From Metabacillus sp. KUDC1714 (GTDB lineage: Bacteria; Bacillota; Bacilli; Bacillales; Bacillaceae): DNA of 64,000 nucleotides. Where the stretch lies: the NCBI RefSeq assembly GCF_014217835.1, contig NZ_CP055263.1, positions 2,917,501-2,981,500 on the forward strand. The letters run 5' to 3'. Below the pieces are notes generated by a model. It had not been told where the DNA came from. It saw only the letters and a program-made list of their open reading frames with translations, and did not search any database. Every line of letters begins with the position of its first letter. Within the stretch, counting starts at the first letter, position 1. Both the position numbers and the translations under genes were made by a program. Of this stretch, positions 1 to 64,000 are shown in pieces.

Positions 1-2
1 TA

Positions 3-380
3 CATTTTCAACTACCGCCAAAAGATCAAGTGAAATTAGTAAGTTGTATTTCAGGTGAGGTGTTTGATGTTGTAGTAGATTTAAGGTTGGGTTCTCCTAC
101 TTATGGAGTATTTGAGACGTTTCATTTGTCAGCAAAAAAAGCAAGTATGGTATATATCCCCAAAGGATTAGCACATGGTTTTTATGTTTGCAAGGAACCT
201 GCAATCATGCTCTGCAAAACCTCCACAGTTTTCAGTCCTGAATATGACCATGGAATTCATTGGTCATCGTTGGATATTCCTTGGCCTAATAAAACACCAA
301 AAATATCAGAAAAAGACAGTAAGCTTCCTATATTTAACCAATTTAATAGTCCATTTCATTTTACAGAAGAAGTATTGTAG
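3..380 (+). CDS. dTDP-4-dehydrorhamnose 3,5-epimerase-like protein, 5' end outside window
   Basis: The open frame runs in from the left edge, so the N-terminus is missing; 125 codons and a TAG stop are visible. The first residues (HFQLPPKDQVKLVS), then FDVVVDLR and the IPKGLAHGF motif, match the cupin core of RmlC/RfbC-type epimerases, which convert dTDP-4-keto-6-deoxy sugars. The usual family length is about 180 residues, so roughly a third is missing. An internal GTG at 30 is in frame but lies inside the conserved core, so it is not the start. The next enzyme gene, 736-1683, is also a nucleotide-sugar modifier, consistent with the left part of a glycan locus. The exact sugar substrate cannot be read from the sequence. 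Confidence 0.85.
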   Translation, partial: HFQLPPKDQVKLVSCISGEVFDVVVDLRLGSPTYGVFETFHLSAKKASMVYIPKGLAHGFYVCKEPAIMLCKTSTVFSPEYDHGIHWSSLDIPWPNKTPKISEKDSKLPIFNQFNSPFHFTEEVL

Positions 381-429
381 TAACTAATGTTTAGGGAGGT
401 TCCTTAATAAATGTTTTGCAGAGTGAGTA

Positions 430-579
430 TTGATAAATGAATGTAACTTAAAGATTGCAGCATCTAAATGGTTTGATCCTATCACCACTTTTTTAACCAA
501 TCAGGTTGACAACCTAGGTATTAAGGATTCTGCTTTAAAAAATAGAGTAGGAATTAACGAGGACAAGAAAACGAAATAG
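430..579 (+). pseudogene. short orphan ORF, probably a gene remnant
   Basis: A 49-codon frame (TTG start, TAG stop) reads LINECNLKIAASKWF and onward with protein-like composition. It has no convincing ribosome binding site and I recognise no family. It sits in the 355-base gap between the epimerase and the next enzyme. It is most likely the tail of a deleted gene; a genuine small protein is possible but less likely. Confidence 0.25.
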
Positions 580-735
580 CTTAATATTGAATATAAATAG
601 ATTTGAACTGGTAATAACTCTTTTCCTAAAGTTAGTTAGAACCTTTTATGTGGTTAAGTTTTTGATCCAGATTAGAGCTATGCTTGAAACTTTCTTCCTT
701 GCTGAAATGATTTGAAAAATATAGGAGGTTATTTC

Positions 736-1683
736 ATGGGACTCGATATATCAGAAAAAAGAATTGTAGTTACTGGTGGGGCAGGGTTTTTAGGCCAGCA
801 TGTAGTTGATTTGTTAAAGAAGCAAGGGTGTAAAAAGATTTTTATTCCAAGAAGCAAAGAGTTTGATTTAAGAAAAGAAAAAGATATTGATATGATGTTG
901 CAAACCTTCAAACCAGAAATAATTATTCACTTAGCGGCCTCTGTAGGAGGAATTGGAGCAAATCAAAAGAACCCAGGAAAATACTTTTATGATAATCTCA
1001 TAATGGGAATTCAATTAATGGAACAATCCCGATTATACCAAATTGAGAAATTTATTGCGATTGGAACAATTTGCTCCTATCCTAAATTCACACCTGTTCC
1101 TTTTAAAGAACAGGATTTATGGAATGGATATCCCGAAGAAACGAATGCCCCATATGGTTTAGCAAAAAAAATGATGCTTGTACAATCTAAAGCTTATCGT
1201 GAACAATATGGTTATAATTCTATCTTTTTATTACCTGTAAATCTTTATGGGCCTGGTGATAATTTTGATCTTGAATCCTCTCATGTTATTCCTGCAATAA
1301 TTAGGAAATGCATTGAAGCGAAAGTTAAAGGTGAATCAAGTGTTTCTCTTTGGGGAACAGGAAATATAACCAGAGAATTCCTTTATGTAGAGGATGCGGC
1401 TGAAGGTATTATTTTAGCTACAAAGAATTACGATCAATCCGAACCTGTAAATATAGGGTCTGGTAAGGAGATCTCCATAAGGAATCTAGCGGAAAAAATT
1501 AAATTAATGACAGGCTACCAAGGGGAACTTGTTTGGGATGACAGCAAGCCAGACGGGCAACCTCGTAGACAGCTGGATGTTGAATTGGCGAAAAATTATT
1601 TTGGGTTTGAAGCAAAAACTAATTTAAATACTGGACTTCAAAAAACTATAGAATGGTATCTTGAGTCTCGGAATAAATATTAA
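736..1683 (+). CDS. NAD-dependent epimerase/reductase, GDP-L-fucose synthase-like
   Basis: Extended short-chain dehydrogenase of 315 residues. It shows the glycine-rich [12 protein letters not shown] dinucleotide-binding motif at the N-terminus, then [22 protein letters not shown] and [10 protein letters not shown], giving the S..Y...K catalytic arrangement, and [10 protein letters not shown] with [15 protein letters not shown] later. The last two blocks are typical of GDP-fucose synthase (Fcl/WcaG), which epimerises and reduces GDP-4-keto-6-deoxymannose. The ATG at 736 is preceded by AGGAGG at 723-728, seven bases away, and is preferred over an upstream in-frame TTG at 712. No GDP-mannose dehydratase is in the window, so the substrate is inferred. 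It lies between nucleotide-sugar and sulfotransferase genes in the glycan region. Confidence 0.85.
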
Positions 1684-1711
1684 ACGTATGTATTTTATTA
1701 TGTTGGTACCA

Positions 1712-1738
1712 AACTCTTACAACCAAGTTGTAAGAGTT
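1712..1738 (+). terminator. hairpin downstream of the fucose-synthase-like gene
   Basis: A perfect 12-bp stem (AACTCTTACAAC / GTTGTAAGAGTT) with a three-base loop lies 29 bases after the stop codon. The following T-tract is poor (GTTTG), so it is either a weak intrinsic terminator or an unrelated palindrome. Confidence 0.5.
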
Positions 1739-2625
1739 GTTTGTATTAACCAATTGTGATTAATAAAATGAAATGATAACTTCTATTAGATAAACACCCT
1801 CATAAGACGTTAATTAGGTATATAAAGATTTCAATTGAAACAAAGAAAGATAAGCAAACAGAGCATGAAATGGAAAAAGTAAGTAAGACAATGCGAGATG
1901 TAACAAGAGATAACAACATGCTCTTGTAAGCAAAAAGCAAATATCCTAGTAGAGGATTTATCATGCTATTTAATAAGAAAGAAATGTAAGTGTATTCAAC
2001 TTCATTGGGTACTCTAGTAGCGATCTTTTGGTCAACTTAGCAGTCGCTCCTTAGAGAATACACTTTTAGTAACATCGGCATCGCATGCAATCATTCATTG
2101 ATGGTTTTTGCTAATCTTATTAGTCCCTTCCTCTAGAAATTTCTTCTAACGGTTAATAGTAAAAGTTCTTTTTTTGATATTGAACTAATGTTCCAATGCA
2201 ATATCTAACCCGATTAAGAGGATTCCACCCTTGTACTATGCCAAAGATTTTGTCATGGCACAATATCTTGGAAGTTCACAAAAAGTCTTTGGGTAATCAG
2301 TATAGGAGATAAAACGATAGATTAAATAGGAGCACAGCCTTAGAATTCCTTTCTTTAAGATTTAATCCAGTTCGTTCTATTACAATTATTATAGGTGAAC
2401 GAAGGTTGATGGTATTCGTAATTTTTTATTACGAACATTTCAAGTCCATCAAGGGTTTGAAGCGCTCTAGCTTCTTTTTATAGTATGAAAGAAGAACGTT
2501 GTGACTGCTAGTTGTGGTTATCTTTTCCAAAATAAGACTGTATTACTTTCATCCCTTCAAAAATTCTTAGTATGAAGTTACTCATAGTCCTTATTACATG
2601 AAACTTTGTAATGATGGTATTCTGG
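1739..2625. other. non-coding or decayed stretch
   Basis: No ORF with a ribosome binding site is seen in about 890 bases. One short frame near 1830-1930 (SIETKKDKQTEHEMEKV then a stop) has coiled-coil-like composition and may be a gene fragment. The rest looks like degenerate AT-rich sequence. Confidence 0.5.
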
Positions 2626-3531
2626 TTACAGTTGATTCCTGTTTAATTCAAGCAATTTCTTCTTTATATTATTATTTAAATAGTCGTAAAAATCATTTGA
2701 GTCTTTGTTTAAATTTTTAGTATTGATTATCTTACTTAGGGGTATATTTTTAGCATTTTTACTTAATACATCATAACTTCCTATTTGGGGAATAGACCTA
2801 CTATTATGAACATCATGGACTTCGGTAATGAAAGATTCATTATAGATATTAGAACCAGTGAATCTTTTATCATGGATAGAATAGTATTTTTTTAAAAGAT
2901 TGTATTGAGTAGCTATTTTTTCTATTAATTTTATATCTGAGTATTCAATATAGTAGTTAACATATTTATGACTGTCAATTGCAAGTATATTCATGATATA
3001 CCAGTAAAAGGCATTGCGATCCATCCTGTCTGTGATATGATTTAGGCAATATTCTAATTCTTGATTAGGAATAATATTTTTCTCTTTAATCTCCTGTAGA
3101 AATCTGCTCCAATCATTGGGGTATACTAAGTTTTCCCCTAACAAATCCCATCCATGTTTAGATAACGAATTTAAAACCCCATGTAAGTCTCTTATAACGA
3201 CTATGGTTAAATCTGGTTGCATGATCTGATTTATTGCTTTGATTCTTCCATTTGCCCTGATGAATTTTGTAACAACGCTTTTATTACCACTGATAAGACT
3301 GTTTAAGTAGTTTGTATGTTGTTTAGAAAGTTGCCCCTCATTTAATGATAAATTTGAAGTTATGTGATGAAAAATCCCTTCAAAATTTAATTGCTGCGTT
3401 TTTCTGTTCATCCAATAATATGGTTCATAATTAATTCTAACCTTGCCTTCTTTTTTTATTAACAAATAGGAAAGATATAATTGTATTGCCTTTGTCCCTG
3501 ATCTGCCAACTCCAAAAATATTTATCTTCAT
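2626..3531 (-). CDS. sulfotransferase-like P-loop protein
   Basis: A protein of about 301 residues on the minus strand. Its N-terminus (MKINIFGVGRSGTKAIQLYL) matches the PAPS 5'-phosphosulfate binding loop of sulfotransferases, and IVVIRDLHGVLNSLSKH resembles the second nucleotide-binding segment (R near the strand end, then S). Family members move sulfate from PAPS to a hydroxyl on a sugar or protein. An ATG at 3531 preceded by AGGGGG is preferred to the GTG one codon upstream. It stands alone and convergent to its neighbours, bounded by non-coding DNA. A second, shorter relative is at 18792-19409. The acceptor is unknown; modification of the locus glycan is an inference. Confidence 0.65.
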   Translation of the reverse strand: MKINIFGVGRSGTKAIQLYLSYLLIKKEGKVRINYEPYYWMNRKTQQLNFEGIFHHITSNLSLNEGQLSKQHTNYLNSLISGNKSVVTKFIRANGRIKAINQIMQPDLTIVVIRDLHGVLNSLSKHGWDLLGENLVYPNDWSRFLQEIKEKNIIPNQELEYCLNHITDRMDRNAFYWYIMNILAIDSHKYVNYYIEYSDIKLIEKIATQYNLLKKYYSIHDKRFTGSNIYNESFITEVHDVHNSRSIPQIGSYDVLSKNAKNIPLSKIINTKNLNKDSNDFYDYLNNNIKKKLLELNRNQL

Positions 3532-4047
3532 CACTTATCCCCCTATTTTTAGTTTATAAACAATGAATTAAATATTAAAATTTATTATTTATTAAATACA
3601 ATATGTATGAATCAAAACAATTGCTTTATCATTGAGCACATTTTTGCATAAAACATATGAAATTGATGCTTCAACCTACGTTTCCATTGATTTAAGTGTT
3701 TTTGAAAAGTGATGTGAAATCATCAAAATAGGCCCTTTTTATTTGATTTTTAGTCAATAAATTTAAGTGAAAAACGATATTGTGATAGGAGAAAATTATA
3801 GTTGAAAAATGTGATTTACTTAAATGTTTTTATTTAATGAATTTGAATCAACTATGACACTAGACGTGACCAATAAGATAGTCTTGTAATAATATATATT
3901 AATCCTTTTAAGTGTCTGTCTTGGTGCATTATATTTCGGTCCATTAATACTTTACACTTTTGACCTCAGTTAATGTATCTTGTTTAAATGGCAATGGGAA
4001 ATAATTTATTTGCGAGAATCGTTCTTGCATTTATAGGGGGAAAGGCC
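3532..4047. other. AT-rich intergenic region
   Basis: About 515 bases between two divergent genes. It should hold promoters for both, but no clean -35/-10 pair stands out among many AT-rich matches. No ORF is supported. An in-frame ATG at 3988 could extend the following gene by 20 residues but has no ribosome binding site. Confidence 0.5.
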
Positions 4048-5484
4048 ATGGAAGAATATTTTATAAATTTTTATTCTTTTCACTTAGATTTTATCCATCA
4101 GTTTCGTGAAATAGAATATAAAGGAATTCCTTTACCATTATTAATAAAAGTAGAAAATTATTTTACTCGGTGTAATCTGCATCCTGAATTATCGAAACCA
4201 TCATTTAAAGATCAATTAAAAGTGAAAATAAATCAGAAAGGTGAGATTCAAAAACAATATAATTTAATAATGGATCCACTAGTGAATAGAAAAACTGGGA
4301 ATAAACAGAAAAATGGCAAATTGATGCTTTACGATTTTGTCCTACATGCATACTCTTTTGCACAGTACTTAGATCCTTCAAAAATTCATATGATGAATCA
4401 CGTGAATGCAGGTGAAACATTTAAGAATTATGAAGTTGACATGAACCAAATGAAGGATAAACTGGTCATGAAAGCAAAAGAGATCTTTGGAAATTTCAAA
4501 TCCCATCCAATTTATTCAAATCCCGGATTTCAGAATATGTTTTTAAGGAGTATTCCGGTTTTATTAAATGTATTAGGTAAAATTGACAATTACTTTGAAA
4601 AAGTACCTATTTCCTGTGTTATTGTCGGTACAACCACTGATACTTTTAGCCGAATATTAACCATTATGGCTGGCAAGAAAGGGATACCAAGTCTTTGTTT
4701 ACAGCATGGTTTATTTGGTGAAATCCAATTTATGCCAGTATTTGCAACTAAAAACTGTGTCTTTGGTAATTACGAAAAGGAATGGTATCTTGCTCGAGGA
4801 GTTGACGAAGATAGAATAGAGGTAACAGGTCACCCGAGACATGATCGTATCTTCATGGGACCCCAAATGCCTAAATCGACACTACAACAGAAATTGGGAT
4901 TGAACGCCCAAAAAAAGTCCGTTGTAGTAGCCACTCAACCGCATTCCGATATAGATCTATTATCCAACTTAATTCAAATTCTGTCTAAAAACTCGTCCTT
5001 TGAAATTCTTATAAAACCCCACCCGCATGAATATGCACGAAATACACTTCAAAAATATGAATCAATACTCTCTGCTCACCAATCTATAAAAATCGTCCCC
5101 CGGGAAATTGATCTGTATCATCTACTCTATAATATCGATCTTGTAATAGTAGCGGCAAATTCAACGATGGGTCTAGAGGCTATGATGTTCAAAAAACCAA
5201 TCGTTTTATTTTTAAAAACAAAGGATCATATTCGTCCTGATCTGTATTTTTATTCACATTTTGATTATTTTGATGATATGGGTCGTTTTGTCAGCTCTGA
5301 TCCAAAAAGTATTAATCATTTGGCTGGGCAATTATTTTCAAATAAAAGCCCAATTGCAACAGAATACAACAATATTAGAAATAAATTTGTTTCAAATAGG
5401 TACCCAAATGAATATTCCTTTCAAACAATCTCAGACCTAATCTTTAAATTAACTGGCAACCGATATATTAAGCCCACTAATTAA
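4048..5484 (+). CDS. GT-B-like surface polysaccharide transferase
   Basis: A 478-residue protein. The second half has CVIVGTTTDTFSRI, SLCLQHGLFGEI, VTGHPRHDRI and ILIKPHPHEYAR, then VAANSTMGLEAMMFKKP. This order (a QHG block, a K-P/L-H-P-H block and a late Gly-Leu-Glu-Ala loop) is typical of GT-B-fold capsule, CDP-glycerol and nonulosonate transferases. The N-terminal 150 residues are not recognisable. ATG at 4048 has a strong AGGGGGAAAGG site; the upstream ATG at 3988 has none. It is followed by a dead transposase and then the legionaminate genes, so it may attach one of the locus sugars, but the donor and acceptor cannot be read. Confidence 0.65.
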   Translation: MEEYFINFYSFHLDFIHQFREIEYKGIPLPLLIKVENYFTRCNLHPELSKPSFKDQLKVKINQKGEIQKQYNLIMDPLVNRKTGNKQKNGKLMLYDFVLHAYSFAQYLDPSKIHMMNHVNAGETFKNYEVDMNQMKDKLVMKAKEIFGNFKSHPIYSNPGFQNMFLRSIPVLLNVLGKIDNYFEKVPISCVIVGTTTDTFSRILTIMAGKKGIPSLCLQHGLFGEIQFMPVFATKNCVFGNYEKEWYLARGVDEDRIEVTGHPRHDRIFMGPQMPKSTLQQKLGLNAQKKSVVVATQPHSDIDLLSNLIQILSKNSSFEILIKPHPHEYARNTLQKYESILSAHQSIKIVPREIDLYHLLYNIDLVIVAANSTMGLEAMMFKKPIVLFLKTKDHIRPDLYFYSHFDYFDDMGRFVSSDPKSINHLAGQLFSNKSPIATEYNNIRNKFVSNRYPNEYSFQTISDLIFKLTGNRYIKPTN

Positions 5485-5555
5485 GTCTCTAAATGATGAA
5501 TCTACTTTCCATTACGAAAAAGGATATTTGCTCTTTTAATTGTTAGCCAGTTAAA

Positions 5556-6281
5556 ACAATGCTATCTGTTAAAAAGCCATTTAGAATAGAATAGTTTATC
5601 AAACCTTTCTTCTGGTATATCTTTAACCGTCCATTTACCTGATAGCGTTACTTGGCATTCTTCACCATTCCGATCACATCAAGTCCTTGTTCGACGATAG
5701 CTTGAATAAGAGGTTGTTGAGTAAACCACGTGTCCATCAAGACATAAGAGGCTTCAATTACCTTGGACAATGCTCGTTCAATCATTACCGGGATTTGTTT
5801 GGTCAGGAGCAGATTGGAGCGCTTTGGTACGACGCTTATAACCAGAACAGCGCTTATTAACCTCTTCATTGATCCCATTAATGGAAGACGTTTTTGAGCT
5901 TAGTAAAGAGAAGTCAATCGGTACGAAAGTATGCCCGTCTGACCAGCCTAATGTAAGCATTCCAAATCCTTTATAGAATCGCATTTTAAGAGAAGCATGA
6001 TCAAAACAACGGGAAAGCAACTATACCTGTTTACTACGATTGCGATCAAACGTAGGGTCGTCGATATTGAGCACTTTTGGACGGTCCTTTGCCTTAATAA
6101 TGCTGATCTTTTGAATGGTCGCTATACTAAAATGCAGAAGAGATTTTCTCAAAGCAAACTTGGAATGATTTAAAAAAAGATAGACAGTATCTTTGCCTGG
6201 AAGGCAATCTTTCTTCTTATATGAGACAATGGCAAACCAATTTTTTTGATGAAAGATCAGACAGAAAACAAGCTGAAACAA
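5556..6281 (-). pseudogene. IS4-type transposase remnant
   Basis: Three minus-strand segments assemble into the first two thirds of an IS4-family DDE transposase. FCLIFHQKNWF is the N-terminal block, then IDDPTFDRNRSKQV contains the first catalytic Asp, LTLGWSDGHTFVPIDFSLL follows, and VLMDTWFTQQPL contains the second catalytic Asp. Damage seen: an in-frame TAG after RSKQV (about 6021), a frameshift near 5810-5850 (ALQSAPDQ into IPVMIERAL), and a stop after GMVKNAK at 5648, after which RYQVNGRL still reads in frame. The C-terminal third with the catalytic Glu is absent, and no terminal inverted repeats were identified. It is a dead insertion between the transferase and legB. Confidence 0.85.
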
Positions 6282-6369
6282 ATAGGATTTTAGAGTGGTA
6301 AGTAATTAATAAAAAGAATTAGGTTTTGATAAAATCCACTCTTTGAAATTTGAAAGGTGATTGATAAAT

Positions 6370-7374
6370 ATGTTTAGAGGGAAAAATATTTTAGTCACAG
6401 GTGGAACTGGTTCAATAGGTAGTGAAATTGTAAGGCAACTTTTATCCTATAATCCAAACGTTTTAAGGGTATATAGTAGAGATGAGTCAAAACAATTTGA
6501 ATTAAAACAAGAACTAAGCAATTTCGATAATGTGAGATATTTAATAGGGGATATTAGGGATAGAGTAAGACTAAAATATGCATGTGAAAATATTGATTAT
6601 ATTTTTCATGCAGCGGCTTTAAAGCATGTACCAGCTTGTGAATATAACCCTTTCGAAGCAGTTAAAACAAATGTAATTGGAGTCCAAAATATTATAGATG
6701 TATCTATTAATTCCAATGTACAAAAGCTAGTTGGAGTAAGTACTGATAAAGTTGTAAATCCAACAAATACGATGGGAGCTACGAAATTATTATCCGAAAA
6801 GCTTTTGTTGGCAGGTGAGCTATATAAAGGCTATTCACCCGTTACATTCTCATGTGTTCGATTTGGCAATGTCATGGGATCTCGAGGATCTGTTATTCCA
6901 TTATTTAAAAAGCAAATTGAAGAAAATAAACCTGTCACGATTACGAGTAATAATATGACTAGATTCATGATGTCGATCCCCCAGGCAGTTAAGTTAATTA
7001 TTGATGCTATGGAATACTCTGTTGGCGGTGAGATATTTGTATTAAAAATGCCTGTATTAAATATTAAAGATATGGCGGAAGTATTAATTCACGATTATAA
7101 TCATAAAAATCATAATAAATATACCAATAAAATTGTTAATATCGGTGTACGGCCAGGTGAAAAAGAGTATGAAGAATTAATGACAATTAGTGAATCAGAA
7201 CGTGCCTATGAAAATGAGAACTTATATATTATCCCTTCATTAATAAAGAAAGATTGGCAAATTCCTAAAGGATTTACAAAGGTAAAGAAACAGGGTTACT
7301 CATCAAAAAATTCTCCCCTTCTTACAAAAGAAGATATTTACAAGTTATTATCAGATCAAAAATTACTATTTTAA
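6370..7374 (+). CDS. legB: nucleotide-sugar 4,6-dehydratase, LegB/PseB/CapD type
   Basis: A 334-residue extended SDR. VTGGTGSIGSEIVRQLL binds NAD(P); FHAAALKHVPACEYNP and VSTDKVVNPTNTMGATK are hallmarks of the UDP/GDP-GlcNAc 4,6-dehydratase (CapD/FlaA1/PseB/LegB) group, including the catalytic T-D-K and M-G-A-T-K segments. In legionaminic acid synthesis this step makes the 4-keto-6-deoxy sugar. It is the first gene of a same-strand run legB-legI-legG-legC-legH, and the hydrolysing 2-epimerase in that run favours LegB over PseB. ATG at 6370 follows AAAGGTGAT; an in-frame TTG at 6361 overlaps that site. Whether the carrier nucleotide is GDP or UDP is not visible. Confidence 0.8.
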   Translation: MFRGKNILVTGGTGSIGSEIVRQLLSYNPNVLRVYSRDESKQFELKQELSNFDNVRYLIGDIRDRVRLKYACENIDYIFHAAALKHVPACEYNPFEAVKTNVIGVQNIIDVSINSNVQKLVGVSTDKVVNPTNTMGATKLLSEKLLLAGELYKGYSPVTFSCVRFGNVMGSRGSVIPLFKKQIEENKPVTITSNNMTRFMMSIPQAVKLIIDAMEYSVGGEIFVLKMPVLNIKDMAEVLIHDYNHKNHNKYTNKIVNIGVRPGEKEYEELMTISESERAYENENLYIIPSLIKKDWQIPKGFTKVKKQGYSSKNSPLLTKEDIYKLLSDQKLLF

Positions 7375-7450
7375 CAAGGAAATATTTGAATGTAGAAGGA
7401 GCTTCTCCTTTTATTATCATTTACTCTTAATTGTTATTGGAGTGAAGAAA

Positions 7451-8488
7451 ATGCAATTTAAAATTAAGGATCATATCATTAATAAGAAATCTCCTACTTA
7501 TATTATTGCTGAAATAGGAGTTAATCATAATGGAGATGTAGAGATTGCAAGAAAGTCTATAGATGCAGCATTTGAGGCAGGTGCAGATGCAGTTAAATTT
7601 CAAACATATAAAAGTAACAAACTAGTATCGAAGTATGCTGAAAAGGCTCAATATCAAAAAGAAAATACACAAGATGAAGAAACGCAATTCGAGATGCTTC
7701 AGAAATTAGAGGTTTCGGCTAACGATTTTATTTTTTTGAAAAATTATTGCGATGACAAGGGAATAGAATTTTTATCATCTCCATTTGATGAAGATAGTGC
7801 AGAATTCCTTAAAAATATTGGGGTAAATGTATTAAAAATTGGATCAGGAGAATTAACGAATATCCACTTATTTAAAAAAATTAGTCAGTACAAATTGCCC
7901 ATCATCCTTTCAACTGGTATGGCCAGTTTGGGCGAGATTGAAGATGCCCTAAATGTTTTAGAAGACAATGAGGTCGCTTTGCTTCATTGCACGTCAAATT
8001 ATCCTGCACCTTATGAAGATATAAATTTAAACGCCATTATTACCATGAAAAATGCTTTTGGAAAAATAATAGGTTATTCCGATCATTCAGTAGGAATTGA
8101 AGTTTCTATCAGTGCGGTTTCATTAGGTGCTAAAATCATCGAAAAGCACTTTACTATTGATAAATCACTCCCAGGTCCTGATCATAAATCCTCCTTAAAT
8201 CCACAAGAATTCTCCAATCTCGTAAAAAGCATCAGAAACGTAGAAAAAAGCTTAGGAAATGGGATAAAGAAATGCATGCCTTCAGAACAACAAAATAAAA
8301 TGATTGTTCGAAAAAGCATAGTAGCCAATCAATGTATTAATAAGGGAGAAATCTTAACTAAAGATAATATGACTTTTAAAAGACCGGGAGGAGGCATTGC
8401 TCCTAAAAATATTGATGTGCTAATAGGAAGAAAGGTAAAAAACTCAATTAAAGAAGATCAAATAATATCATGGGAAGACTTATTATGA
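7451..8488 (+). CDS. legI: N-acetylneuraminate/legionaminate synthase family protein
   Basis: A NeuB-type synthase of 345 residues that condenses PEP with a C6 amino sugar to make a nonulosonic acid. AEIGVNHNGDVEIARKSID, DAVKFQTYKS, LSTGMASLGEIE, GYSDHSVGIEVS and IIEKHFTIDKSLPGPDHKSS form the TIM barrel, with the two metal-binding His in the last two blocks. The C-terminal SAF domain starts near KSIVANQCINKGEILTKDN. The P-G-P-D-H variant is usual for legionaminate and neuraminate synthases. ATG at 7451 lies eight bases after GGAG; a GTG three codons upstream overlaps the site. Its last codons overlap the start of legG, so the two are probably translationally coupled. Confidence 0.85.
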   Translation: MQFKIKDHIINKKSPTYIIAEIGVNHNGDVEIARKSIDAAFEAGADAVKFQTYKSNKLVSKYAEKAQYQKENTQDEETQFEMLQKLEVSANDFIFLKNYCDDKGIEFLSSPFDEDSAEFLKNIGVNVLKIGSGELTNIHLFKKISQYKLPIILSTGMASLGEIEDALNVLEDNEVALLHCTSNYPAPYEDINLNAIITMKNAFGKIIGYSDHSVGIEVSISAVSLGAKIIEKHFTIDKSLPGPDHKSSLNPQEFSNLVKSIRNVEKSLGNGIKKCMPSEQQNKMIVRKSIVANQCINKGEILTKDNMTFKRPGGGIAPKNIDVLIGRKVKNSIKEDQIISWEDLL

Positions 8489-9639
8489 CAGTAAAAGTAA
8501 AAAGAATAACTGTCGTAACAGGCACAAGAGCAGAATATGGAATTTATACACCGATCCTTCAAAAATTTCATGATGACCCTCATTTTGATGTGAATTTACT
8601 TGTTACAGGAATGCACTTATCTCCATTATATGGTATGACCATTGATGAGATAAAAAAAGACGGTTTCCATATAGGTGCAACAGTTGATATGCTCCTTCAG
8701 GGTGATACAGGTGCAAATATGGCTAAGTCGATAGGAATAGGTATTCTAGGAATGAGTCAAGCATTTGAAAATCTAAATCCAGATTTTATTTTTGTTTTAG
8801 GGGATAGAGGGGAGATGCTGGCTGCCGCGATTGCAGGTGCCTATATGAATATTCCAGTCGTACATTTTCATGGAGGAGAAGTAACGGGATCAATTGATGA
8901 GTCGGTTCGCCATTCTATTTCCAAAATGGCTCATCTCCATTTTGTATCCACAGAGAACAATGCTAAAAGACTTGAAAAAATGGGAGAAGAAAAATGGAGA
9001 ATTCATTGTGTGGGTGCTCCTCGAATTGAAACGATTATAAACACCAGACTTCCATCATTAGATCTTGTTAAAAATAAATATCGTTTGTCAGGAGTTAAGG
9101 ATTATTATTTATTCGTTTATCATCCCGTAACTACTGAAATATTTTCAATAGAGGAGCAAGTTTCTACTGTTCTTGAAGTACTATTAAATGAAAAAAAAGA
9201 CATCATTTGTATTTTGCCAAATTCAGATGCAGGAACAAATCAAATTATGACAGTTTACAAAAAATATGAGGACAATATAAATCTTCAATTAGTAACAAAC
9301 TTTGAACATTTAGATTATTTAGCTATCTTAAAGAATGCAGCAGCGTTAATAGGCAATTCTTCTTCTGGAATTATAGAAGCAGCATCTTTTCATTTACCCG
9401 TCATAAATATTGGAAGCAGACAGAATGGGAGGGAAATATCAGAAAATACCATTAATATCCTTCCAAATAAAGAAGAATTGGAAAAAGCATTAAAAAGAAT
9501 CAGATCAGCAACCTTTAAAAACAGGTTAAACTTCATATCAAATATTTATGGAGATGGAAATACAAGTGAGCGAGTATTAAATGTTTTGAGGCATGTTTCC
9601 ATAAACAATCGTTTACTTCAAAAAAAGTTGACATATTAA
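8485..9639 (+). CDS. legG: UDP-N-acetylglucosamine 2-epimerase, hydrolysing (NeuC/LegG)
   Basis: A 384-residue GT-B-fold epimerase. VVTGTRAEYGIYTPIL, FVLGDRGEMLAAAIAG, HFHGGEVTGSIDESVRHS and GNSSSGIIEAASF are the conserved blocks of hydrolysing 2-epimerases, which release the C2-epimerised sugar from the nucleotide to feed the NeuB-type synthase. The ATG at 8485 overlaps the legI TGA as ATGA, and is preferred over the ATG at 8470. Its presence between a NeuB-type synthase and an aminotransferase points to a 2,4-diacetamido (legionaminic-type) product; pseudaminic pathways use a different PseG hydrolase. Confidence 0.85.
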   Translation: MTVKVKRITVVTGTRAEYGIYTPILQKFHDDPHFDVNLLVTGMHLSPLYGMTIDEIKKDGFHIGATVDMLLQGDTGANMAKSIGIGILGMSQAFENLNPDFIFVLGDRGEMLAAAIAGAYMNIPVVHFHGGEVTGSIDESVRHSISKMAHLHFVSTENNAKRLEKMGEEKWRIHCVGAPRIETIINTRLPSLDLVKNKYRLSGVKDYYLFVYHPVTTEIFSIEEQVSTVLEVLLNEKKDIICILPNSDAGTNQIMTVYKKYEDNINLQLVTNFEHLDYLAILKNAAALIGNSSSGIIEAASFHLPVINIGSRQNGREISENTINILPNKEELEKALKRIRSATFKNRLNFISNIYGDGNTSERVLNVLRHVSINNRLLQKKLTY

Positions 9640-9668
9640 AATATATCAAGGAAGGGTTCGTGAGGTAA

Positions 9669-10829
9669 ATGAAAGAAAAAAACAAACGAATCTTCCTTTC
9701 TCCTCCACATATGGGTGGTGAAGAAAGGGGATTCGTAAAAGAGGCGTTTGATTCGAACTGGATTGCGCCATTAGGACCCCAAGTGGATGCTTTTGAAAAA
9801 GAATTATCTGAGTATGTAGGAGCAAAAGGGGCATGTGCATTAAGCAGCGGTACTGCAGCTATTCATATTGCATTAGGGCTTCTGGGGATTCAACAGGGTG
9901 ATGTCGTCTTTTGCTCATCACTAACATTTGTTGCAAGTGCTAATCCCATTTTATATATGGGAGCTGAACCTGTTTTCATAGATTCAGAGCCAAGCTCTTG
10001 GAATATGTCACCTGTTGCTTTAAAACAGGCTATTGAAGATTTTGCGAAAATAGGGAAATTACCGAAAGCAGTTATTGTGGTTAATCTTTACGGACAAAGT
10101 GCAGATTATGATGAAATAAAGGCAATTTGTTCAATTTATGATGTTCCTATTATAGAAGATGCTGCTGAATCTTTAGGAGCAACGTATAAAGGAAAAGCGA
10201 GTGGAACGCTTGGTACATTCGGTATTTATTCTTTTAACGGAAACAAAATCATTACTACTTCTGGCGGCGGAATGCTTGTATCAAACAATTTGGAAGCAAC
10301 CGAAAAAGCCCGTTTTTTAGCAACACAGGCACGTGATCAGGCAATGCATTATCAGCACAGTGAGATGGGATACAATTATCGATTAAGTAATATTTTAGCA
10401 GGAATTGGAAGAGGGCAGTTACGAATTTTAGAAACTCATATTATGAAAAAAAGAAAAGTATACAACTACTATTATAAGAATTTGGCTGATATAAAAGGAA
10501 TTCAATTTATGCCAGAAGCCCATTTTGGTAAGGCGACTAGATGGTTAACAGCATTAACGATAGATCCTTTGGAAACGAATATTAATGCTAATCAAATCAT
10601 CAATGCATTAGAAAAAGAAAATATTGAGGCACGTCCAGTTTGGAAACCTCTACATTTACAGCCATTATTTATAAATCATGCATACTATCCTCATAGTAAA
10701 AATAGGAGTGTAAGTGAAGACCTTTTTAATAAAGGAATCTGTTTACCTTCCGGCTCTGACTTATCAATAAAAGATCAAGATAGAGTTATAAAATGTATAA
10801 AGAATATATTAAATGTAAATGAGGATTAA
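9669..10829 (+). CDS. legC: DegT/DnrJ/EryC1-type PLP aminotransferase (LegC-like)
   Basis: A 386-residue sugar aminotransferase. IFLSPPHMGGEERGFVKEAF and SNWIAPLGPQVDAFEKEL are family N-terminal motifs; ALSSGTAAIHIAL binds the PLP phosphate; EDAAESLGATYKGK carries the Asp; YSFNGNKIITTSGGGM contains the PLP-binding Lys. It adds the C4 amino group to the keto sugar made by LegB. The ATG at 9669 follows GTGAGGTAA closely. Thirty bases separate it from legG and about ten from legH, so the five genes read as one transcript. Confidence 0.85.
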   Translation: MKEKNKRIFLSPPHMGGEERGFVKEAFDSNWIAPLGPQVDAFEKELSEYVGAKGACALSSGTAAIHIALGLLGIQQGDVVFCSSLTFVASANPILYMGAEPVFIDSEPSSWNMSPVALKQAIEDFAKIGKLPKAVIVVNLYGQSADYDEIKAICSIYDVPIIEDAAESLGATYKGKASGTLGTFGIYSFNGNKIITTSGGGMLVSNNLEATEKARFLATQARDQAMHYQHSEMGYNYRLSNILAGIGRGQLRILETHIMKKRKVYNYYYKNLADIKGIQFMPEAHFGKATRWLTALTIDPLETNINANQIINALEKENIEARPVWKPLHLQPLFINHAYYPHSKNRSVSEDLFNKGICLPSGSDLSIKDQDRVIKCIKNILNVNED

Positions 10830-10839
10830 GAGGTGTGTG

Positions 10840-11499
10840 ATGGAAAAGAAAATTATTATATATGGAACTGGTGGACACTCAAAAGTAGTAATGGACGCTA
10901 TTGAAAAATCTGGACAGTATACAATTTATGGGTTCATTGATGATTATTATAATGATAATAGAGTTGATTTACAATATAAGTACATTGGGGATCACGCTTC
11001 CCTAAAAGGGATCATGAATAACATCTATGGTGGAGTTATTGCAGTTGGTGATAATTGGATAAGAAGTAATATTGTTTCAAAAATCAAGGGGGATTTTCCT
11101 TCCTTTAAATTTGTGACCGTGATTCATCCCTCAGCTGTTATAGGGGGGGAAACTGAAATAGGGGACGGAACCGTTATAATGGCTGGTGTTGTTGTGAATT
11201 GTCATACAAAAATAGGAGAACATTGTATCCTAAATACCATGAGTTCAGTTGACCATGATTGTTTTATAGATGATTATGTATCTATAGCTCCTGGGGCAAC
11301 TCTTGGTGGAAATGTATGTGTTGGAAGTTATTCAGCCATTTCATTAGGAGCTAATGTTATTCATTCTAAAAAAATAGGTGCTCACTCTGTTGTAGGTGCT
11401 GGAGCAACGGTGTTAAACAATATTGATTCTCAAGTTGTAGCATATGGAACACCAGCTAAAGTAATTAGATATAGAGAAAAGGGAGAAAAATATTTATAA
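10840..11499 (+). CDS. legH: sugar O/N-acetyltransferase, NeuD/PglD/LegH type
   Basis: A 219-residue protein. IIIYGTGGHSKVVMDAI is the N-terminal Rossmann segment of NeuD/PglD proteins. The C-terminal half is a left-handed beta helix of hexapeptide repeats (VIGGETEIGDGTVIMAG, CILNTMSSVDHDC, APGATLGGNVCVG), with the catalytic His in SVDHDC. It acetylates the 4-amino group made by LegC. ATG at 10840 is preceded by AAGAGGTG at 10828-10835; an in-frame ATG at 10819 lies inside legC and is rejected. It ends the forward run: the next gene is convergent, with only four bases between the stop codons. Confidence 0.85.
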   Translation: MEKKIIIYGTGGHSKVVMDAIEKSGQYTIYGFIDDYYNDNRVDLQYKYIGDHASLKGIMNNIYGGVIAVGDNWIRSNIVSKIKGDFPSFKFVTVIHPSAVIGGETEIGDGTVIMAGVVVNCHTKIGEHCILNTMSSVDHDCFIDDYVSIAPGATLGGNVCVGSYSAISLGANVIHSKKIGAHSVVGAGATVLNNIDSQVVAYGTPAKVIRYREKGEKYL

Positions 11500-11503
11500 A
11501 GAA

Positions 11504-12529
11504 TTAATTTACCGTTTTTTCTAATGTTAAAATCTCATCTTTTCTAATATCCTCTTTTGCTTTTTTATTAAGAACTGAAAAATATAAATTGAATGGATCA
11601 TTGACAGTAAGTGAATCTGTTCGTTTAAAGAGCAAATCTTTACTTTTTATGATTTCTCCCTTTGGAATATCCCTTCTTGCTACCAAAGCTTTTTTCATCG
11701 GTCCGATCAATCTTTGTGATGTCTGATCAGTATTAATAAAATGATTTTGACTGATTATTTTTTTTGTTAAGTGTAATGAGTTTTTGATTTTAGGTAAGTA
11801 ATCGGGATGAACTGCCGACTCATAATCTGTTCGTAATATCCCTGGGTTAAGAGTAATGTGTTTTTCAAAAATCCTGCTTCCAAATAAATACGCATATTCC
11901 ATCAGCTTAATATCCACTTCTTTATCCCATTCAGTATGATCCGCATATCCAATTTGAAGGTTAAAGTATTCTTTTAGCTTATTTATTTTTGACAGTTCTA
12001 ACTTATTAAAATCGGATGGATAGTTTTGATAACCATACATTAAATAGATTTCTTTGCTCTTGTCCTCTTTAGTAAGAAAATCAAGCGTACGTTCTAGTTC
12101 ATAAGTATTAACGCCACTCAGACTAATAAAAACAGGAAAATCAGTCATTCTTATTTTATCCAGTAATAAAACATCGTTTATAGAAGTACCATGAAGACAA
12201 ATTGCATTACAGTTACTTTGATCAAGAATTTCTAAACTATCCAAATCATCTACTAAACATAAAGTCTCTAAACCATGATTTTTAGCGTGATATAATATTT
12301 TCAGCCATTGTTCTTTGGTAAATGTCCAGTTTCTTAATTTTTGATAAATAGGGTGTTGCTTTTTCATATACTGGTCAATATTGGTTAAAAGGTGGAATTT
12401 AATTCCATTGCAGTTATTCCTACTTGTTTCAATCATTCGAATAATGTAATCAAAATCTCCTTCATGAGTATAAGCTGTTTCTGCGATGATATATGGCTCA
12501 TGATTATTTATAAGATCTTTAACCTTCAT
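11504..12529 (-). CDS. second NeuB-like synthase with SAF domain, divergent
   Basis: A 341-residue minus-strand protein with the NeuB plan: AETAYTHEGDFDYIIRMIE, NGIKFHLL, VFISLSGVNTYELERT, IGYADHTEWDKEVDIKLMEY and FEKHITLNPGILRTDYES, then an SAF region ending the protein. The two barrel His positions (ADH, EKH) are kept. The blocks around the substrate differ clearly from legI (no P-G-P-D-H; T-D-Y-E-S instead), so it probably uses another acceptor sugar or none. ATG at 12529 follows AGGTGA. It is divergent from the cytidylyltransferase at 12656, with about 125 bases for two promoters. A role in a second nonulosonate is inferred. Confidence 0.75.
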   Translation of the reverse strand: MKVKDLINNHEPYIIAETAYTHEGDFDYIIRMIETSRNNCNGIKFHLLTNIDQYMKKQHPIYQKLRNWTFTKEQWLKILYHAKNHGLETLCLVDDLDSLEILDQSNCNAICLHGTSINDVLLLDKIRMTDFPVFISLSGVNTYELERTLDFLTKEDKSKEIYLMYGYQNYPSDFNKLELSKINKLKEYFNLQIGYADHTEWDKEVDIKLMEYAYLFGSRIFEKHITLNPGILRTDYESAVHPDYLPKIKNSLHLTKKIISQNHFINTDQTSQRLIGPMKKALVARRDIPKGEIIKSKDLLFKRTDSLTVNDPFNLYFSVLNKKAKEDIRKDEILTLEKTVN

Positions 12530-12655
12530 AATGACATCACCTGTTCCTTTCCTTCATAAGAATAATTTATGTTTAAAAAGCAAAAAAGTGAGTGAAATGA
12601 GGTGAATAGGTGTTAAACGGTAAAAATAATGAAAGAGGAGGAGGAATAACAATTT

Positions 12656-13426
12656 ATGAAAATAGGTTTCTTAATTACTGCGAGGTTGAAATCTTCAAGA
12701 CTGCCGTTAAAAGCTATTCTCATGCTAAAAAACCGTCCAATTATTGATTGGGTAATTGAGCGTGCAAAAAGGGTTCAGTATGTTGATCAAATCATATTAT
12801 GTACGTCTGATTATCCACAAGATAAGCCTCTCGTTGATCGAGCGAAGGACTTGGGGATTTATTACTTTATGGGGGAGCCGGACGATGTCTTATTCAGATT
12901 ATATAAGGCGGCAACTTTTTATCAATTGGATTACATTATTTCAGTAACAGCTGATAACCCATTCTTTTCAATTGAATATACTCATAGAATTATTAATGAA
13001 GCATTAAAGGAAAAACCAGATTTCATTAAAATAACTGGGTTGCCTATTGGATGCTTTACCTATGGACTTAGTTATCATGCATTAAAAAAAGTATGTGATA
13101 GTAAGCAAGTAGTTGATACAGAGATATGGGGGCCTTTTTTTGAAAATGAGCAAATATTTTCAGTTAAAGAAATACAAGCCGAAACAAGAGATCAATTTCA
13201 TGCAAGATTAACGATTGATACTCCAGAGGATTTTGAGTTCATTACAAAGCTTGCGGACTCTTTGAAAGAAAATGAATGGTATAGTTATACATCCATCATA
13301 AATTCCTTAAAAAATAATTCTGAAATAATCAAGATTAATAATCATATTCAGCAAAAAACATTATCAGTAGAAGAGAAAAGGAAAATGTTAGATCCTTTTA
13401 GGGGAGGAGAAAAGAATGGAGATTGA
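12656..13426 (+). CDS. cytidylyltransferase, SpsF/CMP-sugar synthetase-like
   Basis: A 256-residue nucleotidyltransferase. MKIGFLITARLKSSRLPLKA is the nucleotide-binding N-terminus (R.KS.RLP.K) of the CMP-KDO/CMP-NeuAc synthetase and SpsF superfamily; IILCTSDYPQDKPLV, GEPDDVLFRLYKA and VTADNPFFS follow, the last carrying the metal-binding Asp. DQFHARLTIDTPEDFEFI is the typical later block. Such enzymes activate an acid sugar as CMP-sugar. No classical LegF is seen here, so this may charge the legionaminate or the product of the adjacent NeuB-like enzyme. GGAGGAGG precedes ATG 12656. The C-terminal tail (DPFRGGEKNGD) overlaps a short ORF start at 13416. Confidence 0.75.
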   Translation: MKIGFLITARLKSSRLPLKAILMLKNRPIIDWVIERAKRVQYVDQIILCTSDYPQDKPLVDRAKDLGIYYFMGEPDDVLFRLYKAATFYQLDYIISVTADNPFFSIEYTHRIINEALKEKPDFIKITGLPIGCFTYGLSYHALKKVCDSKQVVDTEIWGPFFENEQIFSVKEIQAETRDQFHARLTIDTPEDFEFITKLADSLKENEWYSYTSIINSLKNNSEIIKINNHIQQKTLSVEEKRKMLDPFRGGEKNGD

Positions 13427-13675
13427 CAAGTGGTTTATGAAATTAGATATTCGTGGGGGAAGTTATTGAAAGTAAATATTAATTCTTTACATCCTCTACC
13501 ATTTAGTTCCCCTTCTCATAATAAGAAACCAAAGATTCTATTATCCAAATAAGTGCACAATCGAACAACTACGTTTAACATGACTTGGAACCACAGTATA
13601 AAGGACCGTAACTACTATGGTGTAGTGGGATACTATGATTCTCCTAATATATGGAAGGTGAAAATTGAATAAGGA
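13416..13675 (+). pseudogene. remnant of a gene following the cytidylyltransferase
   Basis: An ATG at 13416 with a good GGGGAGGAG site starts MEIDKWFMKLDIRGGSY and then stops at 13469. From about 13560 a frame reads TFNMTWNHSIKDRNYY, GVVGYYDSPNIWKVKIE and a stop. The two ends look like the start and tail of one gene whose middle was lost; the link is inference and no family is recognised. Confidence 0.35.
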
Positions 13676-13779
13676 GGCTGCTATCATGACATGGCGAGGT
13701 TCAGAAATGGCCTAAAATAATTGACTCGAAGGATCCATTCTATTCTCGTTAATATTGAGCGAAATTCATAGAAAATCTC

Positions 13780-13817
13780 AAAAGGGGTTCGGAATAAAAC
13801 CATTCCAAACCCCTTTT
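13780..13817 (+). terminator. intrinsic terminator-like hairpin
   Basis: AAAAGGGGTT pairs with AACCCCTTTT, with an inner GGAAT/ATTCC stem, forming one long hairpin ending in TTTT. It lies after the decayed ORF that follows the cytidylyltransferase and probably ends that transcript. The A/T symmetry allows use in both directions. Confidence 0.7.
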
Positions 13818-14273
13818 GTCGTCAATCTGAGACTGCTATTAACATTGCAGTCTATTTTTTTTTCAAGTTTCACCTCGCCTTCTATATATACATATACATA
13901 CTTGAACACTTAATTATTTAATAATACTAATAACTGAAAGATAGTGGTTTTAACAAAAATGGATTATCAAATGTATTATCACTATTAAAAAAAATGTCAT
14001 ATTTGAGAAAGCTAGTCTATTCCTTGATGTTTCTTCACTTTGGATCTCTTAAAGTATTAATTTAAGGGAAATATTAATCTTAATTCATTACCTTTGAACT
14101 ATTTTATGAAAGTAGCATAAATTAATTTTGAACTAATTTTTTATAAAAATTACTAACGTTGTTATTGTGTTAAAAACTAAGTCGATGCAACCGCCTTTAA
14201 GGATATAAAATGGAACGCTCATAATAATAAAAATATTTTCCCCTAAAAAAGTAAGTTAGGAGCTTTTGATTTT
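13818..14273. other. AT-rich intergenic region before the GT2 operon
   Basis: About 455 bases with no supported ORF. It presumably holds the promoter of the glycosyltransferase operon at 14274, but the sequence is too AT-rich to pick a convincing -35/-10 pair by eye. Confidence 0.4.
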
Positions 14274-15362
14274 ATGGAAACAAACCAGAAAAAAGCCAGT
14301 GTCATTCTGTCCTCTTATAATGCGAAAGATAGACTATTCTTAGCTCTTTCTTCTTATAAACACCAGGACTTCCCGAAAGAGCAGTTTGAAGTTATTGTTG
14401 TTGATGATGGATCAAAAGACGAAACGTTTAAACTTATTGATCAGATTGATATTGATTTTTCATTAAAATATATTCGCCACCCTAATAACCTAGGAAGGGC
14501 ATGTGCTAGGAATAGTGGTATAGCAGAAGCCTCTGGGGAAGTCATTATTTTTAGTGATAGTGACATGATTGCTGAACCAACATTTATATCGAAACATGTT
14601 CTTCATCATGAAAAAAACAATGAAATTTTTGTTGGAGGTTCTTTTTGGAATAAAATAGACCAACGCTATAATGAACAAAAAGGTGAGTATACTCCCCCTA
14701 TTACACCAGAAGAAATTATGCATGAAAAATTTTTTGATGCTTCAACCAAACAGCCCTTTGCTCAGCATTATGAAAGGTATCTGAATCAATATGGAAGTAA
14801 TCTTAATGGGTTTGAATTTCCATGGATGTATTTTATCGTGATGAATTGTTCTGTCAAATCCAAACATGTAAAACAAATAGGGTTATTCGATGAACAGTTT
14901 CAAAGAAGGTATGGCGGGGAAGATGAGGAAATGGGCTACCGCCTTTGGAAAGGTGGTTTAAAGGGAATCGTCGATCCTTCTATAAAAAATCATCATCAAG
15001 AACACAAACGTTTTGGTAATCAAGGCAGTGACAGTAATCAAAGTATCAATTATATTATTCAAAAACATCAAGACCTTAATCCAATCATGTATTATCACAT
15101 CCATTTCGTAGATCTCATCGAAAAAAGTAGGTTGTTACAGGATATTCAACGGGCAATTCAAGAAAAAGTAGTATCACTTTCCTTTGAGCAGAATTGTTTG
15201 AATGAATTCCTTCTTTATAGCCAAGGGATTACAACTCGCACATCAAGTTCGTATTATTTGAAAAAAGATATTAGAAGATTACAAATAAAAAAACAGTACC
15301 GGCAACTGGTATTTTTTCTTCATCAATTAATATTCAGTAATAAAAAATGGAGGAGAAGTTAA
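14274..15362 (+). CDS. family 2 glycosyltransferase
   Basis: A 362-residue GT-A-fold transferase. KASVILSSYNAKDRLFLAL and FEVIVVDDGSKDETF bind the nucleotide; IIFSDSDMIAEPTF holds the DxD metal motif; RYGGEDEEMGYRLWKGG is the acceptor-side ED block. The region after residue 280 has no recognised domain. TAGGAGC lies about ten bases before the ATG. Its TAA overlaps the ATG of the nucleotidyltransferase by one base (TAATG), so the two are coupled. It begins a four-gene operon with two further GT2 proteins. Donor and acceptor are unknown. Confidence 0.85.
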   Translation: METNQKKASVILSSYNAKDRLFLALSSYKHQDFPKEQFEVIVVDDGSKDETFKLIDQIDIDFSLKYIRHPNNLGRACARNSGIAEASGEVIIFSDSDMIAEPTFISKHVLHHEKNNEIFVGGSFWNKIDQRYNEQKGEYTPPITPEEIMHEKFFDASTKQPFAQHYERYLNQYGSNLNGFEFPWMYFIVMNCSVKSKHVKQIGLFDEQFQRRYGGEDEEMGYRLWKGGLKGIVDPSIKNHHQEHKRFGNQGSDSNQSINYIIQKHQDLNPIMYYHIHFVDLIEKSRLLQDIQRAIQEKVVSLSFEQNCLNEFLLYSQGITTRTSSSYYLKKDIRRLQIKKQYRQLVFFLHQLIFSNKKWRRS

Positions 15363-16156
15363 TGAAAATGTATGGAATTTTACCAGCTGCTGGTTTAGGT
15401 ACGAGGTTAGCGCCATTAGCGTTTTCAAAAGAAATGTTTCCTGTTGGCTATCAAATGTATAAAGGGGAGCTTCGTCCTTGTCCGGTTTCGCAATATTTAG
15501 TGGAAGCTATGAAAAAGGCTGAAATATACAATGTTTTCTTCATTATTAACTCATCTAAAACGGATATCCTGTCTTATTATTTAAACGGTTATCGGTTTGA
15601 AATGAACTTTTCTTATTTAATTCAAATGGAACCAAAAGGGATGGTAGATGCTATTCTTCAAGTGACACCTTGGCTTCCAAAAGAAGAAGAATACCTTGTT
15701 ACGTTTGGAATGCCTGATACGTTTTTTAAACCTGATACGTTGCTCAAATTATTAGTGAAAAAAATAAAACAAAGCGAAGATATGGATATTGTTTTAGGTG
15801 TTTTTCCTACAAAGGCTTGGCACAAACTCGGAATGACAACACTAAAAGAGGATAAAGATGGTAACGTTCAAGTTGTAGAAATCATCGATAAACCGAAGGC
15901 AAAACCAGATACAGATTATGCTTGGGGGGCAGCTGTATGGAAATCGAGGTTTCAGGATTTCCTTACTCAGTATACAAAGAATTATTCAAAAAAAGAGGAA
16001 TTAGTATTAGGGGATGTTTTTAGAGAAGCAATAAAAAACGGATTTCGAATTGGTGCAGTTAAAGGAGAATACTACTTAGATACCGGAACAATAGAAGATC
16101 TTTCAAGGGCTATTACAAAAATGAATGATCAGGGGGGATTTTTAAGTGGAAATTGA
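15362..16156 (+). CDS. sugar-1-phosphate nucleotidyltransferase (RfbA/GlmU-like)
   Basis: A 264-residue enzyme. GILPAAGLGTRLAPLAFSKE is the G-x-G-T-R-x-P...K nucleotide-binding signature (here R-L-A-P); FFIINSSKTDILSYYLNGY, VTFGMPDTFFKPD and GEYYLDTGTIEDL follow the RfbA-type order. It makes an NDP-sugar from a sugar phosphate and NTP. The usual L-x-G-D metal site is F-G-M-P-D here, a visible variation. ATG at 15362 is chosen because GGAGGAG at 15349-15355 lies just upstream; the ATG at 15347 overlaps that site. Which sugar and nucleotide are used is not visible. It overlaps the next gene by 11 bases. Confidence 0.75.
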   Translation: MKMYGILPAAGLGTRLAPLAFSKEMFPVGYQMYKGELRPCPVSQYLVEAMKKAEIYNVFFIINSSKTDILSYYLNGYRFEMNFSYLIQMEPKGMVDAILQVTPWLPKEEEYLVTFGMPDTFFKPDTLLKLLVKKIKQSEDMDIVLGVFPTKAWHKLGMTTLKEDKDGNVQVVEIIDKPKAKPDTDYAWGAAVWKSRFQDFLTQYTKNYSKKEELVLGDVFREAIKNGFRIGAVKGEYYLDTGTIEDLSRAITKMNDQGGFLSGN

Positions 16157-17333
16157 AGTAAGTATCATTATACCATCTTATAATCGGTATCCACAAAACA
16201 TGCTTACTCTTTATTCATTACAAAACCAAACTTTTGATCCATCTAAAATGGAAGTTATTTTAATTGACGACGGCTCAACCGATGAGACATTTCAAATCCC
16301 CAATAAATTTCATCCTCCTTTTACATTTAAATATTTCAAATGTGAAAATAATATGGGTCGTTCTAAGGCAAGAAATATTGGTATTGAGAAAGCAAATGGG
16401 AAAATCATTGTTTTTTTAGATGCTGAAATGATTGTGAACCCGGATTTTGTACAAAACCATTATCAATATCATCAAATCAATAAAAAATTGGTATTAACTG
16501 GAGCTCTTGGGTACCATTCTTTGTTTTCATTTATTTTTCCACAATTTAATAAAGAAGAGTTAAATCGAATTGCTAGATTTGTACAGGGTGATAGAGTTTT
16601 TTTAAAACGATTTCGAACCTATTCTAAAACCAAGCGTCCAATTCAAATGATTTTTAAAGAGGATATTGATACGTTAAGATTTCAAAAGCTTTCTTATTTT
16701 TCCCAATCGTCTCTTGATCAAAAAACGATTTCATTGTTTGGTGAAGAATTGACTGGATTTCAATTACCTTGGATAGCCTTTTTAACTGGAAATGTTTCGT
16801 TACGAAAAGAGCTACTACAGACTGCTGGTCATTTTGACGAGACATTCATTGGATGGGGGTTCGAAGATTGGGAGCTTGGATATCGGCTATATAAATGCGG
16901 AGCTACATTTTCCTATAAACAAAATGTAGCAAGTTATCACCAAGAACATCCTGTAACAAATCATCATAATTGGCAAGCTTCCCTAAAAAACTTTTATCTA
17001 TTCCAACAAAAGCATAAAGATATTGATGTTTTGGTCATTGCATTCATTTTAATGGGTCAATATGATCGATTGGAAATCCATGAGATTTTAAAAGAATATA
17101 AAAGATTGGAAAAGGAATATCCCGACAAATTTTTCGATTTTAAAGATAGTATTCTATCGTTATTGAAGGCTGCTTCTAAACTTTTAGTAGAAGAGAAACC
17201 ACTTGAAAATCTGTTTGTAGCAGCAGACAATCATCATAGAAAAAAGCATGCACAGTCTGATCGAAATGCTGTTCATTCCTTAGGGGAATTCAATAAATTG
17301 GTCAATGCTTTTGATTTTTTAATCTGTTTATAA
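16146..17333 (+). CDS. family 2 glycosyltransferase, first of a tandem pair
   Basis: A 395-residue GT2 protein with a GTG start preceded by AGGGGGG and overlapping the end of the nucleotidyltransferase. VSIIIPSYNRYPQNMLTLYS, MEVILIDDGSTDETF and IIVFLDAEMIVNPDF are the GT-A nucleotide and metal motifs (D-A-E replaces D-x-D). GWGFEDWELGYRLYKCGA is the galactosyltransferase-like ED block, followed by SYHQEHP. Residues 290-395 are helical and unassigned. It is closely similar to the next gene over most of its length, so the two arose by duplication; both may add related sugars in sequence. Confidence 0.85.
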   Translation: MEIEVSIIIPSYNRYPQNMLTLYSLQNQTFDPSKMEVILIDDGSTDETFQIPNKFHPPFTFKYFKCENNMGRSKARNIGIEKANGKIIVFLDAEMIVNPDFVQNHYQYHQINKKLVLTGALGYHSLFSFIFPQFNKEELNRIARFVQGDRVFLKRFRTYSKTKRPIQMIFKEDIDTLRFQKLSYFSQSSLDQKTISLFGEELTGFQLPWIAFLTGNVSLRKELLQTAGHFDETFIGWGFEDWELGYRLYKCGATFSYKQNVASYHQEHPVTNHHNWQASLKNFYLFQQKHKDIDVLVIAFILMGQYDRLEIHEILKEYKRLEKEYPDKFFDFKDSILSLLKAASKLLVEEKPLENLFVAADNHHRKKHAQSDRNAVHSLGEFNKLVNAFDFLICL

Positions 17334-17395
17334 AAAGCTGATTGTTAGTTGTGTTTTACTGGATCCACTATGTGATAGATAAGGAGTGTATTATT

Positions 17396-18598
17396 TTGGA
17401 GATAGAAATAAGTATTATTATTCCTTCCTATAATCGTTATCCTCAAAATTTACTAACACTATACTCATTAGAGAACCAAACCTTTGATTCATCAAAAATG
17501 GAAGTCATACTTATAGATGATGGTTCAACAGACGAAACTCCTGAAATACCTAAGCAGTTCAAACCTTCTTTCTTATTCAAATATATACGAAACGAGGAAA
17601 ATTACGGGCGATCCAGAGCTAGGAATGTCGGTATCGAGAGATCATTAGGAAAAACAATTATATTTTTAGATGCTGAAATGATTGTTGATCCTGATTTTGT
17701 ACAAAATCATTATAATTATCAACAGAATAACACAAATTTGGTTTTATCAGGTGGGCCGTATCATAAACGTGTGTATTCATGCTTTTATCCTGAATTTACA
17801 AAAGAGCAACATCACCAAATTAAGTCTTTACTAAAAAATATAATAAAAGCAAAAATTCCCCTTTCTGAAAAAGTGCTTTCCTTAAAGAATGGTAATCTGG
17901 TTCAGTTGTTATCAAAACAGGACATTTTATCTAAGAAATATCAGCTGTTAGCATTCGAATCACCATATTTATCAGAAATTTTTAAACAATATGGTGATAA
18001 ATTAAATGGTTATAATCTACCATGGGTTTTATTTTTGAGTGGTTTTGTTTCAATCCCACGAAACCTTCTTCAAAAAGTCGGAGGGTTTGACGAAGGGTTT
18101 AAAGGATGGGGATTTGAGGATTGGGAGCTTGGATATCGACTTTATCAGGCTGGAGCAACATTCCGTTGCGATTCAAATGTTTCTGGTTATCACCAGGAGC
18201 ACCCCGTTTCATATGACGAACTTTACAGGGATTTGTACAAAAACTATCTTCGGTACCAAAGAAAACATCAAAGTTTCGAAGTCTGTATACATGTATTGTT
18301 TCTAATGAATAAAATAAATAGAATACAAGAAAATCTTGTGGTAGGTGACTACAAATTACTATGTCAAAGTTTTCCGGACAGTTTTCAACATTTTAAAAAT
18401 GGATTTCTAACAGTGTTAAAAGAACTGGCTGTTCTAATGGCAGATCAAAAACCTATTAATCGATTATTGAATAGATTGGACATTGAAGATCCAATAAAAT
18501 GGAAACATTTATTGCTTTCTGAACGAAATAAAATTAAATCTCTTAACCAATATCCTCACTTAATTCAAGTATTTGATAACATTTCTATTTTATTATAA
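17396..18598 (+). CDS. family 2 glycosyltransferase, second of a tandem pair
   Basis: A 400-residue paralogue of the preceding gene. It shares ISIIIPSYNRYPQNLLTLYS, MEVILIDDGSTDETPEIP, FLDAEMIVDPDFVQNHY and GWGFEDWELGYRLYQAGA. AAGGAG at 17381 is nine bases before TTG 17396, and the next codons (GAG ATA GAA) match the paralogue's start, so TTG 17396 is chosen over the ATG at 17342. The middle region (about residues 110-180) is the most diverged between the pair, which could reflect different acceptors. It ends the GT operon. Confidence 0.85.
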   Translation: MEIEISIIIPSYNRYPQNLLTLYSLENQTFDSSKMEVILIDDGSTDETPEIPKQFKPSFLFKYIRNEENYGRSRARNVGIERSLGKTIIFLDAEMIVDPDFVQNHYNYQQNNTNLVLSGGPYHKRVYSCFYPEFTKEQHHQIKSLLKNIIKAKIPLSEKVLSLKNGNLVQLLSKQDILSKKYQLLAFESPYLSEIFKQYGDKLNGYNLPWVLFLSGFVSIPRNLLQKVGGFDEGFKGWGFEDWELGYRLYQAGATFRCDSNVSGYHQEHPVSYDELYRDLYKNYLRYQRKHQSFEVCIHVLFLMNKINRIQENLVVGDYKLLCQSFPDSFQHFKNGFLTVLKELAVLMADQKPINRLLNRLDIEDPIKWKHLLLSERNKIKSLNQYPHLIQVFDNISILL

Positions 18599-18791
18599 GA
18601 ATAACACACAAGTATTAAAGAACTCCGGTAATAGGTTGGGGCCTTATTTGGCTTCGTAATCATAATAGGAAACTCGTAGGAACAATCGGTTTATACAGGA
18701 CACACTACTTGCAATCGATGCTGATAATAAATTGGATGCTGTTCAGCAAAGTCGTTTTAATAAATTATCATTCTTGAAAGGTAGAACTTAA

Positions 18792-19409
18792 ATGGTGGAG
18801 AAAAGGAAATTTTTAATTTTAGGACATCCAAGAAGTGGTACCGGATTTATGGTGAAATTATTTCAGTTATTTGGATATGATATTGGACATGAAAAGATGG
18901 GCAAGGATGGAATTAGTAGCTGGATGTTTGCAGTAGAAGATTATCAAGTATATTGTGACAATACACTTAACAGGCAAGATTTCATTTTTGATTATATTAT
19001 TATGAATATTAGGCACCCTTTTGATATTGTATGTAGCACATATTACACAGAAAATATAGCAAAGGAAAGTTTGGAATATCGTAAAAAATATATAAATTTC
19101 GATGGTCTAAATGAAGTAGAAATGGCTGTGAAAAGTGTTCTTGAGTGGTATAAACGAATTGAATTACAAAGACCTATATTAAAAGTCTGTATTGATAAAA
19201 ATCCAGAAGAAAAATTATTTTATTTCTTAAAGCGGTTTGAAAATAAGGAATTAATTTTTCAAAATGTAAAGATAAAGGAAAAAGTAAACGCAAGATCACA
19301 CCCTGATATGGATTACTCTTTTTTAAAAGCCAATTGCAATAAAAATTTAATGTCACAGTTGGAAAATCTTTGTGAGTTATACGAATATAATATTGAAAAG
19401 ATTCCGTAA
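18792..19409 (+). CDS. sulfotransferase-like protein
   Basis: A 205-residue protein starting KFLILGHPRSGTGFMVKLFQ, the 5'-phosphosulfate binding loop of the sulfotransferase superfamily. IIMNIRHPFDIVCSTYYT is the second PAPS-contact block with the R-x-P-x-D-x-x-x-S spacing. It is shorter than most family members and than the relative at 2626, so it may be a minimal form. GAAAGGT precedes the ATG by about nine bases. It follows the three GT2 genes on the same strand after about 190 bases, which suggests sulfation of the glycan they build; that is inference. Confidence 0.7.
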   Translation: MVEKRKFLILGHPRSGTGFMVKLFQLFGYDIGHEKMGKDGISSWMFAVEDYQVYCDNTLNRQDFIFDYIIMNIRHPFDIVCSTYYTENIAKESLEYRKKYINFDGLNEVEMAVKSVLEWYKRIELQRPILKVCIDKNPEEKLFYFLKRFENKELIFQNVKIKEKVNARSHPDMDYSFLKANCNKNLMSQLENLCELYEYNIEKIP

Positions 19410-19694
19410 TAGCCAGTAATTAGTGCAAATAAGAATAATCATTAGTGACTAAAAATGATATTAACAGAGTTAAAAGGATACAACTGAGATAGAGAATATA
19501 CGATATACTAAAGGCAGTATGTGACCAAAATTGTTAAAAAATTAACATTATAAAAAATAATGAAACCTAAGAAAATAAATTTTAGACCTTTATCACACTA
19601 ATATAGTCAAGGATAGCTTTATGATACTCTACTTGCACTATAATGCATATTATATTCGTCACTCCAAATGAATCTAGGGATTAACGTTTCTTTA
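19410..19694. other. non-coding stretch
   Basis: AT-rich sequence after the sulfotransferase gene with no supported ORF and no clear terminator. Confidence 0.4.
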
Positions 19695-19786
19695 TCAACG
19701 CTGCCTTTCAAGTTCCTCTAACTTAGGAACTCATTTTCTGCTTCTAAAAGCTTAATGCGTACTTCTTCATTTTTCAACTTTTTTTC
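19695..19786 (-). pseudogene. fragment of an IS3-type OrfA C-terminus
   Basis: Read on the minus strand, KLKNEEVRIKLLEAENEFL continues after a one-base shift as KLEELERQR and a stop. This leucine-zipper-like ending is typical of OrfA proteins of IS3-family elements. Only about 90 bases remain and neither OrfB nor inverted repeats are seen. Confidence 0.45.
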
Positions 19787-19873
19787 TTAGGGCTTCATAT
19801 GGGAAATCGAGTGGCAAATTAGATTCTCCAAAAGATACATAGTTTTTATTACAGAATGATTTGAGGGGGGAGA

Positions 19874-20167
19874 TTAGCTTTCTCCCCTATCCAGATTATG
19901 ACTCAATTCAAACTTCCCTATTTCATGACCCCCAGTATGAAAATTAGATCCACCTGTCATTATTTTACTATACCTTTTTGCTATACTCTTATACTGTTTT
20001 AAGTCTTCTTTGCCTTGTTTTCGATGCCATATTTCTATTCCGTCGAAATGAAATTGCATTAACTCCCCAACGATCGTATCACCGTGAATGAGTAAAGGAT
20101 GTGCTAAAACGGCTACACCGCCAGCTCTATGAATTAACTCTAATCCATTACTTGTGAAAGTTCCAAT
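19874..20167 (-). pseudogene. C-terminal fragment of a PHP-domain phosphoesterase
   Basis: The minus-strand frame reads ELIHRAGGVAVLAHPLLIHG, then GIEIWHRKQGKEDLKQY and IMTGGSNFHTGGHEIGKF, then a stop. The L-A-H-P and T-G-G-S-x-F-H motifs are the last two metal-binding blocks of PHP (polymerase and histidinol phosphatase) domains. The N-terminal half is missing: an in-frame stop lies directly upstream at 20168-20170, next to the end of pgcA. It marks the junction between glycan locus and backbone. Confidence 0.75.
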
Positions 20168-20198
20168 TTATCCGCTGCACATTTTTGGGTTACTAGAA

Positions 20199-21941
20199 TC
20201 AAAAAGAAATAATATCTTTTACTATCTTCATCACATCGTTTTCTAGTCTCATCAATAACTTTTCACTTTCATTCAGTGAAGTGCTTTTAACTGAAAAATA
20301 AAACTTAGCTTTTGGCTCTGTTCCAGAAGGACGTATAGCAACCCATGAAAGATCCGCTAAATGGAATTTTAATACATTTGATGAGGGGAGTTTTATAAAA
20401 GCTTCCTCTCCAGTCAAAAGGTTTAAACGTTTACTTGATTGATAGTCTTCTATAACAGATATTGTAAGTCCAGCAATTTCTTCTGGCGGATTCTTTCTAA
20501 ATGAAGTTAAAATGTTGGAGATTTGCTTTTTACCTTCTTTTCCTTTTAATGTTAATGATTTTAAATACTCTTTGTAGAAACCGTATTTCTTATAAATTTC
20601 AATAAGCCCTTGATATAATGATTTGCCTTGTCCTTTATAGTAAGCAGCGACTTCAGCTGCAAAAACGGCAGATTGGATAGCATCTTTATCACGAACAAAG
20701 TCACTGATTAAATAGCCATAGCTTTCTTCATAACCAAATTGGAATATATGATTTTTTGTTTGTTCAAATTCCTTGATTTTTTCGCCAATATATTTGAAGC
20801 CAGTTAAAGTATCGACGGTTTTTAATCCAAAATCATCAGCGATGACACGTCCAATTTCTGAAGTCACTATCGTTTTAATTACAACACCGTTTTTAGGTAG
20901 TATCCCTCTTTCTTTTTTTTGAGACAACATATAATAAAGCATTAAGGCTCCCATTTGATTACCGGTTAAAATGACGTAATTGCCTTTCTCATTTTTCACA
21001 GCAACACCTAGGCGGTCACCATCTGGATCGGTCGCCATTAAAATATCAGCGTCAATTTGTTTTCCATATTGAATAGCCAATTCAAATGCTGCGTGTTCTT
21101 CTGGGTTTGGTGAAGTCACAGTTGAAAAGTTCGGATCTGGCTTTTCTTGCTCTTTAACAACTGTAATATTTTCAAAACCGAATGCTTTTAAACCTGCAAT
21201 AACAGGTTTATTTGATGAACCGTGAAGTGGAGTAAAAACAATTTTTAAATCTCTTTTGAATTTATCAACCATATTGCTGTTCAATTGGATAGTCATCAGC
21301 TTTTCAAGATAAGCAGTGTAAATATCCTCACCAATGTAAGATAATAAACCACTAATCAATAATTCTTTTTCTTCTATTACTTCAACTGTTAACTCATTTT
21401 CAACTCCTTCGACAAACTGAATGATTTTGTTAGCTGCTGTTGGAGGAATTTGCCCTCCATCTTCTCCATACACTTTGAAACCGTTATATTCTGGTGGATT
21501 ATGACTTGCAGTAATAACGACACCTGCATAAGCGTTTAAATAACGAACTGCGAATGATAATTCAGGTGTCGGACGCAGCTCATCAAAAATGCAGACCTTT
21601 ATTCCCTGTTGGCCAACTGTTTTTGCTACTTCTAGCGCAAATCCAGGTGACTTATGCCGGGAATCATACGCAATGACCACACCACGTCTTTTTGCTTCTT
21701 CGCCTTGCTCAACAATGTAATCAGCTAAGCCTTTAGCCGCTTTACGGACTGTATAGATATTCATACGATTTGTCCCAGGTCCTATTTCTCCACGAATACC
21801 GCCTGTACCAAATTCTAAATTTTTGTAAAAACTGTCTTCTAATACCTTCTCATCATTCTGCATTTCTAGTAATAACTCTCTTAATTCTTTATCCAATAGT
21901 TTATAAGAAAGCCAATTTTCAACTTTCTTTTTCCATGTCAT
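20199..21941 (-). CDS. pgcA: alpha-phosphoglucomutase/phosphomannomutase
   Basis: A 580-residue phosphohexomutase, the expected length for Bacillus Pgc[19 protein letters not shown] is the N-terminal signature, [17 protein letters not shown] holds the phosphorylated Ser, DPDGDRLG the metal site, GYEESYGYL the sugar-binding loop and [17 protein letters not shown] the phosphate-binding C-terminal domain. It interconverts glucose-6-phosphate and glucose-1-phosphate, feeding UDP-glucose for teichoic acids, glycolipids and surface glycans. A good AGGAGG-like site precedes the ATG. It is transcribed alone, convergent with the decayed PHP fragment. Confidence 0.95.
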
Positions 21942-22375
21942 ATTAATTCCTCCTTTTGATTGACGTTGATTGTGATTCTTTAAGCGGATTATTCCCTAAT
22001 GTAGAAATTTATATCATATTGTAAAATAATCCAAGCTTATAAAATTGATAGATTTAATAATCCCCGTGTTCTAGTTTCACCAAAAGAATAACACCATTTA
22101 TTATATGTAGAACAAAATATTGGGGAACAAAGATTATTATATCTTCATCTTTTTAAAGCTAGAGGACATAGGGGAAATCCTTCTCCTTTAACTAAGTGTA
22201 ACAAAGAGTATCCAAGGGACTGACTTAAAGGTCAATTCCCTTATTAATATTTGGTAGCAAACGAATTAAGGTATGCCTTTCAAATTTATAAAACATTATA
22301 TATTTTTACATAAAGAGACATCGGATGTTTCATACTAAATGATACGTAATCATGAATGTTTGAAGGAGAAGGTTT
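21942..22375. other. divergent intergenic region with one hairpin
   Basis: About 430 bases between pgcA (minus) and the DUF421 gene (plus). An imperfect hairpin at 22214-22242 (AAGGGA...TCCCTT with inner GAC/GTC) is visible but lacks a T-run. No ORF is supported. Promoters for both genes must lie here. Confidence 0.4.
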
Positions 22376-23068
22376 ATGCCGAGTTGGATTGAGGTAATCA
22401 TTCGTTCGACCCTACTAATTTTAGGGCTTTTTTTCATTACTAAGCTTTTGGGGAAAAAGCAGTTATCGAAGCTGTCTTTTTTTGAATATATTTTAGGAAT
22501 TACAGTAGGTGATATTGCTGGAACACTCTCAATGGATATTGAATTACATGTAATAAATGGTGTAGTCTCAATTCTTATCTGGACGTTATTTCCAATTATT
22601 ATTTCGATCTTTTCATTAAAAAGTAAAAAATTTCGAGACATTGTTGAAGGAAAGGCAACGACATTTATCCAAGATGGGAAAATACTGGAGGAAAATCTCA
22701 GGAATGAAAAATATAGTACAGATGAATTACTTGAACAACTTCGCAAAAGAGATGTTTTTAACGTTTCAGATGTCGAGTTTGCTATTCTTGAAACAAATGG
22801 TGAATTAAGTGTCCTGTTAAAAAAAGAAATGCAAGCTGTGAAATGGGGAGATCTCTTTCCAGATGGTTCCTCTGATAAGGTCCCACTAACAGTAATTATG
22901 GACGGAACTTATCTAAATGAGACAATATATAGTGCGGGATATAGTATAGATTGGATAAGAAATAAGCTAAAACTTAAATGTGCAAATGTAGAAGATGTCT
23001 TTTTAGGTCAGGTTGATTCGTCTGGGAATTTATATTTAGATTACTATGATGACGACAAGCAACAGTAG
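22376..23068 (+). CDS. DUF421 (YetF-like) membrane protein
   Basis: A 230-residue protein. Three hydrophobic segments fill the first 80 residues (ILGLFFITKLLGKKQLSKL and following), then a soluble part with TFIQDGKILEENLRNEKYS, ELLEQLRKRDVFNVSDVEFA and ILETNGELSVLLK. This is the Bacillus YetF/YkjA-type architecture, whose molecular role is uncertain; members are induced or required in spores of some species. AAGGAGAAGG precedes the ATG. A 70-residue helical protein follows after 15 bases, so they form an operon. A second DUF421 gene lies at 27686. Confidence 0.85.
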   Translation: MPSWIEVIIRSTLLILGLFFITKLLGKKQLSKLSFFEYILGITVGDIAGTLSMDIELHVINGVVSILIWTLFPIIISIFSLKSKKFRDIVEGKATTFIQDGKILEENLRNEKYSTDELLEQLRKRDVFNVSDVEFAILETNGELSVLLKKEMQAVKWGDLFPDGSSDKVPLTVIMDGTYLNETIYSAGYSIDWIRNKLKLKCANVEDVFLGQVDSSGNLYLDYYDDDKQQ

Positions 23069-23083
23069 AGAGTGGGGGAAAGT

Positions 23084-23296
23084 ATGAGTTTACTTGAAAA
23101 AATGTTTAGTGAGGTATTGGAAAGAAATTATCGCCAGCATGATAGGATTCAAAGGAATGAAGATGAAAGACTTCGCAAAATACAGATTGGCTTGAAGCAG
23201 ATTGACGAGCTTGCTGAGTCATTTGAACAAAGGATGGACCTGGCTGCTTCTGAAATGGAACAAATGATATTAAAAAATAATAAGATAGAAAAATAA
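23084..23296 (+). CDS. small coiled-coil-like protein
   Basis: A 70-residue charged helical protein (MSLLEKMFSEVLERNYRQHD, RIQRNEDERLRKIQIGLKQ) with no recognised domain. ATG 23084 is chosen because GGGGGAAAG lies just upstream; an earlier GTG at 23072 overlaps that site. It follows the DUF421 gene closely and is likely co-transcribed, so it may assist that membrane protein, but this is only context. Confidence 0.65.
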   Translation: MSLLEKMFSEVLERNYRQHDRIQRNEDERLRKIQIGLKQIDELAESFEQRMDLAASEMEQMILKNNKIEK

Positions 23297-23378
23297 TTCA
23301 CCATAAAAAACGTCCAAACAAAACCTCTTCTTTCATCATATAGTGTAGGGATGATAGCAAAGAGGAGGTGCTTAGCAC

Positions 23379-23504
23379 ATGGGTTACGGTTACGGTGGTG
23401 GTAACTATGGTTATGGTGGTGGCGGTTATTACGGCAGCACATTTGTGTTAATTGTTGTATTGTTCATCTTATTAATCATTGTAGGTGCATCTTTCTATAA
23501 CTAA
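23379..23504 (+). CDS. YjcZ-family sporulation protein
   Basis: A 41-residue protein: a Gly/Tyr-rich start ([19 protein letters not shown]) followed by one hydrophobic helix ([20 protein letters not shown]) and YN. This is the YjcZ/sporulation small-protein family found in multiple copies in Bacillaceae. AGAGGAGGTG precedes the ATG by eight bases, and a strong terminator follows at 23530, so it is a single-gene unit. Spore or forespore membrane location is inferred from the family. Confidence 0.9.
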
Positions 23505-23529
23505 TGTTATAGCCAATTAAGTGTGTTGG

Positions 23530-23564
23530 AAGTACGAGCAATCTTTGCTCGTACTTTCTTTTTT
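23530..23564 (+). terminator. strong intrinsic terminator of the yjcZ-like gene
   Basis: A perfect 11-bp stem (AAGTACGAGCA / TGCTCGTACTT) with loop ATCTT is followed by a T-rich tract. It lies 26 bases after the stop codon. Confidence 0.92.
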
Positions 23565-23633
23565 CCAAGAGATTGTTATCACATTTTGCCTAGAAGGTCA
23601 TAGGATATATCATGAATTAAGGAGGCTTAGAAA

Positions 23634-23888
23634 ATGGATAATAAATTTTTCAAAAACCTTGAGAATAAAACAGGAGTAAACATGAATGATGTTTTTTCTT
23701 TGGCTAATTCTTTACAGGGTGCAAACTTTAAAGATGAAAAAACTGTCCGAAATGTGATCCAACGAGTTTCTCAAATTGCCAACAAACCAGTTTCAAAGCA
23801 AATGGAAGATAAAATTGTTAATTCCATTGTCAATGGTAATGAAAAGTTAGATTTTAATACAATTTCAAAAATGATAAACAAAAAGTAA
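23634..23888 (+). CDS. spoVIF: stage VI sporulation protein F
   Basis: An 84-residue protein (MDNKFFKNLENKTGVNMNDV, FKDEKTVRNVIQRVSQIANK, KLDFNTISKMINK) matching SpoVIF, formerly YjcC, which in Bacillus subtilis is a late mother-cell factor needed for proper coat assembly. AAGGAGG precedes the ATG. A terminator follows at 23911. Its place just upstream of yjcD (apart from sasA) matches the B. subtilis order. Confidence 0.9.
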   Translation: MDNKFFKNLENKTGVNMNDVFSLANSLQGANFKDEKTVRNVIQRVSQIANKPVSKQMEDKIVNSIVNGNEKLDFNTISKMINKK

Positions 23889-23910
23889 CCACATATTAAT
23901 TGTGTTGTTG

Positions 23911-23943
23911 ACCAGCTAAATCAACCTGATTAGCTGGTTTTTT
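23911..23943 (+). terminator. intrinsic terminator of spoVIF
   Basis: ACCAGCTAA pairs with TTAGCTGGT around a ten-base loop, followed by a run of six T. It begins 23 bases after the spoVIF stop. Confidence 0.9.
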
Positions 23944-24047
23944 GCTGAAATCATTCTAATAGTGTTAAACCCTTCCACCTTATTTTCATCTGAATTTCAC
24001 TAATCTATTCTATCGTTAAAGGGAATAAAAAAGAGGTGATCATAAAA

Positions 24048-24704
24048 TTGAGACAAGTTAGGACTGGGTTAGAAGAATGGAGAAATTTCTTATTAATCTA
24101 TAAATTTGCATTGGATGAAATCAATACGAAATTGAAAATCCTTAATGAGGAGTTTAAATTTGTACATCAGCATAATCCAATTGAACATATTAAATCTAGA
24201 ATAAAAGATCCAGCAAGTATAATAAGAAAGCTGCAAAGGAAGGGTCTTACTTTGACGAAAGAAAAAGCGGTGAAACATATTCATGACCTTGCTGGTGTAC
24301 GGATCATCTGCGCATTTGTATCTGATATTTATAAGATTTATGACATGATTTCTGGTCAAGATGATATTACAATTTTAAAAGTAAAGGATTATCTTAAGGA
24401 ACCAAAGCCAAATGGATATAAAAGTCTACACTTACTGGTTGAAATTCCTGTTTTTTTATCAAATCTAACTGAACAAGTTAAAGTTGAAATCCAAATTCGC
24501 ACAATCGCAATGGATTTTTGGGCAAGCCTAGAACATAAAATTTATTATAAATATGATAAATCAGTACCTGTGCATGTAAAAGATGAACTAAAAGAAGCTG
24601 CGGAAATGGCCCAGTTTTTGGATCATAAAATGAAGAGGATTCACGATGAAATGATGGTGTATAAAGTGAAGGAGAAACTAGAGATAACTCGAGTTATTAT
24701 CTAG
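24048..24704 (+). CDS. sasA: small alarmone synthetase, YwaC/SasA/RelP type
   Basis: A 218-residue (p)ppGpp synthetase domain protein without hydrolase or TGS/ACT domains. WRNFLLIYKFALDEINTKLK, NPIEHIKSRIKDPASI, HIHDLAGVRIICAFVSDIY, KVKDYLKEPKPNGYKSLHL and VEIQIRTIAMDFWASLEHK, the last with the catalytic Glu, match YwaC of Bacillus subtilis more closely than YjbM. It transfers pyrophosphate from ATP to GTP or GDP; in B. subtilis ywaC responds to cell-envelope stress. TTG 24048 is preferred: AGAGGTGA sits eight bases before it, while the GTG at 24036 lies inside that site. It stands between spoVIF and yjcD, which is not its B. subtilis location. Confidence 0.88.
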   Translation: MRQVRTGLEEWRNFLLIYKFALDEINTKLKILNEEFKFVHQHNPIEHIKSRIKDPASIIRKLQRKGLTLTKEKAVKHIHDLAGVRIICAFVSDIYKIYDMISGQDDITILKVKDYLKEPKPNGYKSLHLLVEIPVFLSNLTEQVKVEIQIRTIAMDFWASLEHKIYYKYDKSVPVHVKDELKEAAEMAQFLDHKMKRIHDEMMVYKVKEKLEITRVII

Positions 24705-24717
24705 GGGATTTTTTACA

Positions 24718-24861
24718 AAAGGCTGTATTCGCAAATTTGTGCTATATAACAAGTATGGGGAATGGTTGACTTCCGCTTCAGGATGCTCGCTCCAATAAAC
24801 CTAAAATTGTTTTTGTTCAAGAAACTATTTAAAAAACAACAATCTTCTAGAAAAGAGCCTT
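24718..24861. repeat. dispersed intergenic repeat, short copy
   Basis: Begins AAAGGCTG and ends AAAAGAGCCTT, so the ends are inverted. Its left flank and right third match the 38198-38421 copy (GGATGCTCGCT; CAACAATCTTYTAGAAAAG). The GC-rich centre present in the other copy is missing, leaving 144 bases. It looks like a MITE-type element with a central deletion. Confidence 0.7.
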
Positions 24862-24867
24862 ACAAAA

Positions 24868-24907
24868 AATGCTTAGTAAAGTGAGGTTCTACTAAGCATT
24901 TCTTATA
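24868..24907. terminator. bidirectional terminator between sasA and yjcD
   Basis: AAATGCTTAGTA pairs with TACTAAGCATTT, with A-rich sequence on the left and T-rich on the right. It can stop both the forward sasA transcript and the convergent yjcD transcript. Confidence 0.85.
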
Positions 24908-24930
24908 ATTTATTAGGCTAGCGTAAATTT

Positions 24931-27210
24931 TTAAAATAAAGTCTTAAGAAACCTTGAAGCTACAGCTTTTCTTCCTCGTCTTTTAGAAGGAGTCGAGATG
25001 AATAAATGTTCTTTTGCACGTGTCATCGCTACATATAGTAAGCGACGTTCCTCCTCTAGGAATTCATAGTTTCCTTTTCTAGCAGACTCTAGTGCAAAAT
25101 CATGAGGAATAGAGCCATCTACAGCCCCTACGATATATACATATTTATACTCTAGACCTTTTGATCGATGAATCGTCATAAGCTGAACACCAGCTTCGGT
25201 TGCCTGTTTTTGTCCTTTTAATGCTTTTTGAGTTAAGGTCATATGATCAGTATGTTGAAGAAATTCTGTAACAGTAGAAAATTTCTTCGCGACTACTTTT
25301 AAATCGTTAAGATCATCCGAACCTTTGTCGATTGTATTGCCTTCATTACCTAGTTTTTTAAGATAGTCATTGAAACCAAGTTCTTTTTCGATGGTTTGAA
25401 TTGCGCTAGCAGGCTTATCTTTTGTCAAAGCGCTGATTTTTGGAACAATTTTTTTGAGCTTTGCCATTTGAAATGCATGAAGCCCATTTAAATATAATAA
25501 AGCATCAACAAGTGAGCAATCATGAAGAATGGATAAGGCCTTCACATCATTAAGAACAGATTGTTTTAAAAATAAAGCGCGAATTAGTTCGGTTAATGCC
25601 GATGAATCATCAGGATCGACACTAAGTCGTAAGTAACTTAGAACACCACGAACCATTTTTCGTTCATAGAATGAACTCTGCTCTTTTTCAATGACGAATG
25701 GGATACTTGATTGAACAAATCGTTCAAAAACTGCTCGTCCGCCAGTATGTGTTCGGTATAAAATCACAAACTCTTTAGGCAATGCACCAGCTTCAATTTT
25801 TTCTTTAATATCATTGACAATCAAGGTTGCTTCTTCTTCTTCATCATATGGAGAAAAACAAACAGGTAATTGATCTGTCTGGAATTGAGCGTACATCTTT
25901 TTGCTTAAGCGCTGTTTATTTTTCGAAATCACTTCATTTGCAGAGGAAACAATATGATGATCTGATCGATAATTTGAGGAAAGCGTAATAATAGTAGCTT
26001 CAGGGTATTCCTCTTTAAAATTCAGAATAAAGGATGGCTCGCTTCCTCTGAAGCTATAAATTGTTTGATCATCATCGCCAACACCGCATATATTATTTGT
26101 ATGATTGGATAATAGCTTAATAAGCTTATATTGAACTGGATTGATATCCTGAAATTCATCGATTAGAAAATAGCGAAATCGCTTCTGATAGGCTTCTAGT
26201 ACACTAGGATTTTCTCTTAACATTTCATAGCATTTTACTAGCATATCATCGAAATCGAATTGGCCACGCTCACGCTTTTGCTCTTCATAATAATTGTAGA
26301 GAGATAATGCCTTTTCTTCCCACTCATCAGCAGGATGGATATCGGTAGGAGTTTTCATCGTATTTTTCCAATACCCGATTTGTTGGATCGCTTGGTCAAA
26401 AGGAAAATCCTTTTCATCAATACCCATTTCTCTGCATGCTTGTTTAAGGTAGCTTTCCTTTTGCCAATCCCATTTTAGTAAATGCTGTCCATTCCACTTT
26501 TCTCTGTTGTCATGAAGTAGCATTTTGTAAAAGATACTGTGGAAGGTTCCAATGACAAGCTGGTTTAGTTGGTTTGCTGTTAGCCTTGTGTGCTTGATAA
26601 GGCGTTCATGCATTTCTCGTGCTGCTTTTGCTGTAAAGGTAACAAGCATCATTGAGGTTGGATCAATTGCTTTTTCTTCCATCATATATAGCGCCCTTGT
26701 TGTAAGGACACGCGTTTTTCCACTTCCTGCACCAGCTAGGATTAGAAGTGGCCCCTCTATTGTCGTTACAGCTTCTTTTTGTTCAACATCGAGAGGAATC
26801 CCGAGTAGTGATGAAGGTGTTTTGCTTTTGAGTGTGAAAGGTGTTCGCCCTTTTAGAACCTGTGGCTCTTGCCATTCTGTTACAGTGGGCTTTTCAAGTG
26901 TTGCAATCGACCTAGATTTAGGAATTCGAAAACCGTTTTGTTCAGAATATTCGCATTCTAAGTTAGGTTGTTGTGTTGAAATCGATTGAATAGGAGGACT
27001 GCTAACGATATCCGTACACCTTAGGTTATCTTCTTTGTTCGTGTGGTAGAAAAAGGGTGGCTTGTTCAATCCAAGATATAATTTAACTGGCAACCCACAA
27101 GCTTTGCAACTTACGTTGTCTTTAAGGCTAGCTTCATAGATACGCTGATAATCTTCTCGAGGCAAATTTTCTAAAGATAGATCAAATTCATTCATTTTTG
27201 CAACTTTCAT
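24931..27210 (-). CDS. yjcD: UvrD/PcrA-like superfamily 1 DNA helicase YjcD
   Basis: A 759-residue helicase, the same length as B. subtilis YjcD. An N-terminal part with paired Cys (CKACGLPVKL, then a Cys in DNLRC) precedes the motor. Motifs: Walker A ILAGAGSGKTRVLTTRA, motif II FLIDEFQDINPVQ, motif III GVGDDDQTIYSFRGS, motif IV SSNYRSDHH, motif V MTIHRSKGLEYKYVYIVGA and motif VI YVAMTRAKEHLF. ATG 27210 is chosen because GGGAGGAGG lies just upstream; the track of open sequence extends 21 codons further without a site. It has its own terminator. The cellular role is unproven; repair is a family-based guess. Confidence 0.92.
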   Translation of the reverse strand: MKVAKMNEFDLSLENLPREDYQRIYEASLKDNVSCKACGLPVKLYLGLNKPPFFYHTNKEDNLRCTDIVSSPPIQSISTQQPNLECEYSEQNGFRIPKSRSIATLEKPTVTEWQEPQVLKGRTPFTLKSKTPSSLLGIPLDVEQKEAVTTIEGPLLILAGAGSGKTRVLTTRALYMMEEKAIDPTSMMLVTFTAKAAREMHERLIKHTRLTANQLNQLVIGTFHSIFYKMLLHDNREKWNGQHLLKWDWQKESYLKQACREMGIDEKDFPFDQAIQQIGYWKNTMKTPTDIHPADEWEEKALSLYNYYEEQKRERGQFDFDDMLVKCYEMLRENPSVLEAYQKRFRYFLIDEFQDINPVQYKLIKLLSNHTNNICGVGDDDQTIYSFRGSEPSFILNFKEEYPEATIITLSSNYRSDHHIVSSANEVISKNKQRLSKKMYAQFQTDQLPVCFSPYDEEEEATLIVNDIKEKIEAGALPKEFVILYRTHTGGRAVFERFVQSSIPFVIEKEQSSFYERKMVRGVLSYLRLSVDPDDSSALTELIRALFLKQSVLNDVKALSILHDCSLVDALLYLNGLHAFQMAKLKKIVPKISALTKDKPASAIQTIEKELGFNDYLKKLGNEGNTIDKGSDDLNDLKVVAKKFSTVTEFLQHTDHMTLTQKALKGQKQATEAGVQLMTIHRSKGLEYKYVYIVGAVDGSIPHDFALESARKGNYEFLEEERRLLYVAMTRAKEHLFISTPSKRRGRKAVASRFLKTLF

Positions 27211-27387
27211 GGTGATCCTCCTCCCATAAAGAATTATCTTCGTACGTATATGTAAATAAAGGATTATAAACAACGTTATTAAAAATAGGCGACAAAATCT
27301 ATCTTAACAGAATGGATACATATCGAAAAGCTTAAGTTATTCGGTTCAAGCGAGGAAATTTGAGGAATAACGAAAGGGAGAAGAAAA

Positions 27388-27615
27388 ATGGGTTATATTT
27401 TGCCAATTCAACAGTATACGTATATTCAATATGCGAATCGAAATGTCCCCGTTCAAAATCATTATTCACATACACTCCGACCTACCGCTGTTCAATCGGA
27501 CATGAAAAAACAGAGATTTGAAGATATTTTAGATTATAAAATGAGATCAATGAAAACGAATAAAAATTCCGAATCATTTATAGTAAAAGGGAAGTATATA
27601 GACAGATATGCTTAA
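27388..27615 (+). CDS. small conserved-looking protein of unknown function
   Basis: A 75-residue protein (MGYILPIQQYTYIQYANRN, KKQRFEDILDYKMRSMKTN, ESFIVKGKYIDRYA). GAAAGGGAG precedes the ATG at normal spacing and a terminator follows at 27649, so it looks like a real single-gene unit. No domain, signal or membrane segment is seen. It is divergent from yjcD with a shared 180-base promoter region. Confidence 0.75.
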   Translation: MGYILPIQQYTYIQYANRNVPVQNHYSHTLRPTAVQSDMKKQRFEDILDYKMRSMKTNKNSESFIVKGKYIDRYA

Positions 27616-27648
27616 ACTAGTTGAAATGGGTCTATTAGTAGTATAGAT

Positions 27649-27678
27649 AAGGCTGACACAGAAAAAAGTGTCAGCCTT
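27649..27678. terminator. bidirectional terminator
   Basis: AAGGCTGACAC pairs perfectly with GTGTCAGCCTT around an A-rich loop. It lies between two convergent genes, the 75-residue protein gene and the second DUF421 gene, and likely serves both. Confidence 0.85.
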
Positions 27679-27685
27679 TACCTAC

Positions 27686-28360
27686 TTAAAAGGATTGAAC
27701 GTGCAAACCTGAACCTTCTAGCCATTCAGCGAACATGACTTCTTCAACACGAAAAATGTTGTGTTGTTTTAGCTGTTGTTCTAACCAGGTCATATTAAAA
27801 CCAGCTTCTATAAGGTTGTCTTTAATGACCTTGCCATCACTAATAAAGGTGATTGGAAGATTAACTTGTTCAAGAATCACTTGTAGATCTTTTTTGGAAG
27901 GTGTTTCGTAAGGAGCTTTTTTTAATATACTGACCGTTCCATCTGTTTCAAGAACTGCGTACTCTAGCTCGCGGATAGAGAATACACCTTTGGACCTAAC
28001 TAGATGCTGTAGCTGATTGACATCTAGCTTACTCTTTTTTAGACTTTCTTTTAAAATTTTCCCTTTATGAATGATAATCGTAGGCCTACCTTCTAATAAG
28101 CCTCGTGTACTACTCCACTTTTGTGTAATCATTTCCAAAATGAAAATGAGCAGTCCCCAGATTACAACCGCATAAATGATTCTGACAACTCCAACCTTAT
28201 CATCAAAAATTGCATTACCGACAAGTTCTCCTAAAACTAATGCCGAAATAAAATCAAATGTAGTAATTTGGGTAATTTGTGTTTTACCTAATATTTTTGT
28301 AATTACAAAAAGTGCAATGAACCCTAAAACTAACTCAATGGAAATTTGTGCATAATGCAT
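27686..28360 (-). CDS. DUF421 (YetF-like) membrane protein, second copy
   Basis: A 224-residue minus-strand protein with the same plan as 22376-23068: hydrophobic N-terminal segments (ELVLGFIALFVITKILGKTQ and two more), then TIIIHKGKILKESLKKSKLD, HLVRSKGVFSIRELEYAVLE and TDGTVSILKKAPYETP. The C-terminus has GFNMTWLEQQLKQHNI. The two DUF421 proteins are clearly diverged, so this is an old duplication. A promoter must lie in the 150 bases shared with the DUF3231 gene. Confidence 0.85.
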   Translation of the reverse strand: MHYAQISIELVLGFIALFVITKILGKTQITQITTFDFISALVLGELVGNAIFDDKVGVVRIIYAVVIWGLLIFILEMITQKWSSTRGLLEGRPTIIIHKGKILKESLKKSKLDVNQLQHLVRSKGVFSIRELEYAVLETDGTVSILKKAPYETPSKKDLQVILEQVNLPITFISDGKVIKDNLIEAGFNMTWLEQQLKQHNIFRVEEVMFAEWLEGSGLHVQSF

Positions 28361-28514
28361 GTAATATAACCTCCGATATCATTAACACATGAAATAGTTT
28401 TTTCCAGTTCAGCTTTTTTTATGATCAATTATTAGAACTTTAACAAATAAATAATTTGAACCAAAATGGGTAAGAATATTTCTAACTATTTTATTTATCT
28501 TAGGAGGAAAAAAC

Positions 28515-29531
28515 ATGTCAGAGAGTCATACACAGCTTACAGCACCAGAAATTGCTTCTCTCTGGACTGCATATTTAAATACAAGTATGAGTGTATGTGT
28601 TGTAGGACATATGTTGAAACATATTGAGGATCCAGAAATAAAAAAAGCGATTCAGACTACGTATAACATATTTAATGAGAATCTAAAAATCCTTTCAGAT
28701 ATTTTTCAAAAGGATAATTTTGCAATACCAAACGGTTTTACAAATGATGATGTAAAAATGGATGCACCAAAGATATTTTCTGATTCATTTTGTCTTATCT
28801 ATGTGAACCATATGTCGAAATTAGCGATGCTTGCGTTTAGTGGCTTCGTTTCTGTCAGTGTAAGATATGATATACGAACAATGTTTACCAATGGACTTTC
28901 TGACGTTTCAAACTTATATAATCAGACAATAGAAATTGCCCTTTCGAAAGGGATTTTTGTTAGAGCCCCTTATATAGATGTACCAGCTAAAACAGATTAT
29001 ATAGATAATAAGAAGTATTTAGGTGGTATAAATCCATTTACAAAGGAAAGACCGCTAAATGCAATCGAAATTTCGCATCTGTTTTTGAATATCCAAACCA
29101 ATTCGATTGGAATTGGATTATGTTTAAGCTTTGCACAAACATCACAAAATAAAGATGTTCAAGAGTATATGTTAAGAGGAAAAGAAATTTCATATAAGCA
29201 TGTTCAGATCTTTACATCAGCTTTAGCAGAAAGCAATCTTGTTTCACCTGGCTCGCCGAATATTAGTATTACGGATTCAACATCACAAATTTTTTCAGAG
29301 AAACTAATGATGTTTCACATGGCTCAGTTAAGTGCTGCTGGTACGGGTAACTACGCTACGGCAGCTGCGGCAAGTCAAAGATATGACCTTATTGTTAATT
29401 ATGAACGTCTATCAGTTGAAATAGGTCAATTTGCAAAATCTGGAGCTGAAATCATGATAAAAAATCAGTGGCTTGAGGAGCCACCAGGAATGAAGGATCG
29501 GGAAAAATTGGCGAGAAAAGAAGAAAGCTAA
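28515..29531 (+). CDS. DUF3231 family protein
   Basis: A 338-residue, mostly helical protein made of two similar halves. The first begins LTAPEIASLWTAYLNTSMSV, the second NAIEISHLFLNIQTNSIGIG; both continue with a helix ending in a run of Asp/Glu and a later His (GHMLKHIEDPEIKKAI; LRGKEISYKHVQIF). This tandem four-helix arrangement is DUF3231, common in Bacillus spores; the spaced His and Glu suggest ferritin-like or metal-binding bundles, which is unproven. TAGGAGG precedes the ATG. A strong terminator follows. Confidence 0.85.
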   Translation: MSESHTQLTAPEIASLWTAYLNTSMSVCVVGHMLKHIEDPEIKKAIQTTYNIFNENLKILSDIFQKDNFAIPNGFTNDDVKMDAPKIFSDSFCLIYVNHMSKLAMLAFSGFVSVSVRYDIRTMFTNGLSDVSNLYNQTIEIALSKGIFVRAPYIDVPAKTDYIDNKKYLGGINPFTKERPLNAIEISHLFLNIQTNSIGIGLCLSFAQTSQNKDVQEYMLRGKEISYKHVQIFTSALAESNLVSPGSPNISITDSTSQIFSEKLMMFHMAQLSAAGTGNYATAAAASQRYDLIVNYERLSVEIGQFAKSGAEIMIKNQWLEEPPGMKDREKLARKEES

Positions 29532-29545
29532 TGTGAAAAACGTAA

Positions 29546-29576
29546 AAACGAGCTTGGTTATCCAAGCTCGTTTTTA
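29546..29576. terminator. intrinsic terminator between DUF3231 gene and yjcF
   Basis: AAACGAGCTTGG pairs with CCAAGCTCGTTT around TTAT, then T-rich sequence. A-rich sequence on the left makes it usable in both directions for the convergent genes. Confidence 0.9.
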
Positions 29577-29593
29577 GTATGTGAAAAAGCTAA

Positions 29594-30019
29594 TCAATTA
29601 GCATGTTTAATCATTGTAACGTGTGGGATACCAGCATCCATAAAAATATCAGATACAGTTTCATACCCTAATCGTTCATAAAATGGAATTGCGTGTGTCT
29701 GTGCATTTAACTTAAGTTTGCTGACACCTTGTTCGATTGCAATTTCTTCTAACTTGTTAACAAGTAATTTGCCAGCACCATTTTTTCTGCTGGATGAAAG
29801 AACGCAAATTCTTTCAAGTTTCCCAATCCCATCTAATACACGAAGACGAGCGGCACCAACTGGCACTTCATTGTCATATAAGACAATATGTGTAGCGTCA
29901 TCTTCAAATTGATCAATTTCTTCTTCTTCGGGAACTTGTTGTTCATCAACAAATACTGTGCGTCTTACTGAATAGGCATCCTCGAGTTGGTCTTTAGTTG
30001 TAACTTGCTTAACGTTCAA
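29594..30019 (-). CDS. yjcF: GNAT family N-acetyltransferase YjcF
   Basis: A 141-residue acetyltransferase (VKQVTTKDQLEDAYSVRRTV). Motif A reads LERICVLSSSRKNGAGKLLV, the acetyl-CoA binding R-x-x-G-x-G/A arrangement, and ETVSDIFMDAGIPHVTMIK forms the C-terminal block. The TTG start directly abuts the yjcG stop (TAA then TTG) and uses GGAAAGG inside the end of yjcG. The yjcG-yjcF order matches Bacillus subtilis. The substrate is unknown. Confidence 0.88.
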   Translation of the reverse strand: MNVKQVTTKDQLEDAYSVRRTVFVDEQQVPEEEEIDQFEDDATHIVLYDNEVPVGAARLRVLDGIGKLERICVLSSSRKNGAGKLLVNKLEEIAIEQGVSKLKLNAQTHAIPFYERLGYETVSDIFMDAGIPHVTMIKHAN

Positions 30020-30538
30020 TTAATTGCAATCCTTTCCTAGTAAGAATGTTTCATATACGGTCCAAGATCCGTTTTCTAGTTGATATAGTAGGTGGAAGCG
30101 ATCAACAACTTCCTCATGCTTCATTTCTAACATTTTAAGACTACCTAATACGTCTGAATGTTCATCATCAGATAAATTTTGTCCAATTGTAATATGTGGG
30201 ACAAAAGCATATTCTGGCTGACTTTCTAGTGAGCCTGTATGAAGCTTCTCATGTAATTCTTGTAATTCTTCAGTTGGCTCGACTTTTAAATAGATTACAT
30301 TATTAACCGGTGAAAAAGAACTAACCTTTTTAATCGAAATGGTTAGAGGTGCAGATTTATCAGCTATTTGACGAAGTTCCTTTGTAATCTGTTCTAAGTT
30401 CTCAACAGTCGCTTCAAAAGCTGTTTTAAGTGTTAAATGTGGTGGAACTAATGCATAATTTGTGTCATAGCGCTTACGATAAGAATTCACTAAATCTTGT
30501 AATTTTTTTGATGGAAAAAGGGCAATTCCGTAGTTCAT
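30020..30538 (-). CDS. yjcG: 2'-5' RNA ligase/2H phosphoesterase family protein YjcG
   Basis: A 172-residue 2H phosphoesterase with two H-x-T/S-x motifs, [10 protein letters not shown] near residue 33 and [11 protein letters not shown] in the second half, spaced as expected for the family that includes LigT/ThpR. It starts [20 protein letters not shown], typical of YjcG. Possible reactions are cyclic phosphodiester hydrolysis or 2'-5' linkage chemistry on RNA; the true substrate is not known. It is co-transcribed with yjcF and close behind yjcH. Confidence 0.9.
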
Positions 30539-30620
30539 GTCATTCCCTCCTAATCGATTCTTTTAAGGATAGTATATCAAATTTTTAAAAAGAAACATAC
30601 GTACGAAATGATAGCAGTTC

Positions 30621-31346
30621 TTACTCAAACATTTCCCGTAAGATCGGTGTTAAAGCAGGCTGCCAGTACTTCCATGTATGGTCACCATCAAATTCCTCGT
30701 ATGTATAGGAAAAACCTTTTTCAGCAATAGCTGTTTTCAACTCTCGATTTGGTGTAATAAAGTCGAGAATTTCTCCATCGGTAGTTTTAACGTTTGTTTC
30801 ATTTTTCCCAATTTGATGAAAAATAGTTGGACGAGAAGGTGAAGAAAATTCTTTCACAGCCTGTAACACTGCATCATTCACATATGGTGATTGTAGGATT
30901 AGCTTTCCAAATGTGTTTGGATATGCTAAGCCAGTAAGTAATGAAACCGTTGCACCTAGTGAATCTCCAATAAGAGCTCGCCCGTAGCCTACCTGGTAGG
31001 TTGGGAATTCTTGATCAAGAAATGGCACAAGCTCATGTGCTAAAAATCGAACATAGCCTGAAAATTTTGCTCCATCTGGATGGTACTTTTCCCTGCGGTC
31101 GCCTACATCCTTATAAGGGATTCCAACAACGATAACATTTTCAATTTCTTCATTTTTCATTAAAGCTTCGACCTGTCTCCCTACACGTCCAAGCCGAAAA
31201 TAATCCTGGCCATCCTGTGCAATAAGCAAGCTGTATTTATATAGTGGTGAAAAATTTTCTGGGAGATAAATTAGTAATGTTAATTCTTCCTGAAGCGCAG
31301 TTGAATAAAAAAGATGTTCCTTAATCATACCTGTTTGTTTGCTCAT
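30621..31346 (-). CDS. yjcH: alpha/beta hydrolase, putative esterase YjcH
   Basis: A 241-residue hydrolase of the enterochelin-esterase/esterase D type. LLIAQDGQDYFRLGR, VIVVGIPYKDVGDRREKYHP and ALIGDSLGATVSLLTGL, with the nucleophilic Ser in G-D-S-L-G, lead to the C-terminal FDGDHTWKYWQPAL, holding the catalytic His. No signal peptide, so it acts in the cytoplasm. It heads the yjcH-yjcG-yjcF operon with an 80-base gap to yjcG. The substrate is unknown. Confidence 0.88.
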   Translation of the reverse strand: MSKQTGMIKEHLFYSTALQEELTLLIYLPENFSPLYKYSLLIAQDGQDYFRLGRVGRQVEALMKNEEIENVIVVGIPYKDVGDRREKYHPDGAKFSGYVRFLAHELVPFLDQEFPTYQVGYGRALIGDSLGATVSLLTGLAYPNTFGKLILQSPYVNDAVLQAVKEFSSPSRPTIFHQIGKNETNVKTTDGEILDFITPNRELKTAIAEKGFSYTYEEFDGDHTWKYWQPALTPILREMFE

Positions 31347-31592
31347 GTTAAACCTCCTGAGGCAGTAACGTTAACCGAGAATACACGGATAAAATAAAAA
31401 GATGTGTAACCCTTTTCTATTTTATCCTAGATTACTTGGCAATCACAACTAATGACTAATATATTGTTTCCTTTCCATTGTCCAAACGATCCTCTTCTTT
31501 TGATTATTTACTTTCATTCGATAAAGTCCTTATTATATAAAGGAAAGAAACCTGAACGTTATGAACAAATTGTGGATATCCAATTCAATCCA

Positions 31593-31620
31593 TTGACATT
31601 TTCTCAGATCTTTATATAAT
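31593..31620 (+). promoter_or_regulatory. sigma-A type promoter for the ABC transporter operon
   Basis: A perfect -35 (TTGACA) and a perfect -10 (TATAAT) are separated by 16 bases. It lies about 55 bases before the chosen TTG start of the ATPase gene. No operator palindrome was identified next to it. Confidence 0.8.
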
Positions 31621-31674
31621 AATCATATTAATCCGATAAAAAAGATGAGAATTAAAGAAAAGCAGGTGAGGGAA

Positions 31675-32463
31675 TTGTTTTTATCAATTGAAAAGGTTAC
31701 AAAACAATTTAAAAACCGTGAAAATAAAGCTGAAACTGTTTTAACTGATATAGATTTACAAGTAAAGGAAGGCGAGTTTGTTTCGATTTTAGGACCTTCG
31801 GGTTGTGGGAAATCCACTTTGCTTTCAATTGTTGCTGGGTTAACACCGCAAACTACGGGTGAACTTATTTTACAGGGAAAGCAATTAAAGGGCCCTGGTA
31901 AAGAACGAGGAATGGTTTTCCAGCAGGCTGCATTATTTCCATGGCTAACAGTAGAAGAGAATGTGATGTTTCCACTACGCAAGGAGCTATCGAAAAAAGA
32001 TGCACTGGAACGAGCACATAAATATTTATCTCTCGTACAATTAAGTCCTTATGCAAAGCATTCACCACACGAGTTATCAGGTGGGATGCAGCAGCGTGTT
32101 TCGATTGCTCGTGCACTTGCAATGGATCCAGCCTTGTTACTAATGGATGAGCCATTTGGTGCATTGGATGAACAAACACGTTCAAGATTACATGAGGTGT
32201 TAGAAGAAGTTTTTCTAGAAACAAAGAAAACAATCTTGTTTGTTACACATAGTATCCATGAGGCACTTAAACTATCAGATCGCATCGTTGTTATGGGAAC
32301 ACAGCCAGGACGGATACTAGATGTTATTGAGCTTGACTTTCCAAGACCACGTGAACAAGCGCGTGAGGAACTCGTGAAATATGAAGACAGAATTAAGGGC
32401 TTACTTAAGTCTGAGATTGATAAAGTAATAGAAAAGGAGCAGCAGTATGCAACCAGTCGTTAA
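31675..32463 (+). CDS. ABC transporter ATP-binding protein, SsuB/TauB/NitD type
   Basis: A 262-residue ATPase. Walker A LGPSGCGKSTLLS, Q-loop MVFQQAALFPWL, signature HELSGGMQQRVSIARAL, Walker B LLLMDEPFGALDE and H-loop LFVTHSIHEAL are all intact. The class energises uptake of sulfonates, nitrate, taurine or pyrimidine precursors. TTG 31675 (GTGAGGG just upstream) gives the natural start MFLSIEKVTKQF; the ATG at 31645 has no site. It overlaps the permease gene by 17 bases. The metI-metC neighbours suggest a sulfur source, which is inference. Confidence 0.9.
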   Translation: MFLSIEKVTKQFKNRENKAETVLTDIDLQVKEGEFVSILGPSGCGKSTLLSIVAGLTPQTTGELILQGKQLKGPGKERGMVFQQAALFPWLTVEENVMFPLRKELSKKDALERAHKYLSLVQLSPYAKHSPHELSGGMQQRVSIARALAMDPALLLMDEPFGALDEQTRSRLHEVLEEVFLETKKTILFVTHSIHEALKLSDRIVVMGTQPGRILDVIELDFPRPREQAREELVKYEDRIKGLLKSEIDKVIEKEQQYATSR

Positions 32464-33202
32464 ACGAATACTTTTTTACGGAATTCTGTTAGTTGTTTGG
32501 CAGGTTGCAGTGATTGTATTAGAAATATCACCTGCATTGCTGCCTGCACCAACAGATGTGTTTACATCACTTTACACAGGCTTTGCTGATTTAACACTTG
32601 TTTACGATTTAGTGGCAAGCTTTAGACGATTAGCGATAGGTTTAGCCATTGCATTAGCGCTAGGTCTTATCCTTGGTGTGTTCTTAGCTAAATCAAAAAC
32701 AGCTGATGAAACATTAGGCTCACTTATCATCGCATTACAGTCTGTACCAAGTATTGTGTGGCTGCCACTTGCAATCATGTGGTTTGGCCTTAATGAAGCA
32801 GCAGTAACGTTTATTATCGTGTTAGGTGCAACCTTGGTGATGACAATCAACATGAGAACAGGTTTAAAAAATGTGCCACCACTTTATATAAAAGCGGCAC
32901 AAACGATGGATTATAAAGGATTTAGCTTGTTTTGGAAGGTCATGTTTCCAGCCTCAATTCCTTATGCTGTAACAGGAACTAGATTAGCGTGGGCGTTTGC
33001 ATGGAGAGCATTGATGGCCGGTGAATTATTAAGTACTGGACCAGGACTTGGTTATAAACTGAAATTCGCGTCAGATTTTGGCGATATGAGTTTAGTTATC
33101 GCGATCATGATGATGATTATGGTGATCGGAGTTATTGTCGATTTACTATTTTTCCAAAGAGTAGAAAAAAGTGTTATGAAAAAATGGGGTTTAGATAATT
33201 AA
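32447..33202 (+). CDS. ABC transporter permease, SsuC/TauC type
   Basis: A 251-residue membrane protein with about six hydrophobic segments (ILFYGILLVVWQVAVIVLEI at the N-terminus). The EAA-type loop is seen as KAAQTMDYKGFSLFWKVMFP, which contacts the ATPase. AAGGAG lies eight bases before the ATG inside the end of the ATPase gene. It is followed by a dispersed repeat and then the binding-protein gene. Confidence 0.9.
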   Translation: MQPVVKRILFYGILLVVWQVAVIVLEISPALLPAPTDVFTSLYTGFADLTLVYDLVASFRRLAIGLAIALALGLILGVFLAKSKTADETLGSLIIALQSVPSIVWLPLAIMWFGLNEAAVTFIIVLGATLVMTINMRTGLKNVPPLYIKAAQTMDYKGFSLFWKVMFPASIPYAVTGTRLAWAFAWRALMAGELLSTGPGLGYKLKFASDFGDMSLVIAIMMMIMVIGVIVDLLFFQRVEKSVMKKWGLDN

Positions 33203-33203
33203 G

Positions 33204-33323
33204 AAAAGCGGAAGCGCCTTGATCAGCCCCGAATAGCTTAAGACGCTCATGAAATGAAGGTGTTTTTTACCTTCAATTCATGAGTGGCTTATGACTCGAG
33301 GGGCTAGGCGCTGGAGCTAGACA
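33204..33323. repeat. dispersed intergenic repeat, family A copy 1
   Basis: Starts GAAAAGCGGAAGCGCCTTGA, passes CAGCCCC and ends GGGGCTAGGCGCTGGAGCTAG. The centre holds an inverted repeat around CTCATGAA / TTCATGAG. A second copy in the opposite orientation is at 37893-38013. I recognise this sort of block from Bacillaceae intergenic regions by memory only. It splits the permease and binding-protein genes of one operon. Confidence 0.75.
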
Positions 33324-33351
33324 CTAATTAAAAAGAGACGGAGGCTTAAAC

Positions 33352-34359
33352 ATGAAAAAGGGTATATTATTTGCACTTATATCGGTTTTATTAGTAGGTG
33401 TATTGGCAGCATGTGGGACGGCTAATACAGGTTCAAATGGTAGTGGAAGTGATAGTAAAAAGGAAGTAGTAATTGGTTATTTTCCTAATATTGATCACGT
33501 ACCTGCGATGATCGCCAAGGAAAAAGGGTATTTTGAAGAAGCATTAGGGGAAGATGTAAAAGTAACGTATAAAACGTTTCCTGATGGAGCAGCATTTATG
33601 ACTGCGTTAAAAACAGGTGATATCCATGCAGGTTTAGTTGGCCCTGGCCCTGTTATGAATAACTATGCAAATGGGGCAGATGTGAAGATTCTAGCAGGAG
33701 CATCTTCAGGTGGAACAGTTATCGTTGCATCTGAAAAAAGTGGTGTGCAATCAATTGATGATTTAACAGGTAAAACATTTATTACACCTGGTGTAGGCTG
33801 CACACATGATGTTCAAATGGAGACATTCCTTCAAGACTTTGGCATTACATCAGCACGTATTGGTGGAACATTAAAGCATGTAACTGGTAACCCAGCTCAA
33901 TATGGAGCAATGTTTGAATCAGGAAAAGTTGATCTTGCTGCAGTTCCAGAACCATGGGCATCTATGCTTGTAAATGATGGAGCGAAAGTGATCGTTGATA
34001 CGGATGAAATTTCTTACGGAACAACACTTCCTAATACTGTATTAGTAACAAGCGGAAAGTTAATTGAAGAAGACAAAGAACTAGTTGCAGCCATTGTAAA
34101 AGCACATGAAAAAGGTGTTAACTTTATTAATGAAAACCGTGAAGAGGCACGTGATATTGCAATTAAAGCGATCAAAGATATTACAGATCAAGAGCTTGAT
34201 CCAGCAATCGTTGACAGTGCTTGGGAGCGTGTAACGTACACAACAGAAGTAAATGCAGAGGTTGTACAAGAATTTGCAAATTCTTCATTTGAGCTTAAAT
34301 TTCTTAAAGAAAAACCTGAATTTAGTGATCTAATCGATACTCATTTCTTAACAAAGTAG
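33352..34359 (+). CDS. ABC transporter substrate-binding lipoprotein, sulfonate/nitrate type
   Basis: A 335-residue lipoprotein: signal MKKGILFALISVLLVGVL with lipobox LAAC, then a Ser/Gly linker. VVIGYFPNIDHVPAMIAKEK, GDIHAGLVGPGPVMNNY, TPGVGCTHDVQME and DLAAVPEPWASMLV follow the NMT1/SsuA/NrtA periplasmic-binding order. Such proteins capture aliphatic sulfonates, taurine, nitrate or similar anions outside the membrane. ACGGAGG precedes the ATG. It completes the ABC operon. The ligand is not visible in the sequence. Confidence 0.9.
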   Translation: MKKGILFALISVLLVGVLAACGTANTGSNGSGSDSKKEVVIGYFPNIDHVPAMIAKEKGYFEEALGEDVKVTYKTFPDGAAFMTALKTGDIHAGLVGPGPVMNNYANGADVKILAGASSGGTVIVASEKSGVQSIDDLTGKTFITPGVGCTHDVQMETFLQDFGITSARIGGTLKHVTGNPAQYGAMFESGKVDLAAVPEPWASMLVNDGAKVIVDTDEISYGTTLPNTVLVTSGKLIEEDKELVAAIVKAHEKGVNFINENREEARDIAIKAIKDITDQELDPAIVDSAWERVTYTTEVNAEVVQEFANSSFELKFLKEKPEFSDLIDTHFLTK

Positions 34360-34368
34360 GCGTTAATC

Positions 34369-34944
34369 GTGAAAAAACTTGTTTTTATCACTTTCCTTGC
34401 TGTTCTAGTGTTGGTAGGCTGTTCACAGTCTATCAACCTAGAGGAGCATTTTTCTTTAAATGGGACAGTTGAGCCTTTAGATGCTGTTAATCAAGTTGGA
34501 GAAAAAGTAAAAATGTCAGATTATGAAGATAAAGTCTGGCTTTCTACGTTCATTTTCACAAATTGTGATACTGTTTGTTCACCAATGACCGCACATATCG
34601 CAACACTTCAAGAGCAATTACAAGACGAAAAAGTAGATGTTGAGCTCGTCTCCTTTAGCATTGATCCAGAACATGACACACCTGAAGTGTTAAAGGGATT
34701 TGCAGAACAATTCGGTGCCGATTTTAAAAACTGGAACTTTCTCACTGGCTATGAACAAGCAGAAATTGAATCCTTCTCAAACACGAGCTTTCTTGTACCT
34801 GCTGCAAAGCTAGAAGGTTCAAACCAATTCGTTCACAGCACATCGATCTATCTTATGAAAGGCAACACGATACTCGAACAATATGAAGGTGTGTCAGAAG
34901 TACCGAATGAAAAAATTGTCGAAGATATCAAACTATTACAATAA
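34369..34944 (+). CDS. SCO1/SenC family lipoprotein
   Basis: A 191-residue thioredoxin-fold lipoprotein. Signal MKKLVFITFLAVLVLVGC carries the lipobox. IFTNCDTVCSPMTAHI holds the CxxxC pair, FSIDPEHDTPEVLKGF follows, and QFVHSTSIYLMK holds the conserved His, the copper site of Sco proteins. Sco proteins help assemble the CuA centre of cytochrome oxidase or act as thiol-disulfide factors. GTG at 34369 is nine bases after the binding-protein stop, with no good ribosome binding site. Its place in an ABC transporter operon is unusual, and its job there is unknown. Confidence 0.88.
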   Translation: MKKLVFITFLAVLVLVGCSQSINLEEHFSLNGTVEPLDAVNQVGEKVKMSDYEDKVWLSTFIFTNCDTVCSPMTAHIATLQEQLQDEKVDVELVSFSIDPEHDTPEVLKGFAEQFGADFKNWNFLTGYEQAEIESFSNTSFLVPAAKLEGSNQFVHSTSIYLMKGNTILEQYEGVSEVPNEKIVEDIKLLQ

Positions 34945-35015
34945 TTGTGTTGCAATCTCCACTCGAATCATGTAAAGTAGTAAAAAATAGTAAACCTTAA
35001 AAATTTCATACATTT

Positions 35016-35387
35016 CTTATCAAGAGAGGCAGAGGGACTGGCCCTATGAAGCCTCAGCAACCGGTTCAAAACGAGTGAAGATCTCGTAACCGTTGATTTG
35101 CGTATTTTTGAGAAACCTTAGGTAGTTTTTTACAGCACCGACGGATAAATCAAAATGCATCGAACAAAGCGTCCTTGTTTGTTCGAGGCATTTTGATTTA
35201 TCCGTCGCAGGCTTGCAACGCAAGCCGCAAGCACTTGCGTGCTGTAAAAAACCAAACAACACTACTTATAGAGTTTCCTAAGTTCAACCCGCAAATCAAC
35301 TATTTCTTAAGCTCCACCCAAGATCTTCTACAAGTGCCAAGGTGCTAAATCCAGCAAGCCACACCAGCATTATGCTTGAGAGATAAG
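35016..35387 (+). promoter_or_regulatory. SAM-I (S-box) riboswitch with a giant internal extension
   Basis: The conserved S-box elements are present in order: CTTATC (P1), AAGAGAGGCAGAGGGACTGG, CCCTATGAAGCCTCAGCAACC, then far downstream CCAAGGTGCTAAATCCAGCA, and GCTTGAGAGATAAG closing P4 and P1. The spacing between CAGCAACC and AAGGTGCTAA is about 270 bases instead of the usual few dozen. That stretch pairs with itself along its length. It precedes metI, which is S-box controlled in Bacillus, so it should stop transcription when SAM is high. The terminator helix itself is not resolved; GAAGAAG / CTTCTTCTT and a T-run follow at 35384-35437. Confidence 0.92.
35125..35252. repeat. long hairpin inside the SAM riboswitch
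   Basis: Nested perfect arms: GTTTTTTACAGCAC with GTGCTGTAAAAAAC (outer, 14 bp), the 20-base arms at 35139-35158 and 35188-35207 (fully complementary), and CGAACAAA with TTTGTTCG (inner, 8 bp). Two small hairpins sit on the 3' side at 35210-35238. Outside the pair, GTTGATTTGC/GCAAATCAAC and GAAGATCT/AGATCTTC extend the same arm. It may be an inserted palindromic element. Confidence 0.85.
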
Positions 35388-35520
35388 AAGAAGCGCACTC
35401 AAATACACAGTCTTCTTCTTACCGGGGAAGGCTTTTTAATTTGTTTTGAAAGTCTAAAAATGTGCTTCCTCTCATGTGCATAATCAAGAAAAATAACCTT
35501 AACTTAGGATGGTGACAGAC

Positions 35521-36645
35521 ATGAGTCAACGAATTGAAACGAAGTTAGCGCAAATTGGAAATCGAAGTGAAAATGTTACAGGTACGGTAAATCCGCCAGT
35601 CTATTTTTCGACAGCTTATCGACATGCTGGAATCGGAGAATCAACTGGCTTTGATTATATTCGAACAGGAAATCCTACAAGACTATTAGTTGAAAAGGCC
35701 ATTGCCGATTTAGAACATGGTGATCGTGGATTTGCATTCAGTTCAGGGATGGCTGCTATTCAAACGATTATGGCATTATTCCAAAGTGGTGATGAACTTA
35801 TCGTATCATCTGACCTCTATGGTGGAACTTATCGTTTATTTGAAAGAGAATGGAAAAAGTACGGTTTATCATTTCAATATGATGATTTCACAAACCCAGC
35901 AGAAACAGAAAAATTAATATCTGAAAAAACAAAGGCGATATTTATCGAGACACCGACAAATCCATTAATGCAGGAAGCTGATATTAAAGAGCTTGCGACG
36001 TTAGCTAAGAAACATAATTTATTAGTGATTGTTGATAACACATTTTATACACCTGTTATTCAAACACCAATCCTTGATGGAGCTGACATTGTGATCCATA
36101 GTGCAACAAAATATTTAGGTGGACACAATGATGTGCTTGCGGGTCTAGTTGTTACAAAGGGTGAGCAATTAAGCGATGAGTTTTTCCAACATCAAAATGC
36201 GATCGGCGCGGTTTTATCACCGTTTGATTCCTGGCTCTTAATGAGAGGAATGAAGACATTATCACTTCGCATGAGACAGCATGAGCAAAACGCTCAAGCC
36301 GTTTCACAATTTTTAGAAGAACATCCAGATGTTCTCGATGTTTTATATCCAGGAAAAGGTGGAATGCTGTCATTCCGTTTGCAGGATGAAACATTGGTGA
36401 ATCCATTTCTAAAAAGTCTTAAGACGATTACCTTTGCGGAAAGCTTAGGTGGAATCGAAAGCTTTATTACCTATCCTGCAACCCAAACACATATGGACAT
36501 TCCATTGGAAATTAGAATGGCAAATGGTGTGTGTAATAGACTACTGCGTTTCTCAGTAGGTGTAGAACATGCTGAGGATATTATCGAAGATTTAGCTCAG
36601 AGCTTTAAACAAATGAAGGGGGCTGAAGCAATTGAGCAATCATGA
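35521..36645 (+). CDS. metI: cystathionine gamma-synthase/O-acetylhomoserine thiolyase
   Basis: A 374-residue Cys/Met-metabolism PLP enzyme, close to the B. subtilis MetI length. FDYIRTGNPTRLLVEKAIAD, FSSGMAAIQTIMALF, FIETPTNPLM and DIVIHSATKYLGGHNDVLAG, with the PLP Lys in A-T-K-Y, are all intact. It uses an O-acylhomoserine with cysteine or sulfide. ATG 35521 is chosen because AGGATGGTGA lies just upstream. It is controlled by the preceding SAM riboswitch. Its stop overlaps the start of metC by 14 bases, so they are translated together. Confidence 0.93.
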   Translation: MSQRIETKLAQIGNRSENVTGTVNPPVYFSTAYRHAGIGESTGFDYIRTGNPTRLLVEKAIADLEHGDRGFAFSSGMAAIQTIMALFQSGDELIVSSDLYGGTYRLFEREWKKYGLSFQYDDFTNPAETEKLISEKTKAIFIETPTNPLMQEADIKELATLAKKHNLLVIVDNTFYTPVIQTPILDGADIVIHSATKYLGGHNDVLAGLVVTKGEQLSDEFFQHQNAIGAVLSPFDSWLLMRGMKTLSLRMRQHEQNAQAVSQFLEEHPDVLDVLYPGKGGMLSFRLQDETLVNPFLKSLKTITFAESLGGIESFITYPATQTHMDIPLEIRMANGVCNRLLRFSVGVEHAEDIIEDLAQSFKQMKGAEAIEQS

Positions 36646-37816
36646 TTGGTCGTTTCAAACAAAACTTTTGCATAATGAGTCAAAGGTAGATAGAGGTACA
36701 GGAGCAGTTAGTGTTCCAATTCACCATTCATCAACTTTCCATCAATTTGATATAGATGAATTTGGGAAATATGATTATGCGCGTTCTGGTAACCCTACAA
36801 GAGAAGCGTTGGAGCAAGCGATCGCAGAATTAGAGGGTGGAACAAAAGGCTTGGCATTTTCTTCAGGAATGGCTGCTATTTCAACAGCATTCCTGCTTCT
36901 TTCCCAAGGTGATCATGTCCTTGTGACTGAGGACGTATATGGTGGAACCTTTCGAATCATAACAGATGTTCTAACTAGATTCGGGATTGAGCACACTTTT
37001 GTTGATATGACAGATCTTCATCAAGTAGCATCAAAGATTCGTCCGAATACTAAAGTAATCTACATGGAAACACCTTCAAATCCGTTGTTGAAAGTTACAG
37101 ACATTCGAGGAATTGTGAACCTTGCGAAGGCAAATAACTGTCTAACGTTTTTAGATAATACATTTTTGACACCAGAGCTACAAAGACCTTTAGAGTTAGG
37201 TGTAGATATTGTGTTACACAGTGCGACAAAGTTTTTAGCAGGTCATAGTGATGTCCTTGCAGGTCTTGCTGTTGTGAGGGATACTGAATTAGGTGATCGC
37301 CTATACAAACTGCAAAATGCATTTGGAGCAGTACTAGGTGTTCAAGATGCTTGGCTTGTGTTAAGAGGATTAAAAACATTACATGTTCGTTTGAAGCAAT
37401 CCTCTGAATCAGCTCTGAAAATTGCTGAGTTTCTAAGTGAACATCCTAAGGTTGTAGAAGTCTATTATCCTGGATTAAGCTTTCATCCAGGACATGAAAC
37501 TCAACGATACCAAGCAGATGGAGCAGGTGCCGTTCTTTCATTCAAGCTTGCTGATGGTGAAGCAGTGAAGACGCTTGTTCAACAAGTTAAACTGCCGGTT
37601 TTTGCAGTAAGTTTAGGTGCGGTTGAATCAATTTTATCCTACCCTGCAAAAATGTCACATGCAGCAATGCCTCCAGAGGAACGTGAAAAACGAGGAATTT
37701 CAGATGGATTACTTAGATTAAGTGTCGGCTTAGAAAATGTTAATGACCTAATTAAAGATTTTTCTGAAGCATTAGAGAAGCTACCACAAGTTAATAAGAA
37801 AGAAAGTGTTCGTTAG
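36632..37816 (+). CDS. metC: cystathionine beta-lyase
   Basis: A 394-residue PLP enzyme homologous to metI. KYDYARSGNPTREALEQAI, FSSGMAAISTAFLLLSQGD, METPSNPLLKVTDIRG and IVLHSATKFLAGHSDVLAG, with the PLP Lys, are visible, and a C-terminal RLSVGLENVNDLIKDF. It cleaves cystathionine to homocysteine, pyruvate and ammonia. The TTG start at 36632 lies in the end of metI, behind GAAGGGGG. A weak hairpin follows. Confidence 0.93.
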   Translation: MSNHDWSFQTKLLHNESKVDRGTGAVSVPIHHSSTFHQFDIDEFGKYDYARSGNPTREALEQAIAELEGGTKGLAFSSGMAAISTAFLLLSQGDHVLVTEDVYGGTFRIITDVLTRFGIEHTFVDMTDLHQVASKIRPNTKVIYMETPSNPLLKVTDIRGIVNLAKANNCLTFLDNTFLTPELQRPLELGVDIVLHSATKFLAGHSDVLAGLAVVRDTELGDRLYKLQNAFGAVLGVQDAWLVLRGLKTLHVRLKQSSESALKIAEFLSEHPKVVEVYYPGLSFHPGHETQRYQADGAGAVLSFKLADGEAVKTLVQQVKLPVFAVSLGAVESILSYPAKMSHAAMPPEEREKRGISDGLLRLSVGLENVNDLIKDFSEALEKLPQVNKKESVR

Positions 37817-37817
37817 G

Positions 37818-37843
37818 ACTGATCCTTTTGGGTCAGTTTCTTT
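37818..37843 (+). terminator. terminator-like hairpin after metC
   Basis: ACTGATCC pairs with GGGTCAGT (one G-T pair) around a T-rich loop, followed by TTTCTTTTG. It starts two bases after the stop codon, so it is a plausible but modest intrinsic terminator. Confidence 0.65.
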
Positions 37844-37892
37844 TGTTGTCCAGGAAATTATAAAATTCGTTGAACTGTGGATAAGAGCACGA

Positions 37893-38013
37893 CATCCAGC
37901 TCCAGCGCTTAGCCCCTCTAGGGTCTAGCTTATTTAGAATTGAAGGCAAAGGACGCCTTCTATTCTAAAACATCTTATTTGCCTGGGGCTGATCATGGCG
38001 CCCTGTGCTTTTG
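37893..38013. repeat. dispersed intergenic repeat, family A copy 2 (inverted)
   Basis: Reads in reverse to the 33204 copy: CCAGCTCCAGCGCTTAGCCCC at the left, then GGGGCTGATCATGGCGCC near the right end. The middle has its own inverted repeat around GAATTGAAGGC / GCCTTCTATTC. The outer ends agree with copy 1; the centres differ. Confidence 0.75.
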
Positions 38014-38192
38014 TTCATAGAGAAGATAATCTCCAAAATTATAGTCCTATTCATTTTTATTATCGAAGGGATCTCATTTATCATCCGCCGATTAAAATTC
38101 ATAAAACTCGTCTTGATCAAATGATCTTTGTCTCACTGAATTTTTTGTTTGTGTTAAGTACATTTTTGCTTATTTACTATCGATTTGCATAA
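37995..38192 (+). CDS. doubtful small membrane protein
   Basis: A 65-codon frame whose C-terminal part (MIFVSLNFLFVLSTFLLIYY) is strongly hydrophobic and the upstream part basic. The only start is an ATG inside the dispersed repeat, and no ribosome binding site is seen. It may be a recent chance fusion with the repeat or a remnant. Confidence 0.25.
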   Translation: MAPCAFVHREDNLQNYSPIHFYYRRDLIYHPPIKIHKTRLDQMIFVSLNFLFVLSTFLLIYYRFA

Positions 38193-38197
38193 TTTAG

Positions 38198-38421
38198 AAA
38201 GGCTGACTCGCCAAACTTTGTTGCTTTTAAAATAGTATTGGGTTGGTTGATTGGCACTCCAGGATGCTCGCTTTCCGTGGGGCGGGCGATGAGCCTCTTC
38301 AGCGCGAAGCGCCTGCGGGGTCTCATCTGTCCCGCTACTCCCACAGGAGTTTCGCACTTTCCGCACCAATCAACCTAATCAGTTTTGTTCAAAAACAACA
38401 ATCTTTTAGAAAAGAGCCTTT
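38198..38421. repeat. dispersed intergenic repeat, family B full copy
   Basis: A 224-base element with inverted ends (AAAGGCT ... AGCCTTT). Its centre is GC-rich (CGTGGGGCGGGCGATGAGCC, GCGAAGCGCCTGCGGGGTC), unlike the AT-rich surroundings. A shortened relative is at 24718-24861. It is MITE-like, with no coding capacity. Confidence 0.75.
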
Positions 38422-38452
38422 AAAAAAGACTCGGAACAAGTTGTTCCGAGTC
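38422..38452 (-). terminator. intrinsic terminator of the GNAT gene
   Basis: On the minus strand, GACTCGGAACAA pairs perfectly with TTGTTCCGAGTC around one base, followed by six T. It begins at the stop codon of the acetyltransferase gene. Confidence 0.88.
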
Positions 38453-38889
38453 TAAATTTTTTTATACATTAATTTGTGTGGGCCGATCGGTTCGATCGTA
38501 AACACTTCACCAAATTCATGTAGACCCAATTTTTTATAATAATCACTCACTGAAATCCGCGCATTACACCACCATATTTCAACATTCTTTTCCTTTAGTA
38601 ATTCTTCACCATGTAATAGGATAGAACTACCTGCTTTTAGTTTGCGGTGATCTTGTAGTGTGGCCATTCCTCTAAGGCGAAATTGAAGTTCTTCATCAAA
38701 ACATGGATGCTTTTCTTTGTGAAAAGAGGCGATACTAATTAACGTCTCTCTAAAAAATGCTCCTAAGTGAAATGAGTCTTTTTGATGATCATTCTCATAT
38801 TTGCAAGCTTCAATCGATTGATTTGGACGTAAAACTTTATGTCTTATTAGATATGTATCTTCTGGGTTAATTTGTCTAATTTCTAACAT
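38452..38889 (-). CDS. GNAT family N-acetyltransferase
   Basis: A 145-residue protein. MLEIRQINPEDTYLIRHKVL is a GNAT start; FRLRGMATLQDHRKLKAGSS is motif A with the acetyl-CoA loop (R-x-x-x-A-G); WWCNARISVSDYYKKLGLHE is motif B, ending in the FGEVF segment. The substrate is not known. It is a single-gene unit, divergent from the TAXI operon. Confidence 0.85.
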   Translation of the reverse strand: MLEIRQINPEDTYLIRHKVLRPNQSIEACKYENDHQKDSFHLGAFFRETLISIASFHKEKHPCFDEELQFRLRGMATLQDHRKLKAGSSILLHGEELLKEKNVEIWWCNARISVSDYYKKLGLHEFGEVFTIEPIGPHKLMYKKI

Positions 38890-39255
38890 CTAATTCCCCC
38901 TACCTATTCTGCTAAAATTATACATAATTATTTTCATTATTAAAAATACGGAAAACTTTTGAAAGCATATAAGAAATTCTTATTGGTGCTATCTTGATGT
39001 TTTATATAAGATTTTTATTAAGAATCCATTTAGTTAATCTATTTCCTTACCACTCTATGCATGTACTGAAACTCTAAAACATATATACTTAAATAAGTAA
39101 GCTATTACTTGGAAATCGTTAGAAAAACGATTGAAATAGAAGAGTATGACTTAGGATATACAGATTTCAGAATCTTCACAATTAACAATTTTGTTGTTTT
39201 TTATGTTAATATAAACTTGTATAATTTTACACAAAATTACAGAGGGGGAAAATTT
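38890..39255. other. intergenic region upstream of the TAXI operon
   Basis: About 365 bases. A TATAAT at 39220-39225 could be a -10 box for the TAXI operon, but no well-spaced -35 is evident. An open frame from TTG 39109 into the TAXI gene exists but has no ribosome binding site and its first 49 codons are not protein-like. Confidence 0.4.
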
Positions 39256-40254
39256 ATGAAGAAAATTCGTAGTAGCTTTTTATTTGTAATGATGTTAATA
39301 CTTACGATGATTATTGCTGCATGTGGGAATGCTGGTAATGAAGATGTTGCTGGTGATGAAGGTGGAAATAGCAGCGGTGAAAAGCAAAACTTAAGTCTTC
39401 TAACTGGGGGAACAGGAGGTACATATTATCCACTTGGTGGACAAATTGGAAAAATTATCTCTGATAACACAGACGCGAATATTACACCGCAAACATCAGG
39501 TGCTTCTGCTGAAAACATGGAAACTCTAAGAGCAGGAGAGGCGGAGATTGCCTTTTCACAAACTGATATCGCAGCATATGCAATTGAAGGAAAAGAGATG
39601 TTCGAAGGTGACCCAATTGACAATATTCAAGCAATCGGTTCTATTTATCCAGAAACGGTACAGCTTGTAACTACAGAGAAAAGCGGAATTAAATCTGTTG
39701 AAGACCTAAAAGGAAAATCAGTTTCAGTAGGTGCTCCTGGATCAGGAGCATATATAAATGCCATGCAAATTCTAGAAATTTATGGTTTAACCAAAGAAGA
39801 TATTAAAGCACAAAATCTTTCATTTGACGAGTCTACAGATGGAATCCAATCAGGTAATATTGATGCAGCATTTGTTACTGCAGGAACACCAACTGGTGCA
39901 GTCGAAGCGTTATCCGCACAAAATGATGTTGTGATTATTCCAATAGCTGATGATAAAATCGATGCGCTAATTAAGCAATATCCACATTATTCGAAGGATA
40001 AAGTTGCTACTGGAACGTACAATATTGAGGCTGATGTTAATACTGTAGCCGTAAAAGCAATGCTCGTTGTCACAAATGACCTTAAAGAAGATCTAGTGTA
40101 TGAGATGACAAAAGCTTTATATGAGAACACTGACAAAATTACTCATGCAAAAGGTGAGTTCATTACCCCTGAAACGGCACTAGAAGGTTTAGGTGATATG
40201 GAGTTGCATCCTGGTGCAGCAAAGTATTTTGAAGAAAAAGGAATTACACAATAA
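39256..40254 (+). CDS. TAXI family TRAP transporter solute-binding lipoprotein
   Basis: A 332-residue lipoprotein. Signal MKKIRSSFLFVMMLILTMII ends in the lipobox IAAC. LSLLTGGTGGTYYPLGGQIG is the TAXI family hallmark, followed by GEAEIAFSQTDIAAYAIEG and KGKSVSVGAPGSGAYINAMQ. It binds small organic acids such as 2-oxoglutarate or glutamate outside the cell and passes them to the fused permease. ATG 39256 has AGAGGGGGA just upstream. It begins a three-gene operon. Confidence 0.92.
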   Translation: MKKIRSSFLFVMMLILTMIIAACGNAGNEDVAGDEGGNSSGEKQNLSLLTGGTGGTYYPLGGQIGKIISDNTDANITPQTSGASAENMETLRAGEAEIAFSQTDIAAYAIEGKEMFEGDPIDNIQAIGSIYPETVQLVTTEKSGIKSVEDLKGKSVSVGAPGSGAYINAMQILEIYGLTKEDIKAQNLSFDESTDGIQSGNIDAAFVTAGTPTGAVEALSAQNDVVIIPIADDKIDALIKQYPHYSKDKVATGTYNIEADVNTVAVKAMLVVTNDLKEDLVYEMTKALYENTDKITHAKGEFITPETALEGLGDMELHPGAAKYFEEKGITQ

Positions 40255-40347
40255 AAATTTATTAAGGAATCGATAGATCGCTTTTTGCGGTCTATCGATT
40301 TCAATTTTGAAATAAGATAGAATTCTATCTTGATCGGTGGGGTATTA

Positions 40348-40866
40348 ATGAAGAAAAGGAAGACTATTGTTGTATTACTGTGTTTTCCTCTACTACTTTT
40401 CATCATTTTTCTTCTTTTTTTTCCTTATAAACAAGTAATTGCCTTCACATACGAAGATCAAGAGAAATTACTTGCGTATTTGTCGTTAGAAAAGGTGAAA
40501 ACCTTTCAAATAAAGTATACACACTCCATTCATCTCTCAGATGTGCTTGAATCGTATCGTTTATCCGACAATCAAATCAACCAAACAGAGCTTGCATACG
40601 AGGACTTTGCTGTCGGGATGCCTTCTAATGCTGAAGGTGACGAGGTATTTGAGGAAATTGATGGTACATACTATATAAAAAATATGAGTCGTTCATTCCC
40701 TTTTATTGATTTGAGAATTGGACAAGTGAGAGCGAATCATCGATTAATCTATCAGAATAAGACATATTCATTATCTAATTATATTAAACCTGGAACATGG
40801 GTCAGAATATCGCAGAAAAAAATTACGATATGGCAACAATTGAAAGGAGTGAATATTAATGGCTGA
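40348..40866 (+). CDS. DUF1850 protein associated with TAXI-TRAP transporters
   Basis: A 172-residue protein with one N-terminal hydrophobic helix (TIVVLLCFPLLLFIIFLLFF) followed by an outside domain with FQIKYTHSIHLSDVLESYRL and PGTWVRISQ. DUF1850 proteins usually sit between the TAXI binding protein and the fused permease, as here; the function is not known. ATG 40348 follows GGTGGGG and is preferred to TTG 40330. It overlaps the permease start by eight bases. Confidence 0.82.
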   Translation: MKKRKTIVVLLCFPLLLFIIFLLFFPYKQVIAFTYEDQEKLLAYLSLEKVKTFQIKYTHSIHLSDVLESYRLSDNQINQTELAYEDFAVGMPSNAEGDEVFEEIDGTYYIKNMSRSFPFIDLRIGQVRANHRLIYQNKTYSLSNYIKPGTWVRISQKKITIWQQLKGVNING

Positions 40867-42835
40867 TAAAGAGGAAATTAAGTATTTAACAGAAGAAGAG
40901 CAACAGGAACTAATAGAAAAATATGATCCTGAAGCAGGGACAAGGAAACTAACTGGAATATTGGGTTACATCGCTTTTTTTGGACTTCTCGCTTTTTCAT
41001 TATTTCAGCTATATACAGCAGTTTTTGGAGTGTTTACAGCACAAATTCAACGTACCGTCCATTTAGGCTTTGCATTATCTTTAATCTTTTTATTATTTCC
41101 AGGAAACAGAAAGAAAAGGCAAAAAGGGAAGTTTCAGATTACGTGGTATGATGGAATACTAGCTGTTTTAAGTATTGGTGTAGGTGCATATTGGCCATTA
41201 TTCTTTGAGGATCTTGTCATGAGTGTTGGTCGTTTGACCAACTTGGACTTTGCAGTTGGCTTAATAGCAATCCTTCTAGTTTTAGAGGCTACTAGACGCG
41301 CAGTCGGTCTACCAATTATGATTATCGCGATAATCTTCGTACTTTATGGGATATTCGGGGAGTATATGCCAGGATTCTTATCCCATCGAGGGTTGAGCTT
41401 GGACAGACTAGTGCAGACCATGTTTTTTACAACAGAGGGAATTTTAGGAACACCTTTAGCTGTTTCATCAACATTTATCTTCCTATTCTTATTATTTGGT
41501 TCTTTCTTAATTCGAACAGGAGTTGGCCAATACTTTAACGATCTTTCAATCGCTATTGCAGGGAGAAGTATTGGGGGGCCCGCAAAGGTCGCTATCTTTT
41601 CTAGTGCCCTTCAAGGAACAATTAGTGGGAGCTCCGTAGCCAATGTTGTAACATCGGGGGCTTTTACGATCCCGATGATGAAAAAATTAGGCTATAAGAA
41701 GGAATTTGCTGGAGCAGTAGAAGCATCAGCCTCAACTGGGGGACAATTAATGCCACCAATTATGGGGGCTGCAGCATTTCTAATGGTTGAATTTATTGGA
41801 AACGGGATTACCTATTGGGACATAGCTAAAGCTGCAGCAATTCCAGCGATTCTTTACTTCGCAGGAATTTGGATTATGACGCATTTTGAGGCAAAACGAC
41901 TTGGATTACGCGGTTTAACAAAAGATGAAATGCCAAGTCGAAAAGAAGTGTTTGGAAAGATTTATTTATTAATTCCAATCTTGGCAATTGTTTTGTTACT
42001 TATGTCGAACATTACGGTGACACATGCTGCTCTGTATTCAATTCTAATTTCAATCGTGGTTGGATTTATTAATAAAGCGGCGCGTATGAAATTCATCGAT
42101 ATTATTTATGCATTAGTTGATGGAGCACGTACTGCACTGGCTGTAGCAGCAGCTACAGCCGCAGCAGGAATCATTGTCGGAATCGTAACGAAAACAGGTT
42201 TAGGTCTAAAGCTAGCAAATGGTTTAATTGAATTGTCAGGGGGATATCTAATTCCAACACTTATGCTGACAATGGTGGCAGCTCTCATTCTTGGAATGGG
42301 CTCACCAACAACAGCAAACTATGTTATTACATCGACAATCGCTGCACCAGCAATGATTTTATTAGGTGTTCCTGATTTACCAGCCCATTTATTTGTTTTC
42401 TATTTTGGGATAATTGCAGATATTACACCACCAGTTGCATTAGCGGCATTTGCAGCCGCAGGTGTTTCAGGAGGCGAGCCGATACGCACGGGAATTGAAT
42501 CATCAAAACTCGCGATCGCAGCGTTTATCATTCCATACATTTTTGTTCTCTCACCAGAACTACTCATGATTGATACAACATGGTTGGAAGTCATTTGGGT
42601 TGTTTTTACAGCTATGGTTGGAATGATCGCAATTGGCGCAGGTGTTATTGGATATTGGATGAGGGGCATGCACTGGTTGGAAAGAATCATTGCTGTTATT
42701 GTTGGCTTGCTATTAATTTATCCTGAGAGCATATCAGATATCACAGGAATCATCATGTTTGTGGTGTTACTAACTTTACAATATGTGTGGAAACGTAATA
42801 ATAATAGTAAACCTAAAATATCAGCTCAAGCATAA
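40859..42835 (+). CDS. TRAP transporter fused permease (TAXI type, small and large subunits joined)
   Basis: A 658-residue membrane protein with about 15 hydrophobic segments. The N-terminal 170 residues correspond to the four-helix small subunit and the rest to the large DctM-like subunit. Motifs: GTISGSSVANVVTSGAFTIP, GGQLMPPIMGAAAFLMVEF and LGMGSPTTANYVITSTI, with PPVALAAFAAAGV near the end. It imports the ligand of the TAXI protein using a sodium or proton gradient. AAAGGAG precedes the ATG, inside the end of the DUF1850 gene. Confidence 0.93.
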   Translation: MADKEEIKYLTEEEQQELIEKYDPEAGTRKLTGILGYIAFFGLLAFSLFQLYTAVFGVFTAQIQRTVHLGFALSLIFLLFPGNRKKRQKGKFQITWYDGILAVLSIGVGAYWPLFFEDLVMSVGRLTNLDFAVGLIAILLVLEATRRAVGLPIMIIAIIFVLYGIFGEYMPGFLSHRGLSLDRLVQTMFFTTEGILGTPLAVSSTFIFLFLLFGSFLIRTGVGQYFNDLSIAIAGRSIGGPAKVAIFSSALQGTISGSSVANVVTSGAFTIPMMKKLGYKKEFAGAVEASASTGGQLMPPIMGAAAFLMVEFIGNGITYWDIAKAAAIPAILYFAGIWIMTHFEAKRLGLRGLTKDEMPSRKEVFGKIYLLIPILAIVLLLMSNITVTHAALYSILISIVVGFINKAARMKFIDIIYALVDGARTALAVAAATAAAGIIVGIVTKTGLGLKLANGLIELSGGYLIPTLMLTMVAALILGMGSPTTANYVITSTIAAPAMILLGVPDLPAHLFVFYFGIIADITPPVALAAFAAAGVSGGEPIRTGIESSKLAIAAFIIPYIFVLSPELLMIDTTWLEVIWVVFTAMVGMIAIGAGVIGYWMRGMHWLERIIAVIVGLLLIYPESISDITGIIMFVVLLTLQYVWKRNNNSKPKISAQA

Positions 42836-42840
42836 TGTCA

Positions 42841-42886
42841 AATAAACCTGATCCTCGACATGAGGTATTCAGGTTTATTTATTTTC
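42841..42886 (+). terminator. intrinsic terminator of the TAXI-TRAP operon
   Basis: AATAAACCTGA pairs with TCAGGTTTATT, with an inner CCTC/GAGG stem, followed by T-rich sequence. It begins five bases after the permease stop. Confidence 0.88.
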
Positions 42887-43027
42887 TGGGAAATAAGTCG
42901 AATGGTGAGAATTGTGTAGATTTAAAACGGGTACTGTAGTCGTAATTAGGAGATTCATTTTTTAATTGCTATATTGACTTTTATTGATCTTTTGAATATA
43001 ATTTAAAATGTAGTTTTATAATATATC

Positions 43028-43099
43028 GATCCGATAGTTCAGTGGGAGAACACTACCTTGACAGGGTAGGGGTCGGGGGTTCGAATCCCTCTCGGATCA
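43028..43099 (+). tRNA. tRNA-Val (anticodon GAC)
   Basis: A 72-base cloverleaf without encoded CCA. The acceptor GATCCGA pairs with TCGGATC, the D stem GTTC with GAAC, the anticodon stem CTACC with GGTAG around loop TTGACAG, and the T stem GGGGG with CCCTC around TTCGAAT. The anticodon GAC reads GUC/GUU valine codons. A site-specific integrase follows, so its 3' end is the likely attachment site of the island. Confidence 0.92.
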
Positions 43100-43152
43100 T
43101 CAAAACAAAATAGTGTATGAATCTTGTTGTATCAAGGTTTGTGAGGCAGAGA

Positions 43153-43190
43153 GACCATTTGTAGAAAGTAGCTACAGATGGTCTTTTTTT
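43153..43190 (+). terminator. intrinsic terminator after tRNA-Val
   Basis: GACCATTTGTAG pairs with CTACAGATGGTC (one G-T pair) around a seven-base loop, then seven T. It lies about 50 bases after the tRNA and could end its transcript. Confidence 0.88.
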
Positions 43191-43229
43191 GTGAAATTAT
43201 GTGTTCTGGTCACAAACTGGTCACACAGC

Positions 43230-44351
43230 CTATTTTCTACCTGCATATATGAATTGGTCGAATATCGTTGCGGCTTCTTTTTGCATTGTTGGTAATGAAT
43301 GACTATAACGATCTAGCGTAATCTTCGTGCTAGCATGTCCTAGACGTTCAGAGATTACTTTCACGTTCACACCTAATTGGAGCATGAGTGAAGCATGTGT
43401 ATGCCGTAAATCATGAAATCGAATTTTAGGGACATTTACTTTTTTAATCAAATTGTTAAAGTTACGTCGAAGGTTACTAGGATTAATAGGAGTACCCTCT
43501 AATGAAGCGTTCACTAGATTCATGTTCTGATAACCGTTGCCAAGCTTTAAACGTTGCTCAGCTTGTACTGTCTTATGTTTCTTTAGTAGACGAATAATCG
43601 TATTAGAAAGCTCAATTACACGGCGGCTAGAGGTAGTCTTTGTGGATTCTTGAATTTTCTTCGAGCCATTAATAATTGTGTGACGTACCTTAATGACTTG
43701 CTTCTCAAAATCAATATCATCCCATAATAAGCCTATTAGTTCCCCTTGACGCATACCAGTATTTAGAGCTAATACATAAACTAACTCATAGGGAGTTTCC
43801 TCAGCTGTTTTAAGAAACATTTGGACTTGCTCCTGTGTCCAGATGTTCATTTCTTGAGGCTTATGTTTAGGTGTAGAAATAGCTAAAACAATATTATGTG
43901 GCACAACTTGTAGCTTAACTGCTTGATTATAAATGTTTACTAATACCTTATGAACATTCTGAATTGTAGCGGCACTACGTTTTTCTTCATGAAGTGTAGT
44001 GTACAGCTGAGACATATGCAGAGGCTTAAGGTTTGCAATTAGCATATGCCCTAGAAAAGGTCGAATATGATTTTCAATAGTATAGTAGTATTTTTGTTGT
44101 GTGTTTATGCTCACTGTACGCTTTTTATTTTCAATATAAATATCTAGAAATTCATTCAGTGCCATCTTAGAAGGCTCGATATATGTACCTTCGTTTACTT
44201 GACTAAGTGCTTTTGTCAGAGCAGCCTGTGCTTCTTTCTTCGTTTTAAAGCCACGTTTTTTCTTTTGTTTTCGTTTTCCTGAAATTGGATCTTGATAGCC
44301 GAATACATAGTACCAGTTATTGTTTTCTTTCTTAATAGAACCTTGTGCCAT
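43230..44351 (-). CDS. tyrosine recombinase/integrase of an integrative element
   Basis: A 373-residue phage-type integrase. The N-terminus (GSIKKENNNWYYVFGYQDP) is the arm-site DNA-binding domain with KKRGFKTKKEAQAAL; the core-binding part is about residues 65-165. The catalytic residues are visible: Arg in NTGMRQGELIGL, H-x-x-R in FHDLRHTHASLM, His in ERLGHASTKIT and Tyr in LDRYSHSLPT. AGGAGG precedes the ATG. It points toward the tRNA-Val gene 130 bases away, the usual layout of elements inserted at a tRNA 3' end. An HTH gene lies just upstream and may direct excision. Confidence 0.93.
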   Translation of the reverse strand: MAQGSIKKENNNWYYVFGYQDPISGKRKQKKKRGFKTKKEAQAALTKALSQVNEGTYIEPSKMALNEFLDIYIENKKRTVSINTQQKYYYTIENHIRPFLGHMLIANLKPLHMSQLYTTLHEEKRSAATIQNVHKVLVNIYNQAVKLQVVPHNIVLAISTPKHKPQEMNIWTQEQVQMFLKTAEETPYELVYVLALNTGMRQGELIGLLWDDIDFEKQVIKVRHTIINGSKKIQESTKTTSSRRVIELSNTIIRLLKKHKTVQAEQRLKLGNGYQNMNLVNASLEGTPINPSNLRRNFNNLIKKVNVPKIRFHDLRHTHASLMLQLGVNVKVISERLGHASTKITLDRYSHSLPTMQKEAATIFDQFIYAGRK

Positions 44352-44373
44352 TGGGAGTCCTCCTGATCAAATA

Positions 44374-44553
44374 TTATCCGTTTAACCATTTAAGAAATGA
44401 TTGTTTTGATATTTTGATTCGACGACCGACCCTTACACTGTAGAAAACATTTGAGTGTACTAACTCATATGTTTGCCTTCTTCCTATTTGTAAAATAGCC
44501 TGTACATCTTTAACATCTAATAGTTCTAGATTTTGAAGTTCTAAATTTGTCAT
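44374..44553 (-). CDS. excisionase-like helix-turn-helix protein
   Basis: A 59-residue protein too short for most gene callers. LLDVKDVQAILQIGRRQTYE and VRVGRRIKISKQSFLKWLNG form the winged-helix fold of MerR/excisionase (HTH_17) proteins. It is 23 bases upstream of the integrase and on the same strand, the normal place of an xis gene. It closely resembles 55658-55861 (same IGR+Q+YELVHS and GRRIK+SK blocks). A direct role in excision is inference. Confidence 0.82.
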   Translation of the reverse strand: MTNLELQNLELLDVKDVQAILQIGRRQTYELVHSNVFYSVRVGRRIKISKQSFLKWLNG

Positions 44554-44884
44554 CTCTAATTCCTACCTTTATTATAAATGTTTTTGACAATGTTGTATCC
44601 TTTAGTGTCTTATAATTTAAGTGTACGAGGATTAAAGATTTTAAACAAAGTTGCTCAGAACCGATCTCATATGAAATACAGCAAATTTGAGGTTCGAAAT
44701 GTTATTAAATTAGGGGAGCACATCTATTAATCTTAGGTATGCTCTACTTTCCTGCGAAATGCTCATATAAAGTGGGGTTTTTTATGAAAATTTTCTGGAG
44801 GTAGCACCTTGTATGGTGAAGGGGATTAGTGAAGTTCGATGCCCCATCCTATGGAAATGGAGTCCTATCTCTTTTTAGTTATGT
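44554..44884. other. intergenic stretch inside the island
   Basis: About 330 bases. It contains the upstream region of the xis-like gene and, near 44795, a GGAGG-like sequence not followed by a usable ORF. Nothing else is recognised. Confidence 0.4.
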
Positions 44885-45638
44885 TTATCCTACAATATCA
44901 ATCATGGTGTAGCACTCTATGGTATCTAAACTGAAATATTCATATGGTAAGTATCCATATCCGCAGTCTCCCCAACTTCCCCATGAGTTTTTGAATTTCA
45001 ATGTTTGTGTTTCATCGTTATATCCAACGATACAAATACAATGCATTCCCTCAGGAGTATCCTTATCTGAGACAGGAAACTTTTCTTTTTTAACTAATTC
45101 AAGGTTCAGAGGAGGTATAGGGAGTTTCCCTGTTGATTGGGCAGGTTCTTCACTCCAACTCTTATAAACGGGAACTAACATTACACAAGGACCATGAGTT
45201 GTTAAAAACTTGAATGCATCCATAGTTGACGTAATTTTTGCATAAGATTTAATGCGATACTTTTTTGCATTTTCATTATAATCACTGTTAGGTGTCCCCT
45301 TATTGTTTTCAGTATAAGGCCAAAATGATTCTTCACAGATACCTTGTTTTACTAGGGTATCCAAAGCAGCAGGGATAGGTGTTCCTATTTGTTCATCAGG
45401 TATACCAACAGTTCTTCTAGCTTCTTCATAAACATATCTAGAAGATAAGATTATATCTTTACTATATTCCTTTTTGTCAAAATACTCCTTACAAGCAGAT
45501 ACACCAAAACCAACACAAGAATTTTCTTGACCTTGATTTCTTACAGGTAGCATATTAGGGGTATGGTCTATCGCTGGAAGGTATTACCTTATTCACATCA
45601 ACTATCTTGTCATAATTAGGTGAAGGGATTGCCCCTAG
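44885..45638 (-). pseudogene. papain-like (C1) cysteine protease with a damaged 5' end
   Basis: The intact frame from 45553 encodes MLPVRNQGQENSCVGFGVSA, with the oxyanion Gln and catalytic Cys, later EGMHCICIVGYND with the His and FKNSWGSWGDCGYGYLPYEY with the Asn: a complete C1 peptidase core of about 222 residues. Upstream, DNA still encodes AIDHTPN directly in frame, then after a one-base shift GAIPSPNYDKIVDVNKVIPS, the usual lead-in of such proteases, closed by a stop at 45639. So the gene has a frameshift near 45575 and no clear start codon. No signal peptide is seen. A short active product from 45553 is possible but lacks a convincing site. Confidence 0.7.
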
Positions 45639-46861
45639 TTAAAAGTATACTGACATATTAAACAGTAAGCATTTAGAGCAATAAAATAAAAACATTATCA
45701 AGATAGCTTCTCACATATAAGAAAGCACCACAGATACTAAAGAGGCGATAGCTTAGAATCACCCTAAGAAAGAAAAATCTTACAAGAAAGGAATCTTAAG
45801 AAGAAGGAAAACAGTGCTAGATGCTATAGCACCTTTGGGGGAAGTCTGTCCTTTTTGAAAGAGCCCTTCTGTTACAAACTTCAAGATCAAAACAAAGTTT
45901 AAAACCTTTCTATTCACTGGGGTATTGTACATTTAGATATAATCTATCTAATAAGCTATATCCACCAATTGGAATCATACTATCTTCTAAATAACACACT
46001 CGATAGAGTTTCACACCCACTAGCCGGAGGCGATTAGTAGATCACAAGCCACAGATTTTCCAAATTAATCAGGAATCACAAAATATAAGATTAGAGTTAT
46101 CTACTAAAATGCAACCACGACAAAACTGAGGAGTTTGAGCGCTGTATAAAAGTAATACTCCATTAACAGTAAACCACTAATAGACCACAATTCATTAGTA
46201 GACTACTATTACTGCACCAGTCCACCACGCATCATCTTCGATCAGTGGATCACTCAATCCTGTGCACGCCAAATGAAAAAACTACCACACACCGTACAAA
46301 GAGCACGCTCCCGCTTGCTGTAGACTGCACATATAATAATCCAACTCTATTAATGATCACTTGTAATTCATTCACTATCAATACCATTCCCTTCACAATA
46401 TAGATAAAAGAGAAAGAGCCATCACAATAATGATGACTCCTTACTTTTTGCTTAAATAAAAGATAAAACATATAATCTATTAAAAAAGATTTATTTCTTA
46501 TTTCTTATTTTTTGAAAATATAATTTATCTTTTACCATTTATGATTATATGTTTTATTAATGCAGATAATAAGAAATAAGATTCTATTAGTGCATTAAGA
46601 ATGGATTAACAGTACCCGCTATTACAAGTTAGTTAGATTTCGTTTTAACAATTACATCTTTAACAGATACTTCCGATCAGTAATAGTTTGATTCTAAATA
46701 TATACGACCAATATTAGCCTTTTAGGTTAGAAGCAGATACTTTCTTAATATTTGTAAATCCCATGTTTTTTTACAAGAAAATAGATGGAATTAGAAAAAA
46801 TGGTATTTAATCCCTGGGAAAGGAATGAAGGAATTTTGCTTCAATTTATTAATACATAATG
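45639..46861. other. long non-coding stretch of the island, with repeats
   Basis: About 1.2 kb with no supported ORF. Short related sequences recur at 46033 (ATTAGTAGATCAC), 46176 (ACTAATAGACCAC) and 46194 (ATTAGTAGACTAC), with GATCAGTGGATCAC at 46240. A perfect 14-bp inverted repeat (TAAAACATATAATC / GATTATATGTTTTA) spans 46464-46556. These could be iteron or origin remains, which is speculation. Confidence 0.45.
46464..46556. repeat. 14-bp inverted repeat with 65-base spacer
   Basis: TAAAACATATAATC at 46464-46477 is fully complementary to GATTATATGTTTTA at 46543-46556. The spacer is very AT-rich and contains another partly self-complementary run (TTATTTCTTATTTCTTATT). Confidence 0.6.
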
Positions 46862-47083
46862 TTATTCATTTATGATTTTTAAATATTCTACTTCTATTAC
46901 ACATTCGAAATCATAAAATGGAAAACCATCATCCACTATAATATAGTGTGTTTCCTCTGAAGGATCATTGTCATACAAATATTCATATATTCCACCAAAA
47001 GTTAAATTAGGTATATCTTTTTTTATTATTTTTACGTGTGTTGCTTCTTCTCGTTTACAAGAGATATATTTATTATTCGTCAT
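46862..47083 (-). CDS. small hypothetical protein
   Basis: A 73-residue protein (MTNNKYISCKREEATHVKII, PNLTFGGIYEYLYDNDPSEE, DDGFPFYDFECVIEVEYLK). GGGAGTG precedes the ATG by about eight bases, and the composition is protein-like. No family is recognised; the build resembles small accessory proteins of phages and plasmids. It stands alone in an otherwise non-coding part of the island. Confidence 0.6.
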   Translation of the reverse strand: MTNNKYISCKREEATHVKIIKKDIPNLTFGGIYEYLYDNDPSEETHYIIVDDGFPFYDFECVIEVEYLKIINE

Positions 47084-47382
47084 TGATCTTCACTCCCAGT
47101 ACAGAATAAGAAAATAAAATATAAGCATAATTCATTTGAGTTTTATATATAACAAATTTATACCATAATAACAAAAATCTTACTAAAACCTAACTTTTCA
47201 CACTTTTACATGCAATGTAAATTCATTTAATCTTCATGCGTTCTATCTATTCATAATGTAGGTAGAGAAGAATTTTTTAGTAAATCTTTTTTATAAAAGA
47301 GTTGATTGAAAAAATTAAAAAGATTAACCCTCTATATAAAAAAATATAAAAAAATTTCTGAGAGGTTGTAGCTATTATCACA

Positions 47383-47417
47383 CCTTCGACTATTGGTGTT
47401 TTGCGCCCCACCCCTTG
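47383..47417 (+). repeat. short repeat related to 54708-54741
   Basis: CCTTCGACTATTGG then TTTTGCGCCCCACCCCTTG; about 29 of 35 positions agree with the second copy, which lies at the break point of the truncated IS110. The similarity may extend another 30 bases. Confidence 0.5.
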
Positions 47418-47780
47418 TTGCATCTATACAGGGTAGAGAAGGGAAATGTCAGCTAGAGGGCATAGTTTAAACTAAGCAAAAAAAGAAAAAGAATGTATAG
47501 TGTCCAGGTTTTAAAAAATTAATTAGATTTAAAATTAGGAATATCTCTACAATAGGTGCTTTAATAATCTTTTTACTGGAACTAAAGAGAATGATTTCGA
47601 TTTAATGAAGTACTAGTTATGCATCAACAGCATTCATTGCAATATATATATTCGAATACACCCTTGATGTCGAGAGCCACGATTTTGCACAACTTCTTGT
47701 GCGTCCAGCTACACCATTAGTGGGGGGTTAAATCAATCGGTAAAGGGATCTATAATGAAGCATAATTGAACTTAACTTAA

Positions 47781-47815
47781 ACCGACCTTCTTCCATTAGA
47801 AAGGTCGGTGCTTTA
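47781..47815 (+). terminator. orphan terminator-like hairpin
   Basis: ACCGACCTT pairs perfectly with AAGGTCGGT around an 11-base loop, followed by GCTTTAATATT. There is no intact gene in front of it on the plus strand. Confidence 0.55.
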
Positions 47816-48004
47816 ATATTAAAATTAAGCAATTCCAATAAAAATCAAATGAAGTATTTGTGTATTATTACCATCATATATTCCAAGTCAATTAGAAGAG
47901 AATGTCAAGTATTGTACTGAAACTAAACCAGCTAATAGTTTGTCAATATTTTTCAATAAAAAATATAAATTAGCCATGATATACTAAAAATATGGATGCC
48001 AAAT

Positions 48005-48036
48005 AACCTTCCACTAACTAATCATTGGAAGGTTTT
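48005..48036 (-). terminator. hairpin in the IS110 right end
   Basis: AACCTTCCA pairs with TGGAAGGTT. The second copy keeps an equivalent hairpin near 54298-54330. It lies just after the transposase stop and is either its terminator or a structured end. Confidence 0.6.
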
Positions 48037-48060
48037 GTCTTATTTACTTAAAAATCTTAA

Positions 48061-49296
48061 TTAGGCTATATCCTGGAAAGTGGTTCTGTTTTTTAATATG
48101 GCATAAATCCAATGTAAGAGCTTATTTACACAAGCAATAACGGCTACTTTGTAAAGTTTACCTTCCTCACGCTTCTTATCGTAAAACTCTCTTAATCTCT
48201 TGTTTCTAGGGATGATTTCATCCGTTGTTTTCTGTTTACGACAATCACGAATGCCAGAACGAACAGCCATATATAAGGCGTGCCGCAACCTACTTGATCC
48301 ACGTTTTGTAATACGAACGAGAGTAGCTTTAAATTTTCCCGACTCAAATACTTCTGGATCAACTCCAGCGAATGCGACAAGCTTTTTAGGGTGATTAAAC
48401 CGATCTATCTCCCCAATTTCAGAAATAATCGTTGCCGCGATTTTTTCTCCAATGCCAGGGATAGATTGGATAATCTTATATTCTTCAATTTCCTTTGCTA
48501 GAGTATCTATCTCAGCGTCCAACTCTGATAGATGCTCTTTGTATTGAAGAAGCATATTTATATACATACTCAGACTCAGTAAATGACTCTGATATAGTGT
48601 CTTTTGAAATGGATTCCGTGCAGCTGCTGCCTTTAGTTTTTGAGACTTTTCTACTGCCCATCTTTTCGAACGACTTTTACATAATTCCTTTATTCTATCA
48701 GCCAACGCATCTTCACTAACTGCTAAAATATCTTCTGATACTGGGTACTCTTGTAGAATATGCAAAGACACAACAGAATATAAGTCACCAAAAACGCCTC
48801 TATATTCAGGAAATATTTGATCTAGTACTGCTTGAAATTGTAGTTTGGTTTGCACGTACATTCCTGTAATATTCTCATGTTGTCTTGTAAGATTACGAAG
48901 GTTCAAGAGTTGAATCCCACGTTTCTTGTATGGCTCTAAATCCTCTTTGTAGTAAAGCTCACAAAGACGATAGGCATCAATGGCATCAGTTTTTACTTTT
49001 CGTAAACTAGAGCTTTTGGCTCTATGAGAGATCAAAGGATTAACAATGATTAATAAATACTGATGTTCCTCTAGAAACTGAACAACTGGTGCATGGTAAT
49101 GTCCAGTCGCTTCTAAAACTACCGAAGGTTGGAGACCTGTTTTATCTTTTATATCTTTCAGAAACTCAAGTAATGATCCTAGCCCATCAAGATCATGTTT
49201 GATACTAAAGCTTTTACGGTAAGGTTTTCCCTTATCTAAAAATGCCTGAACTTCACTTTCCCCTTTTGAAACATCCAGACCAATGACTGGATTCAT
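48061..49296 (-). CDS. IS110 family transposase
   Basis: A 411-residue DEDD transposase. MNPVIGLDVSKGESEVQAFL holds the first Asp, SVVLEATGHYHAPVVQFL the Glu, and LRKVKTDAIDAYRLCELYY the D-x-x-D part of the RuvC-like catalytic domain. The C-terminal domain (IIQSIPGIGEKIAATIISE, VAFAGVDPEVFESGKF, RITKRGSSRLRHALYMAV) holds the conserved Ser. ATG 49296 follows AGGAG and is preferred: the longer frame to 49398 runs through the non-coding end. It appears intact, so the element may still move. Confidence 0.93.
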   Translation of the reverse strand: MNPVIGLDVSKGESEVQAFLDKGKPYRKSFSIKHDLDGLGSLLEFLKDIKDKTGLQPSVVLEATGHYHAPVVQFLEEHQYLLIIVNPLISHRAKSSSLRKVKTDAIDAYRLCELYYKEDLEPYKKRGIQLLNLRNLTRQHENITGMYVQTKLQFQAVLDQIFPEYRGVFGDLYSVVSLHILQEYPVSEDILAVSEDALADRIKELCKSRSKRWAVEKSQKLKAAAARNPFQKTLYQSHLLSLSMYINMLLQYKEHLSELDAEIDTLAKEIEEYKIIQSIPGIGEKIAATIISEIGEIDRFNHPKKLVAFAGVDPEVFESGKFKATLVRITKRGSSRLRHALYMAVRSGIRDCRKQKTTDEIIPRNKRLREFYDKKREEGKLYKVAVIACVNKLLHWIYAILKNRTTFQDIA

Positions 49297-49490
49297 TCTA
49301 AATCTCCTACTCAAATGTACTTGCCAGTAACCCCTATTCCTCCTAGTAGTATCATAGCTTCGCTTGTTATACGAGATCTCGGTCCCAACCAGCCTCAAAC
49401 ATGTTTCTACCAGTAGGGGGTGAACGGTTTAGCTGACGGGATCTAAGTCCCACGGGTGCTTACGTTCTACCCTGGCTACTGCTATAATAA
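49297..49490 (-). ncRNA. candidate IS110 bridge RNA region
   Basis: About 195 bases of non-coding sequence lie between the left end and the transposase start. IS110 elements are known to encode a structured bridge RNA there whose loops pair with target and donor DNA. Structure is visible: CAGTAG (49411-49416) pairs with CTACTG (49476-49481), and GGGA/TCCC form a hairpin at 49438-49451 inside it. The RNA ends and guide loops cannot be fixed without other copies. Confidence 0.5.
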
Positions 49491-49498
49491 GACCCTAT

Positions 49499-49540
49499 AA
49501 AAAAAGGTCAACCAGAAATATTTAGCATTCTGGCTAACCT
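49499..49540 (-). terminator. minus-strand intrinsic terminator at the IS110 left end
   Basis: On the minus strand a 12-bp stem (GGTTAGCCAGAA / TTCTGGTTGACC, with G-T pairs) is followed by seven or more T. It would stop transcripts before they enter the insertion sequence, or end a gene lost upstream. Confidence 0.75.
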
Positions 49541-49561
49541 TATAATACGAATGGGTGCTTG

Positions 49562-50763
49562 TGTGGCCGAGCTTAGGTCGTATCATATAACGGGTGGGAT
49601 TCCCGTCGAGTAAGAATTAGCCATTCGCTCGTAGCGAGTCTTGGAGGACTAAAGGTAACTTTAGTTTTTAAGCGTAGACAGTTAGGTGGCGGGCCGAAAG
49701 CCAAATGGTTGAAGGGATTGACCTCCATAATGTTAGTAATACGAGAGGGCTGATGCTTTAAGCGCTACAGAAAGCTACATTTTATCTTTCGATAGTGGCA
49801 AGAAGGATAAAACCTCTCTGGAGTCAGAGACCTTGGCACGTTACACATTGATATGATACGGCAACTCGGGTGACCCTACCGGTCTTTTCTTTTTTTGAAG
49901 AGTATGGTGTACAAGCGATAACAAGCAAGGAAACCAAATGCCGATGTAGGAAAGGCTAGCTACCAGTTATCACCCTTACTAGGGACACATTTACTACACA
50001 CAGAGGTAGGGATAATAAATGGAAACATAACTACTAAGGATAGCAGAATTAGCAAAGTCTGATCCTAAAATGAAATTCACATCACTTGCATATTTATTAA
50101 ATAAGCAAGCACTAGCTCAATGTCATCATGAACTACCCAATAGGAAAGCAACCGGGATTAATGGTACTACTAAAGAGCAATACGGTGAAAATTTAGAAGA
50201 AAACATAGAGGAGTTAGTAAGTAGGCTTAAAAGTAAACGCTATCGTCCTGTTCCAGTAAGGAGAATGTATATTCCGAAGCTTAATTCAGACAAGAAAAGA
50301 CCATTAGGAATACCGGAACATGAAGACAAGATTGTTCAAAAAGGCATTACAAAGATACTAGATACCATCTATGAAAATGATTTCTAGATTGTTCCTTTGG
50401 TTTTCGTCCAAACCGTAGTTGTCATGATGCTTTGAAAATACTGAACTACTATATTGAAAAGAGATCAGTAAATTATGTAGTTGATGTCGATATTAAAGGA
50501 TTCTTTGACAACGTTGACCACAAATGGATGATGGAGTTCTTAAAACTGCGAATTGCTGACCCTAACTTACTAAGAATAATTGGTAGGTTTCTTAAAGGAA
50601 ACTGGATACCTTTGATTTTCTAGGGTTCACACATTATTGTGGGAAAAGTAAACAATGGGAATTTCGGGTGAAACGGAAATCGAGCAGGAAGAAAGTCCAA
50701 GGCAAACTCAAAGAATCTAAAGAATGGCTTTTTATTTTAGTCAATGAGCCTTATCTAACATAA
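49562..50763 (+). mobile_element. group II intron remnant
   Basis: GTGTGGCCGAG at 49562 matches a common 5' end of bacterial group II introns, and the next 450 bases resemble domain I (GGGTGGGATTCCCG, CTGGAGTCAGAGACCTTGGC, GGCAACTCGGGTGACCCTAC). The reverse transcriptase gene inside is broken. No domain V or 3' splice end is found. ATGGGTGCTT occurs exactly before the 5' end (49552-49561) and again at 50819-50828. Confidence 0.82.
50019..50763 (+). pseudogene. group II intron reverse transcriptase/maturase with internal deletion
   Basis: From ATG 50019 the fourth codon is TAA, after which LLRIAELAKSDPKMKFTSLA reads on through YRPVPVRRMYIPKLNSDKKR and RPLGIPEHEDKIVQKGI, the N-terminal part of LtrA-type proteins. 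A base is missing near 50384, after which FLDCSFGFRPNRSCHDALKI and VDVDIKGFFDNVDHKWMME continue (RT motifs 3 and 4). At about 50610 it jumps in another frame to FDFLGFTHYCGKSKQWEFRV, the region after motif 7, and ends at 50763. The YADD active site is deleted, so it is inactive. Confidence 0.9.
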
Positions 50764-51117
50764 GGATGAATTATGTAATTATAAATGCAGAGAAATTACG
50801 AAGAAAGTGCTGATAGTGATGGGTGCTTTTATAAATATCTAGAAAAGTGAATAGACAAACTAGTTTTGAAAGGGGAAAGTTATGGAAAAGAATAAAAAGT
50901 TCCGGAGAGATTAAGTTATGAATCTGATGGAAAAATGGACAAAAAAGATCAGACTGAATTCTTTAATACCACACAAAACAGTGTATAAAAAAATAAAAAT
51001 CTACTTACATTTAACGTAAGTAGGTTCTTAATACAAACAGCTAAAAAGAGTAACTCTTCAACAAACAAGCGCAATTTGTGGAAATTTTTAGTTTGAAACC
51101 TTCTTGTTATAGAAACT
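50764..51117. other. short non-coding stretch after the intron remnant
   Basis: About 350 bases between the intron remnant and the hydrolase. It holds the second ATGGGTGCTT copy at 50819 and a minus-strand terminator at 50986-51023. No ORF is supported. Confidence 0.5.
50986..51023 (-). terminator. terminator of the alpha/beta hydrolase gene
   Basis: On the minus strand CTACTTAC pairs with GTAAGTAG around seven bases, followed by ATTTTTATTTTTTT. It lies about 95 bases after the hydrolase stop. Confidence 0.8.
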
Positions 51118-52318
51118 TCAAGCCCCATCCCCAGGGTGGAATTTATAGTAGAGCAACTGCCCCAGTTTTTCGAAATATCCATCTTTAACTCTATGTGTTA
51201 CATTCACATCTATTGTTACATCAATGTCATTGATATTACTGTTATACGCTAATGCACCAGTTTGTCCTATGGCTAAGGTTCCTGTAGCAGCAAAATAAAC
51301 TGTAGATAAAAGACTATCCAACTTTGAATAATAGACTTCTAATGAATCGGCGTATATATTCAATACTTTATTTGCATCGCTATACTTTCCACCTGGAGAT
51401 AAAGCTCCCATTGGTATAGCTGCAGCCATACAGAGCCATTCCGAAAAAATATCGGTTGTTCCTGACGACTCGTTTATAAACGATTGAGCAGCATGAGCAA
51501 ACACATGACAACCTAATGAATGAGTAACAATTGTCCCTCTGCCAATCTTGTTGATTAAAACTGACTCCGATATCCCTTTCAAGAATGGTACCAAAGCTGC
51601 ACCTACTTCCTCCGCACGCTTCATTAACTCATGCCAGAAGACTGCTGCAAATAAATCTGGTGCTGGGTTAGGTTCGGGATCGGTAATAGGGCCTAGAATC
51701 ATTTCAAACCCTTTTCGGATAGACCATTCGTACTCATCTGTTAATTCGGTGTCATAACTTAATATGTAAACATCAACATCTGAATAGCCAAGATTTGGAT
51801 CATAAAACAATTTTACTTCATTTTCAAAGGGTTTAAAAAAGTCAAAAGCCGTTTCTTTATTTTGTTTATTAAAGGCACCATGTATAAAAATAAAAGGTCT
51901 CCTATTTTCTGGAAATGGAAATGGGAGGCTTATTTCATCTAATTCTACATTTCCTTCCCAAACTGCTGCTTTCGGATTTTTTACTTTGTAAATAACCGGT
52001 TTAACCTCTTTTCTAAGCTCATTTTGAACTTTATCAAATACTTCCTGAATTAAATCAAGTGGTATAGTACCCATTTCGAATAGAATCTGGTTCATTGCTA
52101 TATGATGTTGTAATGTTCTCAACCTACTATTAATCAAAAATTTCTCGTATTTCTGGTACGTTTTTACAGAACAATCCGTAGTCGAGGACAAACAATCTTG
52201 CGCCGTATGATAGAACATGAAAATCTTGTACGGTGCCGTTAATCAAGTTGGCTGTTGCACCAGCTATTTCATTCCCTGCCTTTGAAAGCTTCTTACCAAT
52301 ATTTTTAAGACTACCCAA
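51118..52318 (-). pseudogene. alpha/beta hydrolase-like gene split by a frameshift
   Basis: A TTG at 52318 with a strong AAGGAGGAG site opens MGSLKNIGKKLSKAGNEIAG and runs 62 codons to a stop at 52130. The next frame carries the rest (LRTLQHHIAMNQILFEMGTI onward): RPFIFIHGAFNKQNKE is the oxyanion-hole strand, GTIVTHSLGCHVFAHAAQSF has the Ser elbow (T-H-S-L-G), and THRVKDGYFEKLGQLL may carry the His. The frames join at a run of five T (about 52132-52140); with four T the protein would be continuous, about 400 residues. Slippage or sequencing error would also explain it. No signal peptide; the substrate is unknown. A lipase-like effector or toxin is only speculation. Confidence 0.65.
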
Positions 52319-52782
52319 GGACTCACTCCTCCTTATAAATGGAAATTAGTAATAGTATAGTTTTATCGGATTTGTTTTATGTGACAAGTCCAAAATATTA
52401 TAAATTAGTAAAATTGTATTTTTCGCACTTTTTTACAATTTAAAAATGAAAAATTGCATAATGTTAAATGGCATTTTAAACGTATTCTCGAGGAATATAA
52501 GAAAGTAATTCAACCTTAAACGTTGTTAAGCTAACGAGTGCAAGAGTTAAAGATAGGGGTTTCTGCGGCAGCCTTTTTTCTTTTTCCTTCTTCATCTAAA
52601 GGTAAAGGAGATGGTTAGTTTTATTATATTTCATTAGTGGAAAATCAGTATGTGTTACCGTACTAGTAATATCGAATTTTTAATCCAGCACTTTCCTGTT
52701 TTTAAAATCCTTATTTAAGAATTGTTGGAGTATTTTTCCTTACTTGCGGTAAATATAAAAAAAACCGTAAGGATTGATTCAT
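52319..52782. other. divergent intergenic region
   Basis: About 460 bases upstream of both the hydrolase and the endonuclease gene. It contains promoters by necessity, but none is clear. A segment near 52560-52590 (GGGGTTTCTGCGGCAGCC) is GC-richer than its surroundings. No ORF is supported. Confidence 0.4.
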
Positions 52783-54147
52783 TTGGAGACTGTTGAAGAA
52801 TTGTACAAAAAACATGGATCGGTTACTAAACTGAGCAAGCTGTTGAATATTAATCGAAATAAGCTCTCTAAGGAGTTAAAGGCTTTGGGGGTAAGTATTG
52901 CTCCTGTAGCACAAAGAAAAGATGTGGATGTATTGAAAATGAAGGTTATGTATTTAATTGAGCGGATGAGTCTCTCTGAAATAGCTGAGGAGTTTGGCGT
53001 TGAACGCAGACTGGTTTCATACAGATTGAAAGAGTTAGGTGTAGAAATTAGATTTACCGCACCTAAAAATTTCCCCCAGGAAGTGTATCAAGATTGGGCG
53101 GAACAGTACCAGTTGGATTTTTCTTATGAGTATATTGGCAAACAATATGAAGTAAGCAAGGAAACTGTAAGGTATTATCTACAAAATAAGATGGGGATTC
53201 CTAGTCGAGCTAGTCAAAAAATATTTAAAGAGGAAACCTATCTTATATGGGTGGAGCTATATGAACATGGGGCGAGCCTACAAGAAATAGCGGATCAATT
53301 TGACGTATCTATTTCAACCGTAGCTAAACATCTCGAAATTCGAGGGATAGAACGAAGAAACGGAAATACTTTTACCGAAGAGATATATGATGAATGGACT
53401 GCATTGTATAAAGCTGGATTTACAACAAGAGAGATAGCCTCCTTGTATGGAGTCAGTAAGTTTCCAGTAACTTATCATTTAAAAAGGAAAGGCGTAAGGA
53501 TGCGAGAAAACTGGGAGTGGAATCTTTCCAAGCCTCATTTATTGGAGGCAGAGCTATCTTATGAACAAAAACAATTGGTTATTGCAAGTGCCATGGGCGA
53601 CGGTACTCTATATGATCAGGCTATGGGTGCTTATCTTCGTATGAAGCATAAAGAAGGGCAAAGGGAATACTTGGAATATAAAAAAGGGATCTTGGGTGGA
53701 TACATTGCTCTTGCGGGAATGGTAGAGACAGAAACGGATGCAAACGGAAAAACATTTGAGCAAGTATATGTCTGTTCGGTCCCTAATATGTATATTAAAA
53801 AGATTCGTACCTTAACATACTGTTCAGGAGTGCGGGTAATACGTGATATTATTCCTCTACTTGATTCACTTGGACTAGCCATACTCTGGTGTGATGATGG
53901 CCATTACATGAAGAAAAAAATGGGAAAGCTGTTTACGCTCAACTTCTCGTGGGAGGACAATGAACTTCTTGCCGCTCATATGTCGGATAAATTTGGAATT
54001 GAATGTTATGTTAGCGAGATCTATTCGAAAAAATATAATAAAAAGTATCAGTGTATCTATATCACGGTAGAAGGGATGAAACAAATGATAGAGGTTATCT
54101 CTCCATACGTCCCTTCAAGCATGCGTTATAAACTTGGTGAATTGTAG
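52783..54147 (+). CDS. LAGLIDADG endonuclease-like protein with five N-terminal HTH units
   Basis: A 454-residue protein. About 235 residues hold five helix-turn-helix-like units of 35-45 residues, e.g. SLSEIAEEFGVERRLVSYRL, SYEYIGKQYEVSKETVRYYL, SLQEIADQFDVSISTVAKHL and TTREIASLYGVSKFPVTYHL. Then VIASAMGDGTLYDQAMGAYL (from about residue 266) and GLAILWCDDGHYMKKKMGKL (about 364) are two LAGLIDADG-type motifs with the acidic metal ligands, typical of one-chain homing endonucleases. TTG 52783 is chosen as start: AAGGA at 52769-52773 is well spaced for it and too close for TTG 52774. It is not inside an intron or intein here, so it may be a free-standing homing enzyme or a regulator. Confidence 0.82.
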   Translation: METVEELYKKHGSVTKLSKLLNINRNKLSKELKALGVSIAPVAQRKDVDVLKMKVMYLIERMSLSEIAEEFGVERRLVSYRLKELGVEIRFTAPKNFPQEVYQDWAEQYQLDFSYEYIGKQYEVSKETVRYYLQNKMGIPSRASQKIFKEETYLIWVELYEHGASLQEIADQFDVSISTVAKHLEIRGIERRNGNTFTEEIYDEWTALYKAGFTTREIASLYGVSKFPVTYHLKRKGVRMRENWEWNLSKPHLLEAELSYEQKQLVIASAMGDGTLYDQAMGAYLRMKHKEGQREYLEYKKGILGGYIALAGMVETETDANGKTFEQVYVCSVPNMYIKKIRTLTYCSGVRVIRDIIPLLDSLGLAILWCDDGHYMKKKMGKLFTLNFSWEDNELLAAHMSDKFGIECYVSEIYSKKYNKKYQCIYITVEGMKQMIEVISPYVPSSMRYKLGEL

Positions 54148-54211
54148 AAATCCTAAATTTCTATCTTGCTGTAATTTCTTTTTTTTGATTATAAATGTAC
54201 ACTCCTTCCTC

Positions 54212-54705
54212 AACTAAACCAGCTAATAGGTTGTCAACATTTTTCAATAAAAAGATTTATAACATCATGATATACTAAAAATGTTCATGCCAAATAACCT
54301 TCCTCTATATTGTAATTGGAAGGTTTTGTTGTATTTAGTTAGATACAGTTTTTAGCTATATCTTGGAAAGAAGTTCGGCTTTTTAGTAAGGCAAAAATCC
54401 AATGTAAGAGCTTATTAACACATGTAATAACTGCTACACTGAATGGTTTTCCTTCTTCACGTTTCTTATCGTAAAACTCTCTTAATCTTTTATTGCGTGC
54501 GATGATCTCATCAGTCGTTTTCTTTTAACGGGCACCACGAATACCACTTTGAACAGCCATATATAGGGCATGGCGGAGTCTACAAGAACCTCGTTCGGTT
54601 ATCCTATTAACTGATGCGGTAAACTTTCCAGAAGAGTAAACGCTAGGATCTACTCCTGCGAATGCAACTAGCTTTTTGGCATCATTAAACCGTTCTATCT
54701 CACCA
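54212..54705 (-). mobile_element. truncated second copy of the IS110 element
   Basis: The sequence parallels 47921-48411: the same AACTAAACCAGCTAATAG end, the same hairpin and the same C-terminal transposase coding. Similarity stops abruptly at about 54705, where a CCTTCGGCTATTGG repeat begins. The left end and most of the transposase are absent. It lies in the same orientation as the intact copy, about 6 kb away. Confidence 0.85.
54339..54705 (-). pseudogene. C-terminal IS110 transposase fragment
   Basis: GEIERFNDAKKLVAFAGVDP, FTASVNRITERGSCRLRHAL and AVQSGIRGAR lead to a TAA at 54525-54527, where the intact copy has a Lys codon. After it KKTTDEIIARNKRLREFYDK and VAVITCVNKLLHWIFALLK continue in the same frame to the stop at 54339. 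So a point nonsense change as well as truncation disables it. Confidence 0.88.
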
Positions 54706-54707
54706 AG

Positions 54708-54741
54708 CCTTCGGCTATTGGAGATTTGTGCCACACCCTTG
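54708..54741 (+). repeat. short repeat related to 47383-47417
   Basis: CCTTCGGCTATTGG then GATTTGTGCCACACCCTTG, beginning three bases after the break in the IS110 fragment. It may be the end of a further element that cut the IS110 copy. Confidence 0.5.
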
Positions 54742-54978
54742 CCATAAAGGGAACCTCTTAAAGGAGAAGGAAAAGTCATTATATGTTTGTACAATGTATT
54801 TAACCTAGCAAGAAGATAATATATGTTATCCTGATTTTTGTAATTCAATGATAATTTAGTGCATCTAGTAAAGATTAAAAAAACAAGTAATGTTCGTATT
54901 TCCTTGTTTTAAACATGGGGTAATTCTGCTTAATTTTATGTGACTAATATTGTGTAGTTCCTCTGTAAAAGAGGTAGT

Positions 54979-55674
54979 CTAATATAAAGAATATTCATTT
55001 ATGATTACAAAGCCGGCTATGTTATCATAAATCTCATCTGAATTGTACTTTGGACAGTTAATTAAATTTTGTTCCTTTATGAAAGTGTCGGCTTCTGCAT
55101 TCCAAAGAATCAAAGGTTCTTGAAGTTGGCTTTTAAATAATTTAGGATATCCCTTAAAATGGTTACATGTTAATGAGTTTCTATAAGCCAAAGAAAAAGC
55201 ATTTAGTAATTCTTTAGGAGAATATACGTCATAAGACACATCGTCCCCACATTTTAATTTAAAGTATCCATATTCCAATTCCTCTCCCAGTACCTCTTCT
55301 AAAGCAATTGTTAATTCAAGAATTTCAATATCTGTAACAAGTTTTATTTGTCCATAGGTATTATCTTCTTCTAAAGGAAGTTCTAATAAGGCCAAGTATT
55401 TGATCTGGTTCTTACCACTCAGTTCTTTAATTTCATGAATAAAGTTAAATAACTTTTTAGTAATTTCGTTATAATCACTAAGTGATACTGTAAGACTAAA
55501 TGTAACTAAAATTCTTTCATCAATAAAATTTGTTAATAGTAATCTCCTTAGATGTGTAATACTTCCTTTAAAATTATCCTTCTCAAATCCAAGATTTTTT
55601 ATAATATTTCTACTGTTGAAATCATATACAAATGTTGTAGATCCACAATGAACTAATTTAGTTTGTTGAGTCAT
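54979..55674 (-). CDS. Rep-like protein lacking the HUH histidines
   Basis: A 231-residue protein without a database-style signature. Compared by eye with the Rep gene two places upstream, the order of blocks matches: HLRRLLLTNFIDERILVTFS with QIRRLLECNFTDRYAFITLT; KYLALLELPLEEDNTYGQIK with KYLGVTEFQDENRQGTIHFH; HFKGYPKLFKSQLQEPLI with NGHKRYFHSHGLKKPITI. The HUH site I-H-F-H is I-K-L-V here, so metal binding and nicking should be lost. ATG 55674 has AAGGAG upstream and is preferred to 55692. The start overlaps the HTH gene end by 17 bases, so it is part of the same operon. A regulator or decoy of Rep is a hypothesis. Confidence 0.6.
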   Translation of the reverse strand: MTQQTKLVHCGSTTFVYDFNSRNIIKNLGFEKDNFKGSITHLRRLLLTNFIDERILVTFSLTVSLSDYNEITKKLFNFIHEIKELSGKNQIKYLALLELPLEEDNTYGQIKLVTDIEILELTIALEEVLGEELEYGYFKLKCGDDVSYDVYSPKELLNAFSLAYRNSLTCNHFKGYPKLFKSQLQEPLILWNAEADTFIKEQNLINCPKYNSDEIYDNIAGFVIINEYSLY

Positions 55675-55861
55675 GATAGTTTTCTCCTTCAATCCATTTT
55701 AATAGAACATTTTTTGAAACTTTGATGCGTCTTCCTATATTTATTACATGAAATTTATCAGAATGTACTAGCTCATAGGCCTGTTTTCTACCAATACCGA
55801 GTATTTCTTGAATGTCTGATACATTTAGAATATCTGGGTAATCATTATAGTTCTTGTACAT
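55658..55861 (-). CDS. excisionase-like helix-turn-helix protein, second copy
   Basis: A 67-residue protein. ILNVSDIQEILGIGRKQAYE and VINIGRRIKVSKNVLLKWIE make the winged HTH of excisionase-type proteins; the recognition helix carries G-R-K-Q. GGAG precedes the ATG at ten bases. It overlaps the end of the Rep gene by 17 bases and the start of the next gene by 17. The same fold next to the integrase at 44374 suggests a duplication or two related elements. It could regulate excision or the operon itself. Confidence 0.82.
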   Translation of the reverse strand: MYKNYNDYPDILNVSDIQEILGIGRKQAYELVHSDKFHVINIGRRIKVSKNVLLKWIEGENYHDSTN

Positions 55862-56615
55862 ATTTGATTAACTCCTTTATATCTTCTAAATAGTATTGTT
55901 CATATTTTGTCTCACCAGTAACCTGTGATTGATATGTATCGTCGTGTTTTAAAGTTGGCTGGCACTTAATAAGATAATTGTAAAACTCATCAAGATTCAT
56001 AACCTCTATGGTAATAGGTTTTTTTAGACCGTGTGAATGGAAGTACCTTTTGTGACCATTTAATCTAGGATCAGCAATCCCTTTCTTTAAATAGAAGGAA
56101 ATTTTTTCGTTTTCTGTAGATTCTGAAGTTGTAAGTGCTTTGTGAACACAACCGTACTGCCACAGCTTTTGAATTGTTATTACAGGAACTTCTGTTAGAT
56201 TGCAAACAATGTGAAAGTGAATAGTTCCTTGACGATTCTCATCCTGGAACTCTGTAACGCCTAGGTACTTAAAATCTGGTAAATTGTTTGTTTTTAAATA
56301 GTAGGCGAGCCTTTTTTTGAATTTTGCAAACAACCTATTACAGATATTTATATTAGTTACATCAATATCTTCAGTTGGATTAAAGGTTAGGGTGATAAAT
56401 GCATAACGATCAGTAAAATTGCACTCTAGCAATCTCCTAATTTGATTTCGTGCACGATTTATCCCTCTTTTTACATTGGTATCATGATCCTCAATACTTT
56501 GAATGGGGTAAGTCTTACGTCCTCCTGAGTAAGTTCTTCTATCTAGAGGTAAGTATTCTTGTTTAATCACTTCTACTAGTTTGTTACTTATTATTACTTT
56601 TGTATATCCTGGCAT
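55845..56615 (-). CDS. HUH-type rolling-circle replication initiator (Rep)
   Basis: A 256-residue protein. YAFITLTFNPTEDIDVTNIN is the first Rep motif, FKYLGVTEFQDENRQGTIHF with I-H-F-H-I is the metal-binding HUH motif, and KISFYLKKGI contains the probable catalytic Tyr, followed by NGHKRYFHSHGLKKP. Such proteins nick one strand at an origin and stay linked through the Tyr; they drive replication of small plasmids, integrative elements and some phages. ATG 56615 is preferred: AAGGAG at nine bases, versus a TTG at 56654 with none. It begins a three-gene operon. No origin hairpin was identified by eye upstream. Confidence 0.85.
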   Translation of the reverse strand: MPGYTKVIISNKLVEVIKQEYLPLDRRTYSGGRKTYPIQSIEDHDTNVKRGINRARNQIRRLLECNFTDRYAFITLTFNPTEDIDVTNINICNRLFAKFKKRLAYYLKTNNLPDFKYLGVTEFQDENRQGTIHFHIVCNLTEVPVITIQKLWQYGCVHKALTTSESTENEKISFYLKKGIADPRLNGHKRYFHSHGLKKPITIEVMNLDEFYNYLIKCQPTLKHDDTYQSQVTGETKYEQYYLEDIKELIKYVQEL

Positions 56616-56952
56616 CTGTTTATACTCCTTTTCTAATATCCTGATTTTCGTCAAATTAATCCCTATTTATCTAGATTATATTAATAAGGTACCTTTTATA
56701 AACTTGTCTACATTGATGTATTTTAGATTAATTTTACATTCTCTTATTGTACTTATAATGACTCCTCAAAGGTAATTCGATCATTCCCCGTATATACTCA
56801 TGAATATCTATTACTAGAGAAATTACACTACTTTTTTTTTTAGATAGTTAGAATTACTTGCAAATACGTTGAAATTCTTAAAAATTAGATAGAATGTAAT
56901 TCATTACAGCGTTATGTTAAATTGTGGAAGTGTTTTTTAGAAGGTTTTTTCA
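56616..56952. other. region upstream of the Rep operon
   Basis: About 335 AT-rich bases that should hold the promoter for the Rep operon and possibly its origin. A clear nick-site hairpin was not found by eye. No ORF is supported. Confidence 0.4.
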
Positions 56953-57336
56953 ATGTATAAGGAGTGGAATCACTATAAAGGTATATACAAGCAAAATTTA
57001 ATGAGAGATGATAAAAATCCACCTGAAGGTGCCAAAAAGAGAGTTGAGGAAATGGTTTTTGCTAAAGAAGTTATTAAGAGTTTTTGTTGAGGCATCAGAA
57101 CTAAATCATCAAGGGATATTTGGTCTTGAAGTATACAAGGAAACAAATGATCTAACGAAAAATAAATCAATCATTTAATTACTTTTCGGACAATGAATTA
57201 ATAGAAAAAATCGGAAAGTAGCAACCGGGTATAAAATTAGATATCGGCAGTATGGAAAAAGAATATAAAAGGTATAACATTTTTTATTAGGCAGATCATA
57301 ATGCAACTTTAAGAAATAATGTCATTAAAGGTGAAT
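56953..57336 (+). pseudogene. decayed ORF of unknown family
   Basis: ATG 56953 (AAGG-like site weak) opens MYKEWNHYKGIYKQNLMRDD, PPEGAKKRVEEMVFAKEVIK and stops. Shifted frames continue GLEVYKETNDLTKNKSI, DNELIEKIGK, stop, QPGIKLDIGSMEKEYKR and RNNVIKGE. Several stops and at least two frame changes are needed. It looks like a broken gene of about 125 codons; no family is recognised. Confidence 0.45.
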
Positions 57337-57339
57337 AAA

Positions 57340-57609
57340 GTGGAAAAAGAGTTATTAGTAAGATTATGGCCAATTGCTTTTAGTAAAGTATAAGAGATAT
57401 ATCCTAATATGAGAAAGCTCAGACCAGAGCATTTTGAAGGTGTATCGGCTATCTTAGTTTGAGAATTTAAAGACTATAATCCAAGAGCGATTGGTAGCGA
57501 TTAGCACGTTTCGGGACATGATGAAAATAAATTTAAGTGAACTGAAAAAGTCACTAGGATAAGTATAAGAGAGTGTTTAGACACGCACTTTTTTAATTGT
57601 CGTATTTAA
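57340..57609 (+). pseudogene. second decayed ORF of unknown family
   Basis: GTG 57340 behind AAAGGTGA opens VEKELLVRLWPIAFSKV, stop, EIYPNMRKLRPEHFEGVSAI, stop, EFKDYNPRAIGSD, stop, HVSGHDENKFK, stop, TEKVTRISIRECLDTHFF. One frame is kept across four stops, so it decayed by nonsense changes rather than frameshifts. The family is not recognised. It precedes hsdM by about 90 bases. Confidence 0.5.
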
Positions 57610-57699
57610 GGAAAATCCTTCTTTGACTTCCTTGTTATCATAGATTTCGGTATTCTTAAAGAAGATAAAATTCATTTTCAATAAAGAGGAGATACATCA

Positions 57700-59709
57700 A
57701 TGATTAACTTTCAAGATAAAGTAAGTTTCATCTGGTCAATCGCAGAGGTTTTGCGTGGACCTTATAAACCAGAGGACTACGGTAAGGTGGTTTTACCATT
57801 AGCGGTTTTACGCCGTTTTGACTGCGTATTAGAAGATACGAAGGATGATGTGTTAGCAAAATTTGCTGACTTGAAATCTATCAATGAAGATGCACGTGAG
57901 CCGATTTTAAATCGTATCGCCAAGCAAAATTTCCACAATACAAGTAACTACAACTTTAAAAACTTATTAAGCGATGCGGATAATATCGCTGATAACTTAC
58001 GTGATTATATCAATGGTTTCTCAAAAACAGCACGTGATATTATGGAGTATTTTGAGTTTGATAAACAAATCGACAAGATGAATGACAATGATTTATTGTA
58101 CTTAACGATTAAGCGTTTCAGTGAATTGGACCTTCATCCAGAAGTTGTTTCCAATGTAGAGATGGGGTATATCTTTGAAGAATTAATCCGCCGTTTCTCA
58201 GAACATGCTGAGGCTGGGGATCACTATACACCTCGTGAAGTCGTACGTTTAATGGTTAGTCTTTTATTCATGCGTGATGATGATATTTTAACGAAATATG
58301 GTCTAACCCAAACTTTATATGACTGTGCTGCTGGTACAGGTGGTATGGGTTCTGTTGCACAAGAATACTTACATGAATTAAACCCAAATGCAGACCTGGA
58401 ATTCTTTGCACAAGAAATCAACGGGGAATCGTATGCAATCTGTAAAGCCGACATCTTAATTAAAGGTGAAGATGCTCGTAACATTCGTCGAGGAAATACT
58501 TTATCGAATGACCAATTTAAAGGCGAAAAGTTCGACTATCTAATCTCAAATCCTCCATATGGTGTGGACTGGAAGTCATATGAAAAGCCAATTAAAGCAG
58601 AGCATGAGGAACAAGGCCTTAACGGTCGGTTCGGCCCTGGTACACCTCGTACAAGTGACGGACAGCTTTTATTCTTATTGCACTTAATTTCAAAAATGAA
58701 GGAAGTAACAGTTGAAAATCCACAAGGCTCTCGGCTAGCGATTATTATGAATGGATCGCCACTATTTACAGGTGATGCAGGTTCAGGTGAAAGTGAAATC
58801 CGTAAATATGTACTTGAAAATGATTTAGTAGAAGGAATCGTTGCATTACCAAATGACTTATTCTATAACACGGGTATTTCAACATACATTTGGATCTTAA
58901 CAAATAACAAAGCAGCCATTCGTAAAGGAAAAGTTCAATTAATCAATGCTGTAGACTTCTCAAAAAAAATGAAGAAAAGTATGGGTAATAAACGTAACGA
59001 AATTACACAGGAGCAAATTGATGAAATCGTTCGTTTATACGGTTCCTTCAAACCAAGCGATTATGTAAAGATTTTCGATAAGGAAGATTTCGGCTATCAC
59101 AAAATTACCGTAGAACGCCCACTACGACTAAACTTCCTTATTTCAGAAGAACGTATCGGGCAAGTAGCAGAACAAAAAGCCTTCCAAAACCTTGCAACAT
59201 CGAAGAAAAAAGGCGATAACGGACTTGCTGAAATTGAAGCCGGCAAAGAGCTACAAGTGAAAATTACCGAAGTGTTACGTAGCCTTGAAAGCGATACACT
59301 ATATAAAAATCGTGAAGACTTTGAAAAGAAATTAAAAGCAGCTTTTAAAGAAGCAGGACTTACAATCGGTGCACCTGTACTAAAAGCAATCTTAGCTAGC
59401 CTTTCTGAAAAGGATGAAACAGCCGATGCATGCATGAAGAAAAAAGATGAAAGCGAAGCAGATGCCGACTTACGTGATACAGAAAATGTACCACTAAAAG
59501 AAAACATCTACGAATACTTTGAACGTGAAGTGTTACCTCATGTACCAGATGCATGGATTGATCACAGTAAAACAAAAGTCGGTTATGAAATTCCATTCAC
59601 ACGTCAATTTTACAAATACACAGCACTACGCAGTTCAGAAGAAATCATGGCTGAAATTAAAGAGCTAGAAGTGAGTATTGCTGATCAGTTGAAGAAGGTG
59701 TTGGGATGA
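57700..59709 (+). CDS. hsdM: type I restriction-modification DNA methyltransferase subunit
   Basis: A 669-residue N6-adenine methyltransferase. An N-terminal HsdM helical domain (FIWSIAEVLRGPYKPEDYGK, VLPLAVLRRFD) precedes the catalytic domain: EHAGDHYTPREVV-type entry (AEAGDHYTPREVVRLMVSLL), motif I YDCAAGTGGMGSVAQEYL for S-adenosylmethionine and motif IV YLISNPPYGVDW. The C-terminal extension (about residues 500-669, with charged helices) makes it longer than the classic HsdM of about 520. AAAGAGGAG precedes the ATG. It overlaps hsdS as ATGA. It modifies host DNA with HsdS and supports HsdR cutting. Confidence 0.93.
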   Translation: MINFQDKVSFIWSIAEVLRGPYKPEDYGKVVLPLAVLRRFDCVLEDTKDDVLAKFADLKSINEDAREPILNRIAKQNFHNTSNYNFKNLLSDADNIADNLRDYINGFSKTARDIMEYFEFDKQIDKMNDNDLLYLTIKRFSELDLHPEVVSNVEMGYIFEELIRRFSEHAEAGDHYTPREVVRLMVSLLFMRDDDILTKYGLTQTLYDCAAGTGGMGSVAQEYLHELNPNADLEFFAQEINGESYAICKADILIKGEDARNIRRGNTLSNDQFKGEKFDYLISNPPYGVDWKSYEKPIKAEHEEQGLNGRFGPGTPRTSDGQLLFLLHLISKMKEVTVENPQGSRLAIIMNGSPLFTGDAGSGESEIRKYVLENDLVEGIVALPNDLFYNTGISTYIWILTNNKAAIRKGKVQLINAVDFSKKMKKSMGNKRNEITQEQIDEIVRLYGSFKPSDYVKIFDKEDFGYHKITVERPLRLNFLISEERIGQVAEQKAFQNLATSKKKGDNGLAEIEAGKELQVKITEVLRSLESDTLYKNREDFEKKLKAAFKEAGLTIGAPVLKAILASLSEKDETADACMKKKDESEADADLRDTENVPLKENIYEYFEREVLPHVPDAWIDHSKTKVGYEIPFTRQFYKYTALRSSEEIMAEIKELEVSIADQLKKVLG

Positions 59710-61004
59710 GTAAAAGAAAAGAATATGATGAATATAAGCCCACATCAATTATGGGTATAAATAAAATTCCATCTCATTGGGTAGAGTCGAAATTTAGATA
59801 CGTTACCGACGTATTAACGGATTACACAGCCAATGGTTCGTTTAAATCATTGGCAGATAATGTTGAATATTTAAGTGAACCTGATTATGCCCGTTTAATT
59901 CGTTTAACAGATTTACGTTCAAATTTAAGTAATGATGGAATTTATGTTAATGAAGATTCCTATAATTTTTTGAAGAAATCAGCTTTATTTGGTGGAGAAT
60001 ACTTAATTGCTAACGTTGGAGCTTATGCAGGATTAGTTGTTCAAATGCCCAAATATGATGGAGTAGCAACTCTTGGACCGAATATGATGATGGCTAGATT
60101 TGATGAAAAAAAAGTTCTTGTGAAGTTTATGGTATATATATCTAATAGTGAGTATATTCAAAAGCAACTTCTCTTAAAAGCAACTGCTTCAAGTGCTCAA
60201 CCTAAATTAAATAAGGAAGACTTTAGAAGTGTTGAGTTTATCTATCCTAAAATAGACGAACAAAAATGTATTATTAGATATCTAGATAATAAAGTTGGAC
60301 AAATAGATAAATTAATTGATGAAAAGAAAAAATTAGTCTTATTGTTAGAAGAAAAACGCCAAGCAGTGATTAAAGAAGCGGTAACAAAAGGTTTAAATCC
60401 AAATGTAAAAATGAAAGATTCTGGTGTGGAATGGATTGGTGAAATACCTGAGCATTGGGAAGTTAAACAGTTGAAAAGAGCTTTAAAAGTATGTAATGGA
60501 AGAGAAATTGAAATTGAATTAGAGAAAAATGATGAAAATGGAATAAATGTGTATGGTTCTGGCGGTATTTTTAAGAAAACGGATAGACATTTATTTAGTG
60601 GGGAATCAGTGTTATTTGGTCGTAAGGGAACTATTGGAAAACCAATGTATGTAAATGATTTATTTTGGGCTGTAGATACAATGTACTTTACAAAGTTCAA
60701 CAGTAACTCTTACCCTAAATGGTTTTACTATATGTTGAAAGTTTATCCCTGGGATTTAATAATGACTCAGACTGCTTTGCCAAGTATTGTTGGAACAGAT
60801 GTAGAAAATGATATTTGGGCAATACCTGATTATAAGGAACAGATTGAAATAGCAAATTATTTACAAATAAAAGATATTAAAATGTTTTCTACAATTGAGA
60901 GTATAGAAAATCAAATCCAAAAATTAAAAGAATACCGCCAGTCTTTAATTTACGAAGCAGTAACAGGTAAAATTGATGTTCGTGATTTTGAAATAGAACA
61001 GTAA
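59706..61004 (+). CDS. hsdS: type I restriction-modification specificity subunit
   Basis: A 432-residue protein with two target-recognition domains. Each begins with a conserved W segment (KIPSHWVESKFRYVTDVL; EIPEHWEVKQLKRALKV) and each half ends in a coiled conserved region (EKRQAVIKEAVTKGL in the middle, EYRQSLIYEAVTGKIDVRD at the end). The TRDs set the two half-sites of the recognition sequence; the spacer helices set their spacing. The sequence recognised cannot be predicted by eye. It overlaps hsdM and lies 12 bases before hsdR. Confidence 0.93.
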   Translation: MSKRKEYDEYKPTSIMGINKIPSHWVESKFRYVTDVLTDYTANGSFKSLADNVEYLSEPDYARLIRLTDLRSNLSNDGIYVNEDSYNFLKKSALFGGEYLIANVGAYAGLVVQMPKYDGVATLGPNMMMARFDEKKVLVKFMVYISNSEYIQKQLLLKATASSAQPKLNKEDFRSVEFIYPKIDEQKCIIRYLDNKVGQIDKLIDEKKKLVLLLEEKRQAVIKEAVTKGLNPNVKMKDSGVEWIGEIPEHWEVKQLKRALKVCNGREIEIELEKNDENGINVYGSGGIFKKTDRHLFSGESVLFGRKGTIGKPMYVNDLFWAVDTMYFTKFNSNSYPKWFYYMLKVYPWDLIMTQTALPSIVGTDVENDIWAIPDYKEQIEIANYLQIKDIKMFSTIESIENQIQKLKEYRQSLIYEAVTGKIDVRDFEIEQ

Positions 61005-61016
61005 TGGGGTGAGTGC

Positions 61017-64000
61017 ATGGCAATTGATTCATCAGAAAAAGGGTTTGAGACGAATATTGAAACTTCCCTTGTAATGAATGGTTACGAGAAGCGTGTGTTA
61101 GAGGGCGAAGCGAGTCGTCTTTTTAAAAAGTATGTACTTGATGTAGAGAAGTTGTTTGAGTTTTTAGAAGCGACTCAGGACAAGCAACTTAAAGTGTTAG
61201 AGAAATCATATGGTGTGGACTATAAACAAAAAGTACTTGGCCGTATATGTGATAGCTTAAAAAAGCATGGGGTTGTACATTGTTTACGTCACGGGATTAA
61301 AGACCGTGGTGTGACGTTGAAGCTTGTTTACAATAAGCCACCAACAACGATGAATCAGCTTATGAATGAGCTGTATCAAAAGAATATTTTCACGGTCAGT
61401 CGCCAAGTATATTATAGCGACAAGCATAATAATAGCTTGGATATGGTTGTGTTTATTAACGGCTTACCGCTTGTTGTGATGGAATTGAAAAATCAATTCA
61501 CAGGACAAACAGTGGAGCATGCAATGAATCAATTCAAAAAAGACCGTGATCCAAAAGAGCAGCTGTTTAAATTTAATGAGCGTGTCATTGTCTACTTTGC
61601 GGTAGATCCAGATGAAGTGTTCATGACGACAGAGCTGAAAAAATCGAAAACATACTTCCTTCCTTTCAATAAAGGTAATAATAGTGGTAAAGGAAATCCA
61701 ACTGTCTATAATAATTACCGCACGCATTATTTATGGGAAGAAGTTTTACTACCAGACAGCTTGTTAGATATCTTATTCCGCTTTGTCTTTGTAAAACAAG
61801 ACGATATTTTAGATTCTAATAATGAAATTATTGGCGAGCGGAAGATGTTAATCTTTCCTCGGTACCATCAACTCGATGTCGTACGTAAACTTGAAACGGA
61901 TGTAAAAGATAAGAATGTTGGGCAAAACTATTTAATCCAACATAGTGCAGGTAGTGGGAAAACGAATTCGATTTCTTGGCTCTCACACCGTTTAGCAAAG
62001 CTGCATAATGAAGATAATGAAGCAATATTTAGTAGTGTTATCGTTATTACGGACCGCCGTGTATTAGATAAGCAATTGCAAGATGCCGTGTATCAGCTAG
62101 AGCATAAAGCTGGTATGGTTGAACGTATTAATAAAGACTCCAGCCAACTCGCAAATGCGATCACAGGTGAAACACGTATTATTATTACGACGCTTCAAAA
62201 GTTCCCTTTCATTATGGAAAAAGTATCGGGTCTTGAGCGTAAGAAATATGCCGTTATTATTGATGAAGCCCATTCTTCACAAGGTGGAAAAGCTTCAACA
62301 GCATTAACAAATATTTTATCGGATAAGACATTAGAAGATGCATATGAAGAAGATCGAATTGCAGAAGAAAATATGGATAATCTTGATGAACAGATCGTGG
62401 AAACGATTATGAAAAGTGGTAAACAAGATAATGTATCGTTCTTCGCTTTTACTGCGACACCTAAGCCAAAGACACTTGAAAAGTTTGGTACGATTGGTAC
62501 AGATGGAAAGCCACATGCGTTTCATGAATATACGATGCGTCAAGCGATTGAAGAAGGTTTTATTCTAGATGTATTAAGTAATTACACAACGTATAAGACG
62601 TTTTATAAAATTGCAAAACATGTAGATGATGATCCGCTAGTATCACAAAAGCAGGCAACAAAAAAGCTGGCACAATATGTGTCGTTACATCCACATAATA
62701 TCTCGCAGAAAACGGAAATTATCATTGAGCATTACCTCAATTTCACACGTCATAAAATCGGTGGTCGTGCAAAAGCAATGGTTGTAACAGCAAGTCGTTT
62801 GCATGCAGTTCGTTATAAGATTGCATTTGACCAGTACATCGACAAGCTGGGTTACGATGATTTAAAAACGATTGTTGCGTTCTCAGGCGTTGTAAAAGAC
62901 GGCGACATTCCTTACACAGAGCCTGATATGAATGGTTTTAGTGAAAAGGAACTTCCTGATAAATTCAACTCAGATGAATATAAGGTGTTACTTGTTGCAG
63001 AAAAATACCAAACAGGCTTTGACGAGCCATTGCTTCATACCATGTACGTTGATAAGCCATTAAGTGGGATAAAAGCAGTTCAGACACTATCTCGCTTAAA
63101 CCGTACATGCCCTGGTAAAGATGACACATTCGTACTGGATTTTGTGAATGATCCAGAAGATATTAAAGCGTCTTTCCAGCCTTACTATGAAACAACAGGG
63201 CTTGAGGAAGTAACAGACCCGAATATTCTATATGATTTACAAGCTGAGCTTGCACCGTACCAAGTGTATACAGAGGAAGAAGTACGTGCAGTCAATGAAC
63301 TTGAAATTAAAGGTGGTTTCAACAAATCTGCAAAAGAGCAAACAGAACTCAATGCATGGATTGATAAAGGTGTAGAGCGTTTTAAAGGTGACTTATCTAT
63401 TGAGGAACAAGAAGCATTTAAAGCATCTGTAACGAAATTTACACGTACGTATGCCTTTGTATTACAGATTGCGACGTTTATTGATGTTGAGCTGCATAAA
63501 CAGTACATTTACTTAAATTATCTAGTACGCAAGCTTCCTCGGAACAATAAGGATAAAGACATTTATATGGCAGATGATGTGGCACTGCAATATTATCGCA
63601 ACCAAAAAGTATTTGAAGGTAGTATTGATCTTGAAGTAACAGGTGGTGCAGAATTAAAGCCGACTGCGCATGGCACAAGCGGTGTGCAAGAGGAAGAAAA
63701 AGTTCGATTATCTTCTATACTTGATAAATTGAATGAACGTTTCGGCACAGAGTTCACAGAAACGGACTTCTTATCACGTGACCAAGTAAAAGAAGACATG
63801 CTGAATAGTGAAGACATAAAGCAAAAAGCAAAAAATAACACCAAAGATAACTTCAAATTTGCATTCGAAAAATCATTCATGGACTTCGTTATCGACCGCA
63901 TGGGCAGTAACGAGAAGTTCTTTATGAAGATATTGGAGAATGAAGAGTTCAAGAGCTTAATCATGGAAGATATGATGAATGAGGTTTATGAGGAAGTTAA
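61017..64000 (+). CDS. hsdR: type I restriction endonuclease subunit, 3' end outside window
   Basis: 994 codons are visible and the frame is open to the right edge. An N-terminal nuclease motif (LDMVVFINGLPLVVMELKNQ, about residue 141) carries the D...E-x-K site. Then the translocase: Walker A IQHSAGSGKTNSISWLSH (about 308), motif II VIIDEAHSSQGG (about 413), motif III FFAFTATPKPKT, and later AEKYQTGFDEP and LNRTCPGKDDT (motifs V and VI region). With HsdM and HsdS it cuts DNA lacking the host methylation, far from the site. GGGGTGAG precedes the ATG. No frame damage is seen in the visible part. Confidence 0.93.
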   Translation, partial: MAIDSSEKGFETNIETSLVMNGYEKRVLEGEASRLFKKYVLDVEKLFEFLEATQDKQLKVLEKSYGVDYKQKVLGRICDSLKKHGVVHCLRHGIKDRGVTLKLVYNKPPTTMNQLMNELYQKNIFTVSRQVYYSDKHNNSLDMVVFINGLPLVVMELKNQFTGQTVEHAMNQFKKDRDPKEQLFKFNERVIVYFAVDPDEVFMTTELKKSKTYFLPFNKGNNSGKGNPTVYNNYRTHYLWEEVLLPDSLLDILFRFVFVKQDDILDSNNEIIGERKMLIFPRYHQLDVVRKLETDVKDKNVGQNYLIQHSAGSGKTNSISWLSHRLAKLHNEDNEAIFSSVIVITDRRVLDKQLQDAVYQLEHKAGMVERINKDSSQLANAITGETRIIITTLQKFPFIMEKVSGLERKKYAVIIDEAHSSQGGKASTALTNILSDKTLEDAYEEDRIAEENMDNLDEQIVETIMKSGKQDNVSFFAFTATPKPKTLEKFGTIGTDGKPHAFHEYTMRQAIEEGFILDVLSNYTTYKTFYKIAKHVDDDPLVSQKQATKKLAQYVSLHPHNISQKTEIIIEHYLNFTRHKIGGRAKAMVVTASRLHAVRYKIAFDQYIDKLGYDDLKTIVAFSGVVKDGDIPYTEPDMNGFSEKELPDKFNSDEYKVLLVAEKYQTGFDEPLLHTMYVDKPLSGIKAVQTLSRLNRTCPGKDDTFVLDFVNDPEDIKASFQPYYETTGLEEVTDPNILYDLQAELAPYQVYTEEEVRAVNELEIKGGFNKSAKEQTELNAWIDKGVERFKGDLSIEEQEAFKASVTKFTRTYAFVLQIATFIDVELHKQYIYLNYLVRKLPRNNKDKDIYMADDVALQYYRNQKVFEGSIDLEVTGGAELKPTAHGTSGVQEEEKVRLSSILDKLNERFGTEFTETDFLSRDQVKEDMLNSEDIKQKAKNNTKDNFKFAFEKSFMDFVIDRMGSNEKFFMKILENEEFKSLIMEDMMNEVYEEV

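Follow-up and report, generated by a model that had tools for sequence, protein, structure and literature searches.

A tRNA-Val-integrated island of Metabacillus carries a putative free-standing LAGLIDADG homing endonuclease with five helix-turn-helix units

An integrated mobile island of Metabacillus sp. KUDC1714 carries a gene whose product joins a run of five helix-turn-helix (HTH) units to a LAGLIDADG domain (HTH5-LAGLIDADG). We judge this protein to be, probably, a free-standing LAGLIDADG homing endonuclease, on the combined grounds of an I-SceI-type fold with intact acids, the five HTH units, the lack of any recognised host intron or intein, and the location on the island; cleavage, long-site recognition, homing, a target shared with relatives and the free-standing life are inferred. 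Table 1 gives the features of the window, that is, of the whole 64,000-nucleotide stretch of DNA that was analysed.

Read as one unbroken gene in the initial annotation, the coding region is indeed a single open frame (52774-54147, + strand), of 457 aa when counted from the first TTG; the TTG at 52783, the start given in the initial annotation, is the likelier one because AAGGA precedes it by 9 nt. Residue numbers here follow the 457-aa frame from TTG 52774, and are lower by 3 in the 454-aa product. The reverse strand of the same stretch has many stops in the frame read, and the gene is single-copy in its own genome.

Table 1. Positions in the window of the HTH5-LAGLIDADG gene, its parts and the surrounding island features
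Feature	Position	Strand	Remarks
attL, 47-bp exact direct repeat in 3' end of tRNA-Val	43058..43104	.	partner at genome 2985976-2986022
Tyrosine integrase of island	43230..44351	-	PF00589, 1.3e-28; beside tRNA
Longer IS110 copy	about 47900-49555		445-aa frame
Group II intron piece	49597-49833		RF02005, full model length
RT-like frame, short	50070-50387		105 aa; after group II intron piece
Minus-strand neighbour	51118-52318	-	366-aa frame, no Pfam family above its cut-off
Probable Shine-Dalgarno AAGGA	52769..52773	+	9-nt spacing to TTG 52783
HTH5-LAGLIDADG gene	52783..54147	+	454 aa from TTG 52783 (457 aa if TTG 52774)
HTH unit 1	52783..52887	+	residues 4-38; least conserved unit
HTH unit 2	52921..53037	+	residues 50-88
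HTH unit 3	53077..53193	+	residues 102-140
HTH unit 4	53230..53343	+	residues 153-190
HTH unit 5	53377..53490	+	residues 202-239; most conserved unit
LAGLIDADG pseudo-dimer domain, I-SceI-like	53560..54135	+	residues 263-454; profile and structure
LAGLIDADG motif 1	53572..53604	+	QLVIASAMGDG, residues 267-277; acid D276
LAGLIDADG motif 2	53869..53901	+	LGLAILWCDDG, residues 366-376; acid D375
C-terminal Lys K453	54130..54132	+	invariant; aligned with YK of I-SceI/I-WcaI
Truncated IS110 3' end	54212-54706		about 495 of 1644 bp; starts about 62-66 bp past the gene's stop
HTH_17 gene and Rep-like gene	55658-56654	-	plasmid- or phage-like replication parts within island
Rep-like gene, rolling-circle	55845-56654		phrog_3584, 3.3e-25
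Type I HsdM/HsdS	57700-61004		long open frames

A genuine LAGLIDADG fold makes up the C-terminal half. It is nearest to I-SceI and I-WcaI, which were its best match by structure and by profile; the bI3 maturase was a weak structural match. Pfam placed LAGLIDADG_2 at residues 269-437 (E 3.4e-20; score 73 bits, cut-off 25), and the PADLOC model HEase (homing endonuclease) matched residues 259-456 at E 3.6e-18. A structure predicted from an alignment of 22 sequences (mean pLDDT 85.2, pTM 0.50) consists of five three-helix units and then an alpha/beta LAGLIDADG pseudo-dimer; the ten-residue blocks from residue 261 onward all have pLDDT of at least 87, and at so low a pTM the model does not predict how array and nuclease are arranged in space. 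Two marks of a LAGLIDADG homing endonuclease, the fold with two motifs and an acid ending each motif, are present: D276 and D374/D375 are intact and are the same residue in 22 of the 22 aligned sequences, and D276 and D375, which we take to be the catalytic acids, align with the acids of I-SceI and I-WcaI. The two-motif pseudo-dimer fold, the acids and the C-terminal Lys are thus common to our protein and to I-SceI/I-WcaI, but the latter are intron-encoded by name and have no counterpart of the five-HTH array (the alignment starts at about residue 242). The two motifs with intact acids had already been claimed in the initial annotation, which also named two outcomes that would count against it, a C-terminal part of another fold and homologues characterised as ordinary regulators; the fold proved to be LAGLIDADG, and none of the relatives met was characterised as such a regulator.

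Five HTH units in a row make up the N-terminal half: where "about five" units had been counted from the letters, the predicted model has exactly five, with three helices apiece at residues 4-37, 50-87, 102-139, 153-189 and 202-238, and many generic HTH families fall across residues 55-245 among the best 25 of 54 Pfam matches. Alignment of the units, a check proposed along with that count, covered the ten unit pairs with 500 shuffles per pair, using pairings of units with LAGLIDADG stretches as controls. Eight of the 10 unit pairs were strong (score reached by 0-3 of 500 shuffles, z 4.0-15.8), the pair u2-u3 was weak (15 of 500) and u1-u3 was non-significant (348 of 500); among the controls, two of 10 unit-LAGLIDADG pairs were mildly raised, both involving u3 (22 and 6 of 500), and a pairing of one LAGLIDADG stretch with another was not raised. 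Among the best matches to the array were a model and a solved structure of Cbp1, a CRISPR repeat-binding protein of Sulfolobales: 2lvs, described as a CRISPR repeat-binding protein, matched at E 1.2e-6, and the NCBIfam Cbp1 model (NF040595) at E 6e-14, but with 52.1 bits against a curated cut-off of 140, on which score we rejected membership of that family. According to PMC10883916, the three HTH domains of Cbp1 line up along one CRISPR repeat. The likeness is one of tandem HTH units along a single DNA stretch, of architecture and not of function; Cbp1 has three units and no nuclease.

A protein search, in which the 7996 candidates sharing most words were scored, listed 13 proteins. Apart from the protein of the window itself, eight are close relatives (P0003-P0010) with identities of 48-68%, from the sources jgi and lgn and, for P0009, from Paenibacillus sp. 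TRM 82003; the other four are distant. P0011, a distant homologue, has LAGLIDADG_2 at 2e-31 and, by eye, four HTH-like units. A profile rerun (7998 candidates scored) added four distant proteins (P0015-P0018) and no close relative. Unit 1 is complete in four of the eight close relatives (P0004, P0005, P0008 and P0009); P0003 starts within unit 1, P0006 and P0007 begin downstream of it, and P0010, from a 2.2-kb contig, has unit 5 only, with the proviso that the starts of relatives may be mis-called. A quick tree grouped all nine family members in a single clade (SH-aLRT 99); the branch that joins this clade to intein sequences of phages had a support of 83 amid long branches, from which we draw no deep conclusion. 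Further close relatives were found neither in 79 other genomes of the family nor in 397 other Bacilli genomes, nor by two pattern-limited searches of genome contigs, nor in the phage records searched. The plasmid search gave three records with coverage of at most 39% (with P0009 as query, nine records, none at 80% coverage), and the viral contigs gave 12 loci, 23-30% identical over essentially the LAGLIDADG part, with no close relative.

Among the close relatives, every unit is best conserved in its recognition helix, helix 3: the values for units 1 to 5 are 0.51, 0.57, 0.65, 0.58 and 0.71, while helix 1 ranges over 0.31-0.61 and helix 2 over 0.35-0.65, with a margin of only 0.01-0.04 in units 2-4 and a unit 1 value drawn from 10-15 pairs; this conservation may in part reflect the HTH core rather than DNA contacts. 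Conservation of whole units drops outward from the nuclease (0.60, 0.55, 0.56, 0.47 and 0.39 for units 5 to 1), a gradient that would fit a target common to the family, to which the outermost unit is held least tightly. The conserved recognition helices of the close family argue for one shared target and lend no support to a modular specificity that varies freely.

In the mechanism that we propose, the HTH units would sit side by side on DNA, as in Cbp1, and the array would hold the LAGLIDADG domain beside its cut site; the pseudo-dimer would make a double-strand break at one asymmetric site, and recombination repair would copy the gene into uncut alleles. The I-SceI site is roughly 18 bp long. 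The array would act as an "address" that extends the recognised site well past this length, perhaps to 50 bp or more, and all relatives would be directed to the same conserved target, which would probably lie on other mobile elements or phages. Modular recognition of a long site by the array, as suggested from the outset, would have a precedent in Cbp1. In its fullest form, which we put forward tentatively, the protein would be a natural "addressed meganuclease" whose five HTH units read several tens of bp and hand the I-SceI-like domain the adjoining cut site; if this is true, its recognition site would be among the longest of any single-chain homing endonuclease. Array length varies, with one or two weak units in a relative from genome G267 (discussed below), four by eye in P0011 and five in the HTH5-LAGLIDADG protein, and mobile elements may have changed it to retune specificity.

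Several known systems have part of this design. Phage homing endonucleases of the HNH, GIY-YIG and EDxHD kinds carry NUMODs, so that a nuclease is tethered to DNA-binding modules that include HTH (PMC3943268, a review that sets the LAGLIDADG class apart from such module-tethered enzymes); the nuclease here is of the LAGLIDADG kind, so the HTH5-LAGLIDADG protein has both, a LAGLIDADG nuclease and tethered DNA-binding modules. Engineers have made a comparable join in the megaTALs, in which a modular DNA-binding array addresses a meganuclease beside its site (PMC3936731); LAGLIDADG enzymes are compact and resist retargeting, and modular nucleases are readily retargeted. The parallel is our own, and megaTALs differ in being engineered and in using TAL repeats, not HTH units; a natural protein of this kind would show evolution making the same join. 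The joining of HTH to LAGLIDADG is itself not unique, as such proteins seem to exist in phages, Acinetobacter phage records among them: the best viral model matches (BFVD) were A0A8S5TK09 and A0A8S5TK23 of Podoviridae sp. ctz6O13 (E 2.7e-20 and 2.6e-19; alignments of 414 and 312 columns, gaps included), which are shorter, at 361 and 312 aa. In the literature listings searched, which covered few subscription journals, we met no multi-HTH LAGLIDADG protein and no five-unit array on an I-SceI-like domain. The protein would offer a bacterial scaffold whose site recognition may be very long and a case of array length varying among relatives. Its home on a bacterial island is also a further setting for these nucleases, which are known mainly from introns and inteins.

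The gene is located in an integrated mobile island. The partner of attL lies 4.5 kb beyond the end of the window, giving an island of 25.4 kb with the gene inside it; besides the features of Table 1 the island holds a papain-like protease and, read by eye, a ParA-like frame. Genome G052 also matches the tRNA-Val region and has extra copies of the tRNA end at distances of about 18 and 40 kb from that match, which suggests that it carries stacked islands. The description of the gene's neighbours as decayed was right for the truncated IS110 end (DNA similar to which occurs at several further places in the genome) and for the short RT-like frame, and wrong for the long open frames nearby, those of the Rep-like and HsdM/HsdS genes. 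The neighbour on the minus strand is not split by the gene, as it has a start of its own, TTG at 52318 preceded by AGGAGG; the 5' side of its 366-aa frame is overlapped by a 62-aa frame in another phase with a better start signal, and a frameshift is possible there.

Integration at tRNA-Val means that the target of the nuclease may lie anywhere, including in other mobile elements, and the idea that it lies in or near the island found no support. We searched for an empty site by the DNA flanks in 21 genomes of the genus, the source genome included. In the 20 others, the left flank matched 12, only at 52518-52604, and the right flank matched 10, of which nine did so in the IS110 stretch and G053 at another place, over 23 bp; no empty site for the gene was found among them in this way. 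The left-flank match is a dispersed intergenic repeat (a CTGCGGCAG core with a T-run) present in 12 other genomes of the genus. We found no evidence that this repeat and the IS110 stretch mark one split site: copies set the IS end at about 54212, and the repeat looks complete.

The same island setting would suit an antagonist, a nuclease retained, with or without homing, because the island gains when rival mobile elements or phages are cut at a conserved site. The HsdM and HsdS frames of the type I system on the island, the PADLOC match noted above and the conserved recognition helices, which suit a conserved foreign target, would all fit. The sequence does not tell such a role apart from homing. 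No defence partner was recognised beside the gene: the two nearest frames (51118-52218 and 54979-55692) had no PADLOC match. We regard this alternative as unlikely. Less likely still is a WhiA-like role in transcription control, in which LAGLIDADG fold and HTH would bind DNA without cutting it. WhiA (DUF199) shares the fold: according to PMC10714963, it is a conserved regulator with a degenerate LAGLIDADG first and a single HTH domain last, and both the reverse domain order here (HTH 4-239, LAGLIDADG 263-454) and the intact acids led us to reject membership of the WhiA family. A homing gene only recently inactivated, its frame open and its activity already lost by some substitution, would accord with the truncated elements in the surroundings and with the usual decay of homing genes after invasion (PMC13405050), but the frame is full-length and no family-conserved column was seen broken in the aligned catalytic motifs, and we hold this reading to be very improbable.

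The preferred reading, a free-standing homing endonuclease, also depends on there being no host element. None was recognised by Pfam or, for known intron classes, by Rfam, in agreement with the initial annotation. HTH units fill residues 1-240, and little of the frame is left past the nuclease, so that there are no flanking intein splicing domains, and no Hint family was among the best 25 of the 54 Pfam matches. Between 40 and 64 kb, Rfam with E values up to 1 allowed recognised no group I intron, and its only intron match there was the group II piece, about 3 kb from the gene; this ends at 49833, leaving no group II intron around 52783-54147, and the gene's placement inside one was likewise rejected. 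No split gene was seen around the gene, and there is no + strand frame of at least 60 aa between 52318 and 52774. The negative Rfam result is strong for known classes only, since Rfam can miss introns, having recognised nothing at an intron-like insert in G267.

This insert deserves description. Genome G267 (loci L015/L073) encodes a 305-aa relative, 28% identical over 203 aa (E 3e-21, LAGLIDADG part only) and with a weak HTH signal; of the 34 phage records that match this relative, 10 have their best place starting at residue 53-70, within its second HTH-like part. Its gene occupies the opposite strand of an insert of about 1.2 kb (L015 about 1285-2484) that interrupts a prophage capsid gene in its 3' part. 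At this insert the capsid frame stops short by 20-odd residues, and the lost end turned up past the insert by its match to phage Page (19 aa, 63%, E 7e-6) and to prophage G469 (31 aa, 39%, E 4e-5), on which ground we rejected a position between the capsid gene and the next gene; the capsid frames are whole in G469 (324 aa), Page (320) and API480 (313), and this distant relative gives the one contrast of occupied and empty site that was seen. The gene after the capsid is weakly matched in G469, Page and API480 (E 0.001, 0.003 and 9e-5), and the second gene after it has no convincing match in these three. Rfam at E up to 1 found no intron at the insert. It is probably an unrecognised intron, perhaps of an unusual class; PMC3706429 describes an intron in a mycobacteriophage capsid gene whose LAGLIDADG frame likewise runs on the opposite strand.

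This kind of nuclease thus occurs as a mobile insert, and the five-HTH gene may be mobile as well; as the G267 insert is probably an intron, it supports homing of the nuclease kind and not of free-standing five-HTH genes. The split capsid gene slightly weakens our preferred reading and strengthens the view that the gene is intron-borne or intron-derived, whether from the nearby group II piece or from an unusual intron outside Rfam (for which an intron missed in G267 leaves room here), perhaps with a maturase role; the weak bI3 maturase match and the mycobacteriophage case fit this view, and group II introns with LAGLIDADG proteins exist (PMC13190283). We nonetheless find this view the least probable of all, as the group II piece has its own RT-like frame with the gene 2.4 kb further on, Rfam found no further intron part in 40-64 kb, and no split gene was seen, with the minus-strand neighbour having its own start and the IS110 end following shortly after the stop.

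The wider LAGLIDADG_2 family (PF03161) gave 40 matches in 36 of 398 Bacilli genomes; 30 loci were taken, and frames were read for 29 including our own (L044 gave none). By eye, none of the 28 other loci showed a run of HTH units. Pfam, applied to six of the 28, found an HTH family only in L043, below the curated cut-off, and a Myb-like family in L049, also below its cut-off. Loci L052-L072 belong to genome families f31 and f18. In f31, which makes up 15 of the 36 genomes with a match, LAGLIDADG_2 frames measure 278-358 aa and, by eye, end in a tail that resembles an HTH. Five frames of f18 (633-652 aa) have two LAGLIDADG_2 copies, by eye the first without the acids and the second intact; the f31 and f18 frames may be domesticated. 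On an Aneurinibacillus plasmid, locus L016 (NZ_CP116888.1:478330-479475) shows by eye three HTH units and then a LAGLIDADG-like part in which the acids look lost (GTG, EGKG) and Pfam at 0.001 recognised no LAGLIDADG family; this is perhaps an array protein turned binder.
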